A stretch of DNA of 64,000 nucleotides, taken from positions 1 to 64,000 of the forward strand of contig JASANC010001907.1 in NCBI GenBank assembly GCA_030248135.1, read 5' to 3'. The notes below the pieces were generated by a model, which was not told where the DNA came from, did no database searches, and was given only the letters and a program-made list of their open reading frames with translations. The translations under genes were made by a program, and so were the position numbers. Positions 1 to 64,000 of this stretch are shown here, one piece after another (the stretch's first letter is position 1; each line of letters starts with the position of its first letter). This stretch comes from Theristus sp. LFF4_11 (Eukaryota; Nematoda; Chromadorea; Monhysterida; Xyalidae).

Positions 1-84
1 TGCGTGCGTGTGCCTACGTGCGTGCGTGAGTGTCGTACGTGCGTGAATGCGTGCGTGTGCGTACGTGCGTGCGTGTGTGCCGTG
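1..84. repeat. Microsatellite of TGCG/TACG units
   Basis: This is an imperfect simple repeat of GTGCGTGC and GTACGTGC units. It lies downstream of the last visible exon of the minus-strand gene, so it is probably intronic. I see no gene signal in it. Confidence 0.85.
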
Positions 85-126
85 TGAGAACTGACCGTGT
101 GCACGGTTTCCCGAGCGCAACTTTAC

Positions 127-3100
127 CTCGTGCAACTGCGTGCTGAACCGTGCGAGCGTCGCGAACAGCAGCGCGAAAATCGTCGCAAATTGAGCTGGCG
201 CGTTCGTTGTCTCGGAATTCAGTTTCGTCGCACTCAACTCGGCACTCGTGAACAGCTCACGAATTTGCTCCAGAAAACCGCACGATTGCAGCTCGTAAAA
301 GAGGCGCATTGAAAGCTGAACAAAAAGTGTCACTGTATTTTCAACAATCAACAACAACAGAAATTGCAAAAAGGAGGCGACAACATGGGGCATTTTATAT
401 AAAAAAACAACCTCAACTTTCAGAGACTACCAAAAACGCGTACTTTGATCGAACAGTCCAATTTCTCGACGGGCACCGATTTCGCGCGCAAAACCTCCAG
501 CAAAATGGCGGCTAAATCGGCTGCAAGCCAAATGGCGTTTTCCAACAAATCGTCAATATACTGCTGATTGCTCGACACCAGTTCGTAGTCGCTCTGTAAC
601 AACAACAAATACGCACGAGATTATCAGTCAAAACAAAAATTCTCAAAAGAATCCGCAAGTTTGCGAAACAAGGGTCGCGAAATTCCTCCGGGGGCATCTC
701 TTTTCGATGAAATTTGAGAAAAAAAACTTTAAAAAACAGAAGTGAAAACTGCAGAGACCTTCGCGAGCGACTCGTCGACGCCCCTGGTCCATGCGGCGTA
801 CGTGCGCAGCATGGCCGCGAGCAGGCGCACCGCATGCAGCACGTCCTCGACCGCATCCCCTCGGAGCAGACCGTGGCCGAGCGTCTGGTGGAGGCCGCGT
901 GCGATCAGACGGGCGCCGTGGCGGTTGGCCAGCAGCGAACGACGGCAACTGCAGTGGAGAGGCAAACGTGGGCAGTTCGCTTTGAGTGGGTCTCTGTCCG
1001 GACTTTTGTAACATTTGGAAATTGTGGCATTTTCCGATATGGTGGCATATGTTATGTGCCGCCCGTTATTGTGGAGCACAGATTTTTTTAGATTAGCGCG
1101 GCATGATTCGCCACCGGTGTTCCATGTTCCATCGCACCGTCACACACGTGCATCGGCGCCACCAAGCAAACATACGAAAACGAACGCAATATTTTCACGT
1201 TTCTGAATAAAGACACCTCTGCCAACGGTAATGAAAATTGTCAAAATATTACAATTGACCGCCACTTTTGGTGAAAGAGTCTGAGAAAAAACCGCCTCGC
1301 AAAAACAAAACGAACGCCGCGACGACGTCGCTCGAAACGCAGCGCACATCCGACTGCATGGCGGCCAGCTGCGAGTCGAGACGATGCAGCTCGTGGCCCT
1401 GCCAGACGACCAGCTCGTTCACGAGTTTGAGCACGACCAGCGTGTGCTCGTCGCGACTGGACGTGCAGCTGGACAACAGAGAAGAAAACGAAATATGGAA
1501 GGAATCGAGTGACTTTGGCAAACATGGTGGTTTTGTGATCTCGAGTGCGACTCGAAATCACACGTCTCTCACTCAACTCTGGACAAAAGACGTGCACAAA
1601 TTCCTCAGCCCGCTCGCTATCCCTATTATTCGAATTTTGGTTCTCTGGTGATCAGAAAAGCGAGGTTCTTAGAAGAATAGACAAAGTAACGAATAACGTT
1701 GAAAATTTGCATTGGGCCAGGCCAACCCTTCCAACCTAACCAGAGGATTTTGGCAGGATTGACTACTTGCACAGGTGCATGATTGACTCCAGCATTCAGA
1801 CTGGGGCATAGAATGGTACTTTAGGGCTTGGGCCCAATCGGCGACATGCCCAGGTGAACTGGACCCACCCAGTAAGCTCTGCAAGCACCAATACTGTTAG
1901 GCCCATGTGGTTTACCACGGCCTCGGTCAAACTCTGCTATCCATCAGGCTTCACAAGAAAAAAACTACCGACCGATAGAACGCTTTCACGAGCGCAAGCG
2001 CGTTTGTGAGTATTTTGCACAACATCAACATGGCGCTGGTTGGCGAGCGCGTTGCAGCGCTGTTGATCAACACCGTTGAGTGGTGATCAGTGTTGATCTG
2101 ATGTTGATCACGTTGATTCAGTTGACTCGACAGGTGATGCACCAAAATATCGTCGATTCGGGATGAGTTGGAGCGATACCCTGGATCAAGACAATGGAAA
2201 TGAGAAATGAAAAGAAATTTCAGTCATTTTAGTGATAATCAGCGCGCGACCCATTCAAAACAGCATGAATCAAGTGAATTTCAAGATGCACAAACTGACT
2301 CGATTGCTCTGCACCAGCAACAACACCGGTGGAATGTGCATGGTGATCCGCCCAGGACAGCGGGAATCCGTCGGAATCCTCGCGCAGCAGAACGGGCGCT
2401 GCAGCAAACGCCAGGCGATTCGGCCGCCGAATGCAGATCTGCAACAACAAAAAAAAGTCAAAACCGGCAAGACTGAGCCAAAACAGCTCCACTTGTCTGT
2501 TGACTATTATAGACGCCCACACAGTTTTCCAATCTAATGAAAAACAAAACAAAAAACTCATGCGACCGTTCTGCCGGTGGCCGCTCGTCTGCGTCGAATG
2601 AAGACGCCAACACTGGACGAACGAATCGAAGAACTGTCACGCTCGCTGGTCACGTCCTCCGGGTTCGCTCGAACTTTATTGCATGTCTGTTGTGATTGAG
2701 ATTGTTGATTTAGCAAAAAAACTGAACTGCGCACGCTGATTGGCTGTACCATGCATTTTGACTCATGCGACGCCAAAATCAGCTTTGAAAACTGAAATCA
2801 GGCCAATTTTAAAGGCTGAATTGACTCTAGGGTTGGCATGGTAAAAATACCGGTTTTTTACCAGGGCAAAAATTGGTGCCTTGAAAAAACGGGAAAAAGA
2901 CCGTTTTCGTATTTTTCCGTTTTTTCGTATTTTTTCGGTTTTTTTCAATTTCGGACTGTTAGTTTTTATATCCTTTTTTCACTCGTTTCGCAACTTCACT
3001 CGTGCTAGTTATGCACGAAACTGACCCTGATGTTTTGAAAGAACTGTTAAGCGATGTGTAAGAATCGACTGGAGCTGCTGAGCTGAGCTGAAAATTCCAA

Positions 3101-6100
3101 AAATTCTAAATCTCAGTCAAAATTGTCTTTCTTACACAATTACTGATTTGTTTTCTTTTTGATCTGTACTGACTCTGAATTCGGTTTTAATCCAGTTATT
3201 GCAGCAAATTGTGTTCGTCTGTTGTGACCAAAGACTGTCCGGTGAAAACGCTGTGGGTTTTTTTTCTTGTGTAATTAGTGGAATATAAACGATTGAGCAA
3301 AAGATAATGTTCGATTTATTGCTGACTTTGTGGGTTTTCAAGCCCAAACAGAATCTATTTTATTTGTTGGTGCACGATATTTTGAACAAAACATTCTGAA
3401 AACTGTTTTCACAAATCCTGGTTCAATTTTACAGTAGGCTACGAAAAATATGTGGGTTTTTAGAACTTTTTGGCTTTCGTTTATCTCCGGTAAAATTACC
3501 GTTTTTTACCGGCAAAAATACGGTTTTTTTACCACGATTTGAAAAAAACGGTATTTTGCCAACCCTATTTGCAACACGGTCAAACAAGACAAAGCAAAAA
3601 ACAACAATCCTTTAGTACTGGTTCAAAGTGTTAGAGCACGCGCTTATTTATAGTTGACAGTTGACTCTCAATCCATTGATGGCTGAAGTAGCCCTACCAG
3701 TCAACTCAGTCCTTCTCCCTCTCAGCCTCATCAAGTGCTTCAGCACGTAAGCGACGCAACAAAACCAACACAGAAAACGAATCAATTTACTCTTGAGCTT
3801 CGTCGTCTCTGTGATCTCGCCCGTCGGTTCTGCCTCTTGGCCGCCACGACGGCCGGGAATGAATGTGGCGACGTCTTCGGTGATTCGCCGTATTTTGGCG
3901 CCAAAACATTTTCAAAAGTCGTCCACTCGCTGGACTCTAATTGGTTGGCAAGCTCGCCTGTGCCAGACAGTGGCCCCATTGAGTTCAAGGCGGTGGAGCG
4001 GATTTCTGAAGAAATGTGTGGTTGAAGAAAACTTGTGCAGTTCAGTAGAACTTCTGATCGCAGCAGAAACAGGCTGCAATTGATTGTCAAGCGAACACTA
4101 GACGTCACATGTTTGAACTATTTCGCGCACGCGCTGATTGGTTGAACAGAACGCAGCTCTGAGCTACACAGTCTACAAAAATTGAGAAGCAAAACAAATA
4201 CCATTGAATTCACGGTCGCTCAACTCCACATCGCTCGTCTGTCGGCTCACGAACACGAGACACTGCGTCAGCGGGTGCAGCACGTTCCGTGACAGATCGC
4301 CAAGCTCTTGGATTTGGCCTGTAGAATTCGTAAAACGTGCTTGGACAAGTCGAATGAACGCTTCGGGAGATCGTGATTGTTTATTGTTTCAAACCTGTTA
4401 TGATTCAGCTAGCTTATGCAGGGCACGCCCTGCCCGCCCACCCCCAATTGAAGCTATTGAGTGCGTGACGATTGCAGTTTGACTGAGAAAAATGAGCGGA
4501 CACAGCACGACACCGATTCTTCACACATCACCATGTCTGCTGGTGTGCTTGTCAGTTTTGACATCCGACTTGCTTGTGAACGATCCGACTGAGACTGAAA
4601 GTCATGCGACGTGTGTCGTGGCATTTGCTTTGCAGCTTGCTGCATTCGCACTTGTTTCCCGTGTACACAACATGCGGGTGGCATTCTAATGTGGGTGCCG
4701 AATCAACCAGGAGAACGCAACAAGACAGAGTGGCACAAAGTCTGTTCAGGACGAAGCCGCTTCACCCCGTTTGTAGCTCCAGTGGACTTTCGCCAGCAGC
4801 TGCAGCAGCGGCCAGCCGCGATTGCCGAGCAGATACGAGCGTACGGTGCTCTCGGTCGACAGCGAATGCTCCACGGCGGTTCGTGTCACTTCCTGAGCAA
4901 CAATGAAGTGCATTTTACAACGGTGCACTTTGTCGCAGGGCTTCGTCTGAAGTCAATTTTTGGAGATTCAAATGTCGCGCGCTCCTTGCACTTTGAAGAA
5001 AGCTGCCACGTTTAATCGCTATTACGTACACACACACACACTTAGAGATGTCAAGAAAAAAAATTTTCTATTTTTTTCTTTTAAAAAAAAAAATTTTTTT
5101 TTAATTTTTTTTTTAAATGAAAGTTGTTCAGAATTTTTCAGGGAGTCCGAATATCACCGAATATCTGAGGAGCCACCGACCGACTGACTATCTGACCCCC
5201 ACTCATATGGGAGGAGGGTGAAAATTTCAGACTTGGTTTCGGCGACCCCATTTTCCCACCGACGACATCACGTCTCGTGTTTTGCCTCTCAATTCACCTC
5301 AAATAACATGGAAACAAGTTCCACAACAAACCGGTGTGATCATGCTGACGACACGAGGCGAAACAGCAACGAGCAACCAACGAAGTTACGCTTGCAGTGG
5401 CAGACAGTGCAATTTCCACCTTTCGAGATCCTGAAAAACGATGCGTAAATGTGAGTTCTCTGCTTCTATCTCACCTTAGCGACATCGGAATTTGTTGAAC
5501 TAGCCTTTGCGACGCTCAAGTACTTCAATGCGCGAGTCGATCATCACTCACCAAGGCTGAAAACAGTCGATAAATCAATCCAGAATACCACCTGCAGCGT
5601 TGAAGACTAAGTGACAAGGTAAAGTCAAAGAAAATTTTTGTTGAACTTTCGAAAAATTATGCCAAAAACGGCATTTTCAGGGCACATTAAAGAAAAAATT
5701 TCAAAAATTTTTAATAAAAAAATGCTCATTTTTTTTACTTTTTTTGAAAAAAAAATTAAAAAAAAAATTTTTTTTGACCCTTACATCTCTACACACACTG
5801 CTTGCGATCAGTACCGTGGGCGGGGGGGGGGTGGGGGGGTACACCCCCCCCAGAGCACCCGAGACCGGCGGGTGGGGGGGGGGGGGGGCGGGGGGCGGGC
5901 CCCGTGCCCCCCCCCCCCCCTAAAACCGGGCACCCCCCCCCCCATCGTACCCCCCCCCCCTCGAAAATTTGGCCGACACCCCCCCCCCCCCCCCCCCCCC
6001 CCCCAAGAAATTTTGTCTGGCGGACACCCCCCCCCCAAAATTTTCTGCACACCCTAAAAATTTTTTCGAAAATCATGATTTTTTGTCTATAAAGTCCATA

Positions 6101-6518
6101 ATATAAGCTGAATATATGATAACTTGACCATCTTCATTGTAATTTCAACGATTTTGCAGCAAAATTTAGCGTTTTTCCTTCAAAATTTAAGCGAAAAATT
6201 ATCATGGGGGGGGGGGTGGGGGGGTGGGCCCCCCACCCCCCCCACAGAAAATTTTGAAAAAATGCACCCCCCCATGGGACCCCCCTGGGGGGGTCCCACG
6301 TTACCATAGGTTGGACCCCCCCCCCCTCACTTTTTGGTCGGCACCCCCCCCCACGGTACCATACCCCCCCCCTCGAAATTTTTTTTGGGCCCACGGTACT
6401 GCTTGCGATGTGTGATTTGCTGTTTTTGTGACTGTGCAACTGCAACATTACTGTGTTCTACTCTGTCTCAAAGTGCATGGTCTTCGGGAGAAAACCTGAC
6501 TTGACGCTTGTCTGCCAT
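127..6518 (-). CDS. Unidentified alpha-helical protein, multi-exon, 3' part cut by window edge
   Basis: I do not recognise this protein. Minus-strand exons that join in frame are 4766-4892, 4214-4318, 3791-4005, 2292-2438, 1973-2097, 1307-1468, 759-948, 495-593 and 127-315; a tiny first exon at 6501-6518 (M-A-D-K-R-Q) fits by phase but is speculative. Every junction keeps frame and the introns begin with GT, but the GTTTTT donor at 1306 and the ATCAG acceptor at 2098 are weak. The joined product is about 459 residues, mostly Leu/Ala-rich amphipathic helix, with a basic Arg/Ser stretch near the end of the 3791-4005 exon. No transmembrane segment or catalytic motif is visible. The GC-rich exons contrast with AT-rich introns. 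Intron 2439-3790 holds one transposon and intron 4893-6500 holds two. The C-terminus lies beyond the left edge. A large scaffold or nuclear-pore-like helical repeat protein is possible, but that is a guess. Confidence 0.6.
2828..3567. mobile_element. hAT-like non-autonomous element, TAGGGTTGGCA termini
   Basis: The terminal inverted repeats read TAGGGTTGGCA at the left and TGCCAACCCTA at the right, each continuing into a Thr/Lys-codon-poor AT-rich segment containing AAATACCG and CGGTATTT. The 740-bp element has no transposase ORF. The flanking octamers do not match, so the target duplication has decayed or the ends are slightly off. It lies inside an intron of the minus-strand gene. Confidence 0.6.
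5043..5791. mobile_element. Family A hAT-like element (TAGAGATGT termini), copy 1
   Basis: The ends are TAGAGATGTCAAG and the inverse of TAGAGATGTAAGG, followed by A/T homopolymer tracts. An exact 8-bp target duplication CACACACT sits at 5035-5042 and 5792-5799. The 749-bp interior has no transposase. Family A recurs at 16326-17095 and 27048-36434, and the interiors are nearly identical. The 76-codon ORF inside (5218-5448) is shared by the copies but has no recognisable product. Confidence 0.85.
5809..6401. mobile_element. Family B G-tract hAT-like element (CAGTACCGTGGGC termini), copy 1
   Basis: Terminal inverted repeats CAGTACCGTGGGC and GCCCACGGTACTG are flanked by an exact 8-bp duplication CTTGCGAT (5801-5808 and 6402-6409). 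Both arms are runs of G or C (8 to 20 bases) broken by short spacers, around a conserved core of about 130 bp near 6030-6210. No transposase is present. It landed 9 bp beyond the end of the family A copy. Confidence 0.88.
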
Positions 6519-8948
6519 TGTCACCCCAGCTGAAACGTTGTGAACACTGGACTGGCACCGGGGAAAACAGAAAAATGACGTAAAAAAGAAGAAAATCTTG
6601 AAATCATCATTTGTGACTATCAGAAACCTTGTAATCGTCCAAAAACGCTCGCAGCAGCAACGGCTGCCAACTGTCGAGTGGACAAGTGCTGCTGTTGTGC
6701 TCCATTTTTTTGTTTTTGACGACGACGACGTCACCTGACCTCACGGTCGTGGCTCACTGGATCAAAATGTTCAATTAATTTCGAATCCAGTTTTCTCACT
6801 TTTTTATTACCACCTACTCCACGATAGGTCGACGCTTTCTCTTTCCTGAAATGACTTTTACACATTTCTTTCACGCAATCTAGCCATCTGGATAGGAATT
6901 GGGAATGGAATCAAAATGGTTTTGCAAAAACGCCAAAACTAAAACGCGCAATAATGGCAGACAAAATAGTCAACAGCGCATCCTGTCACTTGTCAGTTAT
7001 TGTGGTTGATTGTCAGTAAATTCAGAACATTGGAAAATTGATAAACAGTGCTCACTAATTTTCCAAAATGTACGACTTTGTGTGACGTGCACATTTGGAA
7101 ACATGCAGATCACGCATGTCGTCTTCATCACATCATGTGACAGAAGAAAACAAGAGTAAGACATAAGAATGACAATTTGGTCAGTTTTAATTTTTTTAAA
7201 TGCTGTAAATTCGTCAGCCCAATATCATACATATCATAGTATCAGTGAATCGTACTGTCAGTGAATATACATGACAAGACAATTCAGTGAATCGTGACAA
7301 TTTGGTGAATATTTCTTGAGCGGTAAGAACAAGAATTTTAGTCAAATATGCGCCAATTGAAAGTAACTTTTTACGAACAAAAAGAAAAAGCTAATAGAGG
7401 CGGAGAAAAATAAAACAAGGCAGCTGATTTGCAATGCAACAATCAGCAAAAAATGCGCTTCATTGCGAATTTTTATCACCAAACTCAGATTTTCTCCTGT
7501 TCAATTCTTTTTTAATTTTGCTGACACTTCAAAAACAACTAAATCAAGTCAACAAATAAAAAACAAAAGAAAAAACATTATGGACTGATAAACCCCAGCG
7601 TTTACGCTCTGTCAGCCATTTAACTGTTGTTTTTGAACAGTTTTATAATGATTTCAGAAGCAGTCTGCATCAGCACTCCGTCAACTTTTTTGATGACTGG
7701 ATTGAGAGTAATGGTTAAAAAACACTTAAGGGGCATTCATGAAGCAGTATTTAGTAACCGTGCAGCTATGTGTTAACACAGCTGTGCATCACCAAATACC
7801 GCTTCATGAATGCCGCTTTATTGTTATCTTAACTTACGTGACGTCCAAAAAACTGATAAGATGCTTAATGAGTAAATAAACCGGTTTTGTTGCGAAGCAA
7901 ATGGCTGTGTGTGTAAATGTTTGTGTAACTGATGATGCCCTCGCCAAGCCAGGGCATTATCTTATTGAGAAACGACATATTACATTGCAAAACTGTTTTT
8001 TAACAGTTTCCGCTTCCTTATTGTAAAAAATGTTAAAAATAACCATTCAACAACTCGAACCTGTGTACAGGAGCGTGTGGGTTTTTTATACCGGTTTTAA
8101 CTTTCGTTTTATGTCTCACGAATTAGTGGTTTTATTGAATTGCATGTGTAAAATAAATGTGAGCACATGTAACTGGACGTTTTTTTGTCCATGTGGGCCA
8201 AGCCTGCGTCGCGTTCAATTTCGGAACGAGAAGCAAAAACGCCAACACAAAATAACTAAACTAGACATGCTCGTAATTTTTATTGCATAAAAAGCATAAA
8301 AAGAAAATATTTCGTTTGGTATTCGTTTACCTTTTTTTACCTTACAAAACGAAATGAAGCAACAAAGAGAAAAACTGAATCACAAAATAGTGTAACAGAG
8401 AAAACAAAATCACAACACGTTGGTACACACTGTCCTGCCACACCCAACAAGGTTACTTTGTAAGTTTTCTTAAGTTGAGAAAACAAAAAAGTTTTGCAGA
8501 GAACCATAAGAAAGAAAAATCCAACTTGAAAATTTCCTGTTTTCAAAAAATGCACGCGTTCTGAATTACTTAATAAAACTGACTGAACAAAAATCATAAT
8601 AATATTGTTAAAAATCATTAAGAGAAGCATTTTTATTTCATCAAGTGATAATGACGGCTGCATCACATAGATCGCGTTTTGTCGATTGTTCGTGTAAAAA
8701 AAACATTTCCCAAGCAAAACTGCAAACTGACAAGGACAATATCCAAAAGGTGTGCAGAGAAATTCAAACAGTAAGAAAATACTAGCAAAGAAAAGATAGT
8801 GCGTGACAGAAAGCAAAATTAAAAATTGCAGTTGTCGTCGGACAAAAAACAAAAAGTAGTTCAACTGAAGAATTAAAGCGGCTTTTTGAAAAACAGTTAA
8901 AGCAGTGATTTTTTGAGAGTGCATGAATCAGTCAAATAATCTTGATCA
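6519..8948. other. Intergenic, AT-rich, no supported gene
   Basis: The region lies between two minus-strand genes. It holds the small inverted-repeat element at 7732-7814. A 195-codon minus-strand ORF (8337-8924) starts 25 bp past the stop of the neighbouring gene; it is hydrophobic because the strand is T-rich and shows no splice or family signal, so I treat it as 3' flank. Confidence 0.6.
7732..7814. mobile_element. Mini inverted-repeat element with GGCATTCATGAAGC ends
   Basis: The 83-bp palindrome-like sequence has left arm GGCATTCATGAAGC and right arm GCTTCATGAATGCC, and the match continues imperfectly almost to the centre. A related 70-bp hairpin lies at 42743-42812, and the foldback region at 58916-61332 has similar ATTCATG ends. 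Confidence 0.65.
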
Positions 8949-11900
8949 TCACTTCTTGTCATATCGGAGGAAAATGGTTGCCAAGGGCGATTTCTGCGTT
9001 GTCGGCCAAACTTTGCAAGCTCCGACAGCCCGACAATGATGACGCAACAAAATTGCCAACAACACTACCATGACGTGGCGAGCCATCACAAAGTCAACAC
9101 CTTCAAGATTTGTATAGTGTCCACTGAATAATTTGAAATACAGGTAATGGTTTTAATTGGTTAAAAATTTGGGCAAACCTTCCGTCGCTTTCCATAAATC
9201 GCCACGGAACGTCCATTCGTAGCCGTCCGCACCGAGTGATCCTGGAACATTTCAAATTTTTGGCGGTAAAACAAAGTTCAAGAAGTGATGATCAAAATTG
9301 TTATTATTCTTACTTTATACGCGTTTCCAAAAAGCAGTCAATTATACTACGTAGAATTTAACTCGACTGTTTAGAATTTAATTTAACCATTTTGAATAAT
9401 CTTAATCCGACAAAAAACAAGTCAACATCCATAGTTTCATTGGTCCGTCCGCAATTTATCGAATCGAATCAATCAAACTCGTACTAAAACAAACAACCAA
9501 AAAACTAATTAGAAAAACCTACGTTCGTTAGCGATGTTTACTTTCAGCATTTGCTTTGCGACCGCTTTAATGCTTTTCAATTCATCGGCGGGAACATTCA
9601 ACAACTGAATGCAACGCTCCGCCATCGGCGTCAAGCAAATGTGTTTGCCGGAGCCGCCGGTTGCTGTTGAATCTGGTGATGCTTTTTTCCTGCAAAGGAC
9701 AAAAAAGAAATTTAAAACAGGTCTTCAAAAAGCAATTCTTTTGTTCGGGTTTTTAAGGACATGGGTGGGGTGTGGTTAAAGTTGCAAAACATATTAGACT
9801 GGCACTACTGGTAGATGAACTACATTTGAAGTACCCGTGCTAAATTTGCTTAATTTAATATATTAAAACAAACTTGACGCATTTAATCATGTGACGCATA
9901 TGACCATCAAAAATGAATTGTACCAACTTTAATTTTTCAGAAATTATAGGGAACCACCTCAAAAACCTCGCAACACAACAAACATGGATCGATGCAGAAT
10001 GAACGAGGCGTTGTCGTCGTTGTGACGCGACAGATTGCTGCTCGTCTGCGTCTCCCACCCAGACGAATGCAGCTCGTCTAGCATATGGCAGATCAAGATG
10101 CGAGCTTTTCGAGCGTTTTCGTCTTCACTACGCAACGCCCATGGATCGCCCTCCAGCTCGTATTGCACACAGTTATGCTTAAAGCCGAATTTTAAATATA
10201 GCGAAGATATTGCGGCTTTAATGCCACTGACCATACAAGACAAGTAACAATGAGTGACCATCAAAAGTTACATCGGTCAAAAATTAGTATGCATTTCATT
10301 TTTTGATAATTGTCAAAAACAGAAATCTAGACATCGGCTTCAAATGCAGCTGATGCTTGCTTCAGTTTCAAACAAATAAACTTTTTTTAAACAAAAGAAA
10401 TGTAATGAACTTTTCAACTTACACTACCATACGTATCCGTGTCTTCGATGCCGGCCTTCCAATTGCGTTGAATGCAGCCCATTATTTTTGTGCAAACCTC
10501 CGACGGCAAATCAATTAAACGAACTTTATCTCTTCCATGCAGCGTCAGCATGCCAAACTGATGGCTCGTCGTTGCATTTTCTTCCTGAAATTGACTTTAC
10601 GTTCACGTTTTTTATATAAACTTGCATTTTTTAACGAGCGAGTCCATGCGATACCGTCTGTAAATTTACTCGTACTCTAAAAAATAAAAAGGTACCTTAA
10701 TGAACAAAATGGTGTCAGTGGTTGCCTGAAGATTGGTCGGTCCGTAGATCCGATAATCTTCGAATGCAAATCGCCGCAGCATGTTCAAAATGATGCGCTT
10801 GCATTTCAGTTCCTGAAAAAAGGTAACAACAGTTATACTGAAATCGATTTAAATCGTCAATTAAAAGAACAATCTTACATCATTCAGGGCGCCAAGGAAC
10901 TTCGGGTCCCAAGGATTTCCCTTCACTTTGATGCTGATATCGCCGGTGACGAACGTGTTCACCTTTTGCGTGTCATTTTCTAAACAGTATGGAACCTAGT
11001 TTCTTGATTAAAGAAATAGTTCAACTTAGAAAAGAATAGAAAGAATTGAAAAAGTTAGAACATTTACAGACAACGTCCGGTAATGTCAATGGAGTCCACA
11101 AAACTAACCGACAACGGATTTCAACGCTTCATGCACTTTTACATTTGCATTCACCAACAACAGCTCGTCCGATTCTTGCAGTCCGACGGCGACGACGTCA
11201 ACGGTGGATTGCTGAAAAAGATCATTTTCTGGATCGAATGATAAAGAAAAGTATCCTGATGTTTACATAATTACTCACGTCGGGAAGTGGATCTTTGGAC
11301 TTTTCGAAAAACCACGTCGTCAGCCCGTCGTCCGGCGACAGATCAGCGCACGCGGTCAGCTTCCAACCTGAGAGGGTCAGTTTGGCTTATTAAAAAAGCG
11401 CACGGTTAAAAAAGCAAAAAATGGTTAAGTAATTTTAAAATTTCCTGAATATTTCCGCATCGATAGAAACCTAATTCGAAAGTGTTCGAATTTACAAACG
11501 ACGACCCAAGCAAACGCAAATTCACACCAACCAGCACAAGCAAGCTTTTCCGTCCAAACACAGCAAACGCGGCGAATGTGCAGCGATTCATCTGCTGGCG
11601 CCTTGTCCAGAAAGGGGTCGCCTTTGATCTGCAGCACTTTGGCGTGCTCGTTGGCAGTGTCAATTAGTCGCTCAACCACTCCTGAGATTGAAATTTTTTT
11701 TAGAAACTATGCATTGTTAGATTTTAGAAAGAGGTTTTGTCGTTCCAATTCTCCCTGTTGACTATTGAAATATTTTTTGATTTGACTTAATGATAAAGTT
11801 ACACATTACGAAAAGCCATTTTTATAACATTTATTAGATAATTTTTAATATACAGGGTGAGCCAAAAAAAGGTTCCAATTCTAAAATGCTCTCACTGGCT

Positions 11901-13323
11901 TGTGCTGAGGTGTTTCGAGCTGAAAATTGGAACACTATTAGAAAACATTTGGAGGTTTTTCTGACCAAATTTTTGTTACGGTATGTTGTCCCTGTCACTT
12001 ACTACAGCAGAATATCTGGAAAACATAGAAAATCCACAAATGTTGTAAAATACAAAGGGTGGATTTAGCTGTAACAAAGAGACCTCATAGCTTAAAATTT
12101 TTTGAACACGGTTAGAACACTTTGGGAGGTTTTTGTGACTAAATTTTTTTGGCTTACACGTATCAGTTCATTTTTACAGTGTAATTTCCAAAAAATAGCA
12201 ATTTTTGAAGAAAAACAATGTTTATCCATAATTTCACCGTTTATCTTGCTCGTAAACGGACTTCCGAACTGATGTATCGTCACGCGGGGTCAAATTGAAT
12301 TTTTTACGAACCACTGTGGAAGAGTTATTCGCATGTTCCCACCAATTGGCAGATCAGACTTGCTGGTATGCCGTCCACTTAATTATTCGCATGTTCCCAC
12401 CAATTGGCAGATCAGACTTGCTGGTATGCCGTCCACTTAACCATGATGGCAGCAAAGATTGAAAACGGAATTGCATCTTTCATTGCAGAAAACAACTAGT
12501 CTGCTATAGTAAACACATCAGAGTGGCAAATTGTGTGAATTAAAAAAGGAAAAAATCAATTTGCCTCTAGAAAGATAAATTCAGATCTGTTCTGAGCAGA
12601 ACCGCTCACGCACGCTCAGACTCGAAGTGAAACATTAGGGTGGTCAAAGACTGTTCAAGTGCAATTCGGCATTCGGAATTTTCATGCTACTGTATGTGCG
12701 TATTGCTTTTTTCGTCTGTTTTGGTGTTGTGAACACTCGGGTTGTCACCAACGTTCATCAATTGATTTTTGTTACAGCTAAATCAACTTCCTGTATTTTA
12801 CAACATTTGTCGATTTTTCATATTTTCCAGATATTTTGCTGTAGTGAGTGACAGGGGCAACATACCGTGACAAAAATTTGGTCAGAAAAACCTCCAAATG
12901 TTTTCTAATAGTGTTTCAATTTTCAGCTCGAAACACCTCAGCACAAGCCAGTGAGAGCATTTTAGAATTGGAACCTTTTTTTGGCTCACCCTGTAGGTTT
13001 TGTAAAGCAGGTGCAAAACATGTTCCACAGGCGACAACAATGAACTACCAGTGTGGCACTCATATCATAAGTGAAGTCGAATAAGCACATCCATGTTTCG
13101 AAAAAATACCGGGTCGCAAATCGTTCATCGCCTCAGTCAACATCTCCTCAATCTGATCGCTCGCATGCACCACGATCACTTGGTCCGGCCGACGGAATGT
13201 AATGCAGAACATCGGAAATTCGCCATCGGCTTTCACGAGACTGCCGGCTTTCTCGAGCACACCTTTCGACACCTCGGAGACCTGATCCTTGACGCTCGAC
13301 ACAAAACCCCAAACGCTGTCCAT
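8949..13323 (-). CDS. Four-module tandem-repeat protein of unknown function, 503 aa, 11 exons
   Basis: Complete by phase: exons 13110-13323, 11532-11681, 11279-11367, 11109-11211, 10879-10979, 10696-10812, 10423-10584, 9984-10177, 9523-9689, 9179-9241 and 8949-9100 total 1512 nt, with ATG at 13323 and TGA at 8949. The protein is built from four related modules of about 120 residues. Each has a beta-rich half (pattern V-x-L-x-G-x-D-x-(I/L)-x-L) followed by a half opening with G-(D/N)-P-(F/W), or G-D-L-W in the last. The second half then has an A-R-x-(I/L)-L helix, G-W, and an ending such as ASFILHRS or ATIFLRY. No signal peptide, transmembrane segment or known catalytic motif is visible. I recognise no named family; a small alpha/beta protein-binding repeat is plausible. 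Intron 1 (1428 bp) contains a mariner-like element. The exon at 9984-10177 uses a weaker acceptor (CTTTAAG). Confidence 0.75.
11853..12993. mobile_element. Mariner-like (TA target) non-autonomous element with long inverted arms
   Basis: The ends CAGGGTGAGCC and GGCTCACCCTG are bounded by TA dinucleotides (11851-11852 and 12994-12995). The inverted arms run about 220 bp with high identity, and the left and right arms both contain GGTTCCAATTCTAAAATG or its inverse. The interior has no transposase and carries a 58-bp direct duplication. It occupies most of intron 1 of the four-module gene. Confidence 0.8.
12325..12440. repeat. 58-bp tandem duplication
   Basis: Two adjacent near-identical 58-bp units start TTATTCGCATGTTCCCACC at 12325 and 12383. 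They lie inside the mariner-like element. Confidence 0.9.
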
Positions 13324-16300
13324 TTCTAAAGCTGTTCGAAAATCTGTAAAAATGAAGACTCGAAAACGAGTGAATACGTAGTAAAATCAGGGATAGCGGT
13401 ACACATGAATAAGACCGCAGGGCTGGATTCAGACGTCTGCAATCGACTGATAACGTTGCAATAATTGCTATCGCAGTTATCGTCATGTAGTATCTATAAT
13501 ACAACTAGACTCAAAAGGAGTCAAAAGATGCAAATGTACGGCTTAAAGCCAAGCTAAATGTACACTCGCAAAGAGTTGTGAACGCGCTGCACTTCAAAAT
13601 TGAGCGAGGCATGTGGCCTCACTTCCTTCCTTAACGGCGGGTCTCGATTTTGCGCCTGAAACGCTGAGAAAATACGTAGAATACGAAAGTCATGCTAAGG
13701 GAAATGGTGTTAGAAGGCAAAAAAAACAAGCTTTTGCTTTTCCTAGGGCCATAATTCATCATCTTGCAACAGCGAACAAACGTCCTTGTCTTTTAGTATC
13801 AATATTTATTGACAGTTACAAAAAACAGCACCGGCGTGTATTTTGCTGTTATTCACATTTGCGACGATAATTAACAGAGCCAGAGCAAACCGACAGCCTT
13901 ACAGTTTGCCACTAGCAAAAAATAAAAATAAAAAGAGAGCAGCACATTTATGGCGCTGGTTTCTCGCTTTCGCAATCCGTTAGCATACTAAAAATAACAA
14001 AAACAAGCATGCCTCGGTTTTTGGTGCGTCGAGCGCGCATGTATGTACGTTTGTGCCGCTGAAATATCATTGTCTAACCCTAACCTCGGTTCCCAGTTGA
14101 TGTTCACTAAAACCCTATGAAAGCAACGTGATGTCCCCATGCTCTTGTTCACTTAAAACGTAGCACTGTTTGGCTGCAAGCATAGGATAACATACAGATG
14201 TAAGTGTTAGTCTGTCAATAGTACGCAAAAATCGTCGACACCCATGACGCCCGAGTATTCACTTGAAGAAACTAAAAAAATTCAAAGAAAATGCACACAA
14301 AATGAACTTGTTCATTGATAGCTTGCCACCGACCGACAAAACCTGCGGTTTCTCTGTTTCAATTCAACATCATATCCATGTTTGGACGATGCTCACAATG
14401 TATGGTTATGTCATTCATCTTCTGGGTTTCGCAACAGCTGTACCATGAAATGAGATGTCGTGCGACCCCTAAAGAGGCATAAGTGCAGCTGACAACTGCG
14501 GAGAGTTTCGCCTCAACAATGTTTCTGGAGGGAGACTTTACAGCTTCCAGCAGACTGCAGAACTAAACATGAAAACATGATAAAAAAGACTCTGTGTTGA
14601 AGAAGCTGGACTTACGCCGATAATAAAAAGCGTAAAACGAACAACGGAGAGCAACAGCAGGCCCAAACCACACTGAAACCATCGGAAAGTCGTCTTCTTC
14701 ACTTTAGCACCATACCCATCCCGACATAAAACAATTCCCACGTCTGACATTTATATAGTTTCTGCTTTTCTTTGCACCACTAAGGAATCATGCAAATGGA
14801 AATGCGTCGTTTCAAAAAAATTCTCCTCTCAGACCGCAGCAAAGCCTAGAAAAGTGTGCACCTAGTATCGCATGTGGAAAACAGCATATGGAATTTTGTG
14901 AACCTGCCCTTCACTGAAAATGTACTCGGCTTTTTCAGTCAACAAAACCGTCACATCGGAGCGTACTATTTATTAATTGAGTTTTCGCTTTTGCTCCACT
15001 ATTTGTAAGAATATATCCTTTTCATATGCGCATATTTCCATCTTTTGTCGAAAAAAAAATAGTTGCGTGTTATTTTGATGATAGTATTTGTTGGTTCAAG
15101 CAGCACAAGCACTCACTTTTATATTTTTTTTTGTGAGAAAATAACCAGAAAATATATATCTTGTTTCATATCAGTTCATATCTACAGAAGCAGAACTGAA
15201 TTTTGAACATGCCATGCAGTTTCCAACTATTCTCTGCATGGCACTTTGCTATTTCCGGGTGCGAAATTGCATATTGGTGTTTCTGCAGCAACTTGCTCAA
15301 ACGGTTTTCGAACAAACCGTTACGACAAACTTCAAGAACTAGTCGACTTTAGGTCGTTGACTGTAGAGCAGGTAACTGCAAGAAAACAGCAGTAAACTAT
15401 GCAAATTTGAATCTACTCCAGTTAGTCGCTCAATAAAAACAAAAAAATACAACTGCACACACAAAATTGTTTTAATGCAACTTTAGAACGTACTGAAGCG
15501 AGATAGCCGCCGCGCTAAAGTACACTACCTACCAGAAATAACACAAACAAAACTAAAACCGCGTATCTAAAAAACAAACAAACAAAATGGACTGCATTGA
15601 ACTGTATATCAGATACAGGCCAGCTGTACAGAAAAGGTAGCGGTCGTAAATTTTGAAATCCAAGCCACCGGCAAATTGACGACCGCAACGGGCCCACACC
15701 TCACGTACGCTCGTTCGCTACATGACAAAATTGGATTTGCAGATGCCGTCTTCGAGCAAAATAAAGCCAGAGAGACTCATAAATTCTGAGTAATAAATAC
15801 AGTATGGCCGAATAAATGAGGCAGTCCATCAAGGCGGGATCAGCCGCAGACTAGGAGTCGTCTTTTTCAAAAAAGCCAACATAATTCCCAATCGTGTGTA
15901 CAAGGGATAAAGAATGAACAGAATAGCGCGGATAATCCATTAGTTTAAAAAAAACGCGTCAAATTTGGCACACTATTCAGTTTCTGAACGTCTTTTTTCT
16001 TTCATTCAAAATTCGCGCGCTCCTTGCACCCTGAAAAAAGCTGCCATGTTTAACCGGCCATACCGTACCTTGTCTGGTGCATTTGCAGATGCCTTTTGAG
16101 TTTGAGCATACCAACGGGTACAGCGAATTTCAAGTACGACCACACTGATTGGCTGATCAGTATGCAAAACTCGAATGCAGCCAATCAGGCGGAGGCTTTC
16201 AGTCCTGCTTGTCATGGGCGTGCGCTACCTGAAATAATGAATCATGGAGAAATTTTTCACTCGTTTGATTGCTTCTATCGTGGCTGCCTTTCGGCTGTAC

Positions 16301-16325
16301 CGGAATGCTGTGTCACTGCTGGAAC
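13324..16325. other. Intergenic stretch with no firm gene
   Basis: Apart from the tentative exon at 14616-14750, I see no convincing coding exon. Codon-like stretches are short and not flanked by good splice sites. The segment at 16012-16060 resembles 4972-5020, in both cases upstream of a family A element. Confidence 0.5.
14616..14750 (-). CDS. Possible first exon of a small membrane protein
   Basis: An ATG at 14750 opens 45 codons that end at a good donor (GTAAGTCC). The peptide has a basic segment followed by a Leu/Val/Ile/Phe-rich hydrophobic segment with the core LGLLLLSVVRF, which would fit a membrane anchor. I could not find the next exon, so this may be a chance ORF. Confidence 0.3.
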
Positions 16326-17095
16326 TAGAGATGTCAAGAAAAAAAAAATTTTCTATTTTTTTTCTTTTTAAAAAAAAAAATTTTTTTTTTAAAATTTTTT
16401 TTTTTTTAAAATGAAAGTTGTTCAGAATTTTTCAGGGAGTCCGAATATCACCATCTGAGGAGCCACCGACTTACCATATGACCCCCACTCATATGGGAGG
16501 AGGGTGAAAATTTCAGACTTGGTTTCGGCGACCCCATTTTCCCACCGACGACATCACGTCTCGTGTTTTACCTCTCAATTCACCTCAAATAACATGGAAA
16601 CAAGTTCCACAACAAACCGGTGTGATCATGCTGACGACACGAGGCGAAACAGCAACGAGCAACCAACGAAGTTACGCTTGCAGTGGCAGACAGTGCAATT
16701 TCCACCTTTCGAGATCCTGAAAAACGATGCGTAAATGTGAGTTCTCTGCTTCTATCTCACCTTAGCGACATCGGAATTTGTTGAACTAGCCTTTGCGACG
16801 CTCAAGTACTTCAATGCGCGAGTCGATCATCACTCACCAAGGCTGAAAACAGTCGATAAATCAATCCAGAATACCACCTGCAGCGTTGAAGACTAAGTGA
16901 CAAGGTAAAGTCAAAGAAAATTTTTGTTGAACTTTCGAAAAATTATGCCAAAAACGGCATTTTCAGGGCACATTAAAGAAAAAATTTCAAAAATTTTTAA
17001 TAAAAAAAATAAAAAAAAAATGCTCATTTTTTTTTACTTTTTTTTTTTAAAAAAAAATTAAAAAAAAAATTTTTTTTTTGACCCTTACATCTCTA
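16326..17095. mobile_element. Family A hAT-like element, copy 2
   Basis: Ends and interior match the copy at 5043-5791, and an exact 8-bp duplication GCTGGAAC lies at 16318-16325 and 17096-17103. At 770 bp it differs mainly in the lengths of its A and T homopolymers, which suggests recent spread. Confidence 0.9.
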
Positions 17096-17103
17096 GCTGG
17101 AAC

Positions 17104-18033
17104 CCATCATAACTGCGTTATAATATGCTCAATCTAAAGCTCAAAATCGACAGTGCGGCATGTTTGCATCACGTTGGTACACGACCGATCAATTAAGCGA
17201 ATTCAAGCAGTCAATCACCAAATCGTGACCATGATGAACGTGACAAAACATCACGTTTCATTCAGAATTGATCGAGCCGTGGCATTATCACGATGAGGTC
17301 TGGAGCTGCACTTTAGAGATCAATCGGCAAAGAGACCAAGACGATCATGATTCCAAGACAGGCCTCATAGTCATTTGTTTCCTGCTGACCACCATGAGAT
17401 TTCAAACAAGTGACTGACTGCATTGAAAAAAATGGTTAGGTGCATCGACGACATACAGAAGCAGATAGCTTGGCGAAAAGCAATTCCAAAAAGGAAGAAA
17501 ATCAGAAAGCAAAAAGTACCGAAAAATTCAGAAGCACAAGCTCAATAGCAAGCGATACATTACCAACGGAAGCATAACACTCAGCAACAACCGGTTAAAT
17601 TTATTGCAAGACTTTTTATTGCACAAACACAATGACGGTGACAAAAAAAATACAAAAAATCAAACAATCATGAGGCATCACCGAATAAAATAAAAAAAGT
17701 AAACCGGCACATAGAAAACTTGAATGATACGATGGTGGACACCCGTGAATAGAACTGATTTCTCGTTGCGGCGAGGGATTATAAACTGTAATTCGATAAT
17801 TGAAACTGAACTGGCAAACCCCATCTGCCACCAACAAGCAAAATTATGATGTCAGACGAGCAAGCTGGTAAGTAAAGCAAACATCAATTTGATCGAACAT
17901 TGTTGCATTCATGTAAATAATTTCAATAATCAAGTAATAAAGTAATAATAATTATTGCCAGGCAGGATAAATTTCAATATTAGCATAAGAATACCACTAT
18001 CACAAAGAAAAACAGAATAACCTACAATTTCAC
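17104..18033. other. Intergenic, AT-rich, 3' side of ATG3
   Basis: No exon is seen. Minus-strand AATAAA motifs (TTTATT on the plus strand near 17598 and 17610) could serve as ATG3 polyadenylation signals, about 430 bp past the stop. Confidence 0.4.
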
Positions 18034-21000
18034 CTACAACTGAATCGATCGTGTATAATCGTACTCAATAGTGGGGATAACCGCTTGAACGAACTTCAAG
18101 AAAATCAATAAATACTGATGGACGCCAAGTTCTCGACCACTTTCCGCCAACTGTTCAATCAAACGCTTCATCACTTCGGCGTGCCTAAAAATAATGTAGC
18201 GGTTAAGATTTAGGTTGTTGAAAAAATAGGACTTACGAATTGGATGAACTGAAATACAATTTGTTAATGCTCAAAAAATACATAACGAGCCAATACAACT
18301 AACTGCTGAACTTTTAATCACGCTTGGCTTGAATTGAATATGCACATTGATTCAGACTCAACAAATGATTTGACTCGAACATAAGATAAAATTTGAAGTT
18401 CAATCGAACATCTGCTTTCGTCACCCTTCTCTTGCCAGATCTGACCTTAACAATGGGCGAATGCTATGATTGACTGAACTGAAGTTAGTTATTCAAAAGA
18501 GCTCATTAACTCCCGCTTCCGATACCCGGTTCAAATCGTGAACACCGAATTTTCACGAAAAAATCCTCTTGAAGAAACGCCAAGAAAGCGAGCAAACCTG
18601 CACGGATGCACGGAGGCCATCGGGGGACCCGGCAAGTGGGGGTGCGACTCCATGGTGATCGTTTTGTTGGCGTGGTCTGCGGAGAAATCTTCGTACATTT
18701 GCTCCACCGTCAACGGACGGCGACTCTGAAAATGTGACCGAAGCTCTGAACAACCAAAAAAATCCATCCAAAATTGTTCACATTGCTACATACGCGAACA
18801 AACAAACACAGCAGCTGCGTCAGTAGTAGGGTTGCCACGAGACATGTCTCGTCTCGTCATTTGTCTCGCTCGGACCCATTTTTGCTGTATCGTGTATCGT
18901 CTCGTCTCGCCAAATTCTCAAAATAGGCGTATCGTGTATCGTCTCGTACAATGACTTTGCGTATCGTGTATCGTCTCGTCTCGTGACTTTGCGTATCGTG
19001 TATCGTCTCGTCTCGCCAAATTCCTGTCTCGCGGCAACGGCATGTCGTGTGAAAATGTTCATCTTTCTGTGTGTTACCTACCATTGAGCAAAAGGAAATG
19101 GTTGTCATTCTGGTCAGAAACATAGAAATTCCGAGACGACTAGATACGAAAAATTTTATTGTTTTTTTGGATTTTCTCATGGCACTCAGTCATCTGCAGA
19201 AGCCAGCGATTTGGTCGGCAATTGCCAAAATTATCATTGACTGCATCTTCATATTTGCGAGCGGTGCGTTGGTTGGAGTGCAGCCGACAATTTCGGCTTT
19301 CGTCGAAATGATCGTGATTTTCTTGGACTTCATGATAGCTTTCGTGGCTGCGTTCGCCTTCATGGACGTGTTTGACGAACTGAACGCGGCGGGAGCAGAC
19401 GCATAGTTTTGATTTGATTGTTGTTGCTGTTGTTTCTGTTTCCGTGAGTTTTTCTGGTTTTTCTCCTGTGTGAGTTTTTGTTGTTGTTTTTTTTTGCTTT
19501 CGCGTGTCTTTTTGTGTGTGGCAATCAATTGCGGAGTAAATAAATGTGTGCGCTTTGATACCTCAGGCATTATTTCCAAAAAAATTCACAAATTACTTGT
19601 CTCGTCTCGTACCGTCTCTTTATTTGTCTCGCTCGGACCAATTTTTGCTGTCTCGTGTATCGTCTCGTCTCGTGACCCTGCGTATCGTGTATCGTCTCGT
19701 CTCGTGACCTTGCGTATCGTCTCGTATCGTCAAAAATCCAAAAATGCTGTATCGTGTATCGGCTCGTACAATGACTTTGCGTATCGCGTATCGTCTCGTC
19801 TCGCCAAATTCCTGTCTCGCGGCAACCCTAGTCAGTAGCACGTTTGTGTCATAATGTGCAACAAAGTGTACGGATCTTTGAATCAGGCAGTCAATTCGCG
19901 TTCCTTAACTCTTATCTCTTAAAAAATCCTCCTAATCTCATTCTGAAAACAGCGCACTTCGCTATTATACCACCGTAAATGTTGCACCGTTACACAAAGA
20001 AACACGCACGCACACGCACGCACGCTGCTGTGATATCAGATGTATTCGCGCGCGTTTGTGACTGTGAAACGCCAACACAATACGCGAAACGAATTGTTCT
20101 CTGGCAAACTACACTGTTCCTTAAACGACGATCAACGTATGCAAGCTGCAGCCATCACACCTCACCTCATCATAGCCAACGAGCCATAACCGCGGCACTT
20201 GATAATATTTGTCGTAGGTGATGTTGAGATCGTACGTTCGCGGGCAGACGCGACTCGCGTGCGAGCTCGCCGATTTGCCCGCGTGCGCTGTTTTTGACAA
20301 TTTTGCGGTGTCCAGCGTGTTCTGCGATGGAAGTTGGTGGAAATGATTTTGGGCAAAAAAGAAGGTCGTTGAAGAGGCCTCCCGGTTAGACGCACCGAGT
20401 CTCTCGGCTTCCACCGTATTCGAGCTTGACACGCTTTTGGTGAGAACAAGACGGCAGCACTGCAGGATCGTTTGCGAATGATCTTTGTTAGGGGTAGATC
20501 CGAGATCCAAAATTTCCTCATTCTACTGTGTCCGGATTAGGATACCGCTTTTTCGTTTCCACAAGATATAAACCAACCAAAAGCTGAGCTCCCAAAACAT
20601 TATCCCATTGTACCTATAGCTCCACCTAAGAATGACCATGAGTTGATAGGTCGACCAACCCCCTAACAAAAAACCTTGGCCCGACTCGACCAACCGGATC
20701 GTCGTCTTCCAGTTGTCCGGACTCAACAAAATCATCCATATCCATGGCCGGCTCACTGCCGTCGTTGCTTTCAGCCTCGCCCGCGGCCACGCCCACCTCG
20801 GTGGCGCCAGTTTGCGCTGCTGACCCTTGTAACGTTTGTTGTTGTTGAAAGTGCGATGTTGGTGACGACGAAGATTCACTGTTCAAGCTCATTTCCGCGA
20901 CCGCCGAATCGAGTTGGACGGAGGCTGAAAATTTGAAAAATTAACCGGAGCGGGAAATTTGGGAGGTGGAACTTGGGATCTCGTGTTTTTTGTTTCCGTT

Positions 21001-22364
21001 GGGAGCAGGTAAAAATAAGTGCGACAAATCTTGAAAAAATGAACATGTTCTCAAACTGACAGAAAAGTCAGAAATTGACCTACAAACAACAGCTCAATGT
21101 CAAATGAACCAATTTGTATGGTGGTTCTCTGCATTTCGGCCTGGCCAACATCATACGCAGAAGAGGGGTGACCTCATCAGTGATGTGCCCCTCTTGAACC
21201 GCTTGTATCGTAAAACTTGAGTTTTAGGCTCAGTAAAAAATCAGACGCATTTTCCTGATTCGGCCGGTGTATGATGATTTTCTTTCAAACACATTCCAAC
21301 AAAAAACAAAACACAGCCCACGAACGCGCATAATGATGCGTGTCAACCCAGCCGCCCTCGAAATCGCCGTCGCCATTGTCCAAAACTCGCTCCTGCTCCG
21401 GATCGTACTCCATATCACGACAACGGCGATGGCAAGGCACTGCAAAAAAAGACTGGTCACTGTCGTTTTTTGAATCCTTTAACGACTGTGTCCGTGAGGA
21501 AAAGTCACCTCACCGCAGCTCACCATTTTTTGTCACCAAGAATTGTTTCTCGGCTGGAAGATAATCGCGATTTTTCGACGGTTCACTTCCGCTCGCCCAG
21601 CGCCAAGTTGGACAGCTGTAGACGAGATGGTCACCAGCGGCCACGAACTGAAAATCAATGATGATGACAGTGTTGGCATTGCATACAATCCAGCTGTGAG
21701 GTAAAGCACACAATCAATCTCGCATTTGAATCTGGCATGCTGTGATTTTACTGTAGCGTTTTTCCGCAAATGCGTTCATGGTTTTAGCAATCAACTGTCG
21801 CCACACCCAGGCCACTTGAAATAGGAAAAAATCCTCTTAAAAATCAAGCGATCCATTGGCTAAACCAATCTAAATAAACATGCACGCCTGACATGAACAG
21901 GTTCACTTGAAAAAAACATCTTTCCAAAATCGCACGCACCTCGTTCGGCGTCAACACGCCCGTTTCACGGAACTTCGATTCCTGAAAAAAACGAAGGTAA
22001 AAGCAAATGAAAACGAAACTTTGTCGTAACCTCAAAATCCTTTTCTTAAATTAAGAACGTACTTGAAATTAAAAAGGTCACACGCAATGGCTGGAATGGT
22101 TTTCAAACAATGGATCAACTCAACACAATGCCAAGGCCAACTGTTTTTAACAGAAAAGGAGGGACACGTCGTCGTGCGTGGACTCACTCGTACGTGCTTA
22201 CTGTTCCCAAACGCATCACTTCAAAGCTCAGACTTAAGTGAGTCAGTGAGTATCTGTCTGTCCAACGTAACTTTGGAACGTGGTTTACTCACCTTCAGCA
22301 CCGGTGTAAAAGATTCAGCGACGCCCAACGCTGCACTTTTCAAGGTGTTCACGAAATGTGACAT
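18034..22364 (-). CDS. atg3: Autophagy E2-like enzyme ATG3, complete, 338 aa, 8 exons
   Basis: ATG3 is the E2-like enzyme that transfers ATG8/LC3 from the E1 ATG7 to phosphatidylethanolamine on growing autophagosome membranes. Exons 22293-22364, 21940-21981, 21524-21647, 21326-21439, 20695-20924, 20166-20321, 18598-18725 and 18034-18184 sum to 1017 nt and stay in frame. Family landmarks in order are the N-terminal amphipathic helix ending [52 protein letters not shown], an acidic flexible loop ([16 protein letters not shown]), [28 protein letters not shown] and the active-site motif SVHPC followed by RHAEVM. The C-terminus runs [12 protein letters not shown]. The catalytic Cys codon is directly followed by the Arg codon that intron 7 splits. 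Length is slightly above the usual 310-320 because the loop is longer. Intron 6 (1440 bp) contains a hAT-like element. Confidence 0.96.
18827..19830. mobile_element. hAT-like element with TAGGGTTGCC ends and TCTCGT/TATCG satellite arms
   Basis: Inverted termini TAGGGTTGCC and GGCAACCCTA are flanked by an exact 8-bp duplication GTCAGTAG (18819-18826 and 19831-19838). Both arms consist of degenerate GTATCGTCTCG units, in the same orientation at left and right, around a unique centre of about 500 bp. Overlapping ORFs on both strands in the centre have no recognised product. It is inserted in ATG3 intron 6. Confidence 0.88.
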
Positions 22365-22404
22365 GTTTATTGAATATTGACACTGCGCACCGCAGCGTTC
22401 TGTG

Positions 22405-23849
22405 TAGGGTTGTTAAACAAAAATGAATTTTTTTTTAAAAAAGTGATTAAAAAAAAACAAAAATGCCGATTTTTTTTAAAAAAAAAATTCGAAAAATTTT
22501 CCTCTAATATGATCTGAAAACCTCAATTTTGGCACAATTTTTCGAAAGTTCAACAAAAATTTTCTTTGATTATACCTCGTAAAACCTGTAGCAGTAGATT
22601 TTGTGTCGTTTTACCGACTGATTTTAGGCTTCGACAACATCTGCGATGAAGTTTTTGAGCGTCCCAAAGCTTAGCCTACCATTTCCGATGCAGATAAGGT
22701 GACGATTCGCCTCGCAGAGCGTCCGATTGTGCTCGCTGCTCCGTTTGCAAGCGCTACGTTGTCTGGTTGCTGCTTCGTGTCGTGTCGTCGCGACTAGGGT
22801 TGTTAAAAAAAACAAAAATCGTCATTTTTGTTTTTTTAAAAAAAATTTTTTTTTTTTTTTTAAAAATTTCAAAAATCAAAGTTGTGCTAAATCAATCAGG
22901 GAGTCTGAAGAACCACATATGATATGCAAGCGCCTCCCGAATGACTCCCGTATGGCGGAACTTTGCAGATTTTGTTTTGGTGACCTCAATTACCCCTTTT
23001 CCAAACCGTCACCATGCCTCTTCTTGTGTTTTGACCTCCAAAACGTCACTAATTGTCCCCAGCTAAGCTAATGCTAAAGTGAAGACAAACATACCGCCTT
23101 GAAATTCGATCAATTCTTCTGATGGTGTCGCGACGACACGACACGAAGCAGCAACCAGACAACGTAGCGCTTGCAAACGGAGCAGCGAGCACAATCGGAC
23201 GCTCTGCGAGGCGAATCGTCACCTTATCTGCATCGGAAATGGTAGGCTAAGCTTTGGGACGCTCAAAAACTTCATCGCAGATGTTGTCGAAGCCTAAAAT
23301 CAGTCGGTAAAACGGCCCAAAATCGACTGCTAAAGGTTTTACGAGGTATAATCAAAGAAAATTTTTGTTGAACTTTCGAAAAATTGTGCCAAAATTGAGG
23401 TTTTCAGAGCATATTAGAGGAAAATTTTCGAATTTAAAAAAAAAAAATCGGCATTTTTGTTTTTTTTTTAATCACTTTTTTTTAAAAAAAAAAAATTTCA
23501 TTTTTGTTTAACAACCCTAGTCGCGACACCATCAGAAGAATTGATCGAATTTCAAGGCGGTATGTTTGTCTTCACTTTAGCATTAGCTTAGCTGGGGACA
23601 ATTTGTGACGTTTTGGAGGTCAAAACACAAGAAGAGGCATGGTGACGGTTTGGAAAAGGGGTAATTGAGGTCACCAAAACAAAATCTGCAAAGTTCCGCC
23701 ATACGGGAGTCATTCGGGAGGCGCTTGCATATCATATGTGGTTCTTCGGACTCCCTGATTGATTTGGCACAACTTTGATTTTTGAAATTTAAAAAAAAAA
23801 TTTTTTTTTTTAAACAAAAATGACGATTTTTGTTTTTTTAACAACCCTA
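22405..23849. mobile_element. hAT-like element (TAGGGTTGTTA ends) carrying a nested inverted copy of itself
   Basis: The outer copy has TAGGGTTGTTA at the left and TAACAACCCTA at the right, with an exact 8-bp duplication GTTCTGTG (22397-22404 and 23850-23857). It is interrupted by the inner copy at 22795-23519. The left duplication begins 33 bp upstream of the ATG3 start codon. Confidence 0.9.
22795..23519. mobile_element. Inner copy of the TAGGGTTGTTA hAT-like family
   Basis: The 725-bp copy lies in the opposite orientation to its host element. It is bounded by TAGGGTTGTTA ends and by the 8-bp duplication GTCGCGAC (22787-22794 and 23520-23527). No transposase is present. A third, single copy is at 36850-37540. 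Confidence 0.9.
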
Positions 23850-23857
23850 GTTCTGTG

Positions 23858-23965
23858 TCCGCGCTTGCGACTGGCACAGCTGAGGAGGATAAGAAAGAAC
23901 TGAAGAAAGTAAATATTTATAAAAAAGGAGCGCAGCGCAATGCGACTTATTGCGACTAGGGTTGT
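23858..23965. other. Short spacer in the transposon cluster
   Basis: No gene is seen. It ends in GCGACTAGGGTTGT, which resembles a broken hAT-like terminus. Confidence 0.4.
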
Positions 23966-24001
23966 CAGTAGCGAAAGTGCGTGGGGGTGGGGGGGGGGGG
24001 G

Positions 24002-25631
24002 TAGGGTTAGGGGGAAAAAAATCCGGATTTTTTTTTAAATTAAAAAAAAATTTTAAAAAAAAAATTTTTTTTTTTTACAAGTTAGGTTTGTTCGAAGCGT
24101 CTCGTCGAGCTGAGTTCATCTAGACTATTTTCAGAACGATCCGGAAAACTATAAGAGCGAAAATCGTGTTTTATTGAAATTATGTCCATTTCATAGAGGG
24201 AAAGTTGCATTTTCAACAGTAAAACAGGACAATTTTCGACGTGTACTTGAATATTGAACCGTTCTTAGTTGTTCCTCTTTAGAAAATTACCAAAATTTGA
24301 CTGTGTTCAAAAATTCCTGTTTGCTGTAGCTAAGTCGGCAACCCCTGTCGACCCGGTCGCCCACCCCCCCCAAGACACTTACTTTCAGGTTCAACCAGCT
24401 ATGCTATCTGCCACATGGCGAGAGCCCACTCTTCAAATCATCGTATCGAAAACACGTACCATGATTTCGCGATCACGTTGCGGGCAACTGACAGACGCAA
24501 GTTTAACACGTTAGTTTAGCTCAGCACGCAAGTTTTAACATTTGGCCATGTTATCGGGTATCTGAAAAACGGTCGTGTGATGTGGTATTAACCAACATCT
24601 CCGCTCCAATTGTTTAACAATATATCGCACAACTCCATTGTAGACCTATAACATACGCCAATCAACAAAATATCATGTTCATCTCATGGCCTACCGACTG
24701 AAAAAACATGTTCTAAGTTGCAAGAAAACGATTTCTGAAACGATATTTCAATTCAGTTAAGTCATTTCAACGCTAAAAATTGACTCTAGAAGCAGTACCG
24801 TGGGCCCAAAAAATTTTCGAGGGGGGGGGGTGTGGCCCCGGGGGGGGGGTGCCGACCAAAAAGTGAGGGGGGGGGGGGCCAACCGATGGTAACGTGGGCC
24901 CCCCCCCCGGGGGGTCCCAGCCCATGGGGGGGGCATTTTTTCAAAATTTTCTGTGGGGGGGTCCACCCCCCCCCCCCCCCCCCCCCCCCATAAATTTTTT
25001 AGCTCAAATTTGAAAGGAAAAACGCTAAATTTTGCTGCAAAATCTTTGAAATTACAATGAAGATGGTCAAGTTATCATATATTCAGCTTATATTATGGAC
25101 TTTATAGACAAAAAATCATGATTTTCGAAAAAAAAATTTGGGTGTGCAGAAAATTTTGGGGGGGGGGTGTCCGCCAGACAAAATTTCCTGGGGGGGGGGG
25201 GGGGGGGTGTCGGCCAAATTGTCGGGGGGGGGGCACGATGGGGGGGGGGGGGTGCCCTGTTTTAGGGGGGGGTGCCACGGGGCCCCCCCCCCACCCCCCC
25301 CACCCGACGGTCTCGGGTGCTCTGGGGGGGGTGTACCCCCCCCACCCCCCCCCCCCCCGCCCACGGTACTGTCTAGAAGTCATCCAAATCGAAAAACATG
25401 GAGTACGTCGGTCAAAATGACCAAATAATGACATGTACCTAAGCACACAAAGAAGTTGGGAAGAAAATTTGGTTTGAACTTTCAAAAAATTATGCCATAA
25501 ATCGAATTTTCAGAGCAAAGTAGAAGAAAAATTTTTCAAATTTTTTTTTAAGTTTGAAAAAAAAATCCAAATTTAAAAAAAAACGAAAAAAAAAATAAAA
25601 AATAATTTTTTTTTCAAAGCCCCTAACCCTA
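24002..25631. mobile_element. Family C element (TAGGGTTAGGGG ends), copy 1, with nested family B
   Basis: Ends are TAGGGTTAGGGG and CCCCTAACCCTA. Removing the nested family B copy leaves about 1.04 kb, the same size as the copies at 34824-35852 and 37668-39220. Subterminal tracts read CCGGATTTTTTTT. The flanks do not show a clean duplication, and the left flank lacks the part of family B expected there. Confidence 0.75.
24793..25371. mobile_element. Family B G-tract element, copy 2
   Basis: Ends CAGTACCGTGGGC and GCCCACGGTACTG carry an exact 8-bp duplication TCTAGAAG (24785-24792 and 25372-25379). The 579-bp copy is nested in family C, and the empty site is visible in the two other C copies. 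Confidence 0.9.
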
Positions 25632-26268
25632 GGTATGGTGCCGGGGGGGGGGGGGGCCGACCAAAAAGGGAGGGGGGGGTCCAACCTATGGTAACGTGGG
25701 ACCCCCCCATGGGGGTCCCATGGGGTAGTGCATTTTTTCAAAATTTTCTGTGGGGGGTCCACCCCCCCCCCCCCATGATAATTTTTCGCTTAAATTTTGA
25801 AGGAAAAACGCTAAATTTTGCTGCAAAATCGTTGAAATTACAATGAAGATGGTCAAGTTATCATATACCGTATTACCTCTAATAAACCCCCATGGGGGTT
25901 TATTTCTTCAGCGACTTCTGGGGGTGGGGGTTTATTTTTGGGGGGGGCTTTATTTTGGGGGGGGGGGTTTAATAGAGGTAATACGGTATTCAGCTTATAT
26001 TATGGACTTTATAGACAAAAAATCATGATTTTCGAAAAAATTATTAGGGTGTACGGAAAATTTTTTTGGGGGGGGGTCTCCGCCAGACAAAATTTCATGG
26101 GGGTGTGGGGGGGGTGTCGGCCAAATTTTCGAGAGGGGGGGTCCGATGGGGGGGGGTGCCCGGTTTTAGGGGGGGTGGCACGGTGCCCCCCACCCCCCCC
26201 CCACCCCACGGGCACAGGTGCTCTGGGGGGGTGTACCCCCCCACCCCCCCCCCTCGCCCACGGTACTG
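25632..26268. mobile_element. Family B element, copy 3, left end missing, with nested mariner-like MITE
   Basis: Interior and right end (CACGGTACTG) match family B. The left terminus is absent next to the family C copy. The conserved core holds a 119-bp insertion at 25868-25986. Confidence 0.7.
25868..25986. mobile_element. 119-bp TA-target MITE with CCGTATTACCTC ends
   Basis: Ends CCGTATTACCTCTAATAAAC and the inverse GTTTAATAGAGGTAATACGG-type arm surround G-rich GGGTTTATT repeats. Comparison with uninterrupted family B copies (for example near 25075) shows that a TA was duplicated on insertion, as in Tc1/mariner. Confidence 0.88.
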
Positions 26269-26770
26269 GGGGGGGGGGTGTTTGCCTAATTTTAGAGGGG
26301 GGGGTCAGGTGCCTTCTAGGTGAAGGGGGGTGCACGGGCAGCAAATTTTCCTGAGGGGGGGGTGCACTGGCAGAAAAATTTTGTGAGGGGGGGGGTGCAC
26401 GGGATCGCACGGGTAATACCAAATTTTTGCCTTAGAAAAACACAGAAATTCTTGTAAAATACAGAATATTTTGTGCAAACAAGCTGCTTGTTTGGTTAGA
26501 AACAACAAAATATATGCAGGGACAGACAAAAACGTCAAGAAAAATGCAAAAATTACGGTATTTTTGGAAAAAATTGAGAAGAGATTGACCACCGTGAGGG
26601 GGGGGGGGGTGCGATCCCGTGTTTTCTCGCGGAGGGGGGTGGGGGGAGTCTAGTACCCGTGTCGAGGTAAAGGGGGGGAGGGGGGTACACGGGTACCTGC
26701 CCGTCCCCGAGCAGGCCTTTCGGCTGAGGGGGAGGTGGACCCCCCCCACCCCCCCGCACTTTCGCTACTG

Positions 26771-27016
26771 CAAACAAGCAACTCACCGGTGTGATGGAAC
26801 TGACGACGACTGACGACACGAGTCGATCATGTCTCACCAAGGCTAAAAAAAGTCGATAAATCAATCCAGAATACCACCTGCAGAGCAGTACCGTGCAGTA
26901 GCGAAAGTGCGGGGGGTGGGGGGGGGGTCCACCCCCCCCCCCGCAGCCGAAAATCCTGCCCGTGCACGGGCAGATACTCGACACGGGTACTGGACTCCCC
27001 CCACCCCCCTCCGCGA
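26771..27016. mobile_element. Fragments of families A, B and D
   Basis: 26771-26886 matches the middle of family A (ending near CCACCTGCAG). It is followed by the first bases of a family B terminus and then a truncated family D start (CAGTAGCGAAAGTGCG). No coding signal is present. Confidence 0.5.
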
Positions 27017-27329
27017 CATAGTTGTTCTAGGGGGGGGGGGGCGGCCCTAAAGATGTCAAGAAAAAAAATTTTTTCTATTTTTTTTTTTTTTTAAAGATTT
27101 TTTAATTTTTTTTATGAAAGTTGTTCAGAATTTTTCAGGGAGTCCGAATATCACCATCTGAGGAGCCACCGACTTACCATATGACCCCCACTCATGTGGG
27201 AGGAGGGTGAAAATTTCAGACTTGGTTTCGGCGACCCCATTTTCCCACCGACAACATCACGTCTCGTGTTTTGCCTCTCAATTCACCTTTTCATTTTGAA
27301 TTGAATTGAATTTCAATTTCACCAATTCA

Positions 27330-27351
27330 AGTTTTTACCCATAAACTTGAG
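27330..27351 (+). other. Spliced-leader-like 22-mer in the LINE leader
   Basis: This 22-nt stretch contains TTTTTACCCA and ends AAACTTGAG. Nematode SL1/SL2-type leaders are also 22 nt, have TTACCCA or TAACCCA near the middle and end in TTTGAG or TCAAG. It lies 43 nt upstream of the ATG and about 41 bp inside the LINE. The resemblance is by eye and may be chance. Confidence 0.35.
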
Positions 27352-27394
27352 ACATCCAATCTCGCTCTTCTCACAATTCTCGTATAATCCAACA

Positions 27395-30300
27395 ATGTGG
27401 CCGTTCAATGGGCAGTTCACGTCGCCGCACTACACACCGGCGTACCCATTCGCGTACCCTGCTGTGATGCCGCAACCTCAGCAGCAGCAACAGGCGGTTC
27501 CACAACAGCCGCAGATCATCTACGTGCAGTCACCACCTCAACCACCACCTCAACCACCGCAACCGATCCAGCAATCACAGCAGCCAGCCACACAGGGCTA
27601 CAACGGCGGAGGCCGCGGCCGATTCCAGGGAAATTTTTATCGACGCAACAGCAACTTCCGGGGCGGCAACAGTCGCGGCGGCACCGGCGGCGGCGTTCAT
27701 TCGCGGGGCGGCGCCCAACCTCGCGGCATCTGGTCGCTTCGTCGTACGTCGTACGGCGGTGTTCATAAACGAGGTGGCAGCGCTCATCGTGGTCCACAGG
27801 CGCACCGTGGTGGCAGCAACAACACCGCAGCTGGCACTCAGCCGTCAGGTCGGTTATTTGGAGGTGGTATTCAGAAGGTTCCTTTTTCGGAAAAAGCCCT
27901 GCTTACGGGCGAAGGTGTCACAATTCTAGTACCATTTGCCAAAGAGATTGAGTGTCCGGTCCCTGACTGTGATAGGCGCTATTGCATCATGCCAAACTAT
28001 GAGCACAAGATCAGCATTGACACACATCTGATCCGTGAACACAATTTTGACCCACAAAATGCCAAGTACAAACTCCGCTGTCGCTTTTGCTCTTTCGCTC
28101 CAAACACCAGATGTAGGATCAAGAGTCTCATCTCGCATTCACATTCACACGTTTTCGAACTTGAAACGCTTCCAAGCGACAATCACATGCGGTATCAGTG
28201 TCCCTCCTGCTCCATTTACTTTCCAACATCGATCGCTCTCACAAGCCATCTCCGACAATCAAAATGTAAGAGGCAACACCCAACAGAGGCCTCCGTGGCC
28301 ACAAGTGACAACCAGGCTGCCTCCGCGGCAACCACAAACTGTACAAGTGACACCAAGGCTGCCTCCGTGGCAGCCACTAACAGACCAAACGGCAACAAGG
28401 TCGCCTCCGTGGCAACCACAAACCGTCCAAGTGTCACCAAGGCCGCCTCCGTGGCAGCCACTAACAGACTAAATGACAGCAAGGTCGCCTCCGTGGCAAC
28501 CACAAACCGTCAAAATGACATCAAGGTTGCCTCCGTGGCAACCAAAAACCGTCCAAGTGACACCAAGGCTGCCTCCGTGGCAACCAAAAACCGTCCAAGT
28601 AACACCAAGGATGCCTCTGTGGCGCCTACAAACACATCAAGTGGCACAACGGCTGTCCCTGTGGCAAACTTCGAATCTGCAAAAGACACACGGGCAACCC
28701 TTTCTGAGGAGGCTCCGAGTCTCGAAGGTGCGCTGCATAACAACAACAGCCACCCGCCTGACCACATCCCGACTTCGCCTGATGCAAATCGGTTCCGAAG
28801 CCGGCTAGAAACTGTGCCAGAACTGTCAGACCACAAAATCTCGACCTCAACAAAATCCCACTGTAAACTGCAACCACAAAAAACAACAGGCGCACAGCTA
28901 AAACGCTACAGCTCTGCCCAAACCATTCCTCTAGGTGTGGTCACGCGCTCCCGCGCGAGATCCAGCAGTACATCCAACACAAACGACCAAACACGACAAA
29001 CCAACAGCACTGCAGCACCATCATTCTCTGCACACCAGACATCAATAGCTAGCAGCAAATGCCAAGCTCCCAACACCTCAAGTTGTCCAACGCAGTGGTG
29101 CAACCGGCACCCAAAACAATGGTCAGACACCGAACTAAACCGGGCCCTCCGGTCAGCAATCCACAACAGTCGAGACAGCATAGCGGTTGATGCACTAGTT
29201 TGGCAAACAGGCAATCAGGAGCCCTCCTGCAATTTCCAAGAGTGGCGCAGTATTCCAATCTGGCCGGAAGAACGAAACGCCTGGTCAACAGCTTACATTC
29301 CAGTCTTCTACAACAGCCACTGGGCGCTTGCAGTTCTCTCGGTTGCTTCGAACGTTCTACACTACTACGATAGTAGCGCACGTACAATGCCACCTAAAAG
29401 CGTTCTCAAAGATCTGCTTGCCATTTGCTCCAATCTGACTAAATCCAACAAAAAGCCGAGGGTCGTTGAATGCCCTGAGAACTATTTCAAACAAACTGAT
29501 GCTGTCAACTGCGGTCCGGCCGCAGCTCTGACTGCTTCAAGAGCTGTCATGCAGGAGCAACTCGTATTCGGTGTTGATGCGGTAGTCAATCACCGCCGAC
29601 TGCTTGAAGCGGAGTTCGCAACTGACGGACTCGCTAGACTAGAAGAAATGGCCTTCCAATCAGCCATCAAGACCATCGAAGCCTCCCAGAACAAAGTTAA
29701 ACAGCCAAAATCTAAAAGTCACAACAACAGCCACGTCAAACCAACCGTTAGCACAACAAAAACTGACCGTACCGGCCCTGTGCCGACTAAACACTCAGAC
29801 TGGCTAAACAAACTTGAACAATGGAGTGAAAACGCTGATTGGAGCTCTTTTGAGAACATCTGTCACGAACTAACAGAATCGCTAGCCTCTAAAACCAACC
29901 AAACAGGTCAGCCAAAAGCCCCACTGCGACATGCAAATGACAAATCTACCCAGACGGTTCGGCCGAACTTCAAACCGGCTGATCCAACAAAAGCAAAACA
30001 ATCTGCAAAAAGCTATCTGCAAAAACTGTACAACCGAAACAAAAAGAAGGCATTCAAGAAAGTGTTAGGCAACAGCGCTGTTCAATGCACACTTGACCCG
30101 GACGCGGTGGCATCCTACTTCAAGAAAGAAATGGGCCCACGCGCTATTGACTACCACGCTCTAGACAACTGTGCCACAATAACCAAGTCACTGTCAGACG
30201 AAGAGAAGAACCGCATCGCCGCCGAAATCACTCCGGCGGAGGTCGGACGCGTTCTTCGTCGCATGCCGAACAGCGCGCCGGGAGCTGACGGAGTGTCCTA

Positions 30301-33232
30301 CGCGGACCTCAAGAAGCTACCGGGATGCGAAGTGATCTTAGCCCGCATCTATCAGATCTGCCAAGCCAACAAAAAAGTTCCATCAGCCTGGAAAACAGCT
30401 AACACCATCCTGATCCATAAAAAAGGCGACCAGGGCGACGTGCGCAATTTCCGGCCTATTGCTATCATGAGCACCATTTATAAACTGTACACGGCCATCC
30501 TTGCCAATCGAGTCGGTCGTCTTTCGGTCGAAAAGAAGCTCTCTGACAGCAGCAACCTGCTTCTGAGTCACGAACAGAGTGGTTTCGAGGCCTTCGAGGG
30601 CACTATTGAGAACGTCTTCCTCTTGGACAACATCATCACCCATGCCAGAAACGACGTGAACGAACTACACGTCGCCTGGCTGGACTTACGAAACGCATTT
30701 GGCTCAGTGCCCCACCCGCTGATCTTCTACATGCTTGATAAACTAGGCTTCCCGTCGGAGTTTCTTGAAATCGTGGCAGACATCTACAACGAGGCCTCAA
30801 CAACGTTCCAGTGCGGCGACTGCATCACTGAAGCGGTGCCAATTGAATCGGGCGTCAAACAGGGAGATCCACTAAGCCCTCTGCTGTTCAACATCTCTCT
30901 TGAATTTCTGATCCGGACGATCAAATCAAATTTCCCGACAGCGGGCTACACACTCGGACCCTCAACGCACAACGTGTTAGCATACGCCGATGATTTAGCT
31001 GTCATAACCACGAATCCAGGTGACCTAGAACAGCTCCTTGCACTAGTTTCCTCAGTCGCCTCTGACATGGGTCTCGCATTCAATGCAGCGAAATGCGGCA
31101 CCCTATCGGCACTCGGCTCCAGAGCTCTCAACTGTCAATTCGAGATTCAAGGTGGGAAAATACCAGCACTAGACCAAGGGGAAGCGTACACTTATCTCGG
31201 TACCTACCTTGGCATAGCAAACGACCAAACACCAAACGAAATGTTCACGGACATCATCTCAGACCTTGACAAAATTAGTAAGTGCGACCTAGCCCCATGG
31301 CAGAAGCTGGACGCAATCCGAGTTTTCCTGCAGCCTAGACTCAGCTACACTGCCAGAACTTCTGACATCTCAGTTACCGCTCTCAATCACCTGGACAAAG
31401 TCCTAAAGGACGTCTGCAGAGAGGTAACCAATCTCCCATTCAATTCAACCCCCCACTACATTTTCTCTGACCATCGTAACGGCGGTCTCGGAATGCTCTC
31501 ATTCGCGGACGCCTACGCAATCCAAACTGTGGCACATGTGTTCCGCCTTCTCAGCTCCAAGAACAGTCGCACTAGGTCCACGGCATGGTTCCTTCTGCGC
31601 CACGAAGTTGCACGGTGGATCCGCGGCGACCCGACTGATGAACAAATCGGCGAATTCTGCAATGCCAAAACAGACGGGGCATTTCACAGAGCGCTGGCCG
31701 CCAGCGGCGGAGGCGCAAAAAACGTGTTCAAGCGCTTCCGAAAAGCTGTCCGAACGTTGCAAAAGCTATTTCACATTGAATTCCAAGTCAACGGCGACAA
31801 CCTCTCAGTTACACTGGACCACCCACGGTTCGGCTATGTAACGGCCACCGACAATCAGCGCAAATGCGTCTACCGCTGGCTGCGTGAATGCGTGACCAAC
31901 TACCACTTCACGGCTCTGCAGAAGCTGCCAAGCCAAGGGAAAATTGCGCGCGGGGCAGTCAACCAAATAGAAAACAATCGGTTCACCGCTGACGGCAAGT
32001 TCATCAGCTTTGCCGGCTACAAATTCATCCACAGCGCTAGGCTAAACCTCCTGTCCACAAAATGTAACACTCTGACACGTGGACCTGACGCTAAGAACAG
32101 AGACAGTGCCTGTCGCCGCTGCGGCGACAAGTACGAAACACTTCAGCACATATTAAACCACTGTAAATATCAGCTAGGTGCAGCCGTCACTGCAAGACAT
32201 GACGACATCCAGAATCGCGTTGTCTCAGCAATCAAACTCAACAACCCCACATTCGAAGTCTCAGTAAACAAGCAATGCAAAATAGCCAATCGCAGTCTCC
32301 GCCCTGACATCGTAGTGAAAAACCCCGCTACTGATGAGGTCTGGATCCTTGACGTTACCTGCCCATTTGAGTACAAAGCACACAATGAATCCAACTGGCA
32401 CACGGTGGCACGGCAACACAAGATCACAAAATACCTCATAGAGGCCAACGCGTTTGAACGTAGGGGCTACAAGGTCTATCTTGATGCAATAGTGGTAGGT
32501 AGCTTGGGCACATGGGACCCCCTGAACAATGATGCTCTCCGCACCCTAAATATCCCCCAAAAACAGATCTCAAAACTGATCCGGTTTATTGTCATGGACA
32601 CAATTGAGCACTCAAAGTCCATCTATTGGAGACACGTCCTGGGGGACAAATACCTAAACTTCATTCCAGGCTCGGCCCAGACCCGTCTGGGGCGACTGAC
32701 TCCGCCAATTGCTGTCCTGGGCGACAGTAACGCGTCTCGCGTTCACCGCATCGTCGATATCGACAAGACCAAAGTGTCGGTCCACGATCGCAGAGGCGCG
32801 CTGTCAACGACGCTGCTGGCTGCTGTGAAGGACATGAACGGTCCGATTGCAAGCAGCGCAGTCGTCATCGTGGGCGGCATCAACGACGTCAACCGTGGAA
32901 AATCGCAAGGAAAGGAAGAAGAGATCGCCGAATATCTCGTTGCTGCAGCGCGACAGGCTCGAGACATCAGTCCTGGCGTGAAGGCCTTCATCGTCAGCCT
33001 CCGCTCTCGGGAGCCCGGTGACTCTGCGGCACTCATCAACCAAGCGATGACTTCGCTCATGGATGAGTGGGAGTCCGAGAACATCGAAATCATCAAAGTC
33101 AACTACAACGCGAACGGGGCACTTGAGACCGATGACGTGCATTTGACGCCCCTCGCAATGAGCGACGTGCTTCTCCAAGTCGCTGACAAAGTCAAAGTAG
33201 ACATTCGAGCGCCGAACATTCCCGACAAATGA
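27395..33232 (+). CDS. LINE polyprotein: zinc fingers, Ulp1-like protease, RT, CCHC, RLE, SGNH hydrolase (1945 aa)
   Basis: The start is the ATG at 27395; an upstream in-frame TTG is not used. Domains in order: a Pro/Gln-rich then RGG-rich N-terminus (about 1-160); three C2H2-type fingers (about 185-290); nine 14-residue repeats (about 304-425); a Ulp1/C48 cysteine protease with catalytic-type H642, D659 and C706 (HWAL, YYDS, KQTD..NCGP); a reverse transcriptase with LDLRNAFGSVPH, KQGDPLSPLLFN and YADD (Y1197); a CCHC motif from C1573; and a restriction-like endonuclease with RPD (D1638) and D1653. The C-terminus is an SGNH hydrolase-like domain with GDSN (S1778), GGIND, and DDVH (H1916). The expected role is target-primed reverse transcription of its own RNA, with the endonuclease nicking the target. 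Roles for the protease and hydrolase are unknown. All key residues I checked are present and there is no frameshift. Confidence 0.93.
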   Translation: MWPFNGQFTSPHYTPAYPFAYPAVMPQPQQQQQAVPQQPQIIYVQSPPQPPPQPPQPIQQSQQPATQGYNGGGRGRFQGNFYRRNSNFRGGNSRGGTGGGVHSRGGAQPRGIWSLRRTSYGGVHKRGGSAHRGPQAHRGGSNNTAAGTQPSGRLFGGGIQKVPFSEKALLTGEGVTILVPFAKEIECPVPDCDRRYCIMPNYEHKISIDTHLIREHNFDPQNAKYKLRCRFCSFAPNTRCRIKSLISHSHSHVFELETLPSDNHMRYQCPSCSIYFPTSIALTSHLRQSKCKRQHPTEASVATSDNQAASAATTNCTSDTKAASVAATNRPNGNKVASVATTNRPSVTKAASVAATNRLNDSKVASVATTNRQNDIKVASVATKNRPSDTKAASVATKNRPSNTKDASVAPTNTSSGTTAVPVANFESAKDTRATLSEEAPSLEGALHNNNSHPPDHIPTSPDANRFRSRLETVPELSDHKISTSTKSHCKLQPQKTTGAQLKRYSSAQTIPLGVVTRSRARSSSTSNTNDQTRQTNSTAAPSFSAHQTSIASSKCQAPNTSSCPTQWCNRHPKQWSDTELNRALRSAIHNSRDSIAVDALVWQTGNQEPSCNFQEWRSIPIWPEERNAWSTAYIPVFYNSHWALAVLSVASNVLHYYDSSARTMPPKSVLKDLLAICSNLTKSNKKPRVVECPENYFKQTDAVNCGPAAALTASRAVMQEQLVFGVDAVVNHRRLLEAEFATDGLARLEEMAFQSAIKTIEASQNKVKQPKSKSHNNSHVKPTVSTTKTDRTGPVPTKHSDWLNKLEQWSENADWSSFENICHELTESLASKTNQTGQPKAPLRHANDKSTQTVRPNFKPADPTKAKQSAKSYLQKLYNRNKKKAFKKVLGNSAVQCTLDPDAVASYFKKEMGPRAIDYHALDNCATITKSLSDEEKNRIAAEITPAEVGRVLRRMPNSAPGADGVSYADLKKLPGCEVILARIYQICQANKKVPSAWKTANTILIHKKGDQGDVRNFRPIAIMSTIYKLYTAILANRVGRLSVEKKLSDSSNLLLSHEQSGFEAFEGTIENVFLLDNIITHARNDVNELHVAWLDLRNAFGSVPHPLIFYMLDKLGFPSEFLEIVADIYNEASTTFQCGDCITEAVPIESGVKQGDPLSPLLFNISLEFLIRTIKSNFPTAGYTLGPSTHNVLAYADDLAVITTNPGDLEQLLALVSSVASDMGLAFNAAKCGTLSALGSRALNCQFEIQGGKIPALDQGEAYTYLGTYLGIANDQTPNEMFTDIISDLDKISKCDLAPWQKLDAIRVFLQPRLSYTARTSDISVTALNHLDKVLKDVCREVTNLPFNSTPHYIFSDHRNGGLGMLSFADAYAIQTVAHVFRLLSSKNSRTRSTAWFLLRHEVARWIRGDPTDEQIGEFCNAKTDGAFHRALAASGGGAKNVFKRFRKAVRTLQKLFHIEFQVNGDNLSVTLDHPRFGYVTATDNQRKCVYRWLRECVTNYHFTALQKLPSQGKIARGAVNQIENNRFTADGKFISFAGYKFIHSARLNLLSTKCNTLTRGPDAKNRDSACRRCGDKYETLQHILNHCKYQLGAAVTARHDDIQNRVVSAIKLNNPTFEVSVNKQCKIANRSLRPDIVVKNPATDEVWILDVTCPFEYKAHNESNWHTVARQHKITKYLIEANAFERRGYKVYLDAIVVGSLGTWDPLNNDALRTLNIPQKQISKLIRFIVMDTIEHSKSIYWRHVLGDKYLNFIPGSAQTRLGRLTPPIAVLGDSNASRVHRIVDIDKTKVSVHDRRGALSTTLLAAVKDMNGPIASSAVVIVGGINDVNRGKSQGKEEEIAEYLVAAARQARDISPGVKAFIVSLRSREPGDSAALINQAMTSLMDEWESENIEIIKVNYNANGALETDDVHLTPLAMSDVLLQVADKVKVDIRAPNIPDK
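28304..28675 (+). repeat. 42-bp in-frame minisatellite inside the LINE ORF
   Basis: About nine units of 42 bp encode 14-residue repeats with consensus (S/N)-D-T-K-x-A-S-V-A-T-T-N-R-P. They separate the zinc fingers from the protease domain and would form a flexible Ser/Thr/Lys-rich linker. Confidence 0.92.
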
Positions 33233-34349
33233 CTTTTCTTGTCGTCTGACGCATGTGTGTGATTTACATTGTGTTGGTTTGCATTACATTTTGCAGTTGA
33301 ATATTTATCTGTGCATTATCGGTGACCCATTCCAGTGATTTGATTGACTTATTGAGTTCGTGTCATATTCCTTTTGCATTTTTCTTGCTCGACCGTTGTT
33401 TTATCCAAATGGTTTGATTGAGTTAGTTCACATTCATTCTTTCTCTTGATTGTGGTGTGATATACTTTTTGAATTCGGGTGGTTTTCTGATGATATTACG
33501 GATTCCTGCAGTATCTTTACTGTCCAATGCTACGTTCGGCCGGTTCAAACGACTGTTTTTTTTGTATTTGTATCGCCATGCTTTACTTGTATTTTCACGT
33601 TTGATTGATTTGAAATTCACTTTTTGAACTTGTTTAGCTTTCTTGATATAATTTGCGTTTCAATGGCAAAAATTCTTGCGTTCCGTTCATCATAATCGAT
33701 ATCGGTTCATCTCAAGAAATAACGCTCAATTGGTCTTCCCAAAACAACCACTAAACCCTTTTAAAACAGCGTCTCCAAACTCCCTCTAAGCATCTCAACG
33801 GCAACGGGCGTCTGCTACAGCTCACGACATCCGCGACGGCTCCGCATCATACAGAACACAGCAGCTGATCAACGATTGTCCTCTGGGCCTCAGGACCCCT
33901 TGCACATTGCCTCACCTCTCACCCATAGATGCCACTGAACCGGTCAGTTTTCTTTTCGTAACACTTCAGCTTTGGTCACCACCAAAAACTTCGAAAACTA
34001 CGGGGCGACAATCGCCCAAAATCTTCGTAACTCTTTGTTCTTTGCTTTCGGTGCCTCTTGTCTCTGCAGCCAAGAAAACAACCAATGGCGCATGCACTGG
34101 GGACGACAACCACATGTACACAGAGGTCTATCCGGCGCTGCGACCACAGATTGGCTGATATGAAGAAAGAAAAATGCACCGATAAACCAAGAAGATTGAA
34201 GGCTGTATTCCTGATCATTATGCAAACCGAAAACAACCTTCATTGTATCTTCTTTTCGCATTTTGTGTGCGTGATAACCATAGCCTTATTTGTTATGGCT
34301 TTATATTGCATCCATCAACCATTTTCAATGCTGATCTGAATAAACGCAA
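33233..34349 (+). other. LINE 3' untranslated region
   Basis: This runs from the stop codon to the junction with family A. No long ORF continues the polyprotein. An AATAAA motif sits about 10 bp before the end, and there is no long poly(A) tail. It is presumably the RNA segment recognised by the reverse transcriptase. Confidence 0.7.
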
Positions 34350-34649
34350 AAATAACACGGAAACAAGTTCAACAACAAACCGGTGTGATCATGCTGACGA
34401 CACGAGGCGAAACAGCAACGAGCAACCAACGAAGTTACGCTTGCAGTGGCAGACAGTGCAATTTCGACCTTTCGAGATCCTGAAAAACGATGCGTAAATA
34501 AATGTGAGTTCTCTGCTTCTATCTCACCTTAGCGACATCGGAATTTGTTGAACTAGCCTTTGCGACGCTCAAGTACTTCAATGCGCGAGTCGATCATCAC
34601 TCACCAAGGCTGAAAACAGTCGATAAATCAATCCAGAATACCACCTGCA

Positions 34650-36228
34650 CAGTACCGTGGGCCCAAAACAATTTTCGAAGGGGGTGGGGGGTATGGTGCC
34701 GTGGGGGGGGGGTGCCGACCAAAAAGTGAGGGGGGGGGGTCCAACCTATGGTAACGTGGGACCCCCCCCCCCAGGGGGGGGTGCATTTTTTCAATTTTCT
34801 GTGGGGGGGTCCACCCCCCCACCTAGGGTTAGGGGCTTTGAAAAAAAAAATTTTTATTTTTTTTTCGTTTAAAAAAAAAATTTGGATTTTTTTTTCAAAC
34901 TTAAAAAAAAATTTGAAAAATTTTTCTTCTACTTTGCTCTGAAAATTCGATTTATGGCATAATTTTTTGAAAGTTCAAACCAAATTTTCTTCCCAACTTC
35001 TTTGTGTGCTTAGGTACATGTCATTATTTGGTCATTTTGACCGACGTACTCCATGTTTTTCGATTTGGATGACTTCTAGAGACAATTTTTAGCGTTGAAA
35101 TTACTTGAAATATCGTTTCAGAAATCGTTTTCTTGCAACTTAGAACATGTTTTTTCAGTCGGTAGGCCATGAGATGAACATGATATTTTGTTGATTGGCT
35201 GGCGTATGTTATAGGTCTACAATGGAGTTGTGCGATATATTGTTAAACAATTGGAGCGGAGATGTTGGTTAATACCACATCACACGACCGTTTTTCAGAT
35301 ACCGATAACATGGCCACATGTTAAAACTTGCGTGCTGAGCTAAACTAACGTGTTAAACTTGCGTCTGTCAGTTGCCCGCAACGTGATCGCGAAATCATGG
35401 TACGTGTTTTCGATACGATGATTTGAAGAGTGGGCTCTCGCCATGTGGCAGATAGCATAGCTGGTTGAACCTGAAAGTAAGTGTCTTGGGGGGGGGGGGG
35501 CGACCGGGTCGACAGGGGTTGTCGACTTAGCTACAGCAAACAGGAATTTTTGAACACAGTCAAATTTTGGTAATTTTCTAAAGAGGAACAACTAAGAACG
35601 GTTCAATATTCAAGTACACGTCGAAAATTGTCCTGTTTTACTGTTGAAAATGCAACTTTCCCTCTATGAAATGGACATAATTTCAATAAAACACGATTTT
35701 CGCTCTTATAGTTTTCCGGATCGTTCTGAAAATAGTCTAGATGAACTCAGCTCGACGAGACGCTTCGAACAAACCTAACTTGTAAAAAAATTAAAAAAAA
35801 AATTTTTTTTTTAATTAAAAAAAAAAATCCGGATTTTTTCCCCCTAACCCTACCCCCACCCCCCATGATAATTTTTCGCTTAAATTTTGAAGGAAAAACG
35901 CTAAATTTTGCTGCAAAATCGTTGAAATTACAATGAAGATGGTCAAGTTATCACATATTCAGCTAATATTATGGACTTTATAGACAAAAAATCATGATTT
36001 TCGAAAAAATTTTTAGGGTGTACGGAAAATTTTGAGGGGGGGGTCTCCGCCAGACAAAATTTCATGGGGGGTGTGGGGGGGGTGTCGGCCAAATTTTCGA
36101 GGGGGGGGTCCGATGGGGGGGGGGGGGTGCCCGGTTTTAGGGGGGTGGCACGGTGCCCCCCCCCACCCGCCGGGCTCCGGTGCTCTGGGGGGTGTACCCC
36201 CCCCCACCCCCCCTCGCCCACGGTACTG
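34650..36228. mobile_element. Family B G-tract element, copy 4, with nested family C
   Basis: Ends CAGTACCGTGGGC and GCCCACGGTACTG carry an exact 8-bp duplication CACCTGCA (34642-34649 and 36229-36236). It is inserted in family A copy 3 and is itself split by family C at 34824-35852. Confidence 0.9.
34824..35852. mobile_element. Family C element, copy 2 (inverted)
   Basis: The 1029-bp copy has TAGGGTTAGGGG and CCCCTAACCCTA ends and an exact 8-bp duplication CCCCCACC (34816-34823 and 35853-35860). It lies in the opposite orientation to the copies at 24002 and 37668. Confidence 0.9.
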
Positions 36229-36849
36229 CACCTGCAGCGTTGAAGACTAAGTGACAAGGTAAAGTCAAAGAAAATTTTTGTTGAACTTTCGAAAAATTAT
36301 GCCAAAAACGGCATTTTCAGGGCACATTAAAGAAAAAATTTCAAAAATTTTAAAAAAAATAAAAAAAATGCTCATTTTTTTAACTTTTTTTTTAAAAATT
36401 AAAAAAAAATTTTTTTTTGACCCTTACATCTCTAGCCGGCCCCCCCAAAAAAATTTCGAATCTATCTCTATCAAACAGGTTTTTTCGGCTCAGCTATTAT
36501 CTATCTAAAAAAAAATTCTCAGCCAGCTATCTATCTGAAAATTTTTGTCTTCGAAGACATAAAATGAGTCAATTTTTGACCAAACTTGACCATTTTTGCT
36601 CGTAATTCTTGAAAATTTCGCTAATTTTAGGTAAAATACGCGTTTATACTTAATTTTTAGTGTATTTTTAGCATTATTTTGCTGTTTTTATAGCTTTTTA
36701 ACGTTTTAGCTATCTATCTATCAAATTTCAAAATTTTGACCGCCTCCCCCCAAAGTCACATGCCCCCCCCGCGGCCCCCGCAAAATTTTCCAGCGATCTA
36801 TCTATCTAGAAAATTTGCTCCAGCTATCTATATCGCCCCCCCCCCCAAC

Positions 36850-37540
36850 TAGGGTTGTTAAAAAAAAACAAAAATCGTCATTTTTGTTTTTTTTTTAATT
36901 TTTTTTTTTAATTTCAAAAATCAAAGTTGTGCTAAATCAATCAGGGAGTCCGAAGAACCACATATGATATGCAAGCGCCTCCCGAATGACTCCCATATGA
37001 CGGAACTTTGCAAATTTTGTTTTGGTGACCTCAATTACCCCTTTTCCAAACCGTCACCATGCCTCTTCTTGTGTTTTGACCTCCAAAACGTCACTAATTG
37101 TCCCCAGCTAAACTAATGCTAAAGTGAAGACCAACATACCGCCTTGAAATTCGATCAATTCTTCTGATGGTGTCGCGACGACACGACACGAAGCAGCAAC
37201 CAGACAACGTAGCGCTTGCAAACGGAGCATCGAGCACAATCGGACGCTCTGAGAGGCGAATCGTCACCTTATCTGCATCGGAAATGATAGGCCAAGGGAA
37301 GCTTTGGGACGCTCAAAAACTTCATCGCAGATGTTGTCGTAGCCTAAAATCAGTCGGTAAAACGGCCCAAAATCGACTGCTAAAGGTTTTACGAGGTATG
37401 ATCAAAGAAAATTTTTGTTGAACTTTCGAAAAATTTTGCCAAATTTGAGGTTTTTCGAATTAAAAAAAAAATCGGCATTTTTGTTTTTTTTTAATCACTT
37501 TTTTTAAAAAAAAAATTTTCATTTTTGTTTAACAACCCTA
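36850..37540. mobile_element. hAT-like element (TAGGGTTGTTA ends), single copy
   Basis: This uninterrupted 691-bp copy has an exact 8-bp duplication CCCCCAAC (36842-36849 and 37541-37548). It matches the two copies at 22405 and 22795. Confidence 0.92.
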
Positions 37541-37667
37541 CCCCCAACCCGTCGGCTCTGGAACAACTATGCTGAGAATTGTTTTTTAGATAGATAATAG
37601 CTGAGCCGAAAAAACCTCTCTGATAGAGATAGATTCGAAAATTTTTGGGGGGGGCGGCCCACCAGGC

Positions 37668-39220
37668 TAGGGTTAGGGGGAAAAAAAATCCGGATTTTTT
37701 TTTAAATTAAAAAAAAATTTTTTTTTTTAAATTTTTTTAACAAGTTAGGTTTGTTCGAAGCGTCTCGTCGAGCTGAGTTAATCTAGACTATTTTCAGAAC
37801 GATCCGGAAAACTATAAGAGCGAAAATCGTGTTTTATTGAAATTATGTCCATTTCATAGAGGGAAAGTTGCATTTTCAACAGTAAAACAGGACCATTTTC
37901 GACGTGTACTTGAATATTGAACCGTTCTTACACAGGGAACTCAAAGTGTATGATACAGGAGATGTCACTTAGATGTGTTTAATGTAATGCTCATCCGGCA
38001 GTCATTTTAGCAAACATAAACAACTGAAATAGCCTGAAGATGTACATCGGGCAGTAAATCACCTCGTGTCAGCACTCACATTAACCGCACAGAAATTTCA
38101 CGGCACAGTTGTGAAATTTCACATCTGCGATACGTTAACATCATAATTGTCTGTAAATGCCATAAATATCTGACGGTTAACTTCACGTCGCACATAAACG
38201 GCGTTAGCAAGATGTGTCATAAATCTGCGGCAGATCAATGGGCTTATTGTGCGGTTTGAGCGCATTAGACACATACAGACACATCACACATAATATTAAC
38301 CAAAATAATGAGCACAAGCATCATCAGTGAAAACAACTGTTAATGTGACATACATCTGCAAAGCCACATTAACAATTTGGCACATTTACAGAAGATCTAA
38401 GTGACATCTCCTGTATCATACACTTTGAGTTTCCTGTGTTAGTTGTTCCTCTTTAGAAAATTACCAAAATTTGACTGTGTTCAAAAATTCCTGTTTGCTG
38501 TAGCTAAGTCGGCAACCCCTGTCGACCCGGTCGCCCCCCCCCCCCAAGACACTTACTTTCAGGTTCAACCAGCTATGCTATCTGCCACATGGCGAGAGCC
38601 CACTCTTCAAATCATCGTATCGAAAACACGTACCATGATTTCGCGATCACGTTGCGGGCAACTGACAGACGCAAGTTTAACACGTTAGTTTAGCTCAGCA
38701 CGCAAGTTTTAACATTTGGCCATGTTATCGGGTATCTGAAAAACGGTCGTGTGATGTGGTATTAACCAACATCTCCGCTCCAATTGTTTAACAATATATC
38801 GCACAACTCCATTGTAGACCTATAACATACGCCAATCAACAAAATATCATGTTCATCTCATGGCCCACCGACTGAAAAAACATGTTCTAAGTTGCAAGAA
38901 AACGATTTCTGAAACGATATTTCAATTCAGTTAAGTCATTTCAACGCTAAAAATTGACTCTAGAAGTCATCCAAATCGAAAAACATGGAGTACGTCGGTC
39001 AAAATGACCAAATAATGACATGTACCTAAGCACACAAAGAAGTTGGGAAGAAAATTTGGTTTGAACTTTCAAAAAATTATGCCATAAATCGAATTTTCAG
39101 AGCAAAGTAGAAGAAAAATTTTTCAAATTTTTTTTAAGTTTGAAAAAAAAATCCAAATTTTTAAAAAAAACGAAAAAAAAATAAAAAAAAAAAAATTTTT
39201 TTTCAAAGCCTTTAACCCTA
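37668..39220. mobile_element. Family C element, copy 3, with nested Harbinger-type MITE
   Basis: The TAGGGTTAGGGG left end and TTTAACCCTA right end are flanked by CACCAGGC and CACCAGCC (7 of 8 match). Removing the 508-bp insertion restores about 1.04 kb. Confidence 0.88.
37931..38438. mobile_element. 508-bp PIF/Harbinger-type MITE, TTA target
   Basis: Terminal inverted repeats of about 44 bp start CACAGGGAACTCAAAGTG (right end CACAGGAAACTC) and differ at one position. A TTA trinucleotide is duplicated at 37928-37930 and 38439-38441; the empty site is present in the other family C copies, which read GTTCTTAGTTG. The 3-bp TTA target is typical of PIF/Harbinger. It is non-coding. Confidence 0.92.
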
Positions 39221-39412
39221 CACCAGCCCCCCCTAGAACTACTATGATTTTGAACAATGGAAAACGCATTTTTTTTTGTGCGTGGAAATGGAATGGAATG
39301 GAAAACAATGGAAAACTTTAGTGCGCGATTTTTAGGTGTCGTCTCGTTTTTGGCATTTTACCTATTTAGGTCAAGGTGTGTGTAAAACAACGTTGGCCAA
39401 CAAAACAAAACG

Positions 39413-42400
39413 ATGCCAAGTGCGAAGCGGAGCAAACGGGCCAAGAGCAAAAGCGAGACGCCGAGTAGCGTCGTCGGCAGCACCACCAGCGCTGGATCGG
39501 TGAAAAAGGACAGAAAACACGAAGGAGAACTGAAAGAAAAAGCAAAAGAGCTGGACGACGACCATTGGTTCGTCAGCAAAATCATTGCCAGGCGCAGGGC
39601 ACCGAGTGGCGGCAACGGCTTTGAGTATCTCGTGAAATGGGAGGGCAACTATCAGTGAGTTTTTCAATTATTTCAGTCTTGCTTGATTATTGAGGAGATT
39701 TGTTGGGCAGTCTGATGTTTTGAGGTTCGTTGTTTGTTGTGGTTCCTTCTGATGTTCTTGTCCTTTTTTATTTTTAATAACAAGCGAGTGTTCATTGGTT
39801 ATCTTGACCAATATAACCACTAAATATTTTAAACGATTATCAAAATCGGCTGACAAGACAAACAGCAGCCGGGCGAGCCAGAATTTTACCATCCGATTGG
39901 AATGTTGAAAACATTTTATTTGTTTCCAGAAACACCTGGGAGCCGGAGCATCATCTCAGCTCGTGTCATTCGCTGGTGGACGATTTTCAAAAATCGCTGA
40001 AAGCGAAAGAGGCGTTGATCAAGGCGACGACGTCGGCGGCAGCGAAAAAGACGAACAAACCGAAATTACGCTGGGCGAACAGGAAAGAGTTAAAACGAAA
40101 ACGAGAAATGCAGGCGCTCTTGCAGACGTCTGTTTCCGGTTGGTGTGCCGAATTGTGGATCATGTTTGTTTTCCTAATTCTTGTTGGTCGTCTGTCGAAT
40201 TTCTTCACTCCTCGTCTTTTCTTTGATCATCACCTTATTTGTGTGAATAATTGCGCTAATGAGGGCGCCCCAATTTAGAAACCAATCAATTAGAGATCGG
40301 CTGAAAAAGAGACTTCTGGTTGACAAATTTATTTCCGATTCAGCCGGTAACGTTAGTGTCGTTTCGAAGTCGAAGAAATCAAAATCGAAAAAGTCAACGA
40401 CCCCCGCGACGATGTTGTCGAGAAGAGCGAGGAGACGACATCGCGTCCCGCCTAAACGACTCTCACCTGGGCCTGTTGAAACCACTGAGAATGTCATGGG
40501 TACGGTGTTTTGAAAGTTTATCGAAGCTATGATGATAATGTCGAATTCTTCTTTCTTTGAGTGCGCATTTAGTCATTGTATGCTCACTGTTTTGTTGGAC
40601 GCTCACAAACAAGCAGAACGCGTTGATGCAATATCGTATGGGTGTGGTGCGGTGCCGGTTTGTTTTGTGACTGTACAACATTGCATCACTGTGTTACGAT
40701 AATCGAATGACTTATCTTTCGGTCAGAACTAGTTGTTTTGATCCAATCAAGCAGACAGTCATGTGTGATTTGTGCTGAGCTTTTCTCGTTGTGGCGCTGA
40801 TAGTGACGTGTGACTGATCTGATTGATGTCAATGCCACGGTGGCTGGCACCAGTAGATGCTGCCTGTCTAGTCAGTGTTTGATGTTTTCGTCATTAAGTT
40901 TCGAAACTGGCTAATTTTGCATTTGAATTTTATTGTTATTTTTTGTCTGACTCGTTCAGGAATATCCGTGAGTCGCAAACGAAAACGCTCGCAAATCAGC
41001 GCTGATCGGAACACGGCTGGCACCGACGAAACGCTACGCGATTATGCCGACGGCAAAGTGTCCGAGGCAACGGTCGGGTTGTTGTTTTTTGTGTTTTTTA
41101 CAATGACCTGTTGCACTAGCACTAGCTTAATTGCACTGAAGTGCATTGGCAAATGAAAAACACAAGATCTACTGACCAGACCAACGAACTCAAAAAAACC
41201 CTGAAAACGAAACGCAAAAAACAATTTCTTTTTGTACAAAGGCTGTTTCCCAGTTTAAAGTTACAGTCGTCAATTTAAGTGGATTTCTTGCAGGCCTGCA
41301 AACGATTGAACTGCTCCGTGAGCGATTTGCCCGGTATCATGGCGGAGTTTCACCATCGCAAACAGCCGAAACAAGAGAAAGCAGCGGGTGACTCGGTTGA
41401 GATGTCGCCTGAATTGTTACCGCAGTCGTCGATTCTCGAGGATCTGGCTAATGAAGCGACTAGTAGCAGAACGACGGCAGAAGCAGAGCAGAAGGTAAAT
41501 ACTTGGAGGTTGTTTTCGCTATGATTCGTTGAATTGTATTGTTTCTGCATGAATGACGACGACTTTGGCGCATCGGTGGAATAATAGTATTCGATGTGTT
41601 TTTGACTGTCAATCGTGAGAGAGAAAGTCGGGTCGTTAGTTTTGGGTTTTGTTCAACAAAGAAGGTTACATCACTCTGCTAACACCAACAATGGCAATTT
41701 TTGACGTTGGCAGATCCCAATGCCAATTTGTGGCTTGAAAAAAACATTTTTATCACTCTTTTTCGTGCCAGGAACCCTCGAAGACGCGTGACGTGAACCG
41801 GCCGAAGCCAACCAAGTTGATCGTTAACCTCGGCGCGGCACAGCCGACGCATGCGAATGTTTTGGCGCTGACATTTCCGTGGCCTCAGTCGGAGATCGTT
41901 GCTGCCGCTGAGACGCCGGAGTTTTGGACAGACTGCAGTCATTCGCATCCGCTTTGTGAGTGTTTTTTTGTGCTTTATCGCTATGGCTGTTTGGATTGTA
42001 ACCCGCCCCCTTTCCTGGAACTGAACCTGTAAAGCCGAAAGCACAACTCTTATGGTTTAGTAGGGGTGTTATTTTTTACGACAAAGTGTCCCGTCGGCGC
42101 CAGAGGAGGACAACCTCTGATTGCTCATAGTTTAGCTTCAGTAAGACTTTATGCTTGCACGCTTTTCAGGCGGGCACGCGATTGTGATGAAGCAGATCGC
42201 ACGGAATGAAATACCGGTGACTGAGTTTTTTGTTTTTTTTTGGTTTTTTTGTGTGGACACAATTTACGTGTCTGTTTAAAATTATTCGTTCGGATTAAAA
42301 GACCCATTTCGTTAGCAATTTGCACTTTTTTCAGAGCTACCGCTACATCAATCGCATCAACGCCGATCAGGCAGATGATGTCGCTGGTGAAATTGATTTA

Positions 42401-45400
42401 CCGAAGATGTTGATTGATTGGATACAGCGGCAGTATCCGCTCCCCGTTGATTACCCAACGGATAGTCAGGTTTGTTGAGTGGTTTTTTAACTTTCTTTTA
42501 AATTGCGTTCAAGCGTCACTGTTGGGTCTGTGCGTTCAGCGCTAACCAATTCATTCCACGCAGTTGGATGCTGAACCAAATTATAGCGTGTTATTATGGC
42601 GGTTCCGTTTGGCGTGTGGTTGTGTTGGGACAACGCAAAAAAATCACAAATCTCAAACAAAGTAATCAAATCAGTAAATAAAGTTGTCAGGAAATTATTG
42701 TTTTGTCATCGTTTTGGCGTTTTACTTCACAACGGTAAAACGGCGCATTCATGAAGCACACTAGCATAAAACATAGCCACGAGTCACAAGATCACTGCGT
42801 CATGAATGGCGCGCCATTCAGTTTCTTAATCGATCACACCCACGTCCCACTTGTCCCAGATCATCCATTGCGCGCGCGTGTGGACGCTACTGGAGCAACA
42901 CGAGCTGAACGTCTACGAAGCGGCGGCGTCCTGTCTCGTGCCGGAGGAGCAACTGCGACGGACGCTGCAGGCGCGACAAAAGCAGCACAAGGCGGCACTG
43001 CGCACGCCGTTGACGCCGCAGTTCAGGTGGAGCGACTTTTGAGAGAATACAAGAAGTTCGCTGTTTGTGGTTTCGCCAGGTAGACGCATACTGCGGTGCC
43101 CCCTGGCTCGTCAGTGCGACGGACACCAGGCAGAACTGCCGAAGGTGTTTTAACCACAGACAGATCTTATAGTCTGGGCAAAAGTTTTTTTTGTTGTTGT
43201 TGAAGGGTTTCAAGCTTTGAAGAGAACTGCTGAATGTCAGCCGATTTTTTGCGTACAACCGTCGATTTGACTCCTGTTTTTCTGTTCAGACCTCTACCCA
43301 GCAAGGCGCCCGTTCCGGAGTACGCAACGAAACTGAAAGAAACACCAAAACAGCAGGACACATCGAAAGCAGAGAAAAGTGGCAGCGCAAATGAGAGCGA
43401 CACCAAGGAAACCAAGAAAGAATCGTCGAAACAAAATAAAACACCAGGTCAACACGAGAAACGGAAGACACAAATCGAGCAACTGAAGCAACAGAAACGA
43501 ACGCGAAGCATCAGTCAACCGAGGGCGGAGCAACGCCAACAAAAACACACCGATCAATCGACTGACAGCGCAAAGAGCGCACAGAAACTGTTGGAGACCG
43601 CTGCGAAAACAAAGTCGAAAACGGTGAAATTGACGACGAAAGCATCGAGCAGCAGCAGTAGTGCTAGTAAACAGCAAAAAACGAGTCAGCACAAGATTTT
43701 GGCCGCTAAGAAACCGGTGCAGTTGGTGTTGCCGCCAGGCTCGCCGGTGAATATTGGATCGAAGTTGGCAAAAAGTGGGTTTGCGAACGTGGCTTTCTGG
43801 TTTCGTTGGATTGCTGCGAGTTTGCTGATAAACTGTGTGCAGTTCCCGTGTATTTCGGCTTGGAAGCGTGCGTTCTTTGGTGAAGATAATCTGCCCCATC
43901 AGATAATAAAGAAACATTCTATCTGCCTCATCTCATCCAGGAACTTTGTTGGTAAACCAGAACTTTTTCTAGCATTGTAGCGTTCAAAAAAGCTTAAGAG
44001 AAATACTTAAGAGAAACATTTTATGACAACCTCGAGTGAGATTCGAACTCACGTTTCAGGCATTCCGGAGCAGTGTCTTAGACCACTTGACCACCGGTCG
44101 GTCCTCATACGTCACCTCTCTCTTGGTGCTCTGATCCCAAAACGAAAAAATGCTAAAAAACATTTGTTTTCAGATGCGTCTGGCGCCATTATTGATTCGC
44201 TGGACAACACCGTGGTCGTGGTCAGCTCAATTGATGAGACGCCGTCGTCATCTGCGTCGCAGTCCCCGAATGAGCGAAGTATGAATGAATTTCATCTTTA
44301 AAATTTTAATTTTAAAAGATTGGGTTGTAAAAATGTGGTCTGCTACGTACGAGCTTGTTTCTTGCATTTCAAGCAACCACTTTCCGTGTCATTTTGCCAC
44401 GCAAAGAGACACGCACACTCATGAAATCCAGCCGCTGATTGGGTGTGTTGCTGATTGGTGGTGCAGATTTGCGATACCTCCATGATGCAACCAATTAGCG
44501 CGCATAGTTGATGATACATACCTTTTTTACTTATCTTCGCCTTTTTGCAATCAAGATAGCGCAAAAAATGTGTGGCAGTGTGAAAATTTAGAAGCTCGCA
44601 CTTTGAGCGTTTGAATATGTCTATCCTAATTGCTGATTGGCAAATCAAAGCAGCAGGCAGTCAGCTAGATGCGTATAACGTAAGCAAAAAAAAACTTTTT
44701 ATTTTCTCTATCAAATAGTGAATTTCAACCCTCAACCATCAATCAAATATGACAGAACCAACCAACAGTAACCACTGTTCTCCTTGCAGAGTCGCGCGCG
44801 GCCATCTCGAGCGACGACGACGACATGCGCAAGGCGATAATCGAGTTCACCACTGCGAACTTCTCCCTGGATCAGCCGCAGTCGTCGTGCGTCGCGTCAT
44901 CCTCCTCCTCGCACTTGCCGCCGCTCGCACCCGGCGGCACACCGCGAAAACTCACGCATCGTCTCCTATTGCGCCACAAACAGGACCTCGAACGGCAACA
45001 ACAACAGGAGCAACAGGAACATGAGAGCGAACAACGGCAACACCAGCAACAGCAGCAAACGCCCGAGACGAAATCGTCCTCAGCGACCGTATCGTCTCCC
45101 GAAAAAGCGGCGAAACGCTTGCACCACAAAAAGAAGGACAGCGCCAGTCCGAGCAAGAAAGCGCCGTCGACGACGACGACGCCGAAAAAGTCGTCGACAC
45201 GCAAGATCGTCCAGAAGATCTACACACGCCGCAGTCAGACGCCCGGTCGCGGCCCGTCCTCCGTGAGCCCGCCGCCCGCCGCCGCCAAAAGTGCGCCCGC
45301 ACCGCTGGCGAAAACGCGCGCCGAATGGTCGGTGCTGTTGTCGGAGCAGCTGTTGACGGAGATTGAGACTGACAAGCAGCCGATACACGCGGAGACGAAG

Positions 45401-48400
45401 ATCGTGGATCGATTCCTGCGGCGGCATTTGAGCGCGAAAGATACGATCGAACGGGAGCTGGCGATGGTGCGCGCTTGTTTTTGTTTTGAAATTCTTCTCA
45501 TGGGTTTTTGGGTTTTGTTTCTTTTGTTCATCTGCGCTGTACCTCGCGTTGCGTTTTTTCGGATTGGTTACGTTCGACTAGAATTTCCTGTTCAAGTAAA
45601 GCTAGTAAAAAGTGAAAAAAGTGAAATTAAATATAAAACATTAAAATTAATGTAGAAAGCATTGAAATTGCAAACTTCCATTGCAGCTGAACATCATGAC
45701 GCTGGTGCAGTTGCTGAATGGTCAGCTGACGCTGGACGCAGCAGCGAGCAAACTCGGCCAAAGCATCCCGGTGACGTACAATCTGGCCGCTGCGTTTCTG
45801 CACGTGCAGCGCATTCGAAAGCATCCGCTGAAGTGGCTCGAGCCGCCGTTAGCTATGTTTTTGGTTGGTGTTTGTTGCTTTTTAGTGTTTTTTATGGGAG
45901 CTGTTTGAGCTCGCTGATTGGTTGCAATGCAATGCAACCATCTTTATGAAGTAACCAATCAGCGGGTCGTTTTCGATATTTGAATAAATGTAGGGTTGGA
46001 TCTTGTTTGGTCGCTGATTGTGGTGGTTGAATGGGGTGAAAGGTATGATCAATCACCTTCAATTATCGAATCTATTCCTTAAGATCGAATAGCTCACACT
46101 TTTCCCATCCAATGAAGTATTTGACATCAGTATTCTGCAACTTTTAGGTAAAATTTTAGCAAAGGTTTTGTTCAATAAACTCCAAACGACCGACATTGTT
46201 CTCACAGGTGCGTGCAACGAAACTGCTGCCGAAGCCCGGCACGCGTCCGGTGCGCTCGCGGAAGCCGAACACGAAGCTCGATTTGATCGAGGACATTCGA
46301 CAGGAGGTCGGTCGAGTGGTGCTTGAAAAGCGAGCAAGACGCTGATTGGTGAGGGTCGGTGGTGTTTGAATTCTGCCAATCAACGCATCGCATCCAACAT
46401 CGGCATGCAGACTTGACAGACAGACACGTCAATGTGAATGCTATAGTGCTGAGGGAAGGGACACGTTGGAACTCTGACAAGTCGAAGTGAACTAAAGAAG
46501 TGCCGTTTTGTTGTTGTTGTTGTTCCGTTCATTGTGAAGTGAAACTACGGTTAGGGTTAGGGCCGGAAGGGGGGGGTCTGCACCACACTCCTTATCCATG
46601 GCTTCTCCAGCTGTCCACGTCTCCGTCCGGCACCGTGTCGCCGTCACCGTGGTCGTTGGCCCCCATCAGCACGGCGACCGAGGCTGCGGCGGCCGTTCGT
46701 TCGGCCGAAAACGTGCACGGCTCCATTCAGGCCGCCTGGCAGGACCCGCACGACTGGGCGACGCCGACGTTCCAAGTGGCCGCTGCAGTGCCGAGGTGGG
46801 AACAGTTATAATACTGTTGGAACTTTATAAATGAATGGCTATCCACACAAACACACATTTGAACAGCTTTTGTTTTTGAACGAATGAGAAACTTGAAAAA
46901 AATGGAAAAAATTCACTTATATTTGCAAATTGTTGGCGTCGTACCAAGGTGCAAGGAAGTGTCTCAGCTATTTTCGTTGCGATTTCTGGAATGTGACAGG
47001 ACGTTATCTGACATAAATGTACCGTACAACAGTGTCACAAACATTTCCAGCACCGCGCCATTGTTGCTGCAGACCGCCAATCTTTGCGCGGTTTCATTCG
47101 TCGTTGATGTTCTGTTGTTGGACGCTGGACGGGTTCTGGATTTTGGCCTCGGTTGGTGATTTTGCAGTTCTTTAGCATGTTTTTACAGTTTTTCACTGCA
47201 TCACGCAAGACCAAGTCGAATAAAACCAGTTGTTCAAATGAAATGGATTTGCAAAAATGTGTATCGTTGTTACTGAGTGTATGGTTTTCATATCGTCCAA
47301 GAGATCCGAATAAATTCAAACGCAGCAATTGGCGATTTTTATCGAAATTTTACAAAGATTTTGCGCATGTGATTGGGTATTCACAAGTTTGTGTAGCTCA
47401 AAACCGTTATTATTTTGAATTCGAAAAAAATGAACTTTTTCAAATTTCAGAGCAAATAGTGATGACAGACCAGTTGCGCGGCATCGACTGGGGCAATCCA
47501 GATGGTCTCGAAGTGAAGTACGTTCGGTTCCGCGACGACAACACGCCGGAGGTGGTGACGAAACACGATGCCTGGCAGTACCGGGTGGTGACGAAGTGGA
47601 CTGGTTCGTCGATGACTGACTGACTCGCGTTTTTTCATTTTGCAGCCTTTTCATTTAGTGTTTCGCAACGCACTATTGTCATATTCTTCTGGTTCTGTAT
47701 GTGCAATTTTTGATGGGAAGTAGGCTTTATAAATAATACTTGAGCGGTATTCTTCAATTTTGAATTACTTGGGCAATTATGAATTATCGCGACATGCATG
47801 AAACTGTAGTTCTTATCAATGCGCGCATCGCATCGAGTCGCCGAAAAAAACCGACATTATATCAGAACCAAAATTGGCCGCCCCGAAGCCGCACATTCGA
47901 AGGATCGCGCACTTTGTCACACCGAAACAAGACACTGATCCATCGCACGTCGTCATTAGTTTTGTTAACGTCGACTATCGTACGAGAAAGACCGGTTGGT
48001 TCGGTCTCTTGTTTTCATCTCTTTCATTTTTTTGCCGAAAGTGAGGAACAAAAAGCAGGGCATGGTATGTATTGAAACTGATTTTTGACTATAACGGCGA
48101 ACAGGCAATACGTATTGGATGATAAAAAAGCCTGTTCACAGTTTTAATACACTGACTAAAAAACGACATGTTTCTATGAACTGATAATGTCAGATGCGTG
48201 TTTTTTTCAAAGCGCAGTCGCGCTACCGTATTCGGTCTTACCACGATCTTTAAATTATGTGTTTTTGTGGTAATTCCGTGATGGCCATGCTCACGCTCAC
48301 CCTTGTCCCACCAATCGAGGTTGTCCAAAATCTCTTTCAGCCAATCAGACGCCCGAATGGCACTTAGTGTTCGATGGACCAGTTTTGACGGAGCCCGATG

Positions 48401-51400
48401 AAACGCAGCTGGAAAAATGGGCGCGCGAGGACGAGGTCTCGACAGACCCAGGTCGGACGTTCTTGGGTTTTCTTTTTCTGACTAAGGACTAAGGCCATGA
48501 TACTTTTGGTTAACACCAATCAAATAAATGCCAATCGTTTTAAGTGTGCCAAAAGTGATTTTTCTTGGTTGTTGGTTGTTGTTCTTTGGCGTCACTGCGG
48601 AAAAAAGGTGTATTGCATCAGTTTTTGACGTCGGCCATGGCTGCTCATGAGTCATGAGCGAGTGAAATGTTTTTCGACCACGTTCCGAGCGCGATTGATG
48701 GCGGTGCACTGTCTTGTCGCTTGTGAAAATCCAAACGTCTAAAAAGAGCGTCCAAAACGTTTCAGGCTGGTACCCGGACGCCGGCGGTGTTCAGAAGCAG
48801 GCGGCACCTTCGAACGCGGACAGCGCGCGTCAAGCACCGGCGGCGATCGGCTCGAGTTCACGTTCAACGTCAAGCGCCTCTTCCTCGAACGCAACTTCGC
48901 GGGCGACCGATTCCATCAGAAAGAGCATACGACAGCCGATACGCCTCGGCAAGCCTGCTGGAACGAATGGAACAGGTGTGTGTGTTTGCGGACTTTGGTG
49001 GTTTGTGTGGTGTGCGGTGGGTTGGCATGGATTATATTCGTGTAACTGATGAACGTTGATATAAACTCAATGTGTTTTTTCTTTGTGGTGGGCTCGTTGG
49101 ATTTTGGTTTCGTGAACGTAAAATTTGTCACTGCAAAAATTTTTTTTGGAAAGCGGGCACGTTTGAAAAAAAAAGTAGAATTTTTTATTCCAAACCTTCG
49201 CGGTGGCTGTTTATGTTATAAACACAGTAATGTCGTACGTACGGCCACATTGAAACGCACAGCAGCTCGAGTCGCTGCTAGCGTGTGTGTGCTGCCTGTG
49301 TGTTTGTTTGTCACTCTGCAACAGCTGTGTTATGTTATAACAGAGTGCAGTGCATTCACACTTAAACTTTCTTCAATAATTGCACAGTCTTTTCTGCGCT
49401 GGAAAATTGTCGCGAAACTTTGATGTAGTTGTTTTTTGCATGGAAATTTTTTATCCATGTTCAGAATTACATGTTGTTTGCGTTTCGGATTATCGGTCGC
49501 TGCGTGACGACTTGCGTGTTCTGTCTCGGTTTGCGTTGTTTATTTGATCAAAACGCATGGGTTTTCCGATGAATCTGGGCTTTCTGTGTGTGTGTCCGTG
49601 TCTTTGTGTAACGGTATGCACATTGCACGGAAATAAACTCATTTTGTTGAGTTTTCATTCAGCGTACACGAACGCAGCGCACTGAATTGCCAGCGCTCTT
49701 GTATTTTCTTGGTCTCGTTTGGCTGCATTGTTTTCGCGTGTCCACTCATAAATGCGTGTTTTTTTCTTGAGTGTGCGCGCTGGGTTTTCTTTTTGTTTGT
49801 TTGCAGTGGAAACTTTGTTCCGCCTTTCATGAGCGTGTTTGAATGCAACAAAGCAACATGTGAAATTCAAGTTTTTACAGTTTGCTTTTTTCAGCTTCGC
49901 TAGTTTCTGATCTTTGGTTCTGTTGCTTTCTGCACTTGCCCTCACGAATGAGCGCATTAATACAACTTATTAACTGTCTTGTGGTTTCGCTGGTATAAAC
50001 ACAAATCATTCTCTCGTTTCTGTTTTTTTGATGTTTTCCTCGTTTGACGTGTCTGTGTGTGTGTGTGTCTTGACGATTTCAGTCTTAATGAATATTCGAA
50101 CGTGCTGGCTTACCATAAACTGAAACACCTAACGAACGTCAACTATTCTTGTAATCGAAATTCGATGACGCTTCTTATATATATATATATATTTGAAGCA
50201 CGCCCCCCACCGATTCCGGAAACCCGAAGGTACCAAACTCCGGTGGGATTGGGGAACGGACGGCTCACCATCCCGTGGAACCAATACCCTCGCCACGTGA
50301 GGGGGACAGCCTCTAAGCCCCGCTCTGTCCTGGGGGCACCAGTGATCTTAGCCCGATTTGGCTGTTTCTTGGCTGTTTCTTTTGCCGATCGGCCAGTAAT
50401 CGTGGCCATTTCAAATATTGGGCATAAAATCTCTTTCTCAACCAAGCGAGTTACTTCACGAAACTGCACAGCGAGCTGAAAGCTGCTCGATTTTGCATTT
50501 TACGACAGGTCTTTCGTGTAGTTCCACCGTGCGCGTGGTCCGACATTGGATTCAGTTTCATTTCAGAACCAAACCACCCAGGTTGCATGGTACACTCCAA
50601 CAAACGAAACGAAACCAAACCGAACTAAGCCAAACCACTGCACCGACGCTGGAATGACATTCGCTCGGTTGCTGTACCTGTAGGATTTCATGTTTTTATG
50701 ACATTGCATTTTTCCTTTGTCGTGTCTGTCTGTATTCTCGCATTTTGCTGGTGTTGAAAGTTTGCGTGAAACCATGGCGTAACAACAACTAAACAACAGC
50801 TGCTGGCGCGATAAAAATAGCGGTTTTTCAGTTGAGCAAAAACTTGAAATAGAACCGTTTTTGTCAGGAACTATCTGGTTAGAACAAGAATTTTGTGCGA
50901 AAATGGCCACAGCAGTTGAAAGCGCCACGCTAGAAATTCTGGTTGACCGAACACTCTTTCAGCCGTTTCCCGTTCAACGTTGTCTTGTTAATTCATGACA
51001 CGTATAACTAATTAGCCATCCCGATTTTTTCTTGTTCAAGTATTTTTAATAGTAGATTTGTACAGTTTCATTCTGGTATTAGAGATTATCTTACAGTAGA
51101 TTTCGACTGGCCGTGCACTGGAAAAAGACAAGCGGATAACTTTTATTATCTGCTTGTTGTCTTTATTATCTGGCTTGCACCGGGATACTTTCATCTGATA
51201 AATTTATGCTCGTACTTTTGGCGTTCATAAAGCACAAGTCCAATCCAAACGTATAAAGCCAGCGCACTTGGTAACAGTTTATTAGCTATTCATGCACTTC
51301 TGTATGTGTTGCCTCATGTTTTTGTAATACTGTCTGTTTTGTTCAGTTTTCTTATCAATATCTATGTTGCACTACACACGCTCAGATGGTATAAATATAT

Positions 51401-54400
51401 CTGTAACACTTTTGATTTTGTTTCAGGAATTCTTAATCGAGCTAGCTGATTGTATTGTTAGTTTTTTATTTTAACCTTGCGTATTTTACGCGCTGCTTGG
51501 GTGTAAAAACAAGATGTTGTGAAATTTTATTTCACTAATCGATCGTATTTTTTGAAAAAAATTACGCTAACAGAAGCACACGACTATCAAACATTTTTAA
51601 ATTTGTTATTTTGAATTTTTCAGATTTTGTTGATGGATTGCCCTGATTCGCAGAAAAACACTGACCAAAATTGATCTGTAAATAGTAAAAATGTGGTCAT
51701 TTAACTTCAAAGAACTTTTTGATACGGTGCAAGCAAGAGTTCACATTGAAACTATTCAGCAAAAGTTTCGCTCGCTTCTGACCAGGGGAACCTGTGGTTG
51801 GTTTCTAACACATTTGCAACCGTCTCGACTGGAAGGGGTGGTGCTTGTTGGGCGAATTGTCGTAACGATAACGATCATTTTGGGACCTTTTTTGCAAAAC
51901 TGATTCAAATTAAACAAAATTCACTAACTGCGTCAATCAGCCCTAACAGGCAACAGTAACTGTGTATAAGTTGCAAAAAACTGACTTATTGATTGAATCG
52001 CTCTTGAATTTGGTGCGCTGGTTGGGAGATGCTTGGATCACGCCAGACGGTTAAAAATGGATATACCAAAATTGGTCCCAGCACCTGTCCATCACAGTTT
52101 ATACGCGCAAAACGGTGCACTTATAAGTGTTCAGAGTTTCTGGTCACAAGTTCATGCTAGTTCATCCAAGCAGCGTGCTGGGTTCGAAAGCAAGCAAACA
52201 ACCAAAAAGTCGGGTTGATGGAGACCGGAGCCACATTGAGTCTGACCAATGTGAGATCGACCCGGGCGTGAACGCGCACAGTTCGAAACTAAGTGTCGAA
52301 AGCTGAATTGTGGAAAGCGGGGGCACTCTCTTCGATATCGGTTCCCTGTTCCCCATCGTGACTCTTAAAAAGACAAAAAGTGTCAATAAACGTTTCCAGC
52401 TTCCACTCCGACGTCAAGCGAGCCGCCGCCAGCACCGGTGGCAAATGGTGCGCACCTCGACAGCGGCAACCCGGACGACGAAGTCCGCGATGCCCAGCAC
52501 CGCACGACACCGACGACTGTCGTCACGACAGAGCCGACATCGTCCTCGACAACTGGCCGCCAATTGGTGCACTCGAATGACGGCGCCACCGATGCAACCA
52601 ATCAGCGCCAACCGGATCTCCCCCCGACGTCGTCGCGTCAGCCGCCGAATTTCGACGATTTGACGTTTGACGCGCCGGCCGAAGAGAACAACAACAACGA
52701 CGACAACAACAATCTGCACGATCATCAGACGGCGCACGTGTTCGGCGGACAGCAGGTGCGGTCGGGCGAGGCGGGTTTGGTTTGAGTTTGTGAACGCTGG
52801 CTGGTTCATCGATTGATCGGGATTATGGTGCGCCCTGTTTGAAGAATTGTTTGTAGTTGTTTTCTTCCAAGTGCACCGATAGGATTTGTTGTATTAGCCT
52901 AGCATTCGGGTTAGGGTGCTCTGGCTGGATGTGGAATGCCGCAAATCATTGGTGTTGCGCCAGAACTGTTTGTTGGCTTCTTTTTTTCATTCTGTGATAT
53001 TTCTATGGTAGATAATGTCGCTTCATGAGTCTGACATTTTAAAAAAGGTACGCTTTTCAGAGAAAATTTTAAAATTCACTTTTACGAGAGCAAAAACTTA
53101 TAGTTTGAGATCGAGCGTCCGGCCACTGGCGACATGCACATTCAAGGGCCGGCTGAAACATCAGCCGATGTGTCATCTGGCGTCAGTGTGACGATGACAG
53201 GCGACGGCGGCCAAGCGGGCTACAATAGCAATAGGGCTACTGTGGACATTTTCGGCGATCAGTCTGCTGATTTCAATCATGATCAACAACAGAATTCTGG
53301 AGTGACTGAGCAAACGCAAGAGATGCCGCCAAGTCCTGCCGGTGCGATTCTTTTAGGCTCAGTTTAGTTGTTAGCTTGCTGATTGGCTGCAGTAACACTT
53401 GGCAAACGATTGGTTTTACCGCAGCTGGGGTGCAATGACATAGATTGCGGTTGTAAGTGCATGTAGGAGATTCAAACATTCAACCAATAATCACTGTAGA
53501 TGCAAATTCCGACAAATAAACGGCACTGAATTGAAAACGTAATGCGACCAATCAGTGCCGCCCGTTTTGAATGCCGCCAATCAGCCATTGCCAACGTTGT
53601 ATGCGAACATCACTTCATCAGGTCAATTGGTCGTTTTTTAGTGTAAATTTTTCAAAACGAAATAAATCCGTCAGGCACCGAGCCGTTCACGGAGCCGGAC
53701 AACCTGGACGACGGCGGCGATGACGACGTATTGGAGGAGCAAGACAATGTTCCAGGAATCGAAGACCAGCCGACGTCCGGTCATCAGCAAACCTATCCAA
53801 CGGAGCTCGAGAATCAATCAGCCTCCATTGTGGGCGGCGTCGAAAACGCGCAAACGGATATGATTCACTATTCCAACGATGCGAGCCAACCACAAACGAG
53901 GGCCCACGAATTCGCGTCGTCGGTTGATTCGGCCGGTTTCAGTTCGATGCAACGACAGCACAGCGGCGTGCACGTGCAGATGCCGTTCCAGCCGGACCTG
54001 CCCCCTATGACGTCCATGCTTGGCGGCCGACATGCGAGTGACGCCAGTTTTGGCGACAGTGCGCTCAGTGGCGTGCAGAGTGTCGGCCAGAATATTGTGG
54101 ACGAGCGTCACGTTGGCAGCAGAGACATTGCTGACAATGAATTTGGTGGCGACGCATTTGGCCAGAACAGCGTGCACAGCCAAACTGGCGGCCAAACGGT
54201 CGACACCGCTGGCGGTGCGAGCCCGATTTTCGGCCAGATTGGCGGACAGATTGGCGCGCATTTTGGCGGACAGGCTGGCGGACAAATTGGCGCGGAAATC
54301 GGCAACCAAATCGCACAGATTGGCGGCCAAACAGCGCCAGAAGCCGGCGGTCAACAACCACAACAACAACAGGAGGCGCTTGTTGATGTGGACGGTGACG

Positions 54401-55406
54401 AACAAGAGGAGTATGCCACCGTGTTGGTGCAGATGGCGGGCGGCGACACGAGCGAATCGAGCGGCTCGTCAGGTGGCGAGAAAGATGGCGCCCTGGTGAC
54501 GGTCGCCAGTGACCTGGTGGATGCCGCCATGCAGGTGCGTCGGTGTGCCTTCATCAGAAATGATCAAAGTTTTGATCGGATGGCTTTTCGAAAATGATAA
54601 AGCCCTAGTATGAAGAGTTTAAAAATTATAAAGTCCTGGTCTGAGTGATTTTGAAAAATGATTGTTAAAGTATGTCCTAACTCTTAGCCTGAGCGATTTG
54701 GAAAACTTGATCAAATCCAAGCCTGAATTGATTTGAAAATTTTTAAACCTCTTGTTCCGAACGATTTTAACACTTTCAAATTGTATCCTGATCAAACCGT
54801 CCATTGGAGCAGACAACTGTTTTGTTATCGAAGTGCTTGTTTGCAGCTGGCTCAAGTGCCGGACGAAGGCAACGATCAGCCTCAGCCGCATGAAACGTCG
54901 TCGTCGGATCGTAAGGCATCGCAGCAGCAACATGAAGTGCTTTTGATGCCGGTGAGTTGCTTTGTGTGAAACTAACCGGCGTTTCAGAGAAGTTTTTAAG
55001 ACTTTCAGAGCGCTTAAATGAAACTAAAAAGTCATATGTTGTTGATATACGGCATTTCCTTTCAGTGCGCGCAACTCTGGTACGCAGTTTCCTTTCGGGG
55101 GGGGGGGGGGGGGGGGCGATGGACATTTTGGTGATTCATGAGCAGACTAGTGCAAAACAGTCTAATACGGCAGTAACATGCCGTGCGTCAGTCTTGGCAT
55201 CAGCAGTTTTTGGAAGAGATCACGCTGATTGCTGATTCGCTGCTTTGCTCTTGTCCAATCAGCCACTGGTCTGAATTACAAGAGAATCTTTGAAAAAAAA
55301 TGTTTTTTTTCAGAATGGTGGTTCCGAACAAACGTCAATGCAACCAGCTCATACGGCCATGAAAGATTATTCGACAATGTTTGGTGATGATTTTGATCGT
55401 CGTTGA
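39413..55406 (+). CDS. Chromodomain protein with internal HTH-like segments, about 1858 aa, 24 exons
   Basis: The start ATG at 39413 opens an acidic/basic leader and then a chromodomain split by intron 1 (DDHWFVSKII, YLVKWEGNYQNTWEPEHHL). Exons: 39413-39654, 39930-40142, 40264-40499, 40960-41072, 41294-41494, 41772-41955, 42170-42216, 42335-42469, 42860-43026, 43290-43774, 44174-44278, 44790-45466, 45687-45863, 46208-46306, 46611-46795, 47451-47603, 47810-47994, 48341-48451, 48766-48975, 52400-52755, 53104-53341, 53675-54534, 54847-54951 and 55314-55406 (TGA). Phases close throughout, though the exon 2/3 junction and the frame of 47451-47603 are uncertain. Three segments look helix-turn-helix-like (YADGKVSEATACKRL; LLEQHELNVYEAAAS; LLNGQLTLDAAASKL). 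Long Lys/Ser/Gln-rich tracts and a Gly-Gln repeat near 54230-54350 look disordered. A chromatin role by methyl-lysine binding is inferred from the chromodomain; the family is otherwise unrecognised. Confidence 0.75.
42743..42812. mobile_element. Short hairpin element, GCGCATTCATGA ends
   Basis: The 70-bp inverted repeat has GCGCATTCATGAAGCAC at the left and CATGAATGGCGC at the right. It lies in an intron of the chromodomain gene and resembles the element at 7732-7814. Confidence 0.5.
44028..44102 (-). ncRNA. tRNA-like sequence, probably a SINE or tRNA pseudogene
   Basis: Read on the minus strand it has an A-box-like TGGTCAAGTGG, then a perfect T-arm (GTGAG, loop TTCGAAT, CTCAC) that contains a B-box. 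The acceptor stem does not pair and no good anticodon stem forms, so a working tRNA is unlikely. It is intronic. Confidence 0.45.
48976..52399 (+). other. Long intron of the chromodomain gene
   Basis: This is the largest intron (3.4 kb). It holds GT-rich simple repeats near 49585 and 50050, a (TA)n run at 50176-50192 and a GC-rich block next to it. No separate gene is supported. Confidence 0.6.
50176..50345 (-). other. GC-rich block ending in (AT)n, possible truncated retroelement 3' end
   Basis: On the minus strand a GC-rich 150-bp segment with an open frame runs directly into an (AT)n microsatellite, the usual look of a truncated LINE or SINE tail. I cannot name the family. Confidence 0.3.
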
Positions 55407-58400
55407 TTGACTGATTATGATTAGGGAGTTTTTTCTTTTGTTTTTGCAGTCTGTAACAAGGAATCGTCCAATCAGCGATGTTGCGCGAAGTGTCTGTAAA
55501 ACAAATAGAGAGTTTTTTTACATTCTGTTGTCATTTATTATTCAACGTCATTTATTACTTTTTTTCTGGTGTATTTCTGTTATGAATTCAGTTTTTTTGT
55601 GAATTTGTCGTATTTTCCCCGATTTTCTGTAGTGAATGCATGGAAAATCTTGAATGAGGAATGGATGAAAACTGGGTACTTTTAGTTCGTGGTTCTCTCA
55701 GAATGTTTGAATACTTTGAATGAACAGTGGTGTGTTGTTGTTTTCCAATGTTGCTTGTTTTTGTCATTGCTGCACTGTTATTTTTCTATTTTCCGTCTGT
55801 AACTGATAATAAAATTTAGTGTGGTCAGAAAATTTGGATAGTTTTTGAAAAGCTTAAGAAATGAAAAAATCTGTTTTTCGTATATTTTTTTGCAAAGAAT
55901 AGAGAGAGGTGAACATTTATTTGAAAACACAACAGCATTTTTTCGAACGCACGTGTATTTTTCGCCATTCTTTTAAGATTTTTGCGGTGCGCACATGTTT
56001 TGTTTCAGGAAATATTCTGCTTTAGTAACCGGGATTCCACAGTCCCTTGCGGCAATTCCATTATTCGAGAATTTCGGGTCTGTCCACGCCTTCGCTAGTG
56101 CATAACGATTTTTTACTTGGTCTGCATTTTTCAGCACGGTCCAAAACCGGGATTGCTATGGCCTGCAAAATACAATCTGTATGGAAAAAAGTGTCATTCA
56201 TCTTGGCACAACTACCGTGGTTTTGGTTTTGTGGAATTACGCACGCGTGGTGCGTTGAAAACGAGACAGCAGCACGTTGTGACTGACCGAACAAACTAAA
56301 AAAAAGCACCACGGGCCACGTCAAAAAAAAGTCTGCAACGATTGGAGGCTTTCAACATCAAATCGGGACCCCGAAACCCGTGCCGAAAGCAATAAACAAG
56401 CCAGGTGAACTGTCGTTACAACAATACAATTAATCGACCACAGCCAGTTCGCCCTTATTTTTGCACCTTTTCTACAAAAAAACGTTATGGGGCGGGGCTT
56501 ACGCAAATTTGGAATTCTGTTGTGTGTTTGTGTTGCTTGTTGGATTCCATCAGAACCACCGATAAAACGAAAACTTCAGAAAATTTTAGTTTTCAGGAAT
56601 TAAAATAGCTTTAACCTATAATTTAGAGTTCGACTGTAGTCCTTTTTTACAGTTTAGTGACGTATCGTTGGTCGTTGATTACAAAGCCGCATGTATCTGG
56701 ATCCAACAACCATATGAAACTTTACAAAAAAAGTTCCTCCAAAATTCAACGCAACTCATAATAATTCGCATTCACATTTCACAATTGTTTCAAAAAAAGT
56801 TCACAAGGCTCAGTGAATAACACTGGTTATTTGTTTTGAGGTGTATATATCGTGGCAAATCGTTATTCAATGATACAATACAAGAAGTTCGTTTCATGTT
56901 TCATGATACAAGTTTCATGTCTTCCGCTTCTTTTGCGACTTACAAGAAAAGGCGGCACATGTTGGGGGCGGGAATTATACTGTGCGTTTCTTCATCGCTC
57001 GCATTTACTTTTATTTTAAGACAGCTGAAATGTTGTGGTCGGTCGACTTGGTCACACGTTTCGAACCCAGCTAAACCCAGAGTTTGCGAATAGTATTCGG
57101 TTAGGTAAACTTGGATTACCACCACCACCACCACAGGAAACACATGATCAAATATACTGGAGAGAAACTGTTTTGGTGATAGTTGCAGGACGAATCCATT
57201 GTGGTCGTTGGCAACATGAATTCAAGTTATGCATTTCTGTTAATCATGAACTGCACCTTTGAACTTTTTATAAAAACATGAGACAGAACACTGAAAAGGT
57301 TGCCGCGCCCGCGCAGCAAACTACTAGATCAAAGTCCAAAGTCTTTTATTTGACTTCAGAATTTTGTATTTTTGCGACAGTGTGTGTGCGTGTGTGTGCG
57401 CATGTGTGAAAAGCATGAGTAATGCGCTGTATCAAAGATCGACTGACGACATGAAGCCGAAACAAGAGTATTCAAGTTGTTTGGGTCCGCGCCGAAGCCA
57501 CCTGGTATACCTTAACAAAGCCTTGTATACACAAAAACCGGACCATAAGCCACACATCAACTGGGGATCCAGGGTGCTTTGTGGGTTTTCGATAAATGAT
57601 GCTTTTTAAGTCTTTTAGTTTTGAACTGTGTTGCATTGCAGCTTGTTGTATTCAGGTTGTCTTGTCACCACAATGCCTTCAAATGCCAAAAGGGGAACAC
57701 AATGTTTGTGTTGTTCTGCTGCTTGTCTGCGGTCTTGGCCTTCAAAGAGTCCAACATTTTTATTCACATTGTGTTTGTGTGTGTTGGTTTTTGTACTTGT
57801 TTCGCGCAGTGCACTGCGTCTGTGTGTGTGTTTGTGTTTCTATTTTACTTGCTTTTGCCAGAGCACACATGCTTGCGTTCAAGAGCTTCCTCGCCTGTCT
57901 GCCAGAGCCAGACCGTGCGATACAAACGAAACAACATTCTTAGGTTTAGCTGATGTTTCACAGCTAATAGCTGCGTTAACCTAGCTCTAAATAGCCAGCT
58001 ACACCGTTTTTTTGTCGTAAAACTACAAAGCTGAACAGGAGCTGGAGCTGATCCCTGATCTCAATGAATTCCCGATTCCTTCAACAATTTCAATCAAAAC
58101 TGACAGTCTCGGCGTCGGCACTTTCACTTTGTTAAAAAGGCTTCGCTTAGGATCAGGATTGGGATTAAGAAGTAAGAACCTGCAGCAACGACTTCAAAAA
58201 TCGAGGTTTCAGAGCATATTAAAGAAAAAATTTCAAATTAAAAAATGCTATTTTTGTTTTTTTAATTTTTTTTGTTTTGCGTGACATATTGAAAAAAAAT
58301 TAATTACAAATTTTAAATCGTACGGCTTCATTAGGATTAGGATTTGATTTAGGATTAGGAACCTACAGCGACTTTAATGCAAGCAACATTTGATCGAAAA

Positions 58401-58509
58401 TCAAACATTTTTTTCAAAGTTTTTAAATAAGAATACCAATCATTTTAAATTTTTTGTATATTTTAAATTTTAAATTTTTGTTTAACAATATAACAAACAA
58501 CCCTAACAA
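55407..58509. other. Intergenic region downstream of the chromodomain gene
   Basis: No convincing exon is seen. AATAAA at 55808-55813, about 400 bp past the stop, is a plausible polyadenylation signal. GT-rich simple repeats lie near 57380 and 57815. 58200-58510 is AT-rich, repeated in part at 61815-61935. Confidence 0.55.
55808..55813 (+). promoter_or_regulatory. Candidate polyadenylation signal AATAAA
   Basis: A canonical hexamer lies 402 bp downstream of the chromodomain-gene stop codon. There is no transcript evidence. Confidence 0.4.
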
Positions 58510-58511
58510 CA

Positions 58512-58915
58512 TAGTTGTTCTAGGGGGGGGCCTGGGGGGGCCGCCCCCAGTACCGAAGGCGAAAGCAAATTTTCGAGGGGGGGGTGTCGTCACGTGGGGG
58601 GGGGTGCCGAAAATTTTTCAGTGGGGGGGGGGGGGCAGTCCTGGTAAAGTGGCACCCCCCCCCGGCGTGGGCCATGGGGGGGGGGTGCACTATTGTAGAA
58701 ATTTTTCTGGGGGGGGGGGGTGCACACCCCCCACCCCACCCATGAGATTTTTTCGCTTAAATTTTGAAGGAAAAACGCTAAATTTTGCTGCAAAATCTTT
58801 GAAATTACAATGAAGAATGTCAAGTTATCATATATTTAGCTTATATTATAGACTTTAAAGACAAAAAATCATGATTTTTGAGCAAAAAGTCAGATTTGGG
58901 TGGTATTGGGGGTAC
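58512..58915. mobile_element. Family E/B G-tract fragment
   Basis: It starts ATAGTTGTTCTAGGGG as in family E and then has G-tract arms and the conserved family B core (TTGCTGCAAAATCTTTGAAA). The right terminus is missing where the foldback array begins. Confidence 0.6.
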
Positions 58916-59478
58916 TAAAGCGCCATTCATGGAGGTTGAAGCGCGCTGAAGCGCGCTGACGCGCTTCACTTTGCTACACATTCACGAAGCAAAAAAACAG
59001 CGCGCTTCAGCGTGCGTCAGCGCGCTTCAGTTTTGGAGCACATGCGCATTCACGGACGCGCGCGCTGAAGCGCGCTGACCAGCTTCATCGTGAATGAAGA
59101 AATGAAGCTGCGTCAGCCGCTGCGGCTTTTTAGGTTTTTTGCCCATTCACGAACGCGCGCGCTGAAGCGCGCTGACGCGCGCTGAAGTGCGCTATCATGA
59201 ATGATGCAATGAAGCTGCGTCAGCCGCTGCGGCATTTGATGTCCGGACATCAAATTTGTGTGTGCAAAATCGCTGATTGTTGCTGTTACTGACAATCTTT
59301 TACAAATGTTGCAAGACTTTTTTGTTAAATCATTTAGTACTTTTCTGACAGATTCTGAACAGTATTGTATAGCCTTAATTAGTCTCAAAATAAGTGTGAC
59401 AGTGAGAATACGAATACTCAACAAAGCAGAAAAGTAGTGCAAGAAATTTATGTGAAATTTATGTGAACTGTACCCGTG

Positions 59479-60438
59479 CGACGGTGTGGGGTACTGATTT
59501 GCGCAGCCCTTAAAACCGGTGTGCAGCCCGCAAGAACAAGCTTTGCTAGCTTTGCTTCATTACACCGGCTGCCTTGCAAACTGCAAAAAGGGCCAAATTC
59601 ATTCAGAATGCTTTTTTGTACTGTTTTGTATGGTTTCACACCAAAAGTTTTCTGATCTTAGGCGCATATTTATTGAAAAATTGTGAAATGGACTTGAAAA
59701 AGTGAAGAAAAACTTTGAAAGCTACACCGCAAAATACAGTTTTTTATGAACAATTTTGTACGATTTCTGCATTTTGACTGAACATTCAAGGATGCAATTT
59801 GCTTTCACGTTGCTTGCAAATGGTGCACAGCCCTCAAAGTGGTGCACAGCCCTCAAAGTGGTGCACAGCCCTCAAAGTGGTGCACAGCCCTCAAAGTGGT
59901 GCACAGCCCTCAAATTCACACCCTCAAACTGGTGCACAGCCCTCAAAGTGGTGCACAGCCCTCAAAGTGGTGCACAGCCCTCAAAGTGGTGCACAGCCCT
60001 CAAAGTGGTGCACAGCCCTCAAAGTGGTGCACAGCCCTCAAAGTGGTGCACAGCCCTCAAAGTGGTGCACAGCCCTCAAAGTGGTGCACAGCCCTCAAAG
60101 TGGTGCACAGCCCTCAAAGTGGTGCACAGCCCTCAAAGTGGTGCACAGCCCTCAAAGTGGTGCACAGCCCTCAAAGTGGTGCACAGCCCTCAAAGTGGTG
60201 CACAGCCCTCAAAGTGGTGCACAGCCCTCAAAGTGGTGCACAGCCCTCAAAGTGGTGCACAGCCCTCAAAGTGGTGCACAGCCCTCAAAGTGGTGCACAG
60301 CCCTCAAAGTGGTGCACAGCCCTCAAAGTGGTGCACAGCCCTCAAACCCGTGTCGAAACAGTGCCGCCGCATAAATTTCTTGCGGCCTGCACGCACACCG
60401 GTTTTGAGGGCTGCGCACATCGGTACCCCACACCGTGA
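59479..60438. mobile_element. TIR element containing a 19-bp satellite array
   Basis: Inverted ends share ACGGTGTGGGGTAC, GCGCAGCCCT and AAAACCGGTGTG. The interior is dominated by the array at 59819-60345. No transposase or clear target duplication is seen. Confidence 0.6.
59819..60345. repeat. 19-bp tandem array (unit GTGGTGCACAGCCCTCAAA)
   Basis: About 27 nearly identical 19-bp units run head to tail with one interruption near 59911-59930. Because 19 is not a multiple of 3, all three frames stay open and create long spurious ORFs. The unit shares GCAGCCCTCAAA with the terminal repeats of the surrounding element. Confidence 0.95.
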
Positions 60439-60734
60439 TGTGAAGTGATTGTTTTCTTCAACTGCGGTTTGGCGTGAAACCTTTTTCCTTTTTTAGCCTT
60501 GCCACGGTGTAGAGCATTGCAAAAAAAGTTTCCTCAACGGCAGCACATGATTAGTGAATGTTGCACAAATCAAAAGATCAAAACATTCACTGAAACGGCG
60601 AAAACAACGAATCGAAGCGGTATATAGTGTGTACTAAACAGCACGCACGGAGACAACACAGACAACAGCACAAAACGATAAAACTGAACGACATTTAATG
60701 AACAAACACCTAGAGAGGTTCCCACCTGTCAACT

Positions 60735-60800
60735 ACTATAGTGCAGTGGTAACATGTTGTGCCTGTCAGCACAGAGGCCAAAGTTCGAAACCCGTCTTAG
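60735..60800 (+). ncRNA. tRNA-like sequence (SINE head or pseudogene)
   Basis: It has an A-box-like TAGTGCAGTGG, a stem GTGC/GCAC around CTGTCA, and a B-box-like AGTTCGAAACC. The loop is one base short for a normal anticodon loop and the acceptor ends do not pair. Confidence 0.45.
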
Positions 60801-61339
60801 CCCAGTTGTTTTTATCGTTTTTATCTGTTGGTTTCTTTCACAAACGCAGCACAATAAAACTTACTGTATTCCTCAATTAATTTAATTTTACCACAATTAA
60901 ATTCATTCCCTTTTTGGTCTGCATCTATCACAATTGAAAGCGCAGAAATTATGCAAATACGTTTCATTTTTCAGACAAGCCGCTGCGGCATTTGGGGTCC
61001 GGACATCAAAAGCCGCAGCGGCTGACGCAGCTTCATTTCTTCATTCATGATGAAGCTGGTCAGCGCGCTTCAGCGCGCTTCAGCGCGCGCGTTCGTGAAT
61101 GGACAAAAAACCTAAAAAGCCGCAGCGGCTGACGCAGCTTCACTTCAGGCCGCTTCATCATTCATGATGAAGCGCGTCAGCGCGCTTCAGCGCGCTTCAG
61201 CGCGCGCGTTCGTGAATGGGCAAAAAACCTAAAAAGCCGCAGCGGCTGACGCAGCTTCATTTCTTCATTCATGATGAAGCTGGTCAGCGCGCGTCAGCGC
61301 GCTTCAGCGCGCGCTTGCATGAATGGGCCTTTAGGTCCA

Positions 61340-61810
61340 TCTAGGGGTGGGGGGGGGGGGGGTTGCCTAGCAATTTCGAGGGGGGGGGGTGGGTCGTCTG
61401 GCGGGTTTGGGGGGGGGGGGCGGGGGGCCCCCCCCCCCCCGGGGGGGGGGGGGGGGGGGGGGGGGCCCCCCCCCCCGGGGGGGCATAAATATTATTATAT
61501 ATTTTATATTTTTTATTAATATTTTTTGTATATATAATGTAGAATATATGATAATTAATTTTTGTTTTTAGTGTGTTTTTCCTTTCAAATTTAAGCGAAA
61601 AAAATTCATGGGGGGGGGTGGGGGGGGGTGGACGGGACCCCGCCACAGTAACGTTTGAACAATGGCCCCCCCCCCCATGGGCCCCCCCGGGGGGGGGGGG
61701 GGGTCCCACGTTACCATAGGTTGGACCCCCCCTCACTTTTTGGTCGGCACCCCCCCCCCCCACGGCACCATACCCCCCCCTTCGAAAATTTGTTTGGGCC
61801 CACGGTACTG
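61340..61810. mobile_element. Family B-like G-tract element, degenerate
   Basis: The right end GCCCACGGTACTG matches family B and the arms are long G and C runs. The core is replaced by an AT-rich segment. The left terminus is not recognisable. Confidence 0.6.
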
Positions 61811-62208
61811 TTTGTTTTGCGTGACATATTGAAAAAAATTAAGTAAAAAATTTAAATATATATTTTAAATTTTGAATTTAAATTTTGAATTTTAAATTTT
61901 TGTTTAACAATATAACATATAACAAACAACCCTAACAAACAATGTTTGCCTTCCCTCGGAGGCGGAGCATAATCATTCAGATTTTCTAATTTTTCTTTCC
62001 ACAAGCTCAAAACACATAAAAATTCAAAAGTCAAAAGCAAAACTCAGAAAATGAAGAATGAAGTTTGAGAAGTGTTCATCATGTTGTTCTTGTTCCATTT
62101 TATTGTTCAATAAATTAGCGAACGGAACGTGCTATCCATCGACGACGACGTTCACAGCAATTGAGAGAGACCTTTGGGATTGGGACTGAATTTCAATGAA
62201 CGATAGAA
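61811..62208. other. AT-rich repeat and 5' flank of CAMSAP gene
   Basis: 61811-61935 repeats AT-rich motifs found near 58270-58510 (GCGTGACATATTG, AACAATATAAC). The rest is presumably promoter and 5' leader of the next gene. Confidence 0.5.
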
Positions 62209-63437
62209 ATGGCGGCTGATGCGGGTATGAACGACTCGGAAATTGACGAGTCGGATGAAATTGTGCCAATCGATGACTACAACGCTGAGGAGGTCGGTGG
62301 TTTTTCGATTGGAGTTTTGTTTGAAACCCGAAGTATGATCAACATAATTTATTTTGGTGTTGGTTGAAACGTGCTTTGATTTATTTTTTGCTGAATGAAA
62401 CTAAATTTTTCACTGTTCAGTCGAATCGAGTTTTATCAATTTTTGTTCTCTGCAGGGCAAAATGCAGGCCTCAATCAAATGGTTGATCGCGAAAGTGTAC
62501 GAGAATAATGTGCCCGATCAGTTGCTTGATCCGTTCGTTCGAGACAATACGGTGCGCAATCATCCGAATTTGTTTTGTTTTGATTTTCAGCGATGTGTCA
62601 AACTAAAAATCACGCTGCGCTGCATCTGGTGGAATGGCGCTTCAACTTTTGTTGGCATGCAACAAAAATCTACCCGAGTTACTTAAAGGTTCTAGAGAAC
62701 TTTATAAATAGAACAACTCATGAGATGCAGTGAAAAGCAATCACTGCGAATGGGGGTAAAATTGAAAAAAAAGAAAAACTGGCGTAACAACCCGGGCCAA
62801 CTGCACAACTCAAACGCGCATCGCTAATTAGATCCTTGGGAACCAGACCAGACCAGACCACGCTCATGGGAAAGCACTGTTTAAACAAACACCGGCGGAA
62901 GCGTTGCTGCTTGGAAACATGACTAAAAAACAGCAAAAACATCTGAAATTGTCTCGTGCGCTTCACAAAGTACGCGTTTCGTTTGTGTGTACACAGGGTC
63001 GCCTGCATTTGAAGCCGCCAGCGATGTACTCGCTAACCAACGGCGACCTCTACTGCTCCGCGACGGCAAAGATCTTTCAAATTCAAGACAGCGGCTTCCT
63101 AGCGCAGTCGCACCAGGCGGTGCTGCACGAACTGAACCGCTGCGGCCTGCAGGTGATCGATCCGGCCACCGGAGAGCAAGTGACCGAGACGACGCTGAAG
63201 ATGGAGGCGCCTTTGAAAGTGGTCGGTGGTCGTGTTGTTCGGCGGTGGTTTAATGTTGGGCGATCTCTTTACATTGCACAGGCACATTTCTTGAAGGGTT
63301 TTTCATCTTTCGCTCGCCATGTTCAGTTTTTGCTATTGTTGTTTTTTGCAGTCCGCTCATCTCGCCGTCATCGACCAGCTGATCGCTGCTCATGTGCGTC
63401 ATTCCATCACGGTCGAGCGCATCTTGGACGCAGTCAG
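62209..63437 (+). CDS. CAMSAP/Patronin microtubule minus-end-binding protein, N-terminal exons only
   Basis: CAMSAP/Patronin proteins bind and stabilise microtubule minus ends. Exons 62209-62292, 62456-62551, 62997-63221 and 63352-63437 join in frame from the ATG in an acidic leader (M-A-A-D-A-G). Recognisable family landmarks are IVPIDDYNAEEGKMQASIKW, YENNVPDQLLDPF, the L-Y-C-S-A segment, HQAVLHELNRCGLQV and SAHLAVIDQLIAAH, which correspond to the region before and into the N-terminal calponin-homology domain. The last codon is split (AG before the intron at 63438). The rest of the gene, including the C-terminal CKK domain that binds minus ends, would lie beyond the right edge. Human CAMSAPs are about 1200-1600 residues, so only about 163 residues are visible here. 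It is the nematode ptrn-1 equivalent if the organism is a nematode. Confidence 0.88.
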
Positions 63438-64000
63438 GTAAATGGGAATGTTCAGAGGTGCGCGGCAGCCTTTCTCTGGGCTTGTTCCTGGTGAAGTAGA
63501 AAATTGCCGAAAAAAGGGTATGTCGGTGACATGATTTGAGAATTATAGGGTATGCCGGTACAGTTAGGGGATCATGGTCCAAATTTTGGGTATGCTGGTG
63601 AAGTTAGGAGGCTCGCTGCCTGTTCCGCGGCTCCTTCCGCCCGTTCCTGGTAAGGACAAGAACCGCCGGAACACCCGCCCCGTTTATGACTGGTACTTTT
63701 TTGAAAAAAGTCCCTTTTTTCTCTCGTTCAAATCTTTGACACCCCCGATTTGCTGCCGGCGATTCTGCTTGGTGCACTGCCGTAGCACGGTTCCGTGCCG
63801 GTTGTTGTAATGCTGAAAACAGTTGACTTTTGTTATTCACTACTCCACTCGGCTGTGTCTTTACTGACTTCTAGCTGTGCAGCAGCACAGTTTTGTTCGT
63901 TGCATTGCAACAATTAACGAGAATGGTCTGCTGGTACCCGAAGGACGGCGCAGATTTTCATTTGGGACAAAGTCGTGTCTCAATTTGAAATTGTCATAAA
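63438..64000 (+). other. CAMSAP intron 4, partial
   Basis: No further CAMSAP exon is recognisable before the window ends. No transposon terminus is visible. Confidence 0.5.

Follow-up and report, generated by a model that had tools for sequence, protein, structure and literature searches.

The reading frame at positions 27395 to 33232 of the window, the 64,000-nt stretch of Theristus sp. LFF4_11 contig JASANC010001907.1 analyzed here, raises the question of whether a LINE can carry an SGNH hydrolase as a genuine part of its reverse transcriptase polyprotein or whether a piece of a host gene has become attached to its end. The frame is a single intact ORF of 1,945 amino acids with 0 internal stops on the plus strand, as are all features of the element described below. 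It contains, in this order, a Ulp1/C48-like protease, a reverse transcriptase (RT), a CCHC motif with a restriction-like endonuclease (RLE), and an SGNH tail. A sequence-only reading had described a LINE whose single ORF places a Ulp1-like protease, marked by H642/D659/C706, before the RT and an SGNH domain, marked by GDSN...GGIND...DDVH, after the RLE; all of these residues are found at their places, and the architecture is corroborated by domain matches and by tails in related elements. The element is called here a NeSL-like LINE of unusual architecture. The single long ORF, the Ulp1/C48 protease domain (above the Pfam cut-off, with the H/D/Q/C residues present), and the RLE with CCHC and RPDx14D, read from the sequence, are features of the NeSL clade; by score, the nearest RT is that of R2, above that of L1, and the term NeSL-like refers to this architecture.

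Outside these domains, the ORF shows an N-terminal zinc-finger-like region with Cys/His pairs (27953 to 28270), which gives a weak Pfam C2H2 match for one finger (E value of 0.05 to 0.09), and a linker containing a 42-nt tandem repeat of 8.7 copies (28302 to 28667). The ORF is preceded by a 5' untranslated region (UTR) common to the other full-length copies (27352 to 27394) and followed by a 3' UTR (33233 to 34352) ending in GAATAAACGCAAAAA. Searches of the whole ORF against NCBIfam return two bacterial RT models only, the Rfam and tRNA scans of the window are empty, and no relatives of the element were found among the phages, viral contigs, and genome contigs searched.

The genome searched comprises 159 Mb in 3,744 contigs and contains four copies with the full-length ORF, that of the window (C1229) and three others (C2153, C3155, and C1163), which show 99.1 to 99.6% DNA identity with the window over ∼7.0 kb. 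These three are ∼7.5 kb long, with ∼485 nt of extra 5' UTR compared to the window copy. One further, 5'-truncated copy lies on C2594. The element of this group, named family A, is a young LINE. The last 210 residues, which include the tail, are identical in all five copies, and the four full-length copies show 0 substitutions in SGNH codons 1761 to 1945; selection on the tail is therefore unmeasurable within family A. A-like fragments (C2001, C304, and short 3' pieces) do not cover the tail and were left out of the tail count. A second group, the sister family B, is represented by an open frame of 1,873 amino acids on C1468, which shows 62% amino acid identity with the window ORF across 1,838 aligned columns. 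In family B, the stretch matching the 42-nt repeat is likewise repetitive and can be aligned in many registers.

The RT (30413 to 31201) matches the Pfam family RVT_1 with an E value of 1.2e-30. Its nearest solved relatives among PDB sequences are those of the R2 protein (PDB 9nl2, 9nl3, 9dou, and 8gh6), with an E value of 2.4e-51, compared to 2.6e-33 for LINE-1. The CCHC zinc-binding motif C1573-x2-C-x8-H-x4-C1590 (32111 to 32164) lies in a region that matches the Pfam zf-RVT profile weakly (E value of 0.0012), below its cut-off. The core of the RLE, consisting of RPD...D and the stretch behind it (residues 1636 to 1708; 32300 to 32518), is read from sequence motifs and has no endonuclease match in Pfam. 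A 209-amino-acid query spanning this core shows 81% identity between families A and B. The dN/dS ratios between the two families are 0.11 for the RT and 0.10 for the RLE, compared to 0.25 for the protease.

The protease region comprises residues ∼561 to 780 (29075 to 29734), with H642, D659, Q700, and C706. The profile search bears out the proposed C48 relationship for the shorter segment: residues 608 to 742 scanned alone match Peptidase_C48 with an E value of 2.3e-4 and 21.5 bits, above the cut-off of 20.7, and a 220-residue cut of the region reaches 20.1 bits, just under it. The corresponding region of family B likewise scores 20.1 bits, and this family keeps the catalytic protease residues of family A. 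Peptidase_C48 is absent from the scan of the whole 1,945-residue protein at an E value of ≤1, and a search of the region against PDB sequences yields nothing significant, the best match being a thiol protease with an E value of 0.48.

The C-terminal SGNH hydrolase domain (residues ∼1770 to 1941; 32702 to 33217) shows the blocks I (GDS), II (G), III (GxND), and V (DxxH), all present and in order in family A. Block I reads GDSN at residue 1776 and contains Ser1778 (32720 to 32731), block III reads GGIND at residue 1827 and contains Asn1830 (32873 to 32887), and block V reads DDVH at residue 1913, with Asp1913 and His1916 (33131 to 33142). The SGNH/GDSL relationship expected by the sequence-only reading is reflected in part at the profile level: Lipase_GDSL_2 is the best Pfam match of the last 210 residues (E value of 1.3e-4), but its 22.9 bits remain below the curated cut-off of 32.9. 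The SGNH reading is placed above this weak match for three reasons. Tail pieces of a third, diverged and decayed lineage, lineage C, also match Lipase_GDSL_2, with E values of 3.4e-5 and 3.3e-3, likewise below the cut-off. When a profile of the three tails is compared by hhalign with one built from two other SGNH ORFs of this genome, 162 columns align with the four blocks in register, at a probability of 92.6 and an E value of 4.4e-7 that applies to this single comparison of small alignments. Of 200,000 shuffled versions of the tail, 2 contain the motifs in this order, at spacings picked after the motifs were seen.

Other searches with the tail return little. The family A tail has no match in PHROGs, where two lineage C pieces reach E values of only 0.18 to 0.42, and none in NCBIfam. 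No significant PDB sequence is retrieved with the tail alone, for which an unrelated chain scores best at an E value of 0.89, or with the tail profile, for which two lysophospholipase L1/sialate O-acetylesterase sequences are the best matches at 0.12 to 0.14. Two single-sequence structure models are both poor, with pLDDT values of 43.6 for the tail and 35.3. In a Foldseek search against the PDB, the model of the tail has 0 matches at an E value of ≤0.001; herpesvirus terminase chains take the top ranks, with E values of 0.016 and up, and acetyl-xylan/carbohydrate esterases appear at ranks 12, 20, 21, and 22. Given the poor quality of this model, the structure neither supports nor contradicts the SGNH reading.

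The ORF of family B ends with ...GDKYLNFTRR, immediately before the position of the SGNH tail, and its 3' UTR is recognizably the same as that of family A, with ∼73% identity over 620 columns (33786 to 34353 of the window) and ∼80% in the last 165 nt. The DNA of family B at the stop codon matches the last codons of the tail (33181 to 33216) at 28 of 36 nt. The best of 300 mononucleotide shuffles reaches 24 of 36 and the best of 300 window stretches 22 of 36, with window stretches drawn from ∼27.2 to 34.5 kb scored 0. The remnant is out of frame in family B, and the stop codon falls inside the matching segment. From the last aligned base of the RLE to the start of the remnant, 517 nt (32664 to 33180) are present in the window, compared to 5 nt in family B. 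The same junction is found on C2897, and the ORF of a 5'-truncated family B copy on C2061, 96.8% identical to C1468, ends in the same way. The sequences on C1433 and C2897 each correspond to one of two adjoining halves of C1468, with 99.6 to 99.7% identity, and may be a single element split between contigs. Because a remnant of the tail stands at the stop codon and 517 nt are reduced to 5, family B has probably lost the SGNH domain by a deletion of ∼0.5 kb, as judged from the alignment. Since several family B copies share the loss, the domain is most likely an accessory one, and the loss argues against an indispensable role.

Lineage C consists of decayed and rearranged pieces on C1330 and C3685, with 65 to 67% amino acid identity in the RT. 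On C1330, an SGNH tail follows the end of the RLE at the position homologous to that in family A, after a change of frame. This first tail keeps DSN, an altered block I, and GVND, and loses the frame before block V. An inverted piece of the block V end lies nearby, with 44% identity over 41 amino acids, and C3685 contains another such piece. Block I is missing from a second copy on C1330, which has an internal deletion but retains GVND and D..H. Lineage C gives no Ulp1 match at an E value of ≤0.001. In the RLE region, families A and B are 81% identical, and the two lineage C pieces show 65% and 61% identity with family A and 71% and 58% with family B; judged from these identities, lineage C appears to branch outside A and B. 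The tails of family A and lineage C are only 27 to 32% identical, against 61 to 67% in the RT and RLE, and the SGNH tail thus seems to be fast-evolving. The presence of tails in A and C and of a remnant in B indicates that the SGNH domain was probably ancestral to the three lineages, all taken from one genome, and was lost in B.

The tail is not a chance fusion, because five copies of family A carry it unchanged, lineage C contains decayed pieces of it, and family B keeps a remnant. A recent private event, with an SGNH gene or gene fragment of the host taken up by family A and the original state preserved in family B, would account for a family B ORF that stops just short of the tail. This explanation is already contradicted by the remnant of the last tail codons at the right place in B and by the tail of lineage C, and capture of a host gene by family A was rejected on these grounds. 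When the tail is searched against this one genome in six frames, with the best candidates examined and with the limit that a distant host gene could escape, 10 matches at an E value of ≤0.001 are listed, all of them in copies or relatives of the LINE and none outside the LINE group. Private capture is thus extremely improbable. The sequence-only reading had itself named, as speaking against it, relatives whose ORF ends before a tail that is a host gene fragment: such an ORF exists in family B, but the host origin is not borne out by the remnant, the lineage C pieces, or the genome search.

Several known systems resemble the element in part. The LINEs of the NeSL clade, to which NeSL-1 of nematodes belongs, have a single ORF, a Ulp1-like protease upstream of the RT, a CCHC motif and an RLE behind it, and a host with a spliced leader (SL). 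The present element differs by the SGNH domain behind the RLE. CR1/L2-type LINEs also encode an SGNH-type esterase, but theirs is contained in ORF1 of apurinic endonuclease (APE)-type elements, whereas the element described here is of the RLE type and has the domain at the C terminus of its RT polyprotein. R2, the nearest solved relative by RT, is not known to have a protease or an SGNH domain, whereas both are present here and no single target site is apparent. The giant Athena/Terminon elements of rotifers combine a retroelement with a GDSL/SGNH gene, but they are Penelope-like and their hydrolase is a separate ORF. We know of no described element with an esterase fused behind the RLE. In the present element, the esterase-like domain is found on the RT protein itself.

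The 5' end of the window copy differs from those of the other three full-length copies. These have a 5' UTR with the sequence ...TGCTATTACAG|ACATCC and the acceptor TTACAG|ACATCC. In the window copy, it reads ...GTTTTTACCCATAAACTTGAG|ACATCC, and the part up to the bar is the spliced leader of the host, matching 21 of 22 nt of GGTTTTTACCCATAAACTTGAG (27330 to 27351) and joined at the 3' splice site of the LINE. The last 18 nt of the SL occur in the genome as 49 exact and 10 one-mismatch matches, the window included, compared to 0 for the reversed control. Eight of these 59 places were fetched, and four of them are SL RNA genes, which begin with GG and contain a GT donor as well as a AGTTTTTGG/A stretch further downstream. 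Trans-splicing of a 22-nt leader with GG at its start is in keeping with a nematode host. At the other four, the SL is joined to other sequence without an SL RNA gene, two of them sharing one downstream sequence; these are possibly retrocopies of trans-spliced mRNAs. By trans-splicing, the LINE mRNA would lose a short ORF and an in-frame AUG that lie upstream, and the AUG at 27395 would become the first. The window copy is thus probably a copy of a trans-spliced mRNA, as read from this junction. LINEs are known to undergo template jumps at their 5' ends, and a jump onto the SL RNA during insertion, instead of trans-splicing, might have supplied the SL; the 41 nt of filler found outside the SL (27289 to 27329) are in line with this. 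Such a jump is very unlikely here, since the junction falls exactly at the end of the SL exon and at the acceptor TTACAG|ACATCC that the other three copies show.

The filler contains a short near-copy of the flanking CAATTCA (local repeat 27279/27323) and was not found elsewhere in the genome, a 76-nt search hitting only the window locus. Matches to empty-site paralogs stop at 27288, showing that the window copy is inserted in a repeat with an empty form elsewhere. Neither a fixed target site nor a clear target-site duplication was seen by eye in the flanks of the element copies. Contrary to NeSL-1, which inserts into SL exons, the 3' flanks differ among the five family A copies compared and the other 3' ends read, and no SL gene insertion was seen; none of the 3' flanks read by eye resembles an SL gene.

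The reading favored here, held with moderate confidence, is that of a NeSL-like LINE with an ancestral tail, which moves by target-primed reverse transcription from an SL trans-spliced mRNA and carries a Ulp1-like protease and an active SGNH esterase as an accessory. The element would use its own RT and RLE for target-primed reverse transcription, and trans-splicing of the template mRNA would make the AUG of the polyprotein the first one. The Ulp1-like protease may either cut the polyprotein or strip SUMO or ubiquitin from proteins around the ribonucleoprotein (RNP). The SGNH tail would be a compact serine esterase with catalytic activity toward an acyl- or acetyl-ester of the host. As an accessory, it might serve RNP trafficking or membrane contact, roles that have been suggested for the esterase in ORF1 of CR1/L2-type LINEs. 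A place outside the insertion chemistry would explain how family B could lose the tail yet spread. The proposition that an RLE LINE lineage fused an active esterase long ago, keeps it as a dispensable accessory, and spreads via SL trans-spliced mRNA, with daughters carrying the SL, is tentative and stands at a little under an even chance.

The tail might instead be a catalytically idle binding module for RNA or protein, as is the SGNH-like OSK domain of Oskar. The low Pfam score and the apparently fast evolution of the tail are in line with this, as are weak Pfam OSK matches of two other SGNH ORFs of the genome (E values of 2.2e-4 and 0.065), but the family A tail itself has no OSK match in Pfam at an E value of ≤1. 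An idle module also fits poorly with the Ser, Gly, Asn, and Asp/His blocks, all present in family A, and with the lineage C pieces that keep GVND together with DSN or D..H, and it appears somewhat unlikely. Another explanation takes the SGNH domain as required for full activity and family B as living on the proteins of family A since the loss. The related 3' ends of two families in one genome would permit this, but family B has an open frame of 1,873 codons of its own and intact protease letters, as expected for a self-reliant family, which makes dependence on family A quite unlikely. An active esterase as an accessory remains the favored reading, and its role is directly testable on a matched pair in one genome, family A with and family B without the SGNH domain, both with near-identical copies. 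The SL junction would in turn mark which LINE copies derive from trans-spliced mRNA.

Some further observations concern the neighborhood of the copies and other elements of the genome. The family A copy on C2594 lies directly upstream of a histone H2B-like sequence; at its opposite end, this copy is flanked by a second H2B-like end and by a stem-loop stretch of the histone type. The family B fragment on C2061 interrupts an apparent histone H2A gene. These gene names were read by eye from translations. A 310-amino-acid SGNH ORF occurs with equal score at three places, on C1655 (423 to 1355), C87, and C3510, and C2974 contains a Lys/Ser-rich ORF with SGNH and weak OSK matches; all of these may be ORFs of other mobile elements. 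Another element family with open frames of 1,089 amino acids and ∼31% RT identity to the present element is found on C1746, C2783, C1507, C3088, C734, and others. In the window itself, positions 59817 to 60346 contain a 19-nt tandem repeat of ∼28 copies with 97% matches.
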